In this document: positions 1-48,150 of the stretch, piece after piece
Numbering within the stretch: position 1 is the first letter of the stretch
How the letters are laid out: each line of letters begins with the position of its first letter
Assembly: GCA_005778045.1 (NCBI GenBank)
Contig: SXKQ01000177.1
Span: 1 to 48,150, forward strand
Direction of reading: 5' to 3'
DNA from: Planctomycetia bacterium
Lineage (GTDB): Bacteria; Planctomycetota; UBA1135; GCA-002686595
DNA length: 48,150 bases
Program-made: the position numbers and the translations under genes
Notes under the pieces: model-generated
The model's input: the letters and a program-made list of their open reading frames with translations, nothing else
Database searches by the model: none
What the model was told of the DNA's origin: nothing

Positions 1-963
1 GCGGCCAGCGCCTCCCCCGGCACCGCGACCGCCACCGAGGCCGCCCCCCGGACGACCGGTGCCGCCGCCACGGCCTTCGCCTTCGCCTTCGCCCTCGCCG
101 CCCGGCTCGGTGCCGCCGCCGCGACGACCCGCGCCACGGCCGCCGCCCTCGCCAACGCCCCAGTAGGCGTCCCACGGGCGCTGCAGGGCGGCATCGAGCT
201 TCGGCGTTTCCTTGGTGACCTCGAAGCCCTTCCGGTTGTCGTTCCACCAGCGCGTCCACGCGATCGAGTCGGGACCGAGGTCGAGGCCCGTGAGCTGTCC
301 GAGCGACACGCGCATGTCGTTGCGCAGCCCGTCCATGCGCTGGGGACCGACCATCTTGGAGAGGTCGATCAACGCCTCGAGCGCCTCGTTCGTGCGGACG
401 TTGCCGAGCGAGAGGATGCGCGCCTGACCGGAGAGGTACGTCTTCTGGTCGAAGGCGTCCTCCTTGAGCAGCGCGACCGTGGTCGGACTGCCGTGGCGAC
501 CAATGGCCTTGATGAGCACTGGCATCACGGTCAGGTCCTCGGCGAGCTTCTTGTGCTCGCGCTTGTAGAAGCTCACGAGCGCATCGAGCGCGCTGGGGTG
601 CTTCATCTTGCCGAGCGAATCGATCGTCGCGACGACGACGCTCGACTCCTTGTCGCTCAGCCCCTTCTGCATCGCGCTGATCACGCGCGCGTCGATGACC
701 GGCACCGCGGCGGCGATGGCCTCGGTCTTCTTGGCCGTGGATCCGTCCTTGCCGAAGGCGGCCTCGAGCGCAGCGACCGTGTCCTCGATCGTCTTGGCGT
801 CGATCGGCGCGCCGGGCGCCGGGGCCTCGGGCCGCTTCTCGCCACCCTTCTCCTGTCCGCCCTTGGCCTGTCCCCCCTGGGCGCCACCTCCTTGACCGCC
901 GGCGGGCGGACCACCGGGACCTTGGAGCGAGACGAGCAGGGCGAGCGCGAGATGGGTGAGCAT
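1..963 (-). CDS. secreted helical-repeat (HEAT-like) protein, 3' end outside window
   Basis: The frame is open from ATG at 963 to the left edge (321 codons), so the C-terminus is missing. Residues 1-14 (MLTHLALALLVSLQ) look like a short signal peptide or anchor. A Gly/Gln/Lys-rich linker to about residue 50 follows. Then come about 170 residues of paired amphipathic helices of HEAT type, for example SVVVATIDSLGKMKHPSALD. They end in LGQLTGLDLG followed by WTRWWNDNR, a pattern I know from planctomycete HEAT-repeat proteins. The visible C-terminal part is low-complexity Gly/Arg/Glu (GEGEGEGEG). No catalytic residues can be recognised; a protein-interaction role at the cell envelope is inference. 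Confidence 0.75.
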   Translation of the reverse strand, partial: MLTHLALALLVSLQGPGGPPAGGQGGGAQGGQAKGGQEKGGEKRPEAPAPGAPIDAKTIEDTVAALEAAFGKDGSTAKKTEAIAAAVPVIDARVISAMQKGLSDKESSVVVATIDSLGKMKHPSALDALVSFYKREHKKLAEDLTVMPVLIKAIGRHGSPTTVALLKEDAFDQKTYLSGQARILSLGNVRTNEALEALIDLSKMVGPQRMDGLRNDMRVSLGQLTGLDLGPDSIAWTRWWNDNRKGFEVTKETPKLDAALQRPWDAYWGVGEGGGRGAGRRGGGTEPGGEGEGEGEGRGGGTGRPGGGLGGGRGAGGGAGR

Positions 964-1073
964 GACTGGTTCCTTCGACGGGGGTCCGAGCCGACGAGCA
1001 TCGGCTCGTGAGCAGCGGTAGGGCAAGGTTGAACCCCGAGGTCCGCCCGCGGTTCCGGTTTCGGGGGGTTCGC

Positions 1074-1091
1074 AGGGCTTCTCGAAGCCCT
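1074..1091 (-). terminator. 7-bp hairpin, weak terminator candidate
   Basis: AGGGCTT and AAGCCCT pair around a CTCG loop, 28 bases past the stop of the gene ending at 1119 and before the gene starting at 963. There is no T-run on the minus strand, so intrinsic termination is doubtful. Confidence 0.25.
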
Positions 1092-1118
1092 CCGGACGAC
1101 GACCCCGGGAAGGCCTCT

Positions 1119-2693
1119 TCAGCGCATTTCTAGGTCCAGCTCGTCCCCGGCGCGCACATCGAAGGCCCGCTCGGCCTGCAGGTCGCCGGTCAGCGCCCGA
1201 TCGAGAGCCCGGTAGCGCCCCGGCTGGAGGTAGCCGCCCCACCCGCTGCCGAGCTCGACGGTGCCCCCTACGACCACGCCCTGCTCATCGACGATCGCCA
1301 GTCGCCCCCGAACGCCCCGCACCCCGACCCGCGCGGGCTCGCGCACGACGAGCTCGACCCGAGTGGAGGTCGCCGGCCCTTGGACCAGCAGCGGAGCCGT
1401 CTCGTGGCCCGCCAAGACCGAGTCCGCCCCGTCGAGCACGCGAGCGCGCAGCACGACATCTCCGCCCGTGAACTCCACTCGCGCAAGACCGTCCGCGTCC
1501 GTTCGCACGCCGCGCGCCGCATAGCCCTGAGGACGCGTGGATGTGCGCTCGAAGGGGCCGAGCTGGACCAGCGCCGGAAGGCGGCGGCCGCTGCCGTCGA
1601 CCACCATGACCTCGAGCAGCGCCAACGCGCCGAGCTCGAACGACCCGAGGTCGAGGTCGCGTCCAAGGCGCACGCGCGCGAGACGCCGCTCCTCCTGGCC
1701 TCCACGGATGCCGACGCAAGCGAGGTAGTCTCCGGGCTCGACGCCCTCGAAGCGCACGAGGCCGGTCGGCGGCACCTGCTGCGCTTCGCGTCCTTCGCGC
1801 CGCGCGTCCAGCGGCTCGAGCCACGCCTGCGCCTCCGCAACGCTGCGCGAGACGCGCAGTACCACGTCCGGCTTGCGAAACTCGTCGCGCACAAGTCCGA
1901 ACGGCAGCTCGGCCTCGCGCTCGCTCGCGGGAACGAAGATCCACTCGCCGCTGCGCGATCCAACTGTCAGCGAGAGCCACGTTCCGCGCGCCATGCCGTG
2001 GCGCAGCACGCCGAGCAGGTCCGGACTCGCCCCGCGGTCCATCTCGGAGCGCACCAGCTCGAACAGCGGCTCGCCGTCCTTGTCGCGACGCAGCGGCACG
2101 AGCGCGCGCAGCTCCTCGCTGCCGTCGCGCGACCACCACAGGCTCGCGTAGGTCTCGACGAAGCTCGAAGGAGCCTCGCCGAGACCGCGTGCGAGCTCCG
2201 CGAGCGTCGCTCCGTCCGCGGATCGTGCGCGCAGGAGCGTCGTGTCCGCGCGCGACAAGGTCACGCGCGCCTCGAGTCCCCCCACGGGCAGCGTCAGCGC
2301 CCGCTCCTCATCGCGATATCCGTCGACAGAGATCCGCACCAGCCAGTCACCGGTCGCCACTCGCGCCTCGTGACGCTCCGGCCTCTCTTGCACCGGGCGC
2401 GCAAGCTCGCGCGTGGCTCCTCGCACGAGCTCGACCCGCGCGACCGTGAGCGCGTCGGCTTCGGGCCAGCTCTCGAGCACGACCGCGAGCACGGCCAGCG
2501 ACGTCGCGGGCTCGGCATCCGTGGCTTCGGCAACGATCGGCTCGCGGCTGGGGTCCTGCGCGGACAGTTCGCCCGACCCGCGCTCTCTCTCAAGTTCCGC
2601 GACCTCGCGTCCCTGCTCCCGCGGGCAACTGCGCACGCACAGGAACGCGATGCCCACCAATGCGAGCAGGGCAAGCAGTCGACGCGGGCTCAT
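1119..2693 (-). CDS. exported protein of unknown function with carboxypeptidase-regulatory-like repeats
   Basis: I place the start at ATG 2693 (MSPRRLLALLALVGIAFLCV), which gives a basic N-terminus and one hydrophobic segment. The frame is open further upstream, but that part runs through the ATPase remnant and has no protein-like character. The product is 524 residues. After the membrane segment comes a charged linker, then repeated beta-rich stretches with turn signatures such as GDWLVRISVDGYRDEE, GVEPGDYLACVGIRGG and GGYLQPGRYRALD. These are typical of Ig-like or carboxypeptidase-regulatory-like domains in large secreted proteins. No enzymatic motif is visible. A membrane-anchored periplasmic protein is the safest description. 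Confidence 0.7.
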   Translation of the reverse strand: MSPRRLLALLALVGIAFLCVRSCPREQGREVAELERERGSGELSAQDPSREPIVAEATDAEPATSLAVLAVVLESWPEADALTVARVELVRGATRELARPVQERPERHEARVATGDWLVRISVDGYRDEERALTLPVGGLEARVTLSRADTTLLRARSADGATLAELARGLGEAPSSFVETYASLWWSRDGSEELRALVPLRRDKDGEPLFELVRSEMDRGASPDLLGVLRHGMARGTWLSLTVGSRSGEWIFVPASEREAELPFGLVRDEFRKPDVVLRVSRSVAEAQAWLEPLDARREGREAQQVPPTGLVRFEGVEPGDYLACVGIRGGQEERRLARVRLGRDLDLGSFELGALALLEVMVVDGSGRRLPALVQLGPFERTSTRPQGYAARGVRTDADGLARVEFTGGDVVLRARVLDGADSVLAGHETAPLLVQGPATSTRVELVVREPARVGVRGVRGRLAIVDEQGVVVGGTVELGSGWGGYLQPGRYRALDRALTGDLQAERAFDVRAGDELDLEMR

Positions 2694-2749
2694 CAGGCCC
2701 TGAGTGTAGGCGAGCGCCTGCGAGTGAGGAACTTGCGCGCAGCATCGAT

Positions 2750-4563
2750 TCACGGCGCGGAGCTCGCCAGCGCGACGATCGCCGCCACCTGTCCCGGCGG
2801 CAAGGCCACGGCATGGAACCAACCTGCGAAGGGCGGCAGGTACATCACGAGGAGCTGCAGCGCGATCGATACGAGCAATCCAGCCGACAGCCGGCGATTG
2901 CCAGCCTGCCCACTTGCGAACACGCTGCGCGTGGACGAGCGGCAGTTGAGCCGTTTGAACCAGTCGCAGGCGGTCAGCGCGAGGAATGCGCCGGTGCGTA
3001 CTTTCGCAGCATCGCGACCCCCGTGCGTGCCCCACGCGAGCGAGCCCCACGTCACGCTCGCGTCGCGGCACTCATCGGCCAGCTTCGAGCCAGCATTGCG
3101 CGCGAGAGGAGCGGCGCAGGGCGAGAAACCGGAGGCCGACGCATCTCGTCCCCCTCGGGCGGCTCGCGGCTCAGGTTGAAGGCCACGGCGCCTTCCGTGA
3201 CGACGTTGTGCCACAGGATCTGCACCGCGGCGAGCACGACCTCGGGCGCGCCCTTGACGATCGTCCGCCGTACGTCGTGCTCGGATGCGCGGCGCGCAGG
3301 CTGGCTAAGTCAAAGCTGCACTTGCGCGCGAGCACGGCGAGCGCGGCCTCGGTCGGATCGCTGAGCGCGATCCAGCGCTCCCGCGGGAACACGGGCCACA
3401 TCCGTGTCGTTGCACAGCGTGGCTGCGGACATGAGCTCCGCTGGCGCGCTCGCGCGCACGGCCGACTCGCCACGCTCGCGCAAGCCGCCCTCCGGCACAT
3501 GGCCGAGCCCCATCACGGTCGTCTCGTTGCCTGTCAGCGTGCCCATCTTGTCCGAGCAGTCCACGCTCGTGCTGCCGAGCGTCTCGGCCGCCGCGTGCCG
3601 TCTCGGGAGCGCGCGCCCCGCTGCCATGCGCTGGATGCCGATCGCGGGCGCGATCGTCAAGGCGACGGACAACCCGTCGGACACCGTCGACATGAACTGG
3701 CGGATGGCGACCATCCAAAGCTCTCCGGCGGGCAGCACGCGCCACCAGCACGCGCCACCAGCTCACGAGCAGCAGCAGCAGCACGAACACGGAGAGCGCG
3801 AACGCGAGCAGCACGTGTCCGAGGCGCGCGAGGCGCTGCTCGAGCGGCATCGGAGTGCGGGGCGCATCGAAGGTCAGCCGCGCGAGCCTGCCGAGCTCGC
3901 TGCGCTGGCCCGTGGCCGCGACGATCGCGTGCCCACATGCAAGCTGTTCGCTCGATCCGGCAGCTGCGTGTCGACGGGGAGCGGCGTCGCGAGCTTGGCC
4001 ACCGGCTCGGACTCGCCCGTGAGCGCGCTCTCGTTGACGCCGAGGGACTCGGCCTCGACCAGCCGCGCATCCGCCGTGACCGCGTCACCGACCGCGCACA
4101 GGAATACGTCGCCTGAAACGAGCTCGAGCGAGACCCTCTCGCTCTCGTTCCCGTCGCGGATCACTCGTATGCGCGCACGAACGAGCGTGGAGAGCGTCTC
4201 GAGCGCTCTCTCCGCGCGTCCCTCGTGCAACACTCCGATAAAGGCGTCGGTCGCGAAAACCGCGGCGATGACGCATGCGTCGACGTGCTCCGCGAGCGCG
4301 AACGCCGCGGCGAGCCGCAAGACGAGCAAACCCTTCACCTGCCGCAGCAGCCGGAAACCAAATCGTGGCGGCTTCGTGTGTGGCAGTTCGTTGGGTCCGT
4401 GGCGGAGCCGTCGCGCAACCGCCTCCGCGCGAGGGAGTCTCCACGCGAGGGAGTCTCCGCGCGAGATCGGTGCCAAGCTCGACCGCCACGCGCCGGTTGT
4501 CGCTGGCGCGCTCGCTGCGGGTTGCATGAGCTTGCCCATGACGCGACGCACGGAGACCAGCAC
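2750..4563 (-). pseudogene. decayed P-type cation-transporting ATPase (P2, Ca2+/Mg2+-type)
   Basis: Recognisable pieces of one E1-E2 ATPase lie in order on the minus strand but in several frames. The N-terminus has RHGPNELPHTKPP. The actuator domain has LVSGDVFLCAVGDAVTADAR and NESALTGESEPVAK. Next come a transmembrane stretch (LLAFALSVFVLLLLLVSW) and the phosphorylation loop CSDKMGTLTGNE. The fragment SDPTEAALAVLARK belongs to the nucleotide-binding domain. The C-terminal helices carry AVQILWHNVVTEGAVAFNLSREPPEGDEMRR and FKRLNCRSSTRSVF. At least four frame changes are needed to join them. Most of the N and P domains between DPTEAAL and AVQILW are missing, and the invariant DKTGT reads DKMGT (3544-3552). 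The gene cannot encode a working pump. The 5' boundary is uncertain. Confidence 0.85.
4429..4460. repeat. 16-bp tandem duplication
   Basis: Two adjacent copies of GCGAGGGAGTCTCCRC differ only at the R position. They lie in the degenerate 5' part of the ATPase remnant, so a slippage duplication in unselected sequence is likely. Confidence 0.7.
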
Positions 4564-4697
4564 CGAGAGGCGACCCTTGTCCGCGCCATGGCGGAGTGCG
4601 CGGTCCGACTCCGGCGCGCTCAGGCTGCGCGAACGTACGTTTGAGAACGGCGAAGCTCGTCAGGACGGGATACGCTGGTGCTTCCGTACCCCGCCCC

Positions 4698-5321
4698 ATG
4701 GATCTCAGGCTCCTCAATCGGCTCAAGTTTCACCTCGAGCGCGCGATATCGGGCAGCGCCGACGAAAACGACTGGGACAAGATCGTGGAGTCGCTCGAGT
4801 CGTTGCTGCTGCAAGCGCACGACGCGGACACGCGCGAGCTCGCGTGGCTGCTCCAGCGCGCGGCGCCGTCGCTGCGCTCGCGGATCCTGCCGAGCGACTA
4901 CGGCAGGCTGTTCAAGGAGCTCGACGAGTCCACGCGGCGTCCGGCGCCTGCGGCGCGCGTGGAGCTGTCGATCGAGGAGCGTGCCGCCGCCCTCGTGCGC
5001 GGTCGCGCACTGCTCGTGCTGGGCGGAGATCGCCGCCAGGAGTACCAGCGCAAGCTCCAGGAGGTGCTCGAACTCTCCGCGGCCTTGTGGCCCGCAACGA
5101 AGGAAGACGCGCCGGATGTGTATTCCTTCGAGCCGCTGATCGCGCGCGCGGATGTCGCCGCCGTCGTGCTGCTGATCCGCTGGAGCCGACATGCCTTCGG
5201 CCAGGCCAAGGATTTGTGCGATACGCACGACAAGCCGCTCGTGCGTGTCGAAGCCGGCTACAACGTCGCGCAGATCGCGCGCGCACTCGTCGAGCAGGCC
5301 AGCCTTCGCCTCGACCGCTGA
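4698..5321 (+). CDS. uncharacterised protein with a DUF2325-like C-terminal domain
   Basis: The start is ATG 4698 (MDLRLLNRLKFHLERA); the open frame upstream overlaps the ATPase remnant and is ignored. The product is 207 residues. The first 120 are charged and helical, with no recognisable fold. The last 85 read like a small Rossmann-type domain: an initial strand ending in Gly-Gly (ALLVLGGDRRQEYQRKL), then EPLIARADVAAVVLLIRWSRH, then DKPLVRVEAGYNVAQIARAL. That order (GG after strand 1, a late His, a final Gly before a helix) resembles DUF2325 as I know it, with modest confidence. It stands alone between the ATPase remnant and a convergent methyltransferase gene. Confidence 0.7.
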   Translation: MDLRLLNRLKFHLERAISGSADENDWDKIVESLESLLLQAHDADTRELAWLLQRAAPSLRSRILPSDYGRLFKELDESTRRPAPAARVELSIEERAAALVRGRALLVLGGDRRQEYQRKLQEVLELSAALWPATKEDAPDVYSFEPLIARADVAAVVLLIRWSRHAFGQAKDLCDTHDKPLVRVEAGYNVAQIARALVEQASLRLDR

Positions 5322-5330
5322 GCGGATCGC

Positions 5331-6035
5331 TCAGCGCTTGCGGAAGCGCACGACGTAATTTTCCTTCAAGCCGGGCAGCTGGTCCTGCGCGAGCCGCTCG
5401 AAGCCTGCAGCGAGGATCTCGCCCACGAACACGTCCTGCCCGGCGCGCACGTGGCTCATGCACCACTCGCGCGACACGCCCTCGATGCGGTGAAACTCGA
5501 CCACGACGAGCTCGCCACCCCTGCGCAACGCGCGGTGGATCGACGCCAACGTCTGCACGGGATACTCGAAGTGATGGTACGTGTCGCACACGAACGCGAC
5601 GTCGATCGAGTCCTTCGGCAGGCGCGCGTCGTCTTCTGCGCACACGACGCCCTCGACGTTGCGCACTCCGCGCTCGGCCGCGAGCTGCTCGATGCGCTCC
5701 ACGAAGGCCGGCGCGATGTCGACCGCGTACACACGCCCCTTGGGCCCGACCGCTTCCGCGAATGGAAGCGTGAAGAGGCCCGTTCCGGCGCCGATGTCCG
5801 CCATGCTCTGGCCCGGCTTGAGGCCTACCATGGCCGCGACCGCGGCGCGCTCCGTGAAGATCTCGCGGCTCTCGGTCTCGAAGCGCTCGATGAACTTCTG
5901 GGGATCGAGCGCGGGATCGAGGAAGTCCTTGTTGATGCCGGGCTTGACGCTCTGCGGCGACGCGGGCGGAGGCGACGACTTGCACGCGGCGACAGCGAGG
6001 AGAGCCATCGAGAGCAGGCGGATCGGGAGCTTCAT
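5331..6035 (-). CDS. class I SAM-dependent methyltransferase with lipoprotein signal
   Basis: The product is 234 residues from ATG 6035. The N-terminus MKLPIRLLSMALLAVAACKS ends in a lipobox-like AVAAC, so secretion and lipidation at the Cys are predicted. The mature part is a class I methyltransferase: motif I VGLKPGQSMADIGAGTG, an acidic end of strand 2 in GRVYAVDIAP, CAEDDARLP and DVAFVCDTYHH at motifs II-III, and RALRRGGELVVVEFHR as the post-motif segment. The substrate is unknown. SAM is a cytoplasmic cofactor, so an exported methyltransferase is unexpected, although similar signal-bearing proteins are annotated in other bacteria. The gene is divergent from the FAD oxidoreductase at 6099, with a 63-base shared upstream region. 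Confidence 0.85.
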   Translation of the reverse strand: MKLPIRLLSMALLAVAACKSSPPPASPQSVKPGINKDFLDPALDPQKFIERFETESREIFTERAAVAAMVGLKPGQSMADIGAGTGLFTLPFAEAVGPKGRVYAVDIAPAFVERIEQLAAERGVRNVEGVVCAEDDARLPKDSIDVAFVCDTYHHFEYPVQTLASIHRALRRGGELVVVEFHRIEGVSREWCMSHVRAGQDVFVGEILAAGFERLAQDQLPGLKENYVVRFRKR

Positions 6036-6098
6036 GGCCGGGAATCCTGCGAAGCGCGTGCGAGCCGCGCAACCTTGACGTTTCGTACACTGCGTGTG

Positions 6099-7337
6099 AT
6101 GAGCCAATCGGTCGTGATCGTCGGTGCGGGTCTCGCGGGCCTCGCGTGTGCACGCGAGCTCGTGGCTGCGGGCCGCGAGGTGACCCTGCTCGAGCGCTCC
6201 GATCGCGCCGGGGGGCGCGTGCGCACGGACGAGCTCGACGGCTTCCGCCTCGACCGCGGCTTCCAAGTGCTGCTCGAGGCGTACCCAGAAGCGCGCGCGC
6301 AGCTCGACTACGCGGCGCTTCAGCTGCACGCGTTCTTCCCCGGCTCGCTCGTGCGCTTCCATGGGGATTTCCATCTCGTCGCCGACCCCTATCGCGCCAC
6401 GCGCGAGGCTCTCGCGGGCTTCCTGAGTCCGATCGGCTCGTTGTTCGACAAGGCGCGCGTGCTCGAGCTGCGGCGGCGCGCCGGCGAAGGCACGCTGGAG
6501 GAGCTCTTCGCGCGGCCCGAGACGACGACCCGCGCGGCGCTGCGCTCGCTCGGCTTCTCCGACACGATGGTGAAGCGCTTCTTCGAGCCGTTCCTCGGCG
6601 GCATCTTCCTCGGGCGCGATCTCGACACGTCGAGTCGCATGCTCGAGTTCGTGTTCCGCATGATGGCTCAGGGCTCGACGAGCCTCCCCGCCGGCGGTAT
6701 GGGCGCGCTCTCCGACCAGCTCGCGTCGCGCCTGCCCGCGGGCGTGCTGCGCACGGGGCACGAGGTGCGCGCTGTCTCGCGCAATTCCGTGACGCTCGCC
6801 GATGGTCGCCGCGTCGCAGCCAGTGCCGTCATCGTCGCCACCGAGGGCGACGTGGCCGCGCGCCTGCTCGGCGGCTTCCCGGCACCGCGTGCCCGCGGCT
6901 GCACCACGCTCTATTTCGATGCGCCGCGCTCGCCCGTCGGCGGGGCGAAGCTCGTGCTCAATGCCGATGGCGGCTGCATCAACTCGCTGTGCGTGCCGAG
7001 CGACGTCGCTCCGGGATACGCGCCCGCGGGGCGCTCGCTCGTCGGCGTCACGCTGCTCGGGATTCCCCCGGAAGAGGACGCGGAGCTCGAGCGGCGCGTG
7101 CGCTACGAGCTCGCCGGCTGGTACGACGGCCCGACGGTCGAGGCGTGGCGCCACCTGCGCACCTATCGCATCCCGTGGGCGCAGCCCGACCAGACTCCGC
7201 CCGCGCTCGAGCCCGTCGAGCGCCCGGTCAAGCTCGACAACGGCCTGTTCGTGGCCGGCGACCATCGCGATACGGCCTCGATCCACGGCGCACTCGGCTC
7301 GGGTCGGCGCGCAGCGCATGCGCTGCTCGGGCGCTGA
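6099..7337 (+). CDS. FAD-dependent oxidoreductase, flavin amine oxidase/phytoene desaturase-like
   Basis: The start is ATG 6099 and the product 412 residues. The N-terminus holds a dinucleotide-binding fold, VVIVGAGLAGLACARELVAAG, then LLERSDRAGGRVRT, the GG doublet typical of the amine oxidase/desaturase superfamily. The C-terminal FAD motif is GLFVAGDHRDTASIHGALGS. The middle part (FDKARVLELRRR, FFEPFLGGIFLG, LPAGGMGALSDQLA) matches bacterial proteins loosely annotated as phytoene dehydrogenase-like or protoporphyrinogen oxidase-like. The substrate cannot be told from sequence. There is no carotenoid cluster nearby. It is followed by the DUF952-cupin gene after 13 bases, probably on one transcript. 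Confidence 0.85.
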   Translation: MSQSVVIVGAGLAGLACARELVAAGREVTLLERSDRAGGRVRTDELDGFRLDRGFQVLLEAYPEARAQLDYAALQLHAFFPGSLVRFHGDFHLVADPYRATREALAGFLSPIGSLFDKARVLELRRRAGEGTLEELFARPETTTRAALRSLGFSDTMVKRFFEPFLGGIFLGRDLDTSSRMLEFVFRMMAQGSTSLPAGGMGALSDQLASRLPAGVLRTGHEVRAVSRNSVTLADGRRVAASAVIVATEGDVAARLLGGFPAPRARGCTTLYFDAPRSPVGGAKLVLNADGGCINSLCVPSDVAPGYAPAGRSLVGVTLLGIPPEEDAELERRVRYELAGWYDGPTVEAWRHLRTYRIPWAQPDQTPPALEPVERPVKLDNGLFVAGDHRDTASIHGALGSGRRAAHALLGR

Positions 7338-7350
7338 AGCGGAAACAGGA

Positions 7351-8160
7351 ATGCCGGACTTCGTCTTTCATGTTCTGGCGCCGGGCGAGCTCGCGCGCGC
7401 GCGCGCGGAGGGAGCTTGGAACGCGCCGTCCCTCGCCAGCGAGGGCTTCGTCCACTGCTGCTTCCGTCACCAGCTCGCGGGCGTGCTCGAGCGCTATTTC
7501 CGCGGCGCTGGCGAGCTCGTCGTGCTCGAACTCGAGCAGCGCGCTCTCGGACGCGTCGTCGTCGAGACTCCACCGGGAGCGGCCGAGGGTTTCCCCCACG
7601 TCTACGGACCGCTCCCGCTCGCCGCCGTGCGACGCGCGCTGCCGATGCCGGAATCGGCCGCTGGACACGAGCTGCCGCGCGAGCTCTTGGCCGACGCCGC
7701 GCACGAGGCCCGCGAGCTCGAGGCGCTGCTCGCGTCGCGGCGCTGGTACGAGCACCCCGAAGGCCCGCGCTTCTGTGAGACGCACCGCGACGAGGCTCGC
7801 ACGCTGGGGCTGTGGCTCTTCAGTCACGGCTGCCATGCCGCGTTCCACCGCGTGCGCAACGGGGACGAGCTGTGGATTGCCCAGCGCGGTCGCGTGGTCC
7901 TGCACCAGATCGACGCGCAGGGAACACATTCGGCGACCGTGCTCGGCCTCGACGCAAGCGCGGGCGAGCAGGCCGTGCTCTCAATTCCACGCGACACATG
8001 GCAAGCCGCCGAGCTCGTCCCGGGCGAGCCCTTCGCCACGGGCGCCAACGTCTGCGCGCCGCCCTTCGAGTTCACCCGCTGGGAGCTCGCCGACGCCGCC
8101 GATCTCGGCGCGCGCTGGCCGCAGCACCGCGGCCTGATCGAGCGCCTCGCCTCGCGCTGA
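7351..8160 (+). CDS. DUF952 - cupin (DUF985) fusion protein
   Basis: The product is 269 residues from ATG 7351. Residues 1 to about 110 match DUF952: FVFHVLAPGELARARAEGAW, SEGFVHCCFRHQLAGVLERY, then FPHVYGPLPLAAV. Residues about 125-265 match the cupin_5 (DUF985) family: ELEALLASRRWYEHPEGPRF, LWLFSHGCHAAFHRVRNGDE, GRVVLHQIDAQG and PFATGANVCAPPFEF. Both domains usually exist as separate small proteins. Their fusion suggests related roles, but neither has an established reaction. The 13-base gap to the upstream FAD oxidoreductase suggests co-expression. Confidence 0.85.
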   Translation: MPDFVFHVLAPGELARARAEGAWNAPSLASEGFVHCCFRHQLAGVLERYFRGAGELVVLELEQRALGRVVVETPPGAAEGFPHVYGPLPLAAVRRALPMPESAAGHELPRELLADAAHEARELEALLASRRWYEHPEGPRFCETHRDEARTLGLWLFSHGCHAAFHRVRNGDELWIAQRGRVVLHQIDAQGTHSATVLGLDASAGEQAVLSIPRDTWQAAELVPGEPFATGANVCAPPFEFTRWELADAADLGARWPQHRGLIERLASR

Positions 8161-8244
8161 GACCGGCGTCCCTCGCGCCCGGCCGCCGCGGGCCCGAGTT
8201 CGTCACGGCGTGCGCCGGAGCTCGCTGCTAAGCTGTCGCGGGCG

Positions 8245-9990
8245 ATGAAGTCCGACACTTCCGCGTTGCAGCGCGCATGGCTCGGGCCGCTCGCAGTCGC
8301 GCTCGTCGCGCTCGCGATGGCGGCATGGACGTGGCGTCAGTGGGCCGATCCGATCGTGGACTTCGGTGGCGAAGCCTACGTCGCGTGGCGCATCTCGCAG
8401 GGCGATGTGCTGTACCGGGATCTCGCGTACTTCACGGGTCCGCTCGCGCCCTACCTGCACGGTACGGCGATGAAGGCCTTCAGCACGAGCCTGACGACGA
8501 TGGCGGTCGTCAACTTCGTGTTGCTCGCCGCGACGCTCTCGATCCTGTGGCTGCTGGCGAGGCGCATGTCGGATGCGTTCGCCGCGACCTGCGCGTGCAT
8601 CGTGTTCACGATCCTGTGCGCGTTCGGCCTCCACAAGGGCGGTGGGAACTACAACTTCATCTGGCCGTACTCGCAGGAAATGCCGCTCGGATTCCTGCTC
8701 TCGCTCGCGACGCTCGCTTTGCTCGTGCGCTGGGTCGCAGCCCCCTCGCGCTCGCGCGCGACGCTGCTCGGAGCGTTCTACGGGCTCGTGTTCCTCACCA
8801 AGCTCGAGTTCACCGTCGCGGTCGGCGGCGCGCTGCTCCTCGGCTTGCTCTCGTCGCGCGCCGAGGGACGCGTGCGCCTCCAGCATCTTGCCTGCACGCT
8901 TTGCGCGGCGCTCGTGCCCATCGCGCTCGCGTGGGGACTCTTGTGCATCGAGCTCCCTGCGCGCGGCGCGCTGCAGGGCGTGCTCGGCGCGTGGATGCAC
9001 GCGTTCGACTCGCGCACTTCGGACTTCCCGCTCTACCGCTACTCGATGGGCCTCGAGCCCCTGGGCTTTCACCTCGGCCGGATCGCGCTGTGGGGCGCGG
9101 GCGGCTGCGCGCTGGTCGCGCTCGTGAGCTGGCTGGCCGTGCGCAAGGGAGCCGTCCTCGCGGCGAGTGTCGCGGTCGCGGTCGTCGGATCCCTGTTCGC
9201 GACCCTGCCATGGAACGACGCGCTGTATCCGCTCTCGTTCCTCGCGCTGGTCGCATTGGGCCAGACGTGGCGGGCGCGCGCACGCTCGCCCGAGTCCGCC
9301 TTGCGCACCGCGTGGTGCGGATTCGCCCTGCTGCTCCTGCTGCGCATGGCCTTCAACGCCCGTGTCGAGTTCTACGGCTTCGCGCTCGCGGCGCCGGCGC
9401 TCGTCCTGCTGGTCGTCGCCCTCGTCGGCTGGCTTCCCGCGCGCTTCCCCGAGGCGCGGTCGGCCCTGCTCGCAGCCGCCCTGCCGCTCGTGATCGCGCT
9501 CGTCCTCGGTCACCTCTTTCCGATGGCCGTCGCACGGCGCAACAACACGGTGGAGTTGCTGCGCGGCGAGGATCGCATGCTGACCAGCCCGCGCGCGACG
9601 TTCCTGCAGGAGGCGATCGACCTCGCCGCCGAGCGTTGCCCCGAGACTGGCTCGCTGCTGGTCCTCCCGGAGGGCGCGCTGATCAACTACGGCGCCCGGC
9701 GGCGCGCCCCGACCTCGTTCTTCAACTACATGCCGCCCGAAGTGGCGATGTTCGGCGAGGAACCGATGCTCGACGCCCTCAAGGCCTCGCCGCCGGACGT
9801 GATCGTGCTCGTCCACCGCGAGACCAGCGAGTACGGGGTGCCGTTCTTTGGCAAGGACTACGGGAGCCGTCTCTACGCGTGGGTGCGCGAGCGCTATCGT
9901 CCCGTGAAGCTGTGGAGTCTCGATCCGAAGGAGCGGCCGTTCGAGCCGGGTACGCGGCACGCGATCGCGCTGCTGGAGCCGCGCAAGTGA
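8245..9990 (+). CDS. multi-span membrane protein, GT39/ArnT-like glycosyltransferase candidate
   Basis: The product is 581 residues from ATG 8245. About 11 to 13 hydrophobic segments fill the first 430 residues, followed by a soluble C-terminal domain. The first extracytoplasmic loop has WADPIVDFGGEAYVAWRISQ and GDVLYRDLAYFTGPLAPYLH. This is the acidic loop plus Y-F-GPL-PYLH pattern of GT-C enzymes that use polyprenyl-phosphate sugars (GT39, ArnT). The C-terminal part (LLVLPEGALINYGARRRA, DVIVLVHRETSEYG) resembles the soluble tail of these proteins. The acceptor is unknown. The stop overlaps the GTG start of the next membrane protein (GTGA). Confidence 0.75.
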   Translation: MKSDTSALQRAWLGPLAVALVALAMAAWTWRQWADPIVDFGGEAYVAWRISQGDVLYRDLAYFTGPLAPYLHGTAMKAFSTSLTTMAVVNFVLLAATLSILWLLARRMSDAFAATCACIVFTILCAFGLHKGGGNYNFIWPYSQEMPLGFLLSLATLALLVRWVAAPSRSRATLLGAFYGLVFLTKLEFTVAVGGALLLGLLSSRAEGRVRLQHLACTLCAALVPIALAWGLLCIELPARGALQGVLGAWMHAFDSRTSDFPLYRYSMGLEPLGFHLGRIALWGAGGCALVALVSWLAVRKGAVLAASVAVAVVGSLFATLPWNDALYPLSFLALVALGQTWRARARSPESALRTAWCGFALLLLLRMAFNARVEFYGFALAAPALVLLVVALVGWLPARFPEARSALLAAALPLVIALVLGHLFPMAVARRNNTVELLRGEDRMLTSPRATFLQEAIDLAAERCPETGSLLVLPEGALINYGARRRAPTSFFNYMPPEVAMFGEEPMLDALKASPPDVIVLVHRETSEYGVPFFGKDYGSRLYAWVRERYRPVKLWSLDPKERPFEPGTRHAIALLEPRK

Positions 9991-11867
9991 GAGGCGGGGG
10001 CGCCCCGCGCCGTCTCTGGCTCCTTGGCGGCCTCGCGCTGGTGCTCGCGTTCGCGTGGTCGAGCTTCGTGCGCATCCACTTCGCGCTGCGTGACCCGGGC
10101 TTTCGCTCCGGCGGAGCGTCGGCGCTGCTGCGCACCGACCCAGCCTTCCTCTACTACGTCACGGAGCGCATCGCGGACGCCGACGGGCTCGTCCCGGCCG
10201 ACCTGCGGGCGGACCCGCGCGTCGAGTGGCCCGAGACCACGGACCTCGCCGCGATCGAGACGCTGGGCCAGGAGTTCGTGATCGCGTGGAGCTGGAATGC
10301 GCTCGGCCGTCCGATGCCGCTGCATCGCTTCGCCGTGTGGATCATGGGCCTGTGGACGTCGCTCGTCGTGCTCGGCGTCTTCGGCGCGGCGTGGGAGCTG
10401 TCGCGGCGCGTCGAGTGGGCCGCGGCCGCGGTGCTCTTGTGGGCGACCATGGCCGGCGACTTCCGCACGCTCGGTTTCGTGCTGATTCGCGAGGATTTTG
10501 CCTTCCCGTGGCTTGCCGCGCACCTGTGGTTCGCGCTGCGCGCGGCCCGCACGCACGCGACGCGCGACTTCGCGCTCGCGGCGCTCGCGCTCGTCGCGGC
10601 CGCGGCGTTCTGGCACGCCTCGCTGTTCGTGTTGCTGATCGAGAGCACGGCGATCCTCACTTGGTTCCTGCGCAGCGGCGAGAACCCCTTCGTGGCGCGG
10701 CGAGCGTGGCTCGTGCCGCTGCTCGCGACCGCCCTGTCGCTCCTCGTGCCCGTGCTGCGCGCCAAGCAGTTCGCGCTGTCGCTGCCGATGCTCACGACAT
10801 GGGCGCTCGTCTGGGCCGGCTGGGTCGCGCGCGACGCACGCCGCAGCCGCGTGCACGTCGCGCTGCACGCACTCGGCGCGCTCGCCCTGCTCGTCGTGAC
10901 CTCGAAGCTCGCGGCTCAGGCACTGGGCGGCGGGGGCGACGACTACAGCCACGTGTTCCAGCTATTGCTGGCCAAGCTCGCGCACTTGGGCACGCTGCCC
11001 GCCGATCCACGCGCGCTCGACTTCGGCGTGCGCCTCCTGTGGCAGGGCCCGTTCCGCACGGCCGAGCTGGGCACGCTGCTGCAAGGCACTCTCGCGGGCT
11101 TCCTCGCGCTCTTGGGCGCGCTCGCGCTCGCGTGGTCGACCTGGCGCACAGGCTCGGGACGCTCGAGCCTCGCGGTTTCCGTGCTGTTCGCGCTCGGCTG
11201 CGCGGTAGCGAGCTGGCTCGTCGAGCGCACCGCGCCGCTCTTCGGTCTCGCCTCCGCGATCCTCGCCGCCAGCGTGCTCGCCCAACTGCGCTCGGCTCGC
11301 GTCGCCGCGCTGCTCGCCGGTCTCGCGGTGGTCGCACACGGCGCGCATCAGGTTTACCTGCCCGCGAACTACCCGATCGCGTGGTACCAGCTGCCGCCGA
11401 GCGCAGCCGAGAACTCCCACGTGCTGCGCTTCGTCGCGGCGAACGTCCCGGCCGGCGAGGCCGTGGCCGCGGACCACTCGACCTCCGCGGCCGTGCTCGC
11501 CTTCACGGGCCGTCCGATCGTCAACCAGCCCAAGTACGAGACGCGCCGCAGCCGCGAGCTCATCCGCGAGTTCTGTGCGGCGATCTACGAGGGCAGCCCC
11601 GACGAGCTCGCCACCTACCTGCACACGAAGCGCTGCCGCTGGCTACTCGTGAACCGCGCCTTCGTCGGCGGCAACGCCACCGACCTCGGCGGCATCATGC
11701 CCGCCGACCTGCCGCGCCTGCAGGGCCGGGCGATCCTCGCCCTGATGAGCGAGAACCCCGCCGAGTACCGCCGCGTCGGCCCCCTCGAGCTCGTCTACGA
11801 GGCCCCGCGCGACGTCGGTGGCCGCGCCTACCGCCTCTACCGCCTCGCTGGCGAGGCACCGCGCTAG
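9987..11867 (+). CDS. multi-span membrane protein, STT3/oligosaccharyltransferase-like candidate
   Basis: The start is GTG 9987, overlapping the preceding stop by GTGA, so translation is probably coupled. The product is 626 residues with a first membrane span (LWLLGGLALVLAFAWSSF). The first loop contains DPAFLYYVTERIADADGLVP, resembling the D-x-Y pattern of the catalytic first loop of STT3/AglB-type GT-C enzymes. About ten more spans follow. The last 150 residues form a soluble domain (AADHSTSAAVLAFTGRPIVN, HTKRCRWLLVNRAF) like the C-terminal domain of that family. The diagnostic WWDYG motif is not present in recognisable form, so protein glycosylation is a hypothesis only. Two coupled GT-C-like genes suggest one glycan pathway. 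Confidence 0.7.
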   Translation: MRGGGAPRRLWLLGGLALVLAFAWSSFVRIHFALRDPGFRSGGASALLRTDPAFLYYVTERIADADGLVPADLRADPRVEWPETTDLAAIETLGQEFVIAWSWNALGRPMPLHRFAVWIMGLWTSLVVLGVFGAAWELSRRVEWAAAAVLLWATMAGDFRTLGFVLIREDFAFPWLAAHLWFALRAARTHATRDFALAALALVAAAAFWHASLFVLLIESTAILTWFLRSGENPFVARRAWLVPLLATALSLLVPVLRAKQFALSLPMLTTWALVWAGWVARDARRSRVHVALHALGALALLVVTSKLAAQALGGGGDDYSHVFQLLLAKLAHLGTLPADPRALDFGVRLLWQGPFRTAELGTLLQGTLAGFLALLGALALAWSTWRTGSGRSSLAVSVLFALGCAVASWLVERTAPLFGLASAILAASVLAQLRSARVAALLAGLAVVAHGAHQVYLPANYPIAWYQLPPSAAENSHVLRFVAANVPAGEAVAADHSTSAAVLAFTGRPIVNQPKYETRRSRELIREFCAAIYEGSPDELATYLHTKRCRWLLVNRAFVGGNATDLGGIMPADLPRLQGRAILALMSENPAEYRRVGPLELVYEAPRDVGGRAYRLYRLAGEAPR

Positions 11868-12005
11868 GTGCGCGTCCGAAGGGCGATCTCGGGCCTTGGC
11901 AGGGCTGGTAAGAGGGTTGGAGGGGTGAACCGGGTGTCCAGCGGAGAAGGAGGGGGCACTTGGATGGTGTCCGCTCCGACTCCTGAAATCCGAAGGACAC
12001 TGTCC

Positions 12006-13220
12006 ATGAAGCTCCTGATCGCTCGCCTCGCCTCCACCATCGGCTCGAACCTCGGCCTCGTCGCCGCGCTCGCGCTGCCCTCCGCCGCGCAGTGCCTGCA
12101 GCCCGACAGCCTCGACACCTCGGTTGCCTGCGGCGGCGCCCACACGAGCGTGCCGCAGAAGATGTTCTCGCTCCTGGGGCTCGGCAACTGCTCGCAGAAC
12201 TGCGGGGTCGGGTCGACGGGCAACTACCGCGTGCAGTAGGGCAACCTGACGCAGCTGAACCTCAACACCGCGGGCATGTCGACGCACGCGTGATACGGCT
12301 CGCGCGTGCGGAGCTTCAACGGCGCCACGCTGATGTGGGACGGCCAGATGCAGCTCTCCTACGCTCGCACGTGGCTCGAGAGCCAGACCGCCGGCACCGT
12401 GCTGCAGGTCTGGCGCTACCTCGTCAACGGCGACCTGCGGATCATGTCGACCAACGGTCCGACGCCCTGCGGCGTCCCGGGCTGCGTCAGCTCGGTGCAG
12501 AGCCTGATGCGCATGACGGGCTACATCGACTACGCGTTCGGGCGCTCGACGCACACGTGGTCGCGCGCTTGGATGCTGCACCACGGCTGCGACGCGATCG
12601 ACCACGTCGCTGGCTACCCGCGCGCCGGCACCTTCCACCCCGGCCAGTCCTACACCTTCGTCGGCCCCGCCGCGGGCTTCGTCCCCGGCGCCGGCATGAC
12701 GCTCGAGAGCGGCACGACGACCTCGGAGAGCCTGCGTCGCTGGGATGCGACCGTGCTGCCGGCGCGCTGCGGCTTGGAGGAGCCGGTCATGAACGCGACC
12801 ATCAATTCGCTCAACATGAGCTGCATGTGCGCGGCTGGTCCCACCAACTACTACGAGGCTCAACTGACCGTGTTCGGCGCCTTCGGCGCGAGCGTGACGC
12901 CCTTCCCCGGCAGCGATCCCTTCCACTCCTTACCCATCGGCCAGTGGGCCAACCCCGCGGTGTTCCCCGGCGTCGAGGAAGTGCGCTGGAACAGCAATGA
13001 GGGGAGCTTCGTCGAGTGCACCGGAGTCGGCCGCAGCGAGCCCTACTTCGGCGTCACGACGGCTGGCGGATACCAAGCCTTCTCGTTCAACGTCTCGACA
13101 CCCTCGATGCCGCTGTCGCCGGTGTTCGTCGACCAGTGCAACTCGGTCACGCTTCCGGCCGGTACCGCGACGCGCAACCGCACCTTCCGGAGCGACCACA
13201 TGCTCAACCTCAACTTCTAG
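12006..13220 (+). pseudogene. secreted protein gene interrupted by two in-frame stop codons
   Basis: From ATG 12006 (MKLLIARLASTIGSNLGLVA, then ALALPSAAQC, a clear signal peptide) one frame runs to the stop at 13218-13220. It is broken by TAG at 12237-12239 and TGA at 12291-12293. Protein-like sequence continues in the same frame across both: GSTGNYRVQ, stop, GNLTQLNLNTAGMSTHA, stop, YGSRVRSFNGATLMWDG. Each stop is one transition from a sense codon (TGG for both, or CAG and CGA). Without the stops the product would be about 404 residues, Cys-containing, ending in TFRSDHMLNLNF. The family is not recognised. It is a recent nonsense pseudogene or a consensus error. A GAAGGA ribosome-binding site lies 8 bases before the ATG. 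Confidence 0.75.
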
Positions 13221-13223
13221 GCT

Positions 13224-13250
13224 CGCGGGGCCCGCCACAGCCCGCGCTTT
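13224..13250 (+). terminator. GC-rich hairpin followed by CTTT
   Basis: CGCGGG (13224-13229) pairs with CCCGCG (13241-13246), followed by CTTT, directly after the stop at 13220. The T-run is short, so efficiency is uncertain. Confidence 0.4.
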
Positions 13251-13320
13251 AGCCGTTCTCCGCGAGGTGGACGGCCGGAGTGCTTTCCTGCAGGCACGTA
13301 GGCCGCTACAAGCTCTGCCC

Positions 13321-14610
13321 ATGAAGCTCGCTCTCGCGCTCGTTCCCTCGCTCGCGCTCCTCAGCGGTTGCTGGCGCGAGCCGGCCGCACCGCTCGCACC
13401 GGCACCGGCGCGAGCCGTGGAGGAGCAGTCCAAGCCCCAAGCGACGGCGCCGGCGCGCGTGCAGCTGGGCATCGACGTGCTGCTCGAGCAGGACAGCCCT
13501 TGGGCCCAGCGCCTCGCGGGCAAGAAGCTCGGACTGGTGACGAATCCGTCCGGCGTCGATGGCGAGCTCGTGCCGACGGCGGACCGGCTCGCGGCCGACG
13601 AGCGCCTCGACCTCGTGCAGCTCTATGGGCCCGAGCACGGCATTCGCGGCGACGTGGCGGCCGGAGACTCGGTCGGCGACGAGCGCGATGCGGTCAGCGG
13701 CCTGCCGGTGCAGAGCCTGTACGGCTCGCGCAAGGCGCCGACGGCCGACTCGCTCGCGACGCTCGACGCGCTCGTGTTCGACATTCAGGACATCGGCTCG
13801 CGCACCTACACCTACGTGTCCACGCTCGGCGAGGTGATGAAGGCCTGCGCCGCGACGAACAAGCCGCTCGTGGTGCTCGATCGCCCCAACCCGATCGGCG
13901 GCGTGCACTTTGAGGGTGGCATGGTCGAGGAACGCTTCAAGAGCTTCATCGGCTGGGGACCGCTGCCCGTGACGCACGGGATGACGATCGGCGAGGTCGC
14001 GCGCTTCTACAACGCGGAGCTGAGCATCGGCTGCGAGCTCGAGGTCGTGCCGATGCGCGGCTGGGAGCGCGCGATGACGTGGGACAACACGGGACTCGTG
14101 TGGACGACCACCTCGCCGCATGTTCCGCGCTTCTCGGCCGCGCTGCTGTACACGACGACGGGCATGGTCGATAGCGCCAGCAAGAACCTGAGCAACGGCG
14201 TCGGCACGACCATGCCGTTCGAGTTGATCGCGGCGGAGTGGGTCGATGGGCACACGCTGGCGCGCGAGCTGGGCCGGCACGCGCTCCCCGGCGTGCGCTT
14301 CCAGCCGCTGGCCTGCAAGCCGTTCTACGGCGGACACAAGGACAAGCACCTGCGCGGCGTGCGACTCGTGGTCGATGCGCCGGGCGACTACAGGCCGCTG
14401 CGCACGGCGGTCGCGATCCTCGTCACGCTGCGCCAGCTGTACCCCGACAAGTTCGAGTTCGCGGACGAGACTTCGATCGGCAAGCACTGGGGCTCGACGC
14501 GCCTGCTCGAGCAGCTCCGGGGCGGCGCGACGGTGGCCGAGATCGAGGCCGAGTGGAGCGCTTCGCTGACGAGCTTCGCGGCGGCGCGGGCAAGGGCGCT
14601 GCTCTACTGA
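13321..14610 (+). CDS. namZ: lipoprotein exo-beta-N-acetylmuramidase, NamZ family (DUF1343)
   Basis: The product is 429 residues from ATG 13321. MKLALALVPSLALLSGCW is a lipoprotein signal with lipobox LLSGC. Residues about 45-425 match DUF1343/NamZ: GLVTNPSGVDGELVPTADRL, QLYGPEHGIRGD, SLYGSRKAPT, VFDIQDIGSRTYTYVSTLGE, VVLDRPNPIGG, and later FYGGHKDKHLRGV. NamZ enzymes release MurNAc from the non-reducing end of peptidoglycan fragments. The neighbours on the opposite strand are an AGE-family epimerase and nagB, which fits amino-sugar or cell-wall recycling. The gene is convergent with them, with only 13 bases between the stops. Confidence 0.88.
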   Translation: MKLALALVPSLALLSGCWREPAAPLAPAPARAVEEQSKPQATAPARVQLGIDVLLEQDSPWAQRLAGKKLGLVTNPSGVDGELVPTADRLAADERLDLVQLYGPEHGIRGDVAAGDSVGDERDAVSGLPVQSLYGSRKAPTADSLATLDALVFDIQDIGSRTYTYVSTLGEVMKACAATNKPLVVLDRPNPIGGVHFEGGMVEERFKSFIGWGPLPVTHGMTIGEVARFYNAELSIGCELEVVPMRGWERAMTWDNTGLVWTTTSPHVPRFSAALLYTTTGMVDSASKNLSNGVGTTMPFELIAAEWVDGHTLARELGRHALPGVRFQPLACKPFYGGHKDKHLRGVRLVVDAPGDYRPLRTAVAILVTLRQLYPDKFEFADETSIGKHWGSTRLLEQLRGGATVAEIEAEWSASLTSFAAARARALLY

Positions 14611-14623
14611 GCGACGGCCGCGC

Positions 14624-15817
14624 TCACTTCATGCGCTCGACGAGGTCGCCGAGCAGCTGATCGCAGCGGAGCAGCGTGCGCGCGGTCGAGAATCCGCCCT
14701 TGCGCGGACCGGACTTGAAGCGCTGGCTGACGCGATTGCGGCGGTCGAGCGACGCGAACCAGTCGCCGTGGGCTGGGTCGGGGAAGTGAGCGAAGGTGTA
14801 GTCGGCGACTTGCTCGAAGCGCTCGAGCCAGCGCATCGACTGCGTGGCGGCGTAGGCGGAGAGCGTCGCCAGCAGCGCGGCGCTGTGGACCCAGGCGAGC
14901 TTGCGGCTCCACTCGATCTGCACGGGCGAGAAGCCGTCGCGATCGAGGTACAAGTACAGGCCACCGTCGTCGCCGTCCCAGCCGAAATCGAGGGCACTCT
15001 CCATCGCGGAGAGAGCTACGTCGACGCCACGCTGGTCTCCGCTCGAGGCGGCGCGCTCGAACATCTGCCGTGCGGCGACGAGCCAGCGACCCGGGCACAC
15101 GAGGCGACCCTCGGGGCCGGAGATCACGCTGCCATCGACGGCGACGTTCTCGAGCACGAGGTCGAACTCGGGGCGCATGTGCAGGGCGAGGCGCGAGCGC
15201 CAGAAGCGCTCGTGGTCGGCGACGTAGCCCGGAGACGCGAGCTCGTAGGAGTCGAGCGCGTCAAAAGCGAGGGTGAGCGTGTCGAGCGAGCTGGTCGGAA
15301 TCGCGGCGGGGAGGCGCTCGGCATCGACCACCTGCGAGGCGCGAGCGACGGACAGCGCGGTCTCCAACGCCTTGCGGGCGACCTCGAGATCCTCGGCGGT
15401 GCCGCTGGCGCGAGCCCACTCTGCCAGCGCGTTGGCGGTGAACAGGTCGTTGCGCGGGCTGGAGGCGATCGCAGCGCCGCGACCGTCGCGGGTGAGCACC
15501 GCGAACATGCGTCCGTCCGCGCGACGGGCCGGGCCGGTCAGCAGGTGCACCCCCGACCGGGCGGCGCTGATCCACTCAGGGCGGCGCTCGACCTCCGACA
15601 CGAGGCGCGACCAGAACCACAGCGCCTGAGCCTGCAGGCCGATGTGCTTCTTGTCGTCGAAGCGCGTGCCGTCGAGGTCGAGGTGGTCGTGGTAGCCGCC
15701 ATGCTCGCGATCGACGCCATGGCGCTCCCAGAACGGAAGCAGGCTGTCGAACAGCTCCGCGCGCACGCGGTCGCGCCAGCCCTGCAGGGCGGTGCGCAGC
15801 GCGGTGCGGCTGGTCAC
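14624..15817 (-). CDS. N-acylglucosamine 2-epimerase/cellobiose 2-epimerase family (AGE) protein
   Basis: The start is GTG 15817, overlapping the nagB stop by GTGA; the product is 397 residues. The (alpha/alpha)6-barrel family signature is visible in order: HGGYHDHLDLDGTRFDDKKH, LQAQALWFWSRL, PRNDLFTANALAEWARA, then WSRKLAWVHSAALLATLSAY, and near the end GDWFASLDRRNRVSQRFK and GGFSTARTLLRC. AGE enzymes interconvert GlcNAc/ManNAc or epimerise the reducing sugar of disaccharides. Coupling to nagB and proximity to namZ favour an amino sugar as substrate, but that is context, not proof. Some family members are renin-binding-type or glycan isomerases. Confidence 0.8.
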   Translation of the reverse strand: MTSRTALRTALQGWRDRVRAELFDSLLPFWERHGVDREHGGYHDHLDLDGTRFDDKKHIGLQAQALWFWSRLVSEVERRPEWISAARSGVHLLTGPARRADGRMFAVLTRDGRGAAIASSPRNDLFTANALAEWARASGTAEDLEVARKALETALSVARASQVVDAERLPAAIPTSSLDTLTLAFDALDSYELASPGYVADHERFWRSRLALHMRPEFDLVLENVAVDGSVISGPEGRLVCPGRWLVAARQMFERAASSGDQRGVDVALSAMESALDFGWDGDDGGLYLYLDRDGFSPVQIEWSRKLAWVHSAALLATLSAYAATQSMRWLERFEQVADYTFAHFPDPAHGDWFASLDRRNRVSQRFKSGPRKGGFSTARTLLRCDQLLGDLVERMK

Positions 15818-16590
15818 GGTGCACTCCCGGAGGCCCCGAGTGCGGCTGCGTCGGCGTACAAGCGCACGTCGGGATGTCCGCGCAGGAAGGTCGCGGGAAT
15901 CTCGGGGCCCGGGGCGCGAGTCAAGATGCGCTCCACGATCTCTCGCTTGCCGACCCCGAAGGCGAGCAGGCGGATGCGCCGGGCGGCGAGAATCGTGGCC
16001 ACGCCCATCGAGATCGCGCGCTCGGGGACGTGCTCGACGCCGGCGAACTCCCCCGCCGCGTCCGCACGGGTCGTGGGCGCGAGCGCGACCACGCGCGTGC
16101 GGCTGTCGCGGGCGGAGCCGGGCTCGTTGAAGCCGATGTGCCCGTTGCGACCGAGACCGAGGATCTGGAGGTCGATGCCGCCGGTGTCCGCGATCAGGCG
16201 CTCGTACTCGCAGCAGTGGGCCTCCCACTGGCTCGGGGCGACGTCGCTCGACGGGATGTGGCACTGCTCCGGTCGCATCCCGATGGCGTCGAAGAGCTGC
16301 TCGCGCATGTAACGGCGGTACGAGCGCGGGTGGCCGGAGCGGAGCCCGAGGTACTCGTCGAGGTTGAACGCCGTGACGCTGGAGAAGTCGAGCCGCTCCT
16401 CACGATGCAGGCGACCGAGCTCGGCGTAGATGCCGAGCGGCGAGCGGCCCGTCGCGAGCCCGAGCACGACTCCGCGGCCGGCGGCGCGGCGTGCGCGCAC
16501 GAGCTCCGCAATCTCCCGAGCCACGGCGCGAGCGGCCTCCTCAGGCGAGCACTCGAGTTGGGGAATTGACGGCGGCGCGATGGTCATCAT
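15814..16590 (-). CDS. nagB: glucosamine-6-phosphate deaminase
   Basis: The product is 258 residues from ATG 16590; ATG 16587 is equally possible and a GAGG lies just upstream of both. An in-frame ATG at 16635 would add 15 atypical residues. The NagB/6-phosphogluconolactonase fold is clear: GVVLGLATGRSPLGIYAELG (phosphate-binding loop), FNLDEYLGL (catalytic Asp region), LQILGLGRNGHIGFNEPGS (active-site loop), and late ISMGVATILAARR. It converts GlcN6P to Fru6P plus ammonia. No N-terminal or C-terminal extra domain is present. It forms a two-gene unit with the AGE-family epimerase through a GTGA overlap. Confidence 0.93.
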   Translation of the reverse strand: MMTIAPPSIPQLECSPEEAARAVAREIAELVRARRAAGRGVVLGLATGRSPLGIYAELGRLHREERLDFSSVTAFNLDEYLGLRSGHPRSYRRYMREQLFDAIGMRPEQCHIPSSDVAPSQWEAHCCEYERLIADTGGIDLQILGLGRNGHIGFNEPGSARDSRTRVVALAPTTRADAAGEFAGVEHVPERAISMGVATILAARRIRLLAFGVGKREIVERILTRAPGPEIPATFLRGHPDVRLYADAAALGASGSAP

Positions 16591-16700
16591 GGCCTCGGTG
16601 GGGCGTAGGATACCGTTCGCGCGCGAGTCCTCCATCGACCTTGCGCCACGGGCGATTCGAATCCCGCTCGCCTGCTCGCACGTCCCCCAGTGAGTTCACC

Positions 16701-16943
16701 ATGGGCTTCTACTATCGACGTTCGGTCAATTTCGGCGCCTTCCGAGTCAACTTGGGTTCGCGCGGGCTCGGCTATTCCGTAGGCGGGCGCGGCTTCCGGG
16801 TCGGCCGGAGCGCCTCCGGTCGCGGCTACACCACCTTCTCGATCCCTGGCACCGGCATCGGCTATCGACAGGGTTGCGGCCTGTTGCTCGCGACCCTCGC
16901 CCCCCTCGGCCTCGCCGGCGCACTCAAGGAGTTCCTCGCATGA
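16701..16943 (+). CDS. DUF4236 domain protein
   Basis: The product is 80 residues from ATG 16701. The N-terminal 55 residues match DUF4236: MGFYYRRSVNFGAFRVNLGS, GLGYSVGGRGFRVGRSASGR and TTFSIPGTGIGYR. A hydrophobic segment follows (LLLATLAPLGLAGALKEF) and may anchor the protein. The function of the family is unknown. The stop overlaps the next start (ATGA), indicating a coupled pair. Confidence 0.85.
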   Translation: MGFYYRRSVNFGAFRVNLGSRGLGYSVGGRGFRVGRSASGRGYTTFSIPGTGIGYRQGCGLLLATLAPLGLAGALKEFLA

Positions 16944-17236
16944 ACCTCGTCTGGAAACGCACCCTGCGCACCCCGAGCTCGGAGCGCTTCCTCGCCACGC
17001 GCGAAGGCCGCGACCTCGCCGCGGTCGACCTCCATCACCTCGCCGACGGAACCGTCGCCGGCACGGTGATCGTTCTGGAGGAATCGCGGCTCTCGGAGAA
17101 CGACATCCCGAACCTGCTGCGTTCGCTCGACGAGGACTTGCTGCCGGGCGTCGACGCTCGCGAGGGCTCGCTCACCTACACCGTCGTGATCGGCCGCGTG
17201 CTGGGCAACTGGGAGTCGGTTCCCGAGACTAAGTGA
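16940..17236 (+). CDS. small protein of unknown function coupled to DUF4236 gene
   Basis: The product is 98 residues from ATG 16940, overlapping the upstream stop by ATGA. It is a small alpha/beta protein without signal peptide or Cys (WKRTLRTPSSERFLATREGR, DGTVAGTVIVLEESRLSEND, YTVVIGRVLGNWE). I do not recognise the family. Its 3' end overlaps the convergent EamA gene by 8 bases. Confidence 0.7.
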   Translation: MNLVWKRTLRTPSSERFLATREGRDLAAVDLHHLADGTVAGTVIVLEESRLSENDIPNLLRSLDEDLLPGVDAREGSLTYTVVIGRVLGNWESVPETK

Positions 17237-18092
17237 CGCGCTTGGCGCGCTGCACGAGCCAGACGCCGAGCAGGACGGTCGGTCCGGCGACGAGCTGGGG
17301 GATCGTGAAGGACTCGTCGAGAAACAGGAACGAGACGGCGAGCGTCACGAAGGGCTGCAGGTACTGGAACGCGCTCGAGCGCTCGGGCCCGAGCTCGGCG
17401 ACCACGTCGGCGAAGAGCCACATGGCCAGCGCGCTGGCGCAGGCCGAGAGGAACGTGATCGCGAGCAGCGAGCGCAAGCTGGGGTCCGCCTGCCACGTGC
17501 CCGAAAAGAGCGCCGCGGCGAGCGTGGGCACGGCGGCGACGGCGAGAGCGAAGGCGGCGACGCGCAGGCCGCCGTTGCGGCGCACGACGTCGATGGCGAG
17601 CAACGTGTAGGCGCCCCAAGTCAGGGTCGAGAGCAGCATCAGGCCGTCGCCGAGACCCGCGTTCGCGAGCTCGGCGGGTCGCACGGCGGTCAGCCCGAGG
17701 ACGCCCAGAGTGGCGATGGCGATGCCGAGCCAGCCCGAGGGCTTCATGCGCTGGCCGAGGAACACGCGCGACCCGACCGCGACCACCACCGGGATGAAGG
17801 CGATGATCCAGCCGGCGCGCAGCGTGCTCGTCGACTGCATCGCGAAGGTCTGGATCAGGAAGTGCGCGCTGATCACGAGGCCGAGCAGGAAGCAGCGCGT
17901 CCGGTCCCCGCGCTCCGGCAAGAGCGGGCCGCCGCGCGCGCGCAGCAGCGCGAAAAGTAGCAGGGACGCCACAGCGTTGCGCACCCAGACGACTCCGAGC
18001 GGGGTCGCCGACTCGAGCGCGACGCGGATCGCGAGAAAGGACGAGCCCCAGATCGCGACGGTGGCGAGGGCCTTGAGGACAGCGGCGGACAA
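17229..18092 (-). CDS. DMT-superfamily (EamA) permease
   Basis: The product is 287 residues from TTG 18092 (MSAAVLKALATVAIWGSSFL). It has ten predicted membrane spans in two EamA repeats. The first carries the typical ATVAIWGSSFLAIRVALE opening and RNAVASLLLFALL. The second begins GDGLMLLSTLTWGAYTLLAI. The end shows SAFQYLQPFVTLAVSFLFLD and an ESFTIPQLVAGPTVLLGVWL stretch before a basic tail. It is probably an exporter of an amino acid, nucleotide or drug-like metabolite; the substrate cannot be inferred. No Shine-Dalgarno precedes the TTG, so the start is uncertain by a few codons. Confidence 0.85.
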   Translation of the reverse strand: MSAAVLKALATVAIWGSSFLAIRVALESATPLGVVWVRNAVASLLLFALLRARGGPLLPERGDRTRCFLLGLVISAHFLIQTFAMQSTSTLRAGWIIAFIPVVVAVGSRVFLGQRMKPSGWLGIAIATLGVLGLTAVRPAELANAGLGDGLMLLSTLTWGAYTLLAIDVVRRNGGLRVAAFALAVAAVPTLAAALFSGTWQADPSLRSLLAITFLSACASALAMWLFADVVAELGPERSSAFQYLQPFVTLAVSFLFLDESFTIPQLVAGPTVLLGVWLVQRAKRVT

Positions 18093-18129
18093 GGGGCGAG
18101 GAGTCTAGTCCGTGCGCACCCCGCACGCC

Positions 18130-20142
18130 TCAGCCGAGACCGAGCACCTTCTTGTAGAACGCGGCGATGCGACGCGCGTCGCCCGTGAAGAGCACGTTCT
18201 CGTTGATCCATGCGGGCGCGCGCTTGGCCTCGACCATGCGCTCGAGCTGCGCCTTCATGTGCGACCAATAGACGTCGTCGCCGTGGTTGCCGAAGAACAC
18301 CACCGGGCCGCGCTCGACCATGCCGAGCTTCATGTCGGTCAGCGTGAGGCCGACTTCCTCGAGCGTGCCGAGGCCGCCGACGCAGAACACGACGAAGCTG
18401 GCGATGTCGAACCAGCGCTGTCGGTTGTGACGGTTGCGGTCCTGAAAGCACTGGTAGAAGTGCGCGACCTTGTTGGTCGACTGGTCGATGGTCTCGATGT
18501 AGTTCGCGCCGACGAGCAGACCCTGCTCGAGCGCGCTGTCGGTCGCCTGCTGCATCGCGCCGGGGCCGCCGCCGGTGAGAATCGCGATCTGGCCGCCGAA
18601 GAGCTGCTTCACCTGAGCGAGGAACTCCCGCAGGCCCTTCTCGTCGCTCTCGAACAGCTTCTCGGCCGAGCCGTAGACGGCGAGCACGAGCGAGTTCTTG
18701 AAGCGCTGGATCTCGGAAGGCTCGACAAAGTAGCCGCGCAGGCCGCGGAAGGCGTGCAGCGCGAGGTGGCGACGGTCGTCGTTGCACCACACGACACGCG
18801 CACCGAGCGCCTCGTAATCGGCGAGGCGCACGTGGTCGTTGGCCGAGAGGAACTGGCCGTGCTCGAAGGACGCGCACCGGAAGACGAGCGTGCCGACGCG
18901 GCCCGTGAGCACGGCGTTGCAGATCGCCACGTGCTCGATGAGGTTCGGGAAATACTCGACCAGCAGCGTGGCGCGCTTGCCCTCGGGCAGCTGCGCGAGC
19001 ATGCGCGTCGCGAACTGGCCCGAGTCGCGGCCTACGTGCGAGTAATCGAGCGTGGTGCGCAGGCTGGCGGGGCTGCGGGCGCTCGAGGTCGGACGCGTCG
19101 AGACGAGCTCGGGCAGGCGACCAGCGACGAGCGCGGCGAAGCTCTCGACGGCCACCAGCGGACGGTTCTGGTAACTGCGCTCGCCCGCGTTGGGCATGTG
19201 CTGCGCGTAGTACGCGGAGACCTGCTCGTAGCTGGGAAGGGCCTCTTCGACCGCCATGGAGGCGGGCACGATGCCGGTCTCCCCGACCTTGGGCGCCGCG
19301 ACCGTGCGCGGCGCGCTGCTGCGCTCGTCCGCGGCGTAGATGCGCGCCTTGACGAACGGGTTGACGATCTGCCGGTCCGAGCTGTTGGACAGCTCGAGGA
19401 ACACGCGCGTGCCGCGCGTCGACACCGGGTCGAGGACGATCGCGTTGAGGTGGCGTCCAAGCGCGCCGGCGTCGGGATCGATCACGACGTAGTGCTTGTG
19501 GAGGAACATCGAGCACGACGTGATCACGCCGTGGCCGGCGGGAATGACCAGATTCTCGATCGGCTTGGGCACCTGCAGACGGTTGAGGATGCTCTTGCCG
19601 TCGTCCTGCGTGAGGATCGCGAGCGCATCTTGCTGCGTGAGCTCGCGTGCGAGCACGTAGCGCAGTTTGTGCGTGCGAATCGTGAACGCGCCCTCGGAGT
19701 CGATCGAGAAGCCGCTGGGCAGCTGGAACTCGTTGCGCTCGAGCGACTCGTAGATCTGCTCCGGGGTGAGCTGGTTCTCCTCGCGCACGAGCACGAGACG
19801 GCCGAGCTTGATGCCGGGCACGATCAGCCTGTGGAGGAAACGATCGAGACCATACTCGCGCACGTTGGCCGAGAGCGTGGCTGCGAGCATCGCGCGTCCA
19901 TTCTCGAACGTGATCGGCCCGATCGGCTGAACGTCGATGCCGAGTCGTGCGATGCGGCTGCGAGCCGCGAACGCCACGCGGCGGGGGTCACCGCCCGCGC
20001 GCTCGCGGAACTCGCGCCCGAGCCGGAACTCGATCTCTACCGTGACGGGCGCTCCGTGTTCGACCTGCACCTTGCGGACGACTCCATCCGGGGTCTCAGG
20101 AGTCTCGTAGCGGACAGCGTGAGAAGACGATGCGTTGTTCAT
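18130..20142 (-). CDS. LOG-family (lysine decarboxylase-like) protein with long N-terminal region
   Basis: The product is 670 residues from ATG 20142. The C-terminal part, from about residue 460, is a LOG/YgdH-type Rossmann domain. It has QIAILTGGGPGAMQQATDSA as the nucleotide-binding loop and VVFCVGGLGTLEEVGL as the equivalent of PGGxGTxxE. The first ~450 residues do not match anything I recognise: a beta-rich segment (EHGAPVTVEIEFRLGREF), IVPGIKLGRLVLVREENQ, and a later linker YEQVSAYYAQHMPNAGERSY. LOG proteins are cytokinin-activating phosphoribohydrolases or nucleotide 5'-monophosphate nucleosidases (PpnN). PpnN also carries flanking regulatory domains, but with a different length. It may be an AMP/GMP nucleosidase under allosteric control. 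The gene starts 36 bases after the acetyltransferase gene. Confidence 0.8.
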   Translation of the reverse strand: MNNASSSHAVRYETPETPDGVVRKVQVEHGAPVTVEIEFRLGREFRERAGGDPRRVAFAARSRIARLGIDVQPIGPITFENGRAMLAATLSANVREYGLDRFLHRLIVPGIKLGRLVLVREENQLTPEQIYESLERNEFQLPSGFSIDSEGAFTIRTHKLRYVLARELTQQDALAILTQDDGKSILNRLQVPKPIENLVIPAGHGVITSCSMFLHKHYVVIDPDAGALGRHLNAIVLDPVSTRGTRVFLELSNSSDRQIVNPFVKARIYAADERSSAPRTVAAPKVGETGIVPASMAVEEALPSYEQVSAYYAQHMPNAGERSYQNRPLVAVESFAALVAGRLPELVSTRPTSSARSPASLRTTLDYSHVGRDSGQFATRMLAQLPEGKRATLLVEYFPNLIEHVAICNAVLTGRVGTLVFRCASFEHGQFLSANDHVRLADYEALGARVVWCNDDRRHLALHAFRGLRGYFVEPSEIQRFKNSLVLAVYGSAEKLFESDEKGLREFLAQVKQLFGGQIAILTGGGPGAMQQATDSALEQGLLVGANYIETIDQSTNKVAHFYQCFQDRNRHNRQRWFDIASFVVFCVGGLGTLEEVGLTLTDMKLGMVERGPVVFFGNHGDDVYWSHMKAQLERMVEAKRAPAWINENVLFTGDARRIAAFYKKVLGLG

Positions 20143-20178
20143 GAGACATAGCGCGGCGTGTGCGCTCGCGCAGGCTAG

Positions 20179-21264
20179 CTAAATCGAGTCGAGACCCCAC
20201 GCGAAGAGCGGCAGCGGGAGCTCGCTCAGCGTGAGGCCCGTGGCTCGGGCGACAGGATCGATGCCGTGTCGGCGGGCGCGGGCCGGGAACAGCAGGCCCA
20301 GCAGCTCCTCCGCGGAAAGCTCGACCGAGCCCGAGGGTCCGGTCAGGGACACGACCGCGACCGGACCGCCGTCGACGGAGATCGAGGCTTCAGGACCGGC
20401 GAGCTCGGCGAGCAGTGCGGCTGCACCTTCGGGCTGAAGCAGCTTGCCCATGGCGAGCACGCCCTCGCTCCAGTTCGCGCCGAGACCGCGCAGGCGCTCG
20501 TGGAGGCCGCTGGCTGTCGCCGGCGTGATGAGAAACGTGGCGCCGCCCTCACCGCGCGCGCGCGCGCGCCGCATGTGCTCACGCACGAGCGCGAGGACGT
20601 CGCGTTCGGAGCCGGACCACTCGTGGATCGTGCGGGCGAAGTCCTTGCCGCGCCCGAGGCACGAATAGGCGACGACATCGCGCTCGCGCTGGAGCACGAG
20701 CGTCTCCATGCCGGGAGCCGCCAGCAACGCCGCGGTCTCCGCCGGCGAGCGTTCGACGCGCTCGCGCTGCAGCGTGTAGAGCCGGTGAATCGCGCCGCGG
20801 TCATCAGGAGCGGCCGCGCGCAGGCCGGCCGAGCCGGGCAAGCGTGCCTCGTGAGCCGGCTCGAAGGAGAAGTCGACTTCGGCACCGATCGGGCTCCAGC
20901 CGCGCTCCTCGTAGAAGCGCGCGTCGTCGGCCCACAGAATCGCGAGCACGCAGCCCTCGGCGGCAAGCTCCTCCTCCGCCCGCCTCAGCAACGCGCTGGC
21001 GAGGCCACGGCCACGCGCCTCGGGGGCGGTGCAGACGGAACCGATCAGGCCGACGCGCACGGAGCGCGCCCCGCAGGCAAAGTCGCGCACGAGCAGCGCG
21101 CAGGCGCTGACGACGCGGCCGGCCTCTTCCGTCGCCAGCACGCGGCCCGAGAAGCGCTCGTCGAAGCACAGGGGATATTCCGGCGCAATTGGAGCGCCAT
21201 CGCGCATCACGCGCTCCATCAGCGCCAGCGCCCGACCCAGTTGTTCCCGGGATGCGAGGCTCAT
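20179..21264 (-). CDS. GNAT acetyltransferase (tandem GNAT fold)
   Basis: The product is 361 residues from ATG 21264, whose ATGA overlaps the stop of the upstream small gene. The first GNAT domain has the acetyl-CoA loop in SVCTAPEARGRGLASALLRR (R-G-x-G-L/A) followed by FYEERGWSPIGAEVDFSFEP. A second, less conserved GNAT-like half follows (AAPDDRGAIHRLYTLQRERV, GMETLVLQRERDVVAYSCLG). Its C-terminal 100 residues (ASISVDGGPVAVVSLTGPSG, ELSAEELLGLLFP) recall the SCP2-like tail of Eis-type proteins. The substrate is unknown. Its position as the last coupled gene of the flagellar operon is unusual. Confidence 0.8.
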   Translation of the reverse strand: MSLASREQLGRALALMERVMRDGAPIAPEYPLCFDERFSGRVLATEEAGRVVSACALLVRDFACGARSVRVGLIGSVCTAPEARGRGLASALLRRAEEELAAEGCVLAILWADDARFYEERGWSPIGAEVDFSFEPAHEARLPGSAGLRAAAPDDRGAIHRLYTLQRERVERSPAETAALLAAPGMETLVLQRERDVVAYSCLGRGKDFARTIHEWSGSERDVLALVREHMRRARARGEGGATFLITPATASGLHERLRGLGANWSEGVLAMGKLLQPEGAAALLAELAGPEASISVDGGPVAVVSLTGPSGSVELSAEELLGLLFPARARRHGIDPVARATGLTLSELPLPLFAWGLDSI

Positions 21265-21560
21265 GCGGCCGCTCCGTCGCTGCCGATGCGTGCTGCGCGC
21301 CACGCCTCGAGCAACGCTTCCTTGAGCTCGAGCGCCTGTGCGAGCGTAGTGCGCGCGTCCTCCACGGCGGCGGGAAGTCCCTCGGCGCCGAGCCGCGGAT
21401 CGCTCGCCCGCTCGAGCGAGCGAGTGCGCGAGTCGAGGTCTTCGAGCAACGACTCGAAGGCCGCGTTGGGCCCGCTCGACGGCCGCGCGGAGCCCTGCGC
21501 TGCGGCGGACGCCGCAGCGGCGCTCTGAACCGGGTTCATGCCGGGGAGGGGAATGGCCAT
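21261..21560 (-). CDS. small Ala-rich protein of flagellar operon
   Basis: The product is 99 residues from ATG 21560, five bases after the flgL stop, and its own stop overlaps the acetyltransferase start (ATGA). The N-terminal third is low-complexity Ala/Pro/Ser. The rest is helical: AAFESLLEDLDSRTRSLERA, then DARTTLAQALELKEALLEAW. The pattern (disordered start, then two helices) loosely recalls FliE or export-substrate chaperones, but the diagnostic FliE residues are not clear. Position argues for a flagellar accessory role. Confidence 0.65.
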   Translation of the reverse strand: MAIPLPGMNPVQSAAAASAAAQGSARPSSGPNAAFESLLEDLDSRTRSLERASDPRLGAEGLPAAVEDARTTLAQALELKEALLEAWRAARIGSDGAAA

Positions 21561-21564
21561 GGCG

Positions 21565-22974
21565 CTAGCGGAGGAAGTTCAGGAGCGAATTCTGCATCAG
21601 ACGCGCACTGGTGGCCTGCGCAAGCTGGAGCGTCTGCTCGGCGCGGTTCATCTCCATCACGGCCGTGGCGAAGTCGACGTCTTCGACGCCCGACAGCAGC
21701 CCGCGTACCTGCGTCATCTCCGCGTCGTAGGCCTCCTCGAGCCCGCCCGCGCGCTGCGACAGCGAGCCGAGCTCCCCCGTGGCGACGAGCATGTTTTCGT
21801 GATTGCGATCGAGCTCTTCGAGCCACATGTCGAGCCGCTCGCGCTGAGAGGTCGAGTCGAGACCGTCGGCGTTTTCGAGGTCCGCGACGATGCCCTGCAG
21901 CACGTCGAACACGTTCACGGTGCCTCCGAAGGTGACGAGCTCCGTGCCGGCGCGGTGCAGCGAGCGCGTGTCGAGATGCAGCACCGTGCCGCTCGCGGGA
22001 TCGGCGAGCTGGAGATCGGACTCGGACAGCGTCAGCGCCGTCCAGCTCGATCCGTCGAGCGAGATCGAGGCGGAGCCACCGAGGCTGGCGGTGAAGCTCG
22101 AGCCATCCCAGACCGAGAAGTCGAGTTGTACTTCCGCGCCATGCTCGTCGCGCACGACGACCGGTCCCCCGCTGACGGGAAGCGCCACGAGCGCACCGTT
22201 CCCGAGCTGCGCGGTGCGCGCTGTCCCGTCGACGACCAACGCCCGGGCGCCGATGATGGTGTCCGATGCCGATGCGCCGAGAGTGACGCCGCCCGCGAGA
22301 CCGCTCGCGGTCGTAGCGTCATGCCGAACCTGCACGCGCACGTAGCCGGAGCCCTGGTCCGCGGTCGTGCCCGAAGCGAGCCCCGTAAGCCCGGAAAACT
22401 GCGTGCCGTTGCGCTGCTTGGCCGCAAAGATCTCGTCGCCGGGCAAGGTGGTCGCGAGGCGCGAGTCGATGCCGACGAGCACTTCCTGCGCCTCCTCGTT
22501 GCCGCGATAGCGCACGCCGCCCGCGCCCTGCGCGAACGGGCTCGTGTCGGTGGCCGTGCCCGCGAAAAGGTAGCGATTGCCCGCGCGCGCGTTGCCGATC
22601 TCGAGCAAGCGATCGCGGATCAGACGGATCGAGCCCGCGAGCAGCTTGCGGTCATCAGCGGAGGCCGTGCCGTTCATGCCCTGCAACAGCGAAGCGCGCG
22701 CTTCCGCGAGCAAGCCGCCAGCGTCCTGCAGCAGGCTGGACGCCGTATCGAGCATCACCTTTGCGCCTTCGACGGCAGTGGTGCTGCGCTCGGCCGCAGC
22801 GATCTGGCGCCGGAAGGCGAGCGCCTGCGAGGCGCCGATCGGGTCGTCCGAGGGGCGCACGATGCGCTTGCCCGAGGAGATCTGCTCCTGCGATCGCACG
22901 AGCGCGCTGAAGTTCGCGAGCAGACCGCGCTGGATCTGGGTGAAGGTCGCCTGCTGGGTGGGTCGGATGCTCAT
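21565..22974 (-). CDS. flgL: flagellar hook-filament junction protein FlgL
   Basis: The product is 469 residues from ATG 22974. The flagellin-like N-terminal D0/D1 is MSIRPTQQATFTQIQRG, then SQEQISSGKRIVRPSDDPIG, a classic flagellin/FlgL signature. The C-terminal D0 ends DVDFATAVMEMNRAEQTLQL and SARLMQNSLLNFLR. The central region, from about residue 140 to 380, is a long beta-rich insert. This makes the protein about 150 residues longer than the enterobacterial one. It joins FlgK to the filament. It follows flgK after 11 bases. Confidence 0.95.
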   Translation of the reverse strand: MSIRPTQQATFTQIQRGLLANFSALVRSQEQISSGKRIVRPSDDPIGASQALAFRRQIAAAERSTTAVEGAKVMLDTASSLLQDAGGLLAEARASLLQGMNGTASADDRKLLAGSIRLIRDRLLEIGNARAGNRYLFAGTATDTSPFAQGAGGVRYRGNEEAQEVLVGIDSRLATTLPGDEIFAAKQRNGTQFSGLTGLASGTTADQGSGYVRVQVRHDATTASGLAGGVTLGASASDTIIGARALVVDGTARTAQLGNGALVALPVSGGPVVVRDEHGAEVQLDFSVWDGSSFTASLGGSASISLDGSSWTALTLSESDLQLADPASGTVLHLDTRSLHRAGTELVTFGGTVNVFDVLQGIVADLENADGLDSTSQRERLDMWLEELDRNHENMLVATGELGSLSQRAGGLEEAYDAEMTQVRGLLSGVEDVDFATAVMEMNRAEQTLQLAQATSARLMQNSLLNFLR

Positions 22975-22985
22975 GGGAAGTCCCG

Positions 22986-25319
22986 CTAGAGGATGTTCAT
23001 CAGCTCCGTGGTGAGCTCACTCACGACGCGCAGGTACTGCGCGGCGGCATTGTAGGACTGCTCCTGCTCGATCATGCGCACGAGCTCCTCGTCGGTGTTG
23101 ACGCCCGAGACTTGGTCACGGCGAGCCTCTAGACCGTCGAGCAGGAACTGCTCCGCCTCGCGAGCGCTCTGCGCCGCGTCGATCTCGAGCGCCACGCCGC
23201 TCACGATGCCGGACAGGTTCTCGTCGAGAGACTGCGCACCAAGGCCATCGAGGCCCTCGCTCTCGATCTCGAGGAGGCGGAGCACGTTGCCGCCGTCGCC
23301 GGGCGCCCCCGTGAGCGACGCGGCGAACAGCCCCGGATCGCGCATGAGTTCGTGGCGGACGGCGATGTCCTGCGCCGTCGAGCCGGTGAACATCGAGTTG
23401 AGGCCGAGCGCGACCAGCACGTCGGACGTGTCAGCGTCCGCCACGACGTCGAGCTGGAATGCGTCTCGCCCGCTGGCCGACACGTCGCCGAACGCGAAGG
23501 CAACCTTGACCCCATCCTTGACATCGAGGTCGTCGCCCGGGGTGTATCCCGGACCGACGTCGAGCTCAGCCACGCGCATTCCGCTCTCGTCGAGCACCTG
23601 AATGCGCAGGCCCTGCGTCGTCCCGATCGTGCCGTCCATGTTGGCACGGAACGTCCAGCGCGCAGCCTGCGAGCCGGCGTAGCTGCCGCTGATCTTCGGC
23701 GCGACGTCATGGTCCGAGCCAGTGACCGTGGTGCCGCCGCCCCAGCCGAGCGCGGCGAGACCGCTTCCGCCGGAGATCTGGAATGACTGGGAGGCCCCCT
23801 TGCCAGCGGACTGCAGCACGAGCGCGCCATCTTGCGCATTCGCGACGAGACCCGAAGCCTGGAAGCTAGGGTCCGCGCGCAGCGCGGCGGCGAGCTCGTC
23901 GGCCGTCGCGGCCCCGATATTGGCGAAGCCTGAGCCGGAGAGCGTGACCGTGAAGGGACCGTTTGCCCCGACGAAGTCGAGCGTGTCGCCCACCGCGAGC
24001 GCGAATGGCTCGCGCGCGGTCGAAGCGGATGCTCGGCCGCCGCCGAAGCTGCCGAGCGTGTCCGGGGCAGCGTCGAGTCGCGGGCTGAAGTCGAAGCCGA
24101 ATCCGGCGTCCGCAACGAGCTGCAGGCGACCGCTCGCGTCGACGTTGGCCGACAGGTTGGGGACCGCGCCGAGCGCATCGACGAGATCGCCGACGGTCGA
24201 ACGACTCGCGTCGATGTCGATGCGGTGCTTCGACATCGCGCCACTGGTGCGGTCGACGATGTTGACGTACAGCGAACCGGACCGCACGTCGAAGGGCAGG
24301 CCGGCGCGCGCCAGCAGCTCATCCTTGCGATCGCCGTCGGAGTCGGAGTCCGCGATCACGTTGTCGCCAACGAGCACCGAGAACGAGCCCGAGCGCGGGA
24401 TGCCGGTCGAGTGGACGCGGTTCGACTCGAGCGCGAGATTGCGCGCAAAGTCGTCGAGCTTGCCGGCGACGCCGTCGAGGTAGCCCGTCTGCAGCCCGAG
24501 CAGGCCGCCAAGGCGCCCGCCGAGCGAGTTGATGGCCTCGCCGTCGATCGAGAGCATGACGTTGCCGCTCGCGGGGTCGCCACCGAGCTCGAGCTGCTCG
24601 ACCGAGGTCGGGCTCACGAGGATGCGGCCACCGACGAGCACGCGCACGGCGCCGCGCGAGTCCTCGACCGCGCGCACGTCGACGAACTGCGACAACTCCT
24701 TGACGAGCTGGTCACGGCGGTCGCGCAGGTCGTTCGCGATCGACGTACCGAGCTCGCTGCCGGTGATCTGGCGATTGAGGTCGCCGACGCGCTGGGCGAG
24801 CGCGTTGACCTCTTCGACGCTGGATTCCATCTGCAGGAATACGTTGCGCTGCAGTGATTGAGCGTTGCCGGCCGCCTGATTGAGCGCCGCGGCGAGGCCG
24901 ACGGAGGACTGCACCGCGCCGGTACGCAGCACCGGATCCTCGGGCGCCGTCTGGAGCGAGGCGAACGACTGAAACAGCTTCTTGAAGAGCGCGGGCATGC
25001 CGCTCTCACTCGTGCCGCCGAGGAAGCTCTCGACGGTGGAGATCGTCTCGAGGCGCGCGTCGATGCGGCCGAGCGAGGACACCTGCGAGGAGATGCGGCC
25101 GTGCAGGATCGAGTCCACGGTGCGCGTGATCGTGTCGGCGCTGATACCCGTGCCCTGCACGAGCCCGCGCAGGCGGATCGGCGAGGACGACGAGACCTGC
25201 AGCGATTGCCGGGAGTAGCCCGGAGTGTTCGCGTTCGAGAGGTTGTGCCCGATCGTCTCGAGGTTCGCCTGCGCGGCGAGCAGCGACTTGAGGCCGATGT
25301 TGAGTCCCAGCGTCGACAT
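22986..25319 (-). CDS. flgK: flagellar hook-associated protein FlgK
   Basis: The product is 777 residues from ATG 25319. The N-terminus is MSTLGLNIGLKSLLAAQANL then IGHNLSNANTPGYSRQ, the rod/hook-family signature. The C-terminus is VSGVNTDEELVRMIEQEQSY and AAAQYLRVVSELTTELMNIL, diagnostic for FlgK. The middle carries a domain beginning SSQVSSLGRIDARLETISTV and large beta inserts (LSGSGFANIGAATADELAAA). At 777 residues it is over 200 longer than the E. coli protein. It is the first junction protein between hook and filament. The start lies 3 bases after the flgN stop. Confidence 0.95.
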   Translation of the reverse strand: MSTLGLNIGLKSLLAAQANLETIGHNLSNANTPGYSRQSLQVSSSSPIRLRGLVQGTGISADTITRTVDSILHGRISSQVSSLGRIDARLETISTVESFLGGTSESGMPALFKKLFQSFASLQTAPEDPVLRTGAVQSSVGLAAALNQAAGNAQSLQRNVFLQMESSVEEVNALAQRVGDLNRQITGSELGTSIANDLRDRRDQLVKELSQFVDVRAVEDSRGAVRVLVGGRILVSPTSVEQLELGGDPASGNVMLSIDGEAINSLGGRLGGLLGLQTGYLDGVAGKLDDFARNLALESNRVHSTGIPRSGSFSVLVGDNVIADSDSDGDRKDELLARAGLPFDVRSGSLYVNIVDRTSGAMSKHRIDIDASRSTVGDLVDALGAVPNLSANVDASGRLQLVADAGFGFDFSPRLDAAPDTLGSFGGGRASASTAREPFALAVGDTLDFVGANGPFTVTLSGSGFANIGAATADELAAALRADPSFQASGLVANAQDGALVLQSAGKGASQSFQISGGSGLAALGWGGGTTVTGSDHDVAPKISGSYAGSQAARWTFRANMDGTIGTTQGLRIQVLDESGMRVAELDVGPGYTPGDDLDVKDGVKVAFAFGDVSASGRDAFQLDVVADADTSDVLVALGLNSMFTGSTAQDIAVRHELMRDPGLFAASLTGAPGDGGNVLRLLEIESEGLDGLGAQSLDENLSGIVSGVALEIDAAQSAREAEQFLLDGLEARRDQVSGVNTDEELVRMIEQEQSYNAAAQYLRVVSELTTELMNIL

Positions 25320-25322
25320 CGC

Positions 25323-25802
25323 TCAGCCCTCCGCATCCACGAGCACACCGCCCTCGGCGAGCACGGCGCTGTTGCCGCTCTCGACCAGCACGGCTTGCAG
25401 CACCTCGGATGTCACTCGCTGGTGAAGTCGCGCCACGAGACCGTTGCGCCGGCTCTGGCGGGTGACGTTGCCCACGGTCGCGGCGAGCTCCTCGCGCTGA
25501 CGCGCGAGCCGGCGGCCCTCGTCGCCGACGCGCTGGACGATGCTGCCGAGCGTCAGGGTGGCAGCGGGCAGGCCCCATGCCACGGCGAGCGCCGACAGCA
25601 GCTCGTTGCGTCGCTCCGTGCGGCGCGCCTGCGCCATGATCTCAGCGTCGAGCGTCGAGGTCGCCGCGACGATGCGGGCGGACTCGTGCGAGCGCAGCGC
25701 CTCGCCCTGCGCCTCGAGCGCGGCGAGCACGCGCGATTGCGCGCCGATTTCCTCCTGCACGTGTGCCTCGAGCTGGCGCAGGAGCGTCATCACTTGGTTC
25801 AT
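25323..25802 (-). CDS. flgN: FlgN-like export chaperone
   Basis: The product is 159 residues from ATG 25802, overlapping the flgJ stop by ATGA. It is almost entirely helical: VMTLLRQLEAHVQEEIGAQS, RVLAALEAQGEALRSHESAR, and VGDEGRRLARQREELAATV. This matches FlgN, the cytosolic chaperone of FlgK and FlgL, in length and heptad pattern, and in FlgN's customary place directly before flgK. Sequence identity within this family is always low, so gene order is much of the evidence. Confidence 0.8.
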   Translation of the reverse strand: MNQVMTLLRQLEAHVQEEIGAQSRVLAALEAQGEALRSHESARIVAATSTLDAEIMAQARRTERRNELLSALAVAWGLPAATLTLGSIVQRVGDEGRRLARQREELAATVGNVTRQSRRNGLVARLHQRVTSEVLQAVLVESGNSAVLAEGGVLVDAEG

Positions 25803-26143
25803 TGGACTTCCTCCGACTGCTTACCCTGAATCGAGAAGCGGATCGACTGCGCCAGATCGAGCGCGCCCGTGTCCGCCAGTGACTTGCCGACATGCTGGTC
25901 GAGCCAGCCCTCGTAGACGTCCGAGCCCGAACCGCTGCCGAAGAAACCGCCCTCGAGCCCGCGGCGCATCTCGCGCACCATCATCGTGGCGAGCAGCTCC
26001 TCGAACATCTTGGCGGCCTTGGTGGGATCGCCGGAGCCCGAAGCCACGCGCGCACGCTCGAGCTCCGCGCCCTGCGCGCTCGCCACCGCGTCGCTTGCGC
26101 GCGCGGCCATGTCTCCTTGGATCGGTTGCATCGCGCTGCTCAC
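25799..26143 (-). CDS. flgJ: rod-binding protein, FlgJ N-terminal type
   Basis: The product is 114 residues from ATG 26143, overlapping the flgI stop by ATGA. The rod-binding domain is visible: AAKMFEELLATMMVREMRRG, GGFFGSGSGSDVYEGWLDQH, then SLADTGALDLAQSIRF. The peptidoglycan-hydrolase half found in enterobacterial FlgJ is absent, as in many other phyla. The rod must then pass the wall with another muralytic enzyme, none of which is in this cluster. Confidence 0.9.
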   Translation of the reverse strand: MSSAMQPIQGDMAARASDAVASAQGAELERARVASGSGDPTKAAKMFEELLATMMVREMRRGLEGGFFGSGSGSDVYEGWLDQHVGKSLADTGALDLAQSIRFSIQGKQSEEVQ

Positions 26144-27369
26144 ATCCGGCGCACTTCAGCGAGCAAGAGCCCCGCCTGGTTCATCGCCTCGAGGATCTGG
26201 ATCAGGTCGCGCGGCGTCGTGCCGAGCACGTTGAGCACCTCGACCACCTCGTCGAGCGTGACCGCGCCGGGCACCTTCACGAGCCCGTTGTTGCCTTCCT
26301 GCACTTTGAGGTCCGTACGCGGGTTGGTCTGCGTCGTGCCGCCGGACAGCGGGCCTGGCTGGCTGGTCTCGGGCGACTCCGCGATCGTGACCGTGAGGCC
26401 GCCGAGCGCGATCGCTCCAGCGCGCAGGCGCACGCCGTCGCCCATCACGATCGCGCCGGTGCGCTCGTTGACGACGACGAACGGCTGCTGGCTGGGCTCG
26501 ACTTCGAGGCGCAGCACGGACTCGAGATATGCGACGTGGGCGGCCCTCGGCAGGTCCGCGGGCACGCGCAGCTTGATCGTGCGCCCGTCGGTCGCGGCTT
26601 CCGCGGCCTTGGGGTAGATGGTGTTGACCGCCTCGGTGATGCGCACGAGGTTCGAGTAGGACGACTGCGCCGCGCGCAGGTCGAGGTAGATGAGACCGTG
26701 TTCGCTCACGAGCTCGCTGGCGAGCGCACGCTCGACCTTGCCGCCGCTGGTGATCATGCCGACCGTGACCTGGTTCTTCTGCACGGACGCGGACGCGCCC
26801 TGAGCCATGAAGCCGCCCACGTTCACGGGGCCGCCCGCAGTGGCCCATACCTTGCCGGTGACGTCGCGCAGCTCGGTGAAGAGCAGCACGCCGCCCTGCA
26901 GGCTCTTGGCGTCGCCGAGCGTCGAGACGCGCACGTCGATGCGCCGGCCCGGCTGCACGCCCGGGAGCAGCGTCGCCTCGACGGACACGATCGCGACGTT
27001 CTTGGGCGTGAGCTGCTGCGCGTCGATGCGGATGTTGTTGGCGAGCAGCACGTTCTCGAGCAGCTGGCGCGTCATGTTGACCGAGTCGCCGCTGCCGCCG
27101 AGACCGCTCACCACGCCGATGCCAGTGATCAGGTTCTCTTCCTGCCCGCGCACGTCGACGAGCGTCTCGACCGTGGCCGTGATCGAGCGGCCAGCGGCGC
27201 CGCGGCCGGGAACTGGCGTGAAACGCGGGGCGACCTCGTAGGTCGCCGTCGAGCGCGTGTTGGGCTGCGCCGGGGCCTCGACGCCGGACGGCACGAGGCC
27301 GACGCCGACACCCTGCGCGACGAGCGAGCCGGCGAGGCACAGCGGAGCGAAGAACTGGAGGACTTGCAT
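26140..27369 (-). CDS. flgI: flagellar P-ring protein FlgI
   Basis: The start is ATG 27369 (MQVLQFFAPLCLAGSLVAQG), a good Sec signal 17 bases after the flgH stop. An in-frame ATG at 27426 would run into flgH. The product is 409 residues. FlgI motifs include LVDVRGQEENLITGIGVVSG, GLGGSGDSVNMTRQLLENVL, ASLP-type TLLPGVQPGRRIDVRVSTLG and VNERTGAIVMGDGVRL. The usual end is TTPRDLIQILEAMNQAGLLL. It forms the periplasmic P-ring around the rod. About 40 residues of Pro/Ala-rich sequence separate signal and core. Confidence 0.95.
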   Translation of the reverse strand: MQVLQFFAPLCLAGSLVAQGVGVGLVPSGVEAPAQPNTRSTATYEVAPRFTPVPGRGAAGRSITATVETLVDVRGQEENLITGIGVVSGLGGSGDSVNMTRQLLENVLLANNIRIDAQQLTPKNVAIVSVEATLLPGVQPGRRIDVRVSTLGDAKSLQGGVLLFTELRDVTGKVWATAGGPVNVGGFMAQGASASVQKNQVTVGMITSGGKVERALASELVSEHGLIYLDLRAAQSSYSNLVRITEAVNTIYPKAAEAATDGRTIKLRVPADLPRAAHVAYLESVLRLEVEPSQQPFVVVNERTGAIVMGDGVRLRAGAIALGGLTVTIAESPETSQPGPLSGGTTQTNPRTDLKVQEGNNGLVKVPGAVTLDEVVEVLNVLGTTPRDLIQILEAMNQAGLLLAEVRRM

Positions 27370-27386
27370 GGGCGAGCAGGCTCCGA

Positions 27387-28007
27387 TCAAAAGGGCCACA
27401 GCCATGAGAAGATGTCGTGGATCCACTTGCCGAGGCCCCGACGGTTGGTCGAGTCCGTCAGCGGGCCGGAGCCCTTGTAGAGGACCGTGGCGTTGGCCAC
27501 GAGCTCGCTCGCAACCGTGTTGGCGGCTGTGATGTCGTAGCGCCGCACGATGCCGCTGAACTCGATCAGCTTGGTCTCGCCGTCGATCTTGATCTCGCGC
27601 CGGCCGCTGACGACCAGGTTGCCGTTGGGCAGCGTGTCGATCACGATCGCAGCGAGGCGCGCGGTGAACGCGCCCGACTTCTCGTACTTGGCCTGACCGA
27701 CGAAACCATCGGTCGAGTCCGCGTCAACCACCGTCGGCAGTTGCGAGAACATCTCGGGCTTCAGGTCGAACAGATTGATCTTGTAGTTCAGGTTGGTCGC
27801 CTTCGAGAGGTCCGACGCTTCCTGATTGCGCACGTTCTGCGACTCGGCGATCAGCACGGTCACGATGTCGCCCTTGTGCATGGCGATCTTGGCACTGATA
27901 GGCGAGCCCGGGCTGCGGTCGGGATCGTAGGTGGAGCCGGGACGTCCCTGCGCGAGCGCGGGAGCCGCGAGCGCGAGCAGGACGAGCGAAGCGATGAGGT
28001 TCTTCAT
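27387..28007 (-). CDS. flgH: flagellar L-ring protein FlgH, apparently without lipobox
   Basis: The product is 206 residues from ATG 28007, 11 bases after the flgA stop. The core is typical: KIAMHKGDIVTVLIAESQNV, NLVVSGRREIKIDGETKLIE, SGIVRRYDITAANTVAS, and the end GLGKWIHDIFSWLWPF. The signal MKNLIASLVLLALAAPALAQ has AxA-type cleavage and no Cys at or near the cleavage site. Classic FlgH is a lipoprotein anchored through its N-terminal Cys. It forms the outer-membrane L-ring. Confidence 0.95.
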   Translation of the reverse strand: MKNLIASLVLLALAAPALAQGRPGSTYDPDRSPGSPISAKIAMHKGDIVTVLIAESQNVRNQEASDLSKATNLNYKINLFDLKPEMFSQLPTVVDADSTDGFVGQAKYEKSGAFTARLAAIVIDTLPNGNLVVSGRREIKIDGETKLIEFSGIVRRYDITAANTVASELVANATVLYKGSGPLTDSTNRRGLGKWIHDIFSWLWPF

Positions 28008-28018
28008 GGTGTCCGTTC

Positions 28019-28951
28019 TCAGCCGTTCTGCTGGAGGTCGATCAGCGCGAGGTCGCGCGAGACCACGGTCGCGTTGAGCGAGCGTTGCGAGCTCAACAGC
28101 GTGACCTTGATGCGCTCGCCGGGATGGGCGTCCTGCTCGGCGATCGCTGGCATGCGCGCGTGAACTGCGCCGCGGCGGACTTCGACGAAGAGCGTGTCGC
28201 CGCGCTTGACGATCACCGAGCGCAGCACGTCCGACTCGCGCAGCGCGTGGCCCGCCGCGAGGCTGCGACGCGCGGTCGAGCCCATGGCGAGCCCGGCCGC
28301 GAGCGTCACCTCGCCCGGAGCGCCACTGCCGAGCACGCGCTTGCGCTCGAGCATCTCGAGCGTGATCGTCTCGCCTGCCGCGACGTCGCGGCGCAGCACG
28401 TTGGCCTCTTCCCACACGGACAGGCGCCAGTTGGTCCATACCGTGCGATAGAGCTGGCCGTCGACGCTGATGCGGACGGCGAGGTTCATGGGACCAGCGC
28501 GCAGCGCGGAGTCTCCAGCGACCGCGCGCACCTCGACCGGCGCGTTGCCGGCGGGCACCTCCAGGTCGGCGAGGGTCGTGTTGAGCGCGAGCTCGTGCTC
28601 GACGCCCTTCAGCGCGCGCGCCATCTCGGCTCGCGCGGCAGCCTCGATCGAGGCCGCTGCGACGCGCTCGACTTGGGGCGTGACGCGGCAGGCGAGCGCA
28701 CCCTTCAGGTCGATCGCGATGCCGGGGACAAGGCGCGCGATGTCGGCGGAGACGCGCGGCGCCGGGAGCGTGCGCGAGTAGCCGGGAGCTGGCGCATAGC
28801 CGAGCTTCAGCGAGCGTACACGCTCGACCTCGACGGCGTCGTCGCCTTCGACGGTCGCGACCTGCGCGAGCGAGATCTCCGTGCCGCGCACGGTGGCCTC
28901 GGGAGCCAGCGTGACCTTGACGCCACCGACGAGAAGGAGTGCGAGGAACAT
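28019..28951 (-). CDS. flgA: P-ring assembly protein FlgA
   Basis: The product is 310 residues from ATG 28951, 10 bases after the flgG stop. A short hydrophobic start (MFLALLLVGGVKV) serves as signal. The C-terminal SAF domain is diagnostic: EANVLRRDVAAGETITLEML, GLAMGSTARRSLAAGHALRE, then SVIVKRGDTLFVEVRRGAVH and the end LIDLQQNG. It is a periplasmic chaperone for FlgI, which is encoded two genes downstream. Confidence 0.92.
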   Translation of the reverse strand: MFLALLLVGGVKVTLAPEATVRGTEISLAQVATVEGDDAVEVERVRSLKLGYAPAPGYSRTLPAPRVSADIARLVPGIAIDLKGALACRVTPQVERVAAASIEAAARAEMARALKGVEHELALNTTLADLEVPAGNAPVEVRAVAGDSALRAGPMNLAVRISVDGQLYRTVWTNWRLSVWEEANVLRRDVAAGETITLEMLERKRVLGSGAPGEVTLAAGLAMGSTARRSLAAGHALRESDVLRSVIVKRGDTLFVEVRRGAVHARMPAIAEQDAHPGERIKVTLLSSQRSLNATVVSRDLALIDLQQNG

Positions 28952-28961
28952 GCGGCGTGCC

Positions 28962-29750
28962 TCAGCGGATCATGTTGTTGACTTGCTGGAGCATCTCGTC
29001 CGACACCTTGATCGCGCGGCTGTTGATCTCGTAGTTGCGCTGCGCGAGGATCAGCCCGACGAGCTCGTCGACGACCTGCACATTCGAACGCTCGAGGTAG
29101 CCCTGCTTGATCAGGCCCGTGCCGTCCTGCCCGGCGGTGGCCTGAGCGGCCTGGCCGGAGCTCGCGGATTCCGAGTACAGGTTGCCACCCTGCGCCTTGA
29201 GGCCCGCGGGGTTGGGAAAGCGGAACATCGAGATGTTCGTGATCTGCTCGGGCAGGCCCGACTCGCTGCGCATCACGCTGATCGAGCCGTCCTCGCCGAT
29301 GATCACCTCGAGGGCGTCGGGCGGGATTTGCACGGGCGGATCGAGCGGGTAGCCCTCGGCGTTGACCAGCGTGCCGGAGCCGTCCTGGCGGAAGCTGCCG
29401 TCGCGCGTGTAGCGGTACTCGCCATTGCCGATGCGTACGCGGAAGAAGCCCGCGCCGGTGATCGCCATGTCGAGCTTGTTGCCCGTCGGCGCGATCTCCC
29501 CCTGGCGGAACGCCTTGACCGAGCCCGCGACTTCCGAGCCGCTGCCGAACTGCAGGCCGGTGGGCTTCATCTGCTGCGCCGACGTGGGCGCGCCCGGATC
29601 ACGCACGGTCTCGTAGAGCATCTCGCGGAACGCGAGCTCGTTCTTCTTGAAGCCGGTCGTGTTCACGTTCGCGATGTTGTTCGCGATCGTGTCGACCTGC
29701 ATCTGCTGCACCTTCATGCCGGAGGCGGCGGTCATCAGCGCTCGGATCAT
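28962..29750 (-). CDS. flgG: distal rod protein FlgG
   Basis: The product is 262 residues from ATG 29750, matching FlgG length exactly. MIRALMTAASGMKVQQMQVD then NNIANVNTTGFKKNELAFRE is the rod-family N-terminus. LDMAITGAGFFRVRIGNGEY and YTRDGSFRQDGSGTLVNAEG are central motifs. LERSNVQVVDELVGLILAQR and EINSRAIKVSDEMLQQVNNM end it. It forms the distal rod. Confidence 0.96.
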   Translation of the reverse strand: MIRALMTAASGMKVQQMQVDTIANNIANVNTTGFKKNELAFREMLYETVRDPGAPTSAQQMKPTGLQFGSGSEVAGSVKAFRQGEIAPTGNKLDMAITGAGFFRVRIGNGEYRYTRDGSFRQDGSGTLVNAEGYPLDPPVQIPPDALEVIIGEDGSISVMRSESGLPEQITNISMFRFPNPAGLKAQGGNLYSESASSGQAAQATAGQDGTGLIKQGYLERSNVQVVDELVGLILAQRNYEINSRAIKVSDEMLQQVNNMIR

Positions 29751-29783
29751 GGTGTCGGTCTCCCTTGGTGGATCTCGCGCGCG

Positions 29784-30485
29784 TCAGCGCGGGTTGGTCA
29801 ATCGGCGGTAGGACTGCTCGATGCTTCCCATCACGCGCGTGCCCATCTCGAAGCGCCGCTGCACCGCGATCATCGCGACGAGCTCGTCGACGGCGGAGAC
29901 GTTGGCCTGCTCGATATGTCCCTGACGGACCTCGGCCTCGCTCGGGCGAGGCGCGAGCTGCGCCGGGGCCTCGAAGAAGCCGCCGCGGCGCGAGACGAGC
30001 TGGCTCGGGCGATCGAAGTCGGCGATGCGCAACTGGCCGACCTCGGTGTCGCCCTGACGAACCGTGCCGGAGGCATCGACGGTGACGGCTGCGCCGGTGG
30101 GATCGATCGTGCCGCGCGCACCTTCCCACGCGACCGGCAGGCCTTCCTGCGTCTGCAGCACGCCCTTGTCATCGACGAGGAAGCGCCCGTCGCGCGTGTA
30201 CAGCTCGCCCTGCGCGCCCTCGACGGTGAAGAAGCCGCGCCCGTGGAGCGCGAGGTCGTAGGTGTTGCCGCTCGCCTGCAGCGTGCCCTGCGAGAAGTCG
30301 GTCTCGCGGCGCGAGACGGTGCGGCGCTCGACGCGGTTGCCGAGCACCTGATCGAAGGAATGCGCCACGTCCGCGGAGCGCTTGAAGCCGGGAGCGCTCA
30401 AGTTCGCGAGGTTTGCGGCGATCATCTCCATGCGCTTCTCGGCGGAGCCGAGCGCCTGGACGCTGTGAGTGAGTCCGTCGGTCAC
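29784..30485 (-). CDS. flgF: proximal rod protein FlgF
   Basis: The start is GTG 30485 (MTDGLTHSVQALGSAEKRME); the alignment of IAANLANLSAPGFKRSADV with the rod family fixes it. The product is 233 residues. Further motifs are YDLALHGRGFFTVEGAQGEL, LYTRDGRFLVDDKGVLQTQE and the end SAVDELVAMIAVQRRFEMGT. A sigma-54 promoter lies only 14 bases upstream. Gene order flgF-flgG-flgA-flgH-flgI is classic. It forms the proximal rod with other subunits not in this window. Confidence 0.93.
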   Translation of the reverse strand: MTDGLTHSVQALGSAEKRMEMIAANLANLSAPGFKRSADVAHSFDQVLGNRVERRTVSRRETDFSQGTLQASGNTYDLALHGRGFFTVEGAQGELYTRDGRFLVDDKGVLQTQEGLPVAWEGARGTIDPTGAAVTVDASGTVRQGDTEVGQLRIADFDRPSQLVSRRGGFFEAPAQLAPRPSEAEVRQGHIEQANVSAVDELVAMIAVQRRFEMGTRVMGSIEQSYRRLTNPR

Positions 30486-30799
30486 GGGTGCACGCGGTGC
30501 AAGCTGAGTGCCAAGCACGAAGGACCGTTCCACGCGCCGCAGAGCGGGTTGCACTGCCACGAAGCCCGGGAGGTTCCTTCCATGCCGGAAGCCCTTTCGG
30601 GCATTTCCCTCAAGACCCTTAGCTCGCGCGGTCGGCCCACCGGGGAGCCGCGCCGGCCTGCCACGGAGCCCCCATCCGCGTGCCCGGGGACCGACGTGGC
30701 GTCCCCGGTGCGGGAATGCCCCGCCCCACGGCGGCGCGGCCGGAGCGGGCGGCCGTCGAGAGCCCCCCACCCCGGCCGCGCCGGTCGCCAGAGACCGCG
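30486..30799. other. non-coding interval upstream of flgF
   Basis: 314 bases separate flgF from the raiA-like remnant. It holds the sigma-54 promoter at 30498-30514. The rest (30600-30800) is extremely GC-rich and low in complexity, and I see no gene in it. Confidence 0.6.
30498..30514 (-). promoter_or_regulatory. sigma-54 promoter of flgF operon
   Basis: On the minus strand it reads TTGGCACTCAGCTTGCA. The GG and GC are exactly ten bases apart, as RpoN requires, and both half-sites match the TGGCAC/TTGCA consensus. Transcription should start near 30487, about two bases before the GTG of flgF. Confidence 0.8.
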
Positions 30800-31124
30800 C
30801 TAGGCCCGACGGTGCGGCACCTTGCCCTTGCGCTCGCCGCGCTTGTGGTCAACGGCGTGCTCGGCTGCGCGGCGCAGCTTGGTCACGGCCGAGTTGACGG
30901 CCTTCTCGAAGTCACTGGAGGTGGCCTCGACGCGCAGCACGCCGAGCTTGCCGCAGCTGGCAACGCACTCGCAGCGCTGGTCGACGCCGCCCTTGGCGCC
31001 GTTGCTGTCGTCGATCAGCACCTGCACCGACACGACGCAGCTTTCGATATCGCACAGCGTCGCCAAGCTCGGCGCGCAGGTCTTGGTCGATGGAGGCGTG
31101 CGGGGAACGGAGGGTGACTCGCAT
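30800..31124 (-). pseudogene. ribosome hibernation factor (RaiA/HPF)-like gene, frameshifted
   Basis: From ATG 31124 the first frame gives MRVTLRSPHASIDQDLRAEL, an HPF/RaiA-like beginning. The family-like continuation is one frame over: DIESCVVSVQVLIDDSNGAK, GGVDQRCECVASCGKLGVLR, then DFEKAVNSAVTKLRRAAEHA and a basic tail. The NGxxGGxD-x-C pattern and the DFxxAVxxAxxKLxR helix are what I know from RaiA. The switch lies between about 31040 and 31075. About 107 residues would result if repaired. It is a genuine disruption or a one-base consensus error. It sits inside the flagellar cluster, between flgE and flgF. Confidence 0.65.
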
Positions 31125-31187
31125 CGCGGATTCCGCTCGAGCTGTCCTGAGCCACGGGAATCCCTGCATTCTGGAGCGGCCACGCAA

Positions 31188-31208
31188 GAAGTTGATGCGG
31201 GCAACTTC
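31188..31208 (-). terminator. 7-bp hairpin downstream of flgE
   Basis: GAAGTTG pairs with CAACTTC around a 7-base loop, about 100 bases past the flgE stop. The T-tract after it on the minus strand is short (TTG), so it is only a candidate attenuator or terminator. Confidence 0.3.
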
Positions 31209-31307
31209 GTAGGAGCCCCATGGGCAGCGCGGCGTCGCCCGCTGGGTCGGACGGCGCCGCGCCTCGTTGTTGCCGCAGGGAATGTGACCTGCAAACCCGC
31301 ACCTGCA

Positions 31308-33230
31308 CTAGAGCAGGTTCACGAGCTCCGCGAGGACCTCGTCGGTCGTCGTGATCACGCGCGCGTTGGCTTGGAAGCCGCGCTGGGCCTCGATCAGGCG
31401 CACGAATTCCTCGGCGACCGAGACGTTCGAGCCCTCGAGTGCGCCGCCCGTCACCTGCCCGGCCTTGCCCTGCGCGCCCTTGGACACGGTGCGCACGCCG
31501 GAGTTGGGCGTCTCGGACCACAGGTTGTCGCCGACCTCGCGCAGACCATTGTCGTTGACGAAGGTCGCTACGCCGAGCTCGCCGAGCACCTGGATCTGGC
31601 CGTTGGTGTAGAAGCCTTGGATGTCGCCGTCGGAGTTGACGGAGATGTTCGAGAGCTCGCCGACTCCGTAGCCGTCCTGCTGGTCGGCGAACACGCTCGC
31701 CGCCTGGCCGAACTGCGTGACGCCGTCGAACAGGCCGGGCGTGCCGAAGTCGACCGTCACCGTCTGCGCGCTCTGGCCGGGGAACTGCACCTGGAAGCTC
31801 GAGCTCGCGGGCAGCGAGGCGATCGAACCGTTGGAGTTGAAGCGCAGGCCCGTCACGAGGCCCGAGACCGTGCCGTCGCCGGAGCTCGGGACGACGTTCC
31901 ACGAGCCGTCGTCCTGACGCTCGAACGTCAGCGTCACGGTGTGCGAGCTTCCGGCCGAGTCGAACACTTCGATCGAGGTGGTCGCGCGGTCCGGGCCGGT
32001 GCCGGCGGTGGTCGTGATCAGCGCATGCTGCGGCCAGTCGGTGCGGCCCGCGCCGCTCTGGTCGCGCAGAGTGAGCGATAGGTTGGACGGACCCGTCGTG
32101 TCCGCCGTCATCGAGATCTGGCCGGTCGAGGCGTTGAAGGCCGGCGTCGCGCTGGGGAAGGCGTTGTCGATGAAGGTCATCAGGTCCCCCACCGTCGTGC
32201 CATCGTTGCCCGCGCCGTAGACGAACGAGGCCAGCACGCTGGAGCCGTCGGCGTCGACGCCCGCGATCTCGATCACGTCGCCGTTCTGGTAATCGACGAG
32301 GTTCGAGGGCAGCGCGTTCAGGTCGGTGCCCGTCGTCGCGACGCTCTCCGTGCCGTTCACTTGGTTGAGCGAGAGGCCGAGCAGCGACGCGAGGTCCTGC
32401 CCGCTCGTACCCGAGGCGAGCTTGAGCGTGCGCGCCGCGCCCGTGCGGTCGGTCGTCAGCTGCACCGCGCCGCCATTGTCGCTGGCAGTCACGCCGCTCG
32501 TCTGGGCGTTGATCGCATCGGCGATGTCTTGGGCCGTGTACGGATTCGCCTGTCCGGTGAGGGACACGACCTGCGGAGCGCCGCCGTCGACGATCACTTC
32601 CATCGTCCACGTCTCGCCGACGGGGATCTGGAACGCGTTGCCATTCACGCTGCCGTTGAGCGACGCCGCCGTGCCCTGCTTCACGACCGACGAGGTCGAG
32701 AGCACCTGCGCGAGCGGGCCGGTCACGGTCGCGGGCAGGTTGCCGGCGAAGCTGATCGCGCCTGTCTGGCTCGGCGGGTAGAGCGAAGTCGTGTCGAGGT
32801 CGATGGGCTGGCCATTGGTGCCGAGCACGCGGAACCCCGTGCGCTGGTCGACGAGCCGGCTGGTGGCATCGAGGCCGAAGGTGCCGACGCGCGTGTAGAG
32901 CGTGCTCGACCCGTCCGAGACCATGAAGTGACCACGACCGTTGAGCGCGAGGTCGAACGTGCGGCCCGTGTTGGCGAGCGCGCCCTGGTTGAAGTCGCGG
33001 CCGATGTCGGAGAGCTGAACCCCGAGGCCCATCTGCATCGGATTGCGCCCGCCGAGCGAGCCCGACGGCAGCGACGCGTAACGCAGCGTCTGGCTGAACT
33101 GGTCACTGAACACAGCGCGCGCCGACTTGTAGCCGGGCGTGTTTGCGTTCGAGAGGTTGTTGCCGATGACCGAGATCCAGTTCTCGTGAGCCTGAAGGCC
33201 AGAGAGGGCGGCGAAGAGGGCGCTGGGCAT
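31308..33230 (-). CDS. flgE: flagellar hook protein FlgE
   Basis: The product is 640 residues from ATG 33230. N-terminus MPSALFAALSGLQAHENWIS then IGNNLSNANTPGYKSARAVF; DLALNGRGHFMVSDGSSTLY and YTRVGTFGLDATSRLVDQRT in the D1 region; C-terminus GALEGSNVSVAEEFVRLIEA and NARVITTTDEVLAELVNLL. The middle 350 residues are extra beta-rich surface domains (NGTESVATTGTDLNALPSN). The protein is much longer than the 402-residue enterobacterial hook protein. It polymerises into the hook after FlgD capping. Confidence 0.95.
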   Translation of the reverse strand: MPSALFAALSGLQAHENWISVIGNNLSNANTPGYKSARAVFSDQFSQTLRYASLPSGSLGGRNPMQMGLGVQLSDIGRDFNQGALANTGRTFDLALNGRGHFMVSDGSSTLYTRVGTFGLDATSRLVDQRTGFRVLGTNGQPIDLDTTSLYPPSQTGAISFAGNLPATVTGPLAQVLSTSSVVKQGTAASLNGSVNGNAFQIPVGETWTMEVIVDGGAPQVVSLTGQANPYTAQDIADAINAQTSGVTASDNGGAVQLTTDRTGAARTLKLASGTSGQDLASLLGLSLNQVNGTESVATTGTDLNALPSNLVDYQNGDVIEIAGVDADGSSVLASFVYGAGNDGTTVGDLMTFIDNAFPSATPAFNASTGQISMTADTTGPSNLSLTLRDQSGAGRTDWPQHALITTTAGTGPDRATTSIEVFDSAGSSHTVTLTFERQDDGSWNVVPSSGDGTVSGLVTGLRFNSNGSIASLPASSSFQVQFPGQSAQTVTVDFGTPGLFDGVTQFGQAASVFADQQDGYGVGELSNISVNSDGDIQGFYTNGQIQVLGELGVATFVNDNGLREVGDNLWSETPNSGVRTVSKGAQGKAGQVTGGALEGSNVSVAEEFVRLIEAQRGFQANARVITTTDEVLAELVNLL

Positions 33231-33285
33231 GGTGAGTGGCTAGGGGTGTGGAAGCGTGGTCGGGCGGTGACGGCGGGGGACGCGA

Positions 33286-33726
33286 TCAGGCGGCGGGAGC
33301 GGGGGGAATGCCGATCTCGAGGATGTTGCCGAGCGGCACGTTCTTGCCGCCGATCTGCAGCTGCGCGATGCCGTCCTCGATGCGGACGGCGTCGACCTTG
33401 CCCCACGTCTCGACCTCGGTCTCGGGGTCGACGTAGCGCACGTCCTTGCCGATCAGCGCGCTGGAGCTCGTCAGCTGCTCGAGCACCGCGTTGGACTGCT
33501 GCAGGACCGCGAGACCGACGATGTTGTCGTTGAGCTCGCTCATCTCCTCGAGCGACTGGAACTGGGCGAGCTGCGCGAGCATCTCCTCGTTCTTGGTGGG
33601 CTCCATCGGGTCCTGGTTCTTCATCTGCGTGACGAGGAGCGACATGAACGCGTCCTTGCCGAGCGCGGACTGCGAGGCGCCGGAGAGCGAGAGCGGGTCT
33701 TGCGAGCTGATGCCGGGGATCTGCAT
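33286..33726 (-). CDS. flgD: hook cap assembly protein FlgD
   Basis: The product is 146 residues from ATG 33726. The conserved N-terminal part is GKDAFMSLLVTQMKNQDPME then PTKNEEMLAQLAQFQSLEEM, diagnostic for FlgD. The C-terminus (ALIGKDVRYVDPETEVETWG, GNILEIGIPP) is short. It lacks the FLN-type domain of longer FlgD proteins. It starts 18 bases after the fliK stop. Confidence 0.95.
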   Translation of the reverse strand: MQIPGISSQDPLSLSGASQSALGKDAFMSLLVTQMKNQDPMEPTKNEEMLAQLAQFQSLEEMSELNDNIVGLAVLQQSNAVLEQLTSSSALIGKDVRYVDPETEVETWGKVDAVRIEDGIAQLQIGGKNVPLGNILEIGIPPAPAA

Positions 33727-33744
33727 GGGTTTTCCTGCTGTTTT

Positions 33745-34881
33745 TCAGGCGTAGGTGTCCACGCCATCGGAGCTTGGCGTACGACGCTGGAGCGCGGCGA
33801 CAAGGGCACGCGGAAGCGGCGCGTCGGCGGGACGGGAACGCCCCGCGGCGCCCGAAAAGGAAGATTCTTCGCGCCCGTCGCGCGCGGAGAGGTCGAGCTG
33901 CAGCGAGACCTCGCCGCCGCCGAGGCCAGCGCGCTCGAGGGCGGCGCGCAGCTCCGGGAGCGAGCGCTCGAGTGCCTCGAGTGTCGAGCGCTTCGACACG
34001 CGCAGCTCAGCGTGGGCCGCCTCGCCGCGCACGGCGACCTTGATCGAGATGCGCCCGAGCTCGCGCGGCTCGAGTTGGATCAGCGCCTCGCGCATCCCCG
34101 GCTGCAGGTGCACGCGGATCTGGCGCAGCATGGCCGCCGCCTTCTCCGCGCTCACGGGCGCTCCCTTGGACTGGGCTTCCTTGGCCACGGCGTTCTCGAG
34201 CGCCGTCTCGCTCGCACGCTGAGGAGCTTCGCGCCCCGCGAGCGGCGCGAGCGCGCCCTCGACCGTGGCCGACGCCTTGGCGCCTTCCGCGGCGCGCGCG
34301 AGCTCGGGCTTCGAGGTTGCGACCGGGGCGGCGACGTCGTCGCCTTGCAGCGCGAGTCCCTCGGGCGCGAGCTCGAGGCCGAGCTCGCCCGCCGCGAAGG
34401 GCAGGGCGAGCAGGGGTGCGGCGAGCGTGGTCACGCCGCTGGTGGACTTGGCCGTGGCGTTCTCGACGAGCGCCGTCGCTGCGACGCCCGGAGCGCTTTT
34501 GACGGTGACCGGCTCGACCTTCGTGGCCGTCGTGGCCGTACCGCTCGAGCTCGCGCCGCGCGTCGATCCCGCCCGTTGCTGCTCCGCCGGGCGCTCGGAC
34601 GCTCGCGCACGCTCGCGCACGGGCTGTTCGTCGCGCGACTCTGCGCCGCGCGACGATTTGGCCGACCGGTCCAGCTTCTGGGCCTTGGCCGACTCCGCGC
34701 CGCGCTCGCTGCGCAGGCGCTCGTGACGCTCGGCGCTGCGCTCGCGCCGGTCGTTTCGGCGCTGCTCGAGAGCCTCGCTAAAGCGCTCGCCATCGCCCTC
34801 CGGCCGGACCGCATCGGGCGTCGAGCGGCCCTCGATCGCACCGCGATCTGCCATCGTGACGCGGAAGTTCAGGGATTCCAT
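33745..34881 (-). CDS. fliK: flagellar hook-length control protein FliK
   Basis: The start is ATG 34881 and the product 378 residues; an in-frame ATG at 34854 is the alternative. The first ~100 residues are charged and disordered (RRNDRRERSAERHERLRSER), the middle is Ala/Val/Thr-rich, and residues about 265-340 form the FliK C-terminal domain: IRVHLQPGMREALIQLEPRE, LGRISIKVAVRGEAAHAELR. It measures hook length and switches export specificity. A sigma-54 promoter ends 14 bases upstream of ATG 34881, the same spacing as at flgF, and this supports the longer start. It is the first gene of the cluster. Confidence 0.9.
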   Translation of the reverse strand: MESLNFRVTMADRGAIEGRSTPDAVRPEGDGERFSEALEQRRNDRRERSAERHERLRSERGAESAKAQKLDRSAKSSRGAESRDEQPVRERARASERPAEQQRAGSTRGASSSGTATTATKVEPVTVKSAPGVAATALVENATAKSTSGVTTLAAPLLALPFAAGELGLELAPEGLALQGDDVAAPVATSKPELARAAEGAKASATVEGALAPLAGREAPQRASETALENAVAKEAQSKGAPVSAEKAAAMLRQIRVHLQPGMREALIQLEPRELGRISIKVAVRGEAAHAELRVSKRSTLEALERSLPELRAALERAGLGGGEVSLQLDLSARDGREESSFSGAAGRSRPADAPLPRALVAALQRRTPSSDGVDTYA

Positions 34882-35201
34882 CGCGTTGGGAGGGAGCAAC
34901 CGTAGTGCCAAGTGCCCGAGCCCGGTCCTGAGGCCCGTGCGGGGCGCCGCGCGAGTCGCCGCCTGAAAATTCGTCCCTGCGCGGTCGAAGTGTGCGGGAA
35001 AGGTCTGCCGGACTGCCCGCCGGCGACATGTGGAAAGGCCCTGTGCACTCGGGTGTGGAACCACACGGGTCGTCGCTGCGTCGAGTAAGCTCGGGAACTA
35101 CGTCCGGGGGCACGTCGGAAGCGCCCCACGGCACCGCGCGTCCGGCCCTCCGGATGCCGACCGGAAGGTCGCGCGGCCGTTTCGACTAGAGGTTCACTTC
35201 C
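34882..35201. other. divergent intergenic region fliK / propeller-cytochrome gene
   Basis: 320 bases. It holds the fliK sigma-54 promoter (34895-34911) and an inverted repeat GTGTGG-AA-CCACAC at 35053-35066 that could bind a dimeric regulator. No promoter is clear for the rightward gene. I see no gene here. Confidence 0.5.
34895..34911 (-). promoter_or_regulatory. sigma-54 promoter of fliK-flgDE
   Basis: On the minus strand it reads TTGGCACTACGGTTGCT, with GG and GC exactly ten bases apart and near-perfect half-sites. Transcription should start near 34884, about three bases before ATG 34881. Confidence 0.82.
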
Positions 35202-38105
35202 ATGCGCATCAATGCTCGTCTCGCGCTCGCTGCCCTCCTCCTCGCTCCCGCCACGCAGGCCCAGCACGCCCAGACCTCTCCGGTCGCCGTGCACCCCGCG
35301 AGCGCCACCCAAGTGTGGGTCTGTAACCGCGACAACGACTCGGTGTCGGTGATCGACGCTCAGAACGGCATCGCCACGCACGAGATCGACGTGGGCGTGC
35401 GCCCGCGCGCGTTGGCCTTCAGCGTCGATGGCTCGCGCGTCTTCGTCGCCAACCAGCGCGGCAACATCCCGCGCATGGCCAACTCCGCCACTGGCTTCGG
35501 AGTTGCCTCGATCCGCGGCTCGGTGAGCGTGATCGACACGGCCACGAAGAACGTGGTCACGACGCTGACGCAGGTCGGCACCGAGCCCTGCGGCCTCGCA
35601 GTGGCCCCCAACGGCCGCTACTTCGCCGTGACCGCCCTGCGCTCGGGCACGGTCAAGCTGTTCCGCACGTCGAACCTCAGCCTCGCCACCGAGCACGAGT
35701 ACCTGTGGGACCTCAACCACATCCCGTTCCCCAAGACCATCGCCGACGTCGACAGCGACCGGGACGGCATAGCGGACCTGAGCGAACCGCGCGCGGTCAC
35801 GATCCGCGGCGACAGCTCGCGCCTGTACGTCACGCACAGCCGCTCGCCGTGGGTCTCGGTGCTCGACGTCACGCTCGACGCGAACGGCGACCCGACGGGC
35901 ATCGCGCTCACGGACAAGATCAGCGTCGACGACTACCCGTTCGACCCGTTCTTCAACCCCGTGCCGCAGCAGGTGGTGAAGAGCCAGGGCCAGCCGCGCT
36001 TCCTCGACGACGTCGCGCTCTCGCCGGACGGCTCGCGCGCGCTCGTGCCGCACGTGCTGCACAACATCAACCACGACGTGAACTTCACGTTCCCCGCGTG
36101 GTTCCCCGGGGAGTACGCCAACCGCGTGTATCCGGCGCTGACGGTCATCGACGCCGCCGCCGGCAGCTACGGCGCCGCGGGCGACCAGTCGCGCCGCCTG
36201 CACAACGAGCTGCAGGATCCGATCTTCCCGGCCGAGTTCGGCACCTTCGGCAAGGGAGCGAACACGAGCGTCGGTCGCGCCACGATCGGCGGCATGGGTG
36301 AGCCCGTCACGGGCGGTACGCTGCAATTCGTCGTGCGGGGCATGGCTCCCGGCCAGAGCGCCTTCGTCTACCTCGGCACCGAAGCCAACATCCCCCACGG
36401 TGCGCTCGGCACGCAGCTCGTCCAGGCGCGACGCACGTTTCCGGTGCCGCCGAGCGGCATCGTGAGCATCCCGGTCCCGCTCGTCGCCAAGCTCAAGAAC
36501 ACGGTCACTGTCGCGCAGGCGGTGTTCTTCACCGGCGGACAGGCGACGCAGTTCTCCAACGGCGTGCGCTTCCGCATCGGCCAAGCTGGCACGGGCATGA
36601 ACAAGCTCGGCCACCGCGCTGGACACCCCGGCAAGGTCGCATTCAACGCGGCCGGCGACCGCGCGCTGATGTTGAACCGCGGCTCGGAGGATCTGTTCCT
36701 CTACGACGTCAGCGGCTCGGACCTGCGCCTCGCCAACGTCTTCCCGCCGCGCGTCAACTTCGTCGAGCGCGCGGCGCTGGACATGACCACGCCGCTCGGC
36801 GACCTGCCCCACGGCATGGCGATCGTGCCCGACGCCTCGACCGCCAACGACGACGCGCTCGTATACGTGATGAACGAGCTCACGCGCACGCTGTCGGTGC
36901 TGCGCGTCGACTGGGCCGCGCGCTCGATCACGCAGGAACGCGCGCAGGTCCCGACGCTGCTCGGACCCGACCAGCACACGCCCTCGCAGGTCCTCGGCGA
37001 GGAGATCTTCGAGGATGCCTCGCGCGCCCAGACGACCGGCACCCCCGGCGAGATCGGCGGCTGGAACAACTCCTGCGCCTCGTGCCACTTCGAGGGCGGC
37101 GAGGACGGCAACGTCTGGCAGCGCAAGGAAGGCCCGCGCAGCACCATGCCGACCTACGGCGGCTCGCTCGGCACCGGCCTGCTGCTGTGGAAGGGCGTAC
37201 GCCTCAACCTCGGCGAGACCGGTCCGATGTTCGGCGGCGAGAACGGCGGCCACGGCATCTTCTCGGATGTCGAGCAGCAGGCTCTGATCGACGCCCACAA
37301 CAACACGTCGGTGCCGCTCAGCCCGCACCTCGATCCTGTCACGGGGCAGCTCTCGCCGCTCGCCGAGTTCGGCCGCGACCTGTTCTTCGGCGAGAACAAC
37401 ACGGGCCTCAACCCGAACTTCCGGCATGCGGGCTGCTTCGTGTGCCACCCGATGACCGACCCGTCGTCGGGCTCCCTGCGCGCCTTCACGGCGGACTTCC
37501 TCGACCCGCTGCTCACCGACGGCGACAACCTCGGCTCGCTCGACCCGACCTGCTTCTCGCTGCAGTCCAACCTCGTCGCGCTCAACGTGCGCAACATCAA
37601 CAGCGGCGTGAACATCGACTTCAACAACGACGGTGTACCCGACCAGGACCGCAACTCGGACGGCTACGTCGATGTCGAGACGTACACGCCGATGAACCGC
37701 GACCGCAACGAGCCGTTCCAGCGCGATGACCCCAACAGCTACCCCTGCCTGATCAACCCCAACGATCCGGCGAGCCCGCGGAAGACCTTCCAGCGCGACC
37801 AGCGCTCGTTCTCCATCCCGACCAAGCTCGGCGTCTTCTCGACCGGCCCGTACTTCCACGACCACGTGGCCTACTCGCTGCGCACGATTCTCGACCCCGA
37901 GGCTCAGGCGTTGAGTCCGGTCTACGGCAGCCCGGCCTTCTCCGGCACCGCCTTCCCGGGCATGAACAAGTTCTTCAACGAGTTCCACGACATCCGCGGC
38001 CACGAGCAGTTCCACGTCGGCGCCTCCAAGGTGCAGGTCAACCTCTCGAGCACCAACGTCGGCGCCGACATCGAGGCGCTGCTCGCCTTCATCGAGAGCC
38101 TGTGA
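35202..38105 (+). CDS. secreted YVTN beta-propeller / di-haem cytochrome c protein
   Basis: The product is 967 residues from ATG 35202. MRINARLALAALLLAPATQA is a Sec signal. Residues about 25-300 carry YVTN-type propeller repeats (WVCNRDNDSVSVIDAQNG, PRALAFSVDGSRVFVANQRG, GSVSVIDTATKNVVTTLTQ). Further blades reappear around residues 470-580. Two c-type haem sites follow: CASCH at 625-629 and CFVCH at 745-749. Asp-rich loops (DVDSDRDGIADLSE, DFNNDGVPDQDRNSDGY) look like calcium sites. The C-terminal half resembles MauG/cytochrome c peroxidase-like proteins. It is probably a periplasmic or surface redox enzyme; the partner is unknown. Confidence 0.88.
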   Translation: MRINARLALAALLLAPATQAQHAQTSPVAVHPASATQVWVCNRDNDSVSVIDAQNGIATHEIDVGVRPRALAFSVDGSRVFVANQRGNIPRMANSATGFGVASIRGSVSVIDTATKNVVTTLTQVGTEPCGLAVAPNGRYFAVTALRSGTVKLFRTSNLSLATEHEYLWDLNHIPFPKTIADVDSDRDGIADLSEPRAVTIRGDSSRLYVTHSRSPWVSVLDVTLDANGDPTGIALTDKISVDDYPFDPFFNPVPQQVVKSQGQPRFLDDVALSPDGSRALVPHVLHNINHDVNFTFPAWFPGEYANRVYPALTVIDAAAGSYGAAGDQSRRLHNELQDPIFPAEFGTFGKGANTSVGRATIGGMGEPVTGGTLQFVVRGMAPGQSAFVYLGTEANIPHGALGTQLVQARRTFPVPPSGIVSIPVPLVAKLKNTVTVAQAVFFTGGQATQFSNGVRFRIGQAGTGMNKLGHRAGHPGKVAFNAAGDRALMLNRGSEDLFLYDVSGSDLRLANVFPPRVNFVERAALDMTTPLGDLPHGMAIVPDASTANDDALVYVMNELTRTLSVLRVDWAARSITQERAQVPTLLGPDQHTPSQVLGEEIFEDASRAQTTGTPGEIGGWNNSCASCHFEGGEDGNVWQRKEGPRSTMPTYGGSLGTGLLLWKGVRLNLGETGPMFGGENGGHGIFSDVEQQALIDAHNNTSVPLSPHLDPVTGQLSPLAEFGRDLFFGENNTGLNPNFRHAGCFVCHPMTDPSSGSLRAFTADFLDPLLTDGDNLGSLDPTCFSLQSNLVALNVRNINSGVNIDFNNDGVPDQDRNSDGYVDVETYTPMNRDRNEPFQRDDPNSYPCLINPNDPASPRKTFQRDQRSFSIPTKLGVFSTGPYFHDHVAYSLRTILDPEAQALSPVYGSPAFSGTAFPGMNKFFNEFHDIRGHEQFHVGASKVQVNLSSTNVGADIEALLAFIESL

Positions 38106-38141
38106 GACGTCGTGGGCGCCTCGCGCGCCCGAGACCTTGAA

Positions 38142-38190
38142 AGCGGGGCCGCACGCCGATTTCCGATGAGAAATCGCGGGCAGCCCCGCT
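38142..38190 (+). terminator. nested stem-loop after the cytochrome gene
   Basis: AGCGGGGC (38142-38149) pairs with GCCCCGCT (38183-38190). Inside it CGATTTC (38157-38163) pairs with GAAATCG (38170-38176). It lies 37 bases after the stop at 38105. There is no T-run, so it may be a 3' stabilising structure or a Rho-assisted terminator. Confidence 0.45.
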
Positions 38191-38320
38191 GACCGTTTCA
38201 GGCCCACTGCGGCGCGCGCTGAACCGATTCGCAGGAGTCGGGGCACACTGGGGTCACGACACGTGATCCATTCCTCCAGAGCGCCATCGACGAAGCCCCC
38301 TGAGGCGCGCCGAGGGCGGC

Positions 38321-38698
38321 ATGACGATCGGCTCAGCGCTCGTGCACAAGGGCCGCGTCATCGGGCGCGGCCACAACATGCACGTGCAGCTGGGGGGTCC
38401 GTTGCTGCACGGCGAGATGAGCGCGTTCAGGAATGCCGATCGCCAGCCGACGCACACGTATCGCGAGTGCGTGCTCCACACGACCCCGTCCCCGTGCCCG
38501 ATGTGCAGCGGCACTTCGCCGCTCTTCAAGATCCTGCGCATCATCATCGCCGAGAACGTCGACTTCTTCGGCGCAGAGCGGTGGCTCGCGCGCGAAGGCG
38601 CGTGGCTGAGCATCGTCCTGCATGCCAAGTGCATCGAACTGATGGCACGCTTCGTCCACAAGCGACCGGACCCAAGGAACGAGGACCTCGGCGTCTGA
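38321..38698 (+). CDS. yeast-type cytosine/nucleoside deaminase, N-terminus lost to a frameshift
   Basis: The intact frame gives 125 residues from ATG 38321. Zinc site: LLHGEMSAFRNADRQ (HxE) and TTPSPCPMCSGTSPLF (PCxxC). IGRGHNMHVQLGG precedes it and PRNEDLG ends it, all as in FCY1-like deaminases. The normal first helix is encoded just upstream in another frame (38265-38300, PFLQSAIDEAP). It stops at TGA 38301, right after a run of five C. One more C would join it to RRAEGGMTIGS in frame. As it stands the protein lacks its first helix and may be inactive. Cytosine or a related base is the likely substrate. Confidence 0.75.
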   Translation: MTIGSALVHKGRVIGRGHNMHVQLGGPLLHGEMSAFRNADRQPTHTYRECVLHTTPSPCPMCSGTSPLFKILRIIIAENVDFFGAERWLAREGAWLSIVLHAKCIELMARFVHKRPDPRNEDLGV

Positions 38699-38764
38699 AC
38701 CGGCCCAGTCCTTTGCGGGCAAAGTCTCGCGGACGAGCCCGCGCATGAGGTTTCGAACGAGCGA

Positions 38765-39451
38765 CTAGCGTTCGCGGACCTCGGCGCGGCCGTCGGGGTG
38801 TCCGATCACCAGTACGTGGGCAAGGCCGACGAACAGGCCGCTCTCGACGACGCCGGGGATGGCGTCGATGGCGCGCTCGAGCGCCACCGGATCGACTATG
38901 CCGTCGGAGAAACGGCAGTCGAGGATCTCGTTGTGGTTGTCGGTCAGGTAGTGGCCGCCGTCCTTGGCCGTGCGCAGGCGAGGCTCGCAGCCAAGGCGAG
39001 CGAGGGCGCGCTCGACCACCGGTCGGGCGAAGGGCGCGACTTCGACTGGCAGCGCAAAGGTGGTGCCGAGGCGCGGCACGACCTTCTCCGGGCCGACCAC
39101 GATCACCGCGCGGCGCGAGATCGCCGCCACGACTTTCTCGCGCAGGAGCGCCCCGCCGCCGCCCTTCACCATGGAGAACTGCGGGTCGATCTCGTCGGCC
39201 CCGTCGATCGTCAGGTCGATCGCGGTCACCTCGTCGAGGGTGGCGAGCGGGATGCCGAGCTCGCGCGCCTTGCGCTCGGTGTCGAGCGAGGTCGGGACGC
39301 CGCGCACGCGCAGGCCTTCGGTGTGGATGCGCTCGCCTAGCGCCAGCAGGGTGAAATGGACGGTCGAGCCCGTGCCGAGACCGAGCGTCATGCCGGTCTG
39401 AACGAACTCCGCTGCCCGGCGGCCGGCGATTTCCTTCGAGGAGGGGGGCAT
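38765..39451 (-). CDS. rpiA: ribose-5-phosphate isomerase A
   Basis: The product is 228 residues from ATG 39451, the normal RpiA length. Motifs in order: GMTLGLGTGSTVHFTLLALG (phosphate-binding loop), GVPTSLDTERKARELGIPL, IDLTIDGADEIDPQFSMVKG with the catalytic Asp/Asp/Glu, GGGGALLREKVVAAISRRAV (catalytic Glu, substrate Lys), LPVEVAPFA, and DNHNEILDCRF. It interconverts ribose-5-phosphate and ribulose-5-phosphate in the pentose phosphate pathway. It is divergent from feoA with a 152-base shared upstream region. Confidence 0.96.
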   Translation of the reverse strand: MPPSSKEIAGRRAAEFVQTGMTLGLGTGSTVHFTLLALGERIHTEGLRVRGVPTSLDTERKARELGIPLATLDEVTAIDLTIDGADEIDPQFSMVKGGGGALLREKVVAAISRRAVIVVGPEKVVPRLGTTFALPVEVAPFARPVVERALARLGCEPRLRTAKDGGHYLTDNHNEILDCRFSDGIVDPVALERAIDAIPGVVESGLFVGLAHVLVIGHPDGRAEVRER

Positions 39452-39565
39452 GGGGCGTTCCAGAGGGGTCTGCGGGCCGGTCGAGGCGGTGGCCGAGGAT
39501 CGTAGGCGCGGCTGCGCACCGGGGCCACTTCCCCGCCGGGACAGGCCAGAGGTAGACTTCCTTTA

Positions 39566-39582
39566 TTGAGATTCAATCTCAA
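39566..39582. promoter_or_regulatory. 17-bp perfect palindrome, candidate Fur-type operator of feoAB
   Basis: TTGAGATTCAATCTCAA is an 8-1-8 perfect inverted repeat, 21 bases before the feoA start. Its inner 15 bases share ten of fourteen positions with the 7-1-7 Fur consensus (TGATAATNATTATCA). Location before a ferrous-iron transporter supports a metal-responsive operator. It stands out as AT-rich in GC-rich DNA. Confidence 0.65.
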
Positions 39583-39603
39583 CAAGCCGAAAGAAAAGCC
39601 GAC

Positions 39604-39837
39604 GTGACTTCGCTCGACCTGCTCTCGCCCGGCGCCCGCGCCCGCCTCGTCTCGATCGGCGGGGAGCGCGCCTTCCGCTGCCGCCTGATGGAGCTCGGCC
39701 TCCTGCCCGGAACCCCGGTGCGCCTCGTGCGCAAGGCGGACCTCGGAGGCGTGCTCGAGCTCGAAGTGCGCGGCTGCCGCCTGACCGTGCGCCACGGCGA
39801 GGCGCGCTCCCTCGCGGTCGTTCCGCTCGAAGGCTGA
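39604..39837 (+). CDS. feoA: ferrous iron transport protein A
   Basis: The product is 77 residues from GTG 39604. SH3-like FeoA fold: GGERAFRCRLMELGLLPGTP, VRLVRKADLGGVLELEVRGC, and TVRHGEARSLAVVPLE. It is a small cytosolic partner of FeoB. feoB begins 19 bases after its stop. Confidence 0.92.
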   Translation: MTSLDLLSPGARARLVSIGGERAFRCRLMELGLLPGTPVRLVRKADLGGVLELEVRGCRLTVRHGEARSLAVVPLEG

Positions 39838-39856
39838 CGGAGCGTCCCGAGGCCCC

Positions 39857-42061
39857 GTGAGCACCCTGCCCACCACTCCGGCGGGCCGTGTGGCGCGCAT
39901 CGCGCTCGCCGGCAACCCCAACACGGGCAAGACCACGCTCTTCAACCGCCTGACTGGCCTGTCGGCCAAGGTCGGCAACTACCCGGGGGTCACGGTCGAG
40001 AGCGAGAGCGGCACCCTGCGTCTCCCCGAGGCCGGCGCGGTCGAGCTCGCCGACGTGCCGGGCACCTACTCGCTCACCGCGCGCAGCGCCGAAGAGCAGC
40101 TCGCTATCGCCGCCATCTGCGGCCTGCCGCCGGTCGAGCGTCCCGACCTCGTGCTGCTCGTGGTCGACGCCACGCAGCTCACGCGCAACCTGTACCTCGC
40201 GCTGCAGGTGATGGAGACCGGCGTGCCGGTGGTCGTCGCGCTCAACATGTGGGACATGCTCCCCCGGATCGGCCTCGAGATCGATGCCGCGGCGCTCGCG
40301 CACGAGCTCGGAGTGCCGGTGGTGCCGATCTCGGCCCAGCACGGGCAGGGCATCGAGCCGCTGCGCGCGGCGCTCGCTCGCGCGCTCGCGGAGCCCGCGA
40401 GCGCACAGCCCGGCCCGCGCTGGGCGCCGGATTCCCCGCAGCTGCGTGCGGACATCGCAAGCGTCGCGAGCGCGCTGCCCGCGGCCTGGAATGTCGAGGA
40501 CCCCCGCCGTCGCGACGCTCTGGCACTGTGGGCGCTGCTGTCGCTCGACGAGAAGGACGAGCTCGCCGGCGCGCCGCAGGCACTGCGCGACGTCGTGCTC
40601 GCACGACGCGGGGCGGCGACTTCCGCGGGACGCGAGCTCGACGCCGAGATCATCCGTGGTCGCTACGAGTGGATCGACGGGCGCGCGCCACGCTTCCTGC
40701 GCCAGCGCGCGCAGGTGACGACGAGCCGCACGGACAAGGTCGATCGCGTGCTGCTGCATCCGGTGTTCGGGTTCAGCATATTCCTGCTGGCGATGGGCCT
40801 CGTGTTCCAGTCGCTCTTCAGCTGGGCGGATCCCGCGATCGGCGCCGTCGAGAGCGTTGTTGGCTGGTTCAAGGAGCTCGTCGTCGCGCGTCTCCCCGAA
40901 GGTCTCGTCGCGGACTTCGTCGGTGACGCGCTGATCGAAGGCGTCGGCAGCGTGGTCGTGTTCCTGCCGCAAATCGTGCTCCTGTTCCTGTTCATCGGTC
41001 TGATGGAGGACTCGGGCTACATGGCGCGCGTGGCGTTCCTGATGGATCGCCTGATGAAGGCCATCGGCCTGCACGGGCGCGCATTCGTGCCGATGATGTC
41101 GGGCTTCGCCTGCGCAGTGCCGGCGATCCTCGCCACGCGCACGATGGAACGCCAGCGCGACCGCATGCTCACCATGCTGGTCGTGCCGCTGATGACGTGC
41201 TCGGCGCGCCTGCCCGTTTACTCGCTCTTGATCGCCGCGCTCTTCCCGCCCGGCGAACTGTTCGGCTTCGTGCCGGTGCAGGGCCTGCTGATGGTCGGCA
41301 TGTACCTCTTCAGCACCGTGGTCGCGCTGGCCGTGGCCGCCGTGCTCGGGCGCACCCTGTTCAAGGGGCCGAGCGTGCCGCTCTTGCTCGAGATGCCGCC
41401 GTACCGCATGCCGGACTTGCGCAGCCTCGCCGCCATGGTGTGGCGCAAGAGTCGCGTGTTCCTGACCGAAGCGGGCACGGTGATCCTCGCCTGCACAGTC
41501 ATGATGTGGGGTCTCTTGTCGTTCCCGCACGACGCGGAGAGCGAGGCGCGCTTCGATGCCCGCGCGAGCGAGCTCGCGCTGTCAGGCGCGGACGAAGCGG
41601 CCCTGACAGCGCTCGACAACGAGCGTGCCGCCGCCGCTCTCGAGCACAGCCTCGGCGGCCGCCTCGGTCGCGCGATCGAACCCGCGATCGAGCCACTCGG
41701 CTTCGACTGGAAGATCGGTGTCGGCCTGCTCGGCGCCTTCGCCGCCCGCGAGGTTTTCGTCAGCACCATGGGCGTCGTGTACGGCATGGGCGGCGACGTC
41801 GACGACCAGACGACCGGCCTGCGCCAGCGCATCCAGCAGGAAGCGCGCGCGGACGGCGCGCCGGTCTACACGCCGATCGTCGGACTCGCGCTGATGGTGT
41901 TCTTCGCGCTCGCGTGCCAGTGCATGAGCACGATCGCGGTCGTGAAGCGCGAGACGCGCAGCTGGCGCTGGCCCGTGTTCCTCTTCGTCTACACGGGTGC
42001 GCTGGCGTGGCTGTGCGCCTTCGCGGTGTACCAGGGCGGTCTCGCGCTCGGCCTCGGCTGA
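39857..42061 (+). CDS. feoB: ferrous iron transporter FeoB
   Basis: The product is 734 residues from GTG 39857. The G domain has G1 GNPNTGKT at residues 19-26, the switch region VGNYPGVTVES, G3 DVPG at 66-69 and G4 NMWD. The membrane part has two Gate domains (MEDSGYMARVAFLMDRLMKA, HGRAFVPMMSGFACAVPAIL, TMERQRDRMLTMLVVPLMTC) and the Feo C-terminal region (GAFAAREVFVSTMGVVYGMG). It imports Fe2+ across the inner membrane, coupled to GTP hydrolysis. Thr replaces the usual Ser or Cys at G1 position 5. Confidence 0.96.
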   Translation: MSTLPTTPAGRVARIALAGNPNTGKTTLFNRLTGLSAKVGNYPGVTVESESGTLRLPEAGAVELADVPGTYSLTARSAEEQLAIAAICGLPPVERPDLVLLVVDATQLTRNLYLALQVMETGVPVVVALNMWDMLPRIGLEIDAAALAHELGVPVVPISAQHGQGIEPLRAALARALAEPASAQPGPRWAPDSPQLRADIASVASALPAAWNVEDPRRRDALALWALLSLDEKDELAGAPQALRDVVLARRGAATSAGRELDAEIIRGRYEWIDGRAPRFLRQRAQVTTSRTDKVDRVLLHPVFGFSIFLLAMGLVFQSLFSWADPAIGAVESVVGWFKELVVARLPEGLVADFVGDALIEGVGSVVVFLPQIVLLFLFIGLMEDSGYMARVAFLMDRLMKAIGLHGRAFVPMMSGFACAVPAILATRTMERQRDRMLTMLVVPLMTCSARLPVYSLLIAALFPPGELFGFVPVQGLLMVGMYLFSTVVALAVAAVLGRTLFKGPSVPLLLEMPPYRMPDLRSLAAMVWRKSRVFLTEAGTVILACTVMMWGLLSFPHDAESEARFDARASELALSGADEAALTALDNERAAAALEHSLGGRLGRAIEPAIEPLGFDWKIGVGLLGAFAAREVFVSTMGVVYGMGGDVDDQTTGLRQRIQQEARADGAPVYTPIVGLALMVFFALACQCMSTIAVVKRETRSWRWPVFLFVYTGALAWLCAFAVYQGGLALGLG

Positions 42062-42117
42062 GCTCCGCGCTCGCGACCGTTGCGCTGCGACGCGCGCTGG
42101 CGTCGAATCGTGGGGCC

Positions 42118-42654
42118 ATGGCACGCGCCCTCCCCCGCGACACGCTGGCTCGATCACTCTGGCTCGCGTCGATCCCGTCGCCGCTCGGCCTGCTCGAGGC
42201 CGCGGCATGCGAGGACGGTGTGTGCGAGCTCTCGTTCCCGCGTGAGCGCGCGCGCGAGGCGGAGCTCGACGCGCTGTGCAAGCTCCTCGGAGCGAACATC
42301 GCTCACGGCTCGCACCGACATCTGGAGCAGCTCGCCGACGAGCTCGAGCGCTACTTCGCCGGGAAACTAAGGCGCTTTCACGTGCTGCTGCACGCGCCCG
42401 GCACGCCCTTCGAGCGCCGCGTCTGGGATGCGCTGCTCCAGATCCCCTACGGAACAACGTGGAGCTACGGCCAGCAGGCCACTGCGATGGGACGACCGGG
42501 CGCTGCACGCGCCGTGGGCGCCGCCAACGGTCGCAACCGCATCGCGGTTCTGATCCCCTGCCACCGCGTGATCGGCGCGAGCGGCAGACTCGTCGGCTAC
42601 GCGGCGGGCGTGGACCGCAAGCGCTTCCTGCTCGAGCTCGAGCGAGCACGTTGA
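42118..42654 (+). CDS. ogt: methylated-DNA-protein cysteine methyltransferase
   Basis: The product is 178 residues from ATG 42118. The C-terminal DNA-binding/active-site domain is TPFERRVWDALLQIPYGTTW, SYGQQATAMGRPGAARAVGA and LIPCHRVIGASGRLVGYAAG. PCHR holds the acceptor Cys148. It removes O6-alkyl groups from guanine once per molecule. It starts 56 bases after feoB and its stop faces the HDOD gene. Confidence 0.95.
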   Translation: MARALPRDTLARSLWLASIPSPLGLLEAAACEDGVCELSFPRERAREAELDALCKLLGANIAHGSHRHLEQLADELERYFAGKLRRFHVLLHAPGTPFERRVWDALLQIPYGTTWSYGQQATAMGRPGAARAVGAANGRNRIAVLIPCHRVIGASGRLVGYAAGVDRKRFLLELERAR

Positions 42655-42667
42655 CCGCGCGAGCGGC

Positions 42668-43519
42668 TCAGGCGATCTCGAAGATGGCGCGCGCCTTGGC
42701 GATCTCGACGCGCAGCAGGGGCGCGAGCGTATCGAGCGAGTCCTGCGGCAGCTCGAGCCAGGTGAATGCGCTCTCCTGCACATCGTAGGGAACGGTCTCG
42801 CCGGGACGGTCACCGATGTGGAAGCGACAGGTCGTCGCCTCCGCCAGATGCCCGACGCTCGCGAACGCGGGATCGCCGTGGCTGCGGCGCGGATCGTGGT
42901 GCGTGCGAATCGCCTCGACGAGCTCGTCGGGGAAGCTCCACTTGCGCGCGAGCCGTGCGCCGACTTCCGCATGCGAGAGACCGTAGGTGGCGCGCTCGGC
43001 TTCGACGGGATCGACACCCGAAGAGATCGCGGCCGCGATCTGCTCGCGGTGCTCCGGCACGAAGCGCAGCAGCACGATCTGCCCGATGTTTTCGAGCAGG
43101 CCGAGCGTGTACGCGCGATGGCGCTCGACGCGCGCACTGCGATCGGCGATCGTCGCGGCCGCGACTGCCGTGGCGATCGAGCGCTCCCAGAGCGCCAGCG
43201 CCGCCTCGGGGTCCGCATAGCCGTAGTCGCGCAAGTAGCGACCGGCGCAAGAAGTGAGCGCGAGGCTCGACAGCGTCTGCACTCCGAGGCGATTGCCCGC
43301 TTCCTCGAGCGACGAGATCTCGCGCTGGAAGCCGTACAGCGAGCTGTTGCACAGCTTGAGGACCTTGGCGGTCGTGCCCGGATCGCTCTGGATCACCGCG
43401 ATCAGCTCGCTCGGGACCACATCGGGCCGCGCGGCAAGCTGCATCACGCGCGTCGCGACCTGCGGCAGCGGTTCGAGGCTCTTGATGTCCTCGAGAAGTT
43501 CGTTGAGCGCGGTCGACAT
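42668..43519 (-). CDS. HDOD-domain signalling protein
   Basis: The product is 283 residues from ATG 43519. Typical HDOD order: LPQVATRVMQLAARPDVVPS, VIQSDPGTTAKVLKLCNSSL, YGFQREISSLEEAGNRLGVQ, LALTSCAGRYL, then HRAYTLGLLENIGQIVLLRF, GLSHAEVGARLARKWSFPDE and IRTHHDP. HDOD domains resemble HD phosphohydrolases without the full catalytic set and are linked to chemotaxis, motility and c-di-GMP signalling. The flagellar cluster is 8 kb away, so a motility link is only a suggestion. Confidence 0.9.
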   Translation of the reverse strand: MSTALNELLEDIKSLEPLPQVATRVMQLAARPDVVPSELIAVIQSDPGTTAKVLKLCNSSLYGFQREISSLEEAGNRLGVQTLSSLALTSCAGRYLRDYGYADPEAALALWERSIATAVAAATIADRSARVERHRAYTLGLLENIGQIVLLRFVPEHREQIAAAISSGVDPVEAERATYGLSHAEVGARLARKWSFPDELVEAIRTHHDPRRSHGDPAFASVGHLAEATTCRFHIGDRPGETVPYDVQESAFTWLELPQDSLDTLAPLLRVEIAKARAIFEIA

Positions 43520-43629
43520 GGCGTTGCTTCCGTGCGCAGCACGGCTCCAAGCTCGTTTCGACGCTTGCTCACGAGGCCGTTGAGTCTTTTCTTCTGCGCC
43601 CTTGTTCGCAGGCCGGGCCTAGTCTCACG

Positions 43630-43671
43630 AAAAACCCCGCGCGCGGCCGCGTGAAGGCCACTGCGCGGGGT
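43630..43671 (-). terminator. intrinsic terminator downstream of the DsbD-like gene
   Basis: On the minus strand ACCCCGCGC and GCGCGGGGT pair and are followed by TTTTT, 22 bases past the stop at 43693. It is a classic Rho-independent structure for the leftward DsbD-like gene. It also confirms that the coding unit extends past the internal TGA. Confidence 0.8.
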
Positions 43672-43692
43672 CGGAGCGCGCGAGGGGGGCGG

Positions 43693-46146
43693 CTAGTTCA
43701 GCGCCTTCTTGAGGAACTCGGTGAACTTCGTGCCGTCGCCGAGCGGCGGGGCGTCGGGGCCGGGGAAGCGCGCCTTGATCTTGCGCGTGGCCGGGTCGAT
43801 CGCGAGGTAGTACGGCGTCGCGCGCGCGCCGGCGAGCTCGTCCTGAAGCTTCGTCGTGCGCTCGATCACCTCCGGGTTCTTGAAGTCGTCGATGTGCAGG
43901 CGCGCCTCGACGAACCTTTCGCGCAGGATCCCGCCGACCGCGGGGCGATGGAAGACGTCCAATTCCATCGCGCGACAGCTCACTCACAAGTAGCCGGTGA
44001 AGTTCACCAGCACGAGCTTCTTCTGCTGCTGCGCGAGCACGAGCGCGGCCTCGTAGTCGTCCTTGACGATCGCGTGCTCTTTTCTTGCGGCCGAGGCGAC
44101 GTCGCCGGCGCTCGTCTCGAAGCCCGCAACACGCGGCACCGAGTACGGCGGCGCGACCTGCGTCATGATCGAGTCGAGACGATTGCCGAGCGCTCCGAAG
44201 CCGCAGTAGATCGCGAAGCACAGGAACAGCATGCCCGAGAGCAGGCGTCCTCCGCCGATCTCACCCGTCTCGCCGTGGTAGCGGATCAGGCCGAGCAGGT
44301 AGATCGCGGTGATCAGGAACACCGCAAACCACAGCGCGAGGAACAGCTCGCGCGGAAGCACCTGCCAGCCGTAGGCGAGGTCGGCGTTCGAGAAGAACTT
44401 CAGCGCGGCCGCAAACTCGACGAAGCCGAGCGTGACCTTCAGCGTGTTCATCCACTCGCCGGCGCGCGGGATCGAGCTGAGCTTGCCCGGCACGAGCGAG
44501 AGCGCCACGAAGGGAAGCGCCATGGTCAATCCGAACGTGCCCATGCCGAGCACGATGCGCTCCCAGTTGCCGCTCGACGCGCCCACCGACAGCAGGCTGC
44601 CGACGAACGGGGCCGTACACGTGAACGACGTGATCACCAGCGTCGCGCCCATGAAGAACACGCCGACGTAGCCGCCGCTCGTGCGCGCCTGGCCCGCCAT
44701 GTTCATCAGGAACTGAGGCGGCTCGAGGTTGAAGAGACCGAGCAGCGATAGCGCGAATACCACGAAGAAACCGCCGATGACGAGGTTCGTGACCGGGTGC
44801 GTGGCGAACTGGATGATCGGCGCCCCGACGAGCACGCCGATCAGGATGAACATCAATACGATGCCGAGGCCGTAGAGCGCGCTGAGCGTGAAGCGCTTGC
44901 CCTGCTGCTGCGAGGCCTGCTTGGTGAAGAACGAGATCGTGATCGGGATCATCGGGTAGGTGCACGGCATCAGGAGCGAGAACACGCCCCAGAACACCGC
45001 TAGCCCGAGGAACTCGAGCAGTCCCGTCTCTTCCGCCGGAACATCTCCCGACACCGCGGCCTTGTCCGCGCCCGCCGCGCCCTTCGCCGGGAAGCCCTCG
45101 AAGATCGAGTCCGCGCCCGGCCCGAGGCTCTCCACCGCCGCTGCGAACTGCACGCACACCTGCGGGTCGCAGGTCTGGCCCGTGATGTCGACGTTGGCCT
45201 TCGAGATGTCCGCGCCCGGCTCGAGCTCGCCGCGCGCGAACAGCACGATCGAGCCCTCGTGCTGCCACGCCCAGGTCGGCCCGCCGTTGGCGCCGTAGGC
45301 CTGCTCGCCCTTGTGAGGCTCGGGCCACGTGACCTTGCCCCACACGATGCCGTCGCCGCCGAGCTTCACCGTCGTCGGGACCGCGAGCGCGTCCTCGGGG
45401 CCGAGGGTGTCGTGGAACAGGTGCCAGGTCGGGTCGATGTCGATGCGGATCGCCGCGCGCGCCTCGCCGTCGACGACGCGCGTGTAGAGCTCGACCCGCG
45501 CGTGCGCCTCGGGATCCTCGTAGGTCATGAAGGGCAGCGGCCCCTCGTCGTCCTCGTCCTCCTCGGTGTCGGCGTCGCGTTCCTCCGTCGCCTCGCCCGC
45601 GGGCTCGCCCGGCCCCTTGAGGTCGGCCGGGAAGTCGGCGAAGGCCGCGTCGGGACCCGCACCGCCGTTGGTCGCGCTGCCCTTGAACATCAGGCACACG
45701 CCGCCGGTCTCGCAGGTCTGGCCCTCGAGCCGCACGCTCGCCGGCGCGAGGTCCGCGCCTTCCGCGAGCTCGCCGCGCACGTACACGAGCAGCGTGCCGT
45801 GGTGAATGTTCACCTCGGTCGGGTTGCCGTCGCTGCCGAACTCCTGCTTTTCGACTTCCGGCGTGGGCCAGCGCGGCGTCCCCCACGCGACCGCGTCCCC
45901 TTCGAAGCTGAGCACGCTCGGCAGGCCGACCGCCGTCGGGCTCCCGAGCTCGTGGCCGTAGAGATGCCAGCCCGGCGAGATCTTGATGCGCACCACGCCG
46001 CGCACGTCGCGGCCCTCGGCACGGGTGAAGAACTCGAGCTTGGCCTTCGGGGCCTGCGCCCCGAACTGGGCCGCGCGGACAGGCCCGGCGAGCGCCACGA
46101 GGAAGGCGGCCAGCCACAGGCCGACGATGCGGAGGAGATGGGTCAT
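43693..46146 (-). CDS. DsbD/ScsB-like thiol:disulfide reductase, predicted selenoprotein (Sec721)
   Basis: From ATG 46146 (MTHLLRIVGLWLAAFLVALA, signal) to the stop at 43693 there are 817 residues if TGA 43984-43986 is read as selenocysteine. Two tandem DsbD-alpha-like domains come first, each ending in a Cys pair: C145-x5-C151 and C326-x4-C331, separated by an acidic linker (EEDEDDEG). The eight-span DsbD membrane domain follows, with C395 in LLMPCTYPMIPITISFF and C510 in SFTCTAPFVGSLL. The C-terminal thioredoxin fold has VNFTGYL-U-VSCRAMELDVF where relatives have FTGxxCxxC, and the cis-Pro loop ATPYYLAIDP. It would carry electrons from cytosolic thioredoxin to periplasmic partners. Without recoding the protein ends at residue 720 and loses its reductase domain. 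Confidence 0.88.
43945..43986 (-). promoter_or_regulatory. candidate bacterial SECIS with UGA codon
   Basis: The TGA is 43986-43984. After 12 bases the minus strand has GCGATGGAA, a nine-base loop TTGGACGTC, and TTCCATCGC: nine perfect base pairs, with GG in the loop 24-25 bases after the UGA. Position, stem and loop guanines match the bSECIS model recognised by SelB. Confidence 0.75.
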
Positions 46147-46333
46147 GAAAGAGGGGTCGCGTCGCTGCAGCGGCGAGGCCGGGCAGGGTACGAGTCGGAG
46201 CGCCCGGAGGCAGGTCAGCGCGCGGGTTTCGTGCAGCGATCTTACGGGCACGCCGCGACGGACGTGGGCTCGGCCCCGCGCAGGGCTATCATCCCTGCGT
46301 TCGCCCCGCCCCGCGCCCCAACGGAGAGCCCGC

Positions 46334-46951
46334 ATGCACGCCTCCCTTCCCCTGCTCGGCCTTGCTCTGGCCCTCTCGATCACGCCGCTCGCCATGCCGC
46401 AGCAGGCCCCCGGCCGCGCCGGCGGTCCGCCCCCGGGCCCGACCGGGATCACCCCGCGCCGCACCCCGGCCGGTGACAAGGTGCGCGAGGACCTGATCGG
46501 CGTGTGGGAGCTCGTCGAGGCCGACTGGAGCGCCACGCGCTTCAGCGGCGCGAGCTGCCGCGGCTACCTGACCGTGCTCCCCGAGCACTGCACCCTGATC
46601 GTGCGCCTCGAGGACACGGTCAAGAACCTCCCCAACACGATCGACGTGGGGCTCACCGCCGGTACCTACCGCTGGACCTACGACGACTCCAAGCTCTCCA
46701 TGGTCTTCTCGACCCTGCTGGCGGGGACCGACATGGAAGACGCCAATGGCCTCGTGCGCTACGAGCCGATCGGCGCCCGACGCGAGTACTCCGTCCTGGT
46801 CGGGGAGCGCGACCTCGTCCTCACCCGCGGCCAGGGCGAGCGCCGCCTGTTCTTCCGCCGGCTCTCCAAGGGCACCCCCCCCGCCGCCGCCCAGACCCCT
46901 CCGACGTCGGCGGAGCCCACCACGGGCACCCCCGAAAAGGCGCGCCAGTAA
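46334..46951 (+). CDS. secreted protein of unknown function (lipocalin-like region)
   Basis: The product is 205 residues from ATG 46334, with signal MHASLPLLGLALALSITPLA. A Pro/Gly/Gln-rich linker follows, then about 115 residues of beta strands (LIGVWELVEADWSATRF, CRGYLTVLPEHCTLIVRLED, GTYRWTYDDSKLSMVFSTLL). The GVWEL...Y opening recalls small lipocalin-like domains. The Pro/Thr/Ala-rich C-terminus is disordered. No function can be assigned. It is divergent from the DsbD-like gene, with 187 bases between. Confidence 0.75.
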   Translation: MHASLPLLGLALALSITPLAMPQQAPGRAGGPPPGPTGITPRRTPAGDKVREDLIGVWELVEADWSATRFSGASCRGYLTVLPEHCTLIVRLEDTVKNLPNTIDVGLTAGTYRWTYDDSKLSMVFSTLLAGTDMEDANGLVRYEPIGARREYSVLVGERDLVLTRGQGERRLFFRRLSKGTPPAAAQTPPTSAEPTTGTPEKARQ

Positions 46952-46960
46952 AAAATCCGC

Positions 46961-47544
46961 CTGACCAGCGCCGAAAGGCCCCATGAGAACGGCCTGCTCG
47001 GGATCGTTACCAGCAGCCGCAGCACCGTGTCCGAATGCGCGGCGGGAAACGGCGCCGTAGGGATCTCCCTGGGCTTCGCTGCAACGCTCAGGATTGCACC
47101 GCCATCGGCAATGGCAGCGATGGGATTTCCGGAGCGTTTTCGACGATCGTCGGCTGCACCGCCAACATCAACGCAGCCAATGGGATTCGCGTGAGCGCCG
47201 CCTCGAGAGTCATCGGCAACCACTGCTCCAACAGCGGCTTCAGCAGCGGCAACGGGGCCGAGATCCGCGCCACGGGCACGGACAATCACATCGAGGGCAA
47301 CACCTGTACGTCCAGCGACCGCGGCATCGACATCGACAGCTTCGGCAACGACTTCCTGCGCAACACCTGCAGCGGTAACACCACCAACTGGGACACCGTG
47401 GCCAACAACGTGTTCGGCCCGATCATCGACCGCAGCTTGCCCGCGAGCGCCGCCGTGCTCGGCAACAGCGCCCCCGACGCCTCTGGCTCGACGCACCCCA
47501 ACGCCAACTTCACCTACGAGGCCACGCGGAGAGCCCCAGCATGA
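46961..47544 (+). pseudogene. right-handed beta-helix protein remnant, 5'-truncated and frameshifted
   Basis: Two frames encode successive rungs of one beta-helix. The first (from about 46961) reads ENGLLGIVTSSRSTVSECAA then GNGAVGISLG. The second (to the stop at 47542-47544) reads DCTAIGNGSDGISGAFSTIV, GCTANINAANGIRVSAASRV, GIDIDSFGNDFLRNTCSGNT, and the family's C-terminal NNVFGPIIDRSLPASAA. The frame changes between about 47060 and 47095. No start codon or signal peptide is present, and the first frame abuts the stop of the upstream gene. The 3' end overlaps the next start (ATGA). Confidence 0.7.
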
Positions 47545-48150
47545 AGCTGCTCTCTCTCACGGCGTGCCTCGTGCTGGCGCTCGCGGGGCTGGCACCGGCG
47601 CAGTCGAACGTGGCGCCGGCGCAGAAGTTTGGCTGGCAGGAAAACACGGGCTGGATGAACTGGCGCGATGCCCACGGCACGACGCAGGGCGTCGTGATCG
47701 GCAGCATGTTCCTGCGCGCCTCCGCGTGGGGCGAGAACGTCGGCTGGATCAACTTCGGGCCCTTCGCCTCGCTCCCCGCGGTGCAGCAGGCGCGCGTCGA
47801 CCTTCCGGTCGCGCGCATCCGCGGCTTCGCGTGGGGCGAGAACGTCGGCTGGCTCAACCTCGATGACGCCTCGAAGTTCGTGGGGCTCGACTGCCCCGAC
47901 ACCGACGGCGACGGCGCGCTCAACTGCCTCGACGGCTGCCCCAACGACCCGCTCAAGGTGGCGCCGGGCATCTGCGGCTGCGGCGTGGCCGACACGGACA
48001 CGGACCTCGACGGCGTGGCGGACTGCCTCGACAACTGCGACGCGATCGCGAACCCGGGCCAGGCCGACTGCGACAGCGACGGCGTGGGCAACGTGTGCGA
48101 GCTCGCGGCGGGCACGCAGTGGGACACGAACGGCAACGGCGCGCCCGACC
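47541..48150 (+). CDS. secreted protein with GWxENxGW and type-3 thrombospondin-like repeats, 3' end outside window
   Basis: From ATG 47541 the frame is open to the right edge (203 codons). MKLLSLTACLVLALAGLAPA is a signal peptide. Three repeats follow: FGWQENTGWMNW, SAWGENVGWINFG and FAWGENVGWLNLD. Then come Asp-rich calcium repeats: CPDTDGDGALNCLDGCPNDP, CGCGVADTDTDLDGVADCLD, CDSDGVGNVCELAAGTQWDT. The calcium repeats often bridge to a C-terminal sorting or anchoring region, which would lie beyond the window. It is probably an extracellular or cell-surface protein. Confidence 0.8.
   Translation, partial: MKLLSLTACLVLALAGLAPAQSNVAPAQKFGWQENTGWMNWRDAHGTTQGVVIGSMFLRASAWGENVGWINFGPFASLPAVQQARVDLPVARIRGFAWGENVGWLNLDDASKFVGLDCPDTDGDGALNCLDGCPNDPLKVAPGICGCGVADTDTDLDGVADCLDNCDAIANPGQADCDSDGVGNVCELAAGTQWDTNGNGAPD

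Follow-up and report, generated by a model that had tools for sequence, protein, structure and literature searches.

The analysed stretch of DNA from a Planctomycetia bacterium (contig SXKQ01000177.1, 48,150 nucleotides, hereafter the window) contains a gene that, judged by comparative sequence analysis, very probably encodes a genuine selenocysteine (Sec) form of DsbD. This explanation is the most likely one because TGA and Cys codons alternate at the homologous position with at least ten switches between them, the Sec machinery is present in close kin, a hairpin downstream of the TGA is shared within the genus, and the Sec-specific DNA pattern recurs elsewhere in the phylum. The product would be a full-length member of the DsbD family that transports reducing equivalents and is composed of two alpha-type domains, a CcdA-like membrane domain, and a gamma domain with a UxxC motif. 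The UGA would be decoded as Sec by SelA, SelB, SelD and tRNA-Sec, aided by the hairpin just downstream, and the protein itself would contain selenium. The features of the locus are as follows.

43693..46146, minus strand: predicted Sec-DsbD gene, ATG at 46146 and TAG at 43693; 817 residues, Sec721
43984..43986, minus strand: in-frame TGA, putative Sec721, first residue of UxxC; the 141 rows comprise 98 with TGA and 43 with Cys
43975..43977, minus strand: Cys724, resolving Cys of UxxC; Cys in 98/98 Sec and 43/43 Cys rows
43945..43971, minus strand: SECIS-like hairpin GCGAUGGAA-UUGGACGUC-UUCCAUCGC, 9 bp; loop begins 21 nt past the UGA; lost in locus L014
45688..46026, minus strand: first alpha-type domain (DsbD_N), residues 41-153, with Cys145 and Cys151; PF11412; the full-length model matches DsbD-alpha structures
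45127..45501, minus strand: second alpha-type domain, residues 216-340, with Cys326 and Cys331; 37% identity to the first copy
44155..45021, minus strand: membrane domain, residues 376-664, with Cys395 and Cys510; PF02683; both Cys invariant in 43 rows; seen in the full-length model
43696..44073, minus strand: thioredoxin-fold gamma domain, residues 692-817; AlphaFold model of 680-817, Foldseek matches to 3f9u and DsbD-gamma structures
43813..43815, minus strand: presumed cis-Pro778 (ATPYY); column P99 nearly invariant in 38 rows
43626..43676, minus strand: intrinsic terminator 3' of the Sec-DsbD gene; hairpin of -33 kcal/mol, then UUUUU

With the TGA read as U, the translation runs from MTHLL through NFTGYL-U-VSCRAMELDVF and ATPYYL to a terminal KKALN (817 residues, U at 721), and the TGA at 43984-43986 is the only stop within this minus-strand ATG-TAG frame. 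A phmmer search in which residue 721 was entered as C placed it opposite the leading Cys of the FTGYGCVNC motif of PDB 3f9u, a C-terminal domain of DsbD-like type from Bacteroides. Translation and alignment thus agree with a preliminary description of the locus, which had placed the TGA at the expected first Cys of a C-terminal CxxC and had the frame continue via RAMELDVF and ATPYY to an ordinary stop, found here as the TAG at 43693. The intrinsic terminator that it proposed past the stop was recovered as well, its hairpin having a z-score of -5.4 that was equalled in 0 of 200 shuffles; this terminator is absent from the list produced by a simple scan, which allowed loops of 3-8 only.

Pfam models matched the 817-residue protein as DsbD_N (residues 41-153), DsbD_TM (381-584) and Thioredoxin_7 (695-785), with PF13098 scoring 26.6 bits, slightly below its cut-off of 27; the portion upstream of the TGA has, on its own, no Pfam thioredoxin domain. 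The two alpha-type DsbD_N domains form a tandem pair (window 45127-46026), each member with its own Cys pair. The second copy scores 19.9 bits against PF11412, for which the cut-off of 25 is not reached, and its Cys326 and Cys331 are invariant in 43 rows. The AlphaFold model of the gamma domain (pLDDT 86.9) has 3f9u as its top Foldseek match, with ranks 5 and 8-13 taken by DsbD-gamma structures. Its Sec site lies immediately before helix 43-52, which comes after strand 32-38, and it is at that point before the helix that the attacking Cys of thioredoxins sits. The full-length model (mean pLDDT 84.3, pTM 0.59) has a thioredoxin fold and a helical membrane part in addition to its two beta domains; since Foldseek returned unrelated adhesin chains for it at similar E-values, only its DsbD domains are relied on. 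Alpha, membrane and gamma domains with the three redox pairs of DsbD are hence all present, one gamma Cys being replaced by Sec. The score against the NCBIfam DsbD model NF001419 is 121.1 bits, below the cut-off of 330, and the Cys homologue P0005 is also below it (127.5 bits); on sequence scores, the protein is classed with the DsbD family rather than with the curated NF001419 subfamily.

E. coli DsbD is the model for the electron path from cytoplasmic thioredoxin through the membrane to exported clients. The DsbD of E. coli and Neisseria has the same order of alpha, membrane and gamma domains as the window protein, with gamma matches to 2fwe, 1uc7 and 4ip6 by profile and to 1vrs, 2fwh and 6dnl by fold, and alpha matches to 1l6p, 1jpe and 6dps by fold. 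The window protein differs in having Sec in place of the first Cys of gamma, two tandem alpha domains, and a gamma domain nearer to Bacteroides 3f9u. By analogy with the E. coli protein, electrons would pass from cytoplasmic thioredoxin to the membrane pair Cys395/Cys510, from there to the exported Sec721/Cys724 pair, and then to the alpha-domain pairs Cys145/151 and Cys326/331, which would reduce the exported clients. It is from this analogy that we infer the order of electron transfer, the existence of such clients and the role of an exported reducing hub.

Evidence for Sec comes from the homologous codon in related genomes. The orthologue in the nearest genome is 95% identical and has one TGA. 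Six of the seven same-genus genomes have an orthologue, which contains one TGA in five of them and none in the sixth (G006). Within the class, matches to the protein were found in 148 of 154 genomes, and the codon could be read in 139 of these 148, the other nine being masked, uncovered or unlisted. Among the resulting 141 rows (the window and 140 loci from 139 genomes) there are 98 TGA, 35 TGC and 8 TGT codons and no others; counted by genome, 96 of the 139 have TGA and 43 have TGC or TGT. Two loci with TGC, a paralogue in G006 (L015) and one in N-masked DNA (L184), were dropped from these counts, and the 43 Cys rows include six (L178-L183) of a distant DsbD type. Thus, the in-frame UGA occupies a position that in homologues holds a conserved, functional residue, as expected of a bacterial selenoprotein. 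The comparison with Cys-containing homologues suggested in the preliminary description therefore has an answer in the 43 Cys rows, and the possibility it raised that TGC or TGT would replace the TGA is contradicted by the recurrence of TGA in 96 other genomes, which shows that the codon is not a read error.

Residues around the site are strongly conserved: +3 is Cys and +7 is Glu in 141/141 rows, and +4 is Arg in 98/98 Sec and 35/43 Cys rows. The rows of the separate gamma alignment A1 were chosen by a pattern in which the neighbouring N, F, T, G, C, R, M and E are fixed, and its invariance there is therefore uninformative. A FastTree tree of 163 rows (120 Sec and 43 Cys, with the site masked) requires at least ten Sec/Cys changes, nine of them among class rows; some of its rows are long-branched, and the direction of change is not given by the tree itself. 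One set of 124 rows in this tree contains 106 Sec and 18 Cys rows; the Cys rows are scattered within it, and they are read here as reversions from an ancestral Sec.

The hairpin downstream of the TGA gives further evidence. Its 9-bp stem in the window corresponds to 10-bp stems in the five Sec-containing kin of the same genus, the loops starting 21-22 nt past the UGA. In L013 the stem is kept through a G-C to C-G swap, and in L014, the same-genus Cys orthologue, it is gone. The bSECIS rule places the loop 16-37 nt from the UGA, with a G in the first two loop bases and an energy of at most -7.5, and some selenoprotein genes fall outside this model (PMC13188914). The preliminary description had proposed a SECIS search; judged by this rule, the picture is divided: a SECIS-like hairpin is present in the window, and its spacing (21 nt), stem and energy (-11.9 kcal/mol) agree with the rule, but its loop lacks the prescribed G, so the rule as a whole does not hold. 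All five same-genus Sec kin show the complete set of features. Across the class, the rule including the loop G holds in 28/98 Sec and 6/43 Cys rows; an unbroken hairpin of -7.5 kcal/mol or lower, with the loop-G rule left aside, occurs in 39/98 Sec and 6/43 Cys rows, compared with a fraction of 0.19 for synonymous shuffles of the Sec rows.

The mean folding z-score relative to synonymous shuffles is -0.91 in the 98 Sec rows and -0.23 in the 43 Cys rows (one-sided Mann-Whitney p = 1.4e-4, for rows that are not independent). The window stretch alone is only mildly stable against dinucleotide shuffles (z-score -1.5, with 15 of 200 as good) and does not stand out against synonymous shuffles (z-score -0.20); RNAalifold gave a weak four-pair consensus (-1.48) for the ungapped Sec rows. 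Pairing in the upper stem amounts to 0.901 in the 98 Sec rows versus 0.870 under synonymous-codon permutation, a value that 0 of 1000 permutations reached, where the 13 tested stem pairs were named after viewing folds of the same rows, the permutations ignore relatedness, and the Cys rows serve as the control. In this control no excess was seen for the 18 main-clade Cys rows (0.639 versus 0.641), and all 43 Cys rows gave 0.721 versus 0.703 (55/1000). Codon permutation revealed no covariation of the outer stem in Sec rows (0.857 versus 0.862). Synonymous choice downstream of the UGA is skewed in the Sec rows toward GCG for Ala (75/77), GTC for Val (86/93) and GAA (56/98), for which the backgrounds are 0.49, 0.46 and 0.20, respectively.

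The Sec machinery was scored in the seven same-genus genomes, and that of the source genome is inferred from these kin. Scores over the cut-off were obtained for selA in six of seven genomes (G002 has a fragment), for selB in six (the exception is G006), for selD in all seven, and for tRNA-Sec in five (G002 is slightly below and G004 does not reach it); the missing genes may be gaps in drafts of 78-92% completeness. The search for selA, selB, selC and selD advised in the preliminary description was thus largely successful in the kin, and a wholesale absence of the machinery, which would have spoken against Sec, is not what the genus shows. Each of the seven SelD loci (L042-L048, from G001-G007) has one in-frame TGA, and for this reason SelD is itself probably a selenoprotein. 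Genome G006 combines a Cys-DsbD with selA, selD and tRNA-Sec, its selB not scoring over the cut-off because of a draft gap or a loss; the Cys form in spite of these three genes implies that Sec is not indispensable. An origin of the Cys forms through loss of the Sec machinery is unsupported, as selA is over the cut-off in 139/154 class genomes compared with 96 that have TGA, and G006 points the same way.

Other readings of the TGA were weighed against a genuine Sec codon. If it were a true stop, the gene would encode a CcdA-like DsbD without gamma domain, and the downstream frame would be either separate, as a 96-aa ORF from the GTG that immediately follows the TGA, or untranslated. Gene callers do end the gene there, as does the protein in most of the best homologues considered below. 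However, a separately made downstream product would be without its attacking residue, the 43 class genomes with Cys at the site have a frame running into the gamma domain, and the sequence past the TGA is kept, including Cys +3, Arg +4 and Glu +7 in every Sec row; we consider a true stop highly improbable. The stops of the neighbouring FeoB (39857-42061) and HDOD (42668-43519) genes are both TGA, hence TGA is not a sense codon throughout. These normal stops also argue against a selenium-free read-through in which a near-cognate or altered tRNA inserts Cys or Trp at the UGA, as do the Sec machinery of same-genus kin, including a SelD with its own TGA, and a hairpin whose covariation is confined to the Sec rows. 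Such read-through would fit Cys being the sole alternative at the site and the published SECIS rule holding in just 28/98 Sec rows, and on balance its chances seem just as slight.

A pseudogene or a sequencing error at this codon is the least credible alternative, with a negligible probability. It would account for the single in-frame stop and for the few codon changes after the TGA relative to the two closest kin, which do not point clearly to purifying selection (5 synonymous versus 5 non-synonymous for L001, 5 versus 8 for L010). Against it stand the TGA at the same codon in 96 other genomes and in the complete record CP036296.1 (strain Pla86), and the changes in farther kin, where synonymous and non-synonymous counts are 14 and 9 (L011), 22 and 13 (L012), and 25 and 20 (L013).

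The genuine Sec form of DsbD appears to be distributed well beyond the genus. A Sec-specific DNA pattern retrieved 106 stretches from GTDB r220 genomes, including a match in CP036296.1. The 80 of these 106 that were listed are, by title, 63 planctomycetes, 15 labelled 'bacterium', one Bacillota and one Proteobacteria (MAG labels as given), and in the tree the last two (L242 and L197 between them) fall inside a clade with planctomycete-labelled rows. Among the 80 listed stretches, 58 are class loci already counted and 22 are additional, at least one of the latter (L233) seemingly being class genome G089 by match position. Seven of the 22 were scanned, giving DsbD_TM in 7/7 and DsbD_N in 6/7. 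These relatives are of more than one kind, 12 of the 22 falling in the tree into a long-branched clade of their own. In a phylum sample, the pattern was found in 51/392 genomes and its reversed control in none; 23/41 of the genomes in the class and 28/351 outside it, across eight families, had pattern matches, which are candidate Sec-DsbD loci. Of the 28 genomes with the pattern from outside the class, 27 have selA over the cut-off, versus 19/28 genomes without the pattern (Fisher p = 0.012), the latter being a non-random comparison set hand-picked from the first listed, with mostly less complete genomes left out.

Side by side with this spread, the proteins in the database are widely truncated. 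Among the best 120 of 749 homologues (E 0.001), 91 break off directly ahead of the site and thus lack the catalytic domain, so that annotation is widely affected; 28 have CxxC and one is another fragment. For instance, P0054 of Engelhardtia mirabilis stops at NFTGHT. Some Sec-DsbD relatives also vary in layout: 190-258 residues follow the Sec site, compared with 96 in the window, in L185, L194, L195, L197, L225, L228, L229, L230, L242, L246, L252, L261 and L263. In the last of these (5008-7353) the best DsbD_TM stretch (residues 624-766) lies past the Sec site (523) and a second DsbD_TM stretch is present, so its domain order seems to be different.

UxxC in a gamma-like domain is already known as a prediction. 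We take cd02953 to be the DsbD-gamma model. The GOS survey contains a 'Trx-like 2 (Thiol disulfide interchange protein)' family with cd02953 and UxxC, 22 in the first count (PMC2398784); the word 'Planctomycet' does not occur in that paper. Three UxxC thiol:disulfide interchange proteins were reported from Syntrophus aciditrophicus, Geobacter metallireducens and G. uraniumreducens (PMC1794560). A 2026 review covers 119 selenoprotein families or subfamilies, among them a UxxC 'Thiol:disulfide interchange protein' (PF13098) and the DsbD fusion TsoB, and in the part of that source consulted no UxxC entry among the 119 is named DsbD (PMC13188914). The 'Thiol:disulfide interchange protein' resembles the window protein in that UxxC is the catalytic motif of its thioredoxin-like domain; its entries are described by this thioredoxin domain alone and may or may not also have membrane and alpha domains. 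The window form is a full-length DsbD. TsoB (NF045694, a rhodanese/DsbD fusion-like selenoprotein) shares the DsbD-like membrane part (125.7 bits, residues 368-586). Its motif is UxxxxU with two Sec, and the window protein scores far below the cut-off of 805 with a match that stops short of gamma, placing it outside TsoB. Selenoproteins have been described in two planctomycete strains (PMC4807772), and the supplementary list of that work could include a DsbD. With this proviso, a full-length Sec-DsbD, its spread in Planctomycetota and its systematic truncation were not found in the literature searched on DsbD, protein-disulfide reductases or disulfide interchange together with selenium, and on planctomycete selenoproteins. 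The 'noteworthy addition' announced in the preliminary description is partly anticipated, since UxxC thiol:disulfide interchange selenoproteins had been predicted before.

We lean toward a broader interpretation in which Sec in DsbD is ancestral to a whole class of Planctomycetota and present in several further families of the phylum, makes envelope reducing power selenium-dependent, has been exchanged for Cys repeatedly, and has been missed through truncation. DsbD is an electron entry point for many exported thiol proteins, and Sec in it would therefore tie envelope redox balance to selenium supply. If this is true, the supply of envelope reducing power depends on selenium in a large group of environmental bacteria. 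Sec is a more nucleophilic attacking residue than Cys and is more easily rescued after oxidation; these two properties would be its benefit here. Because Sec and Cys have been exchanged repeatedly, with retention or loss of the hairpin, these switches would provide a natural experiment on what selenium buys and a way to test why Sec is kept.

Including the DsbD codon, ten in-frame TGAs in the window have coding-like GC3 on either side, and none of the remaining nine candidates was convincing by eye. One of the rejected sites, the TGA at 33745-33747, is an ordinary stop between FliK and FlgD rather than a case of recoding; these two genes share one frame with the TGA between them (window 33286-35064).
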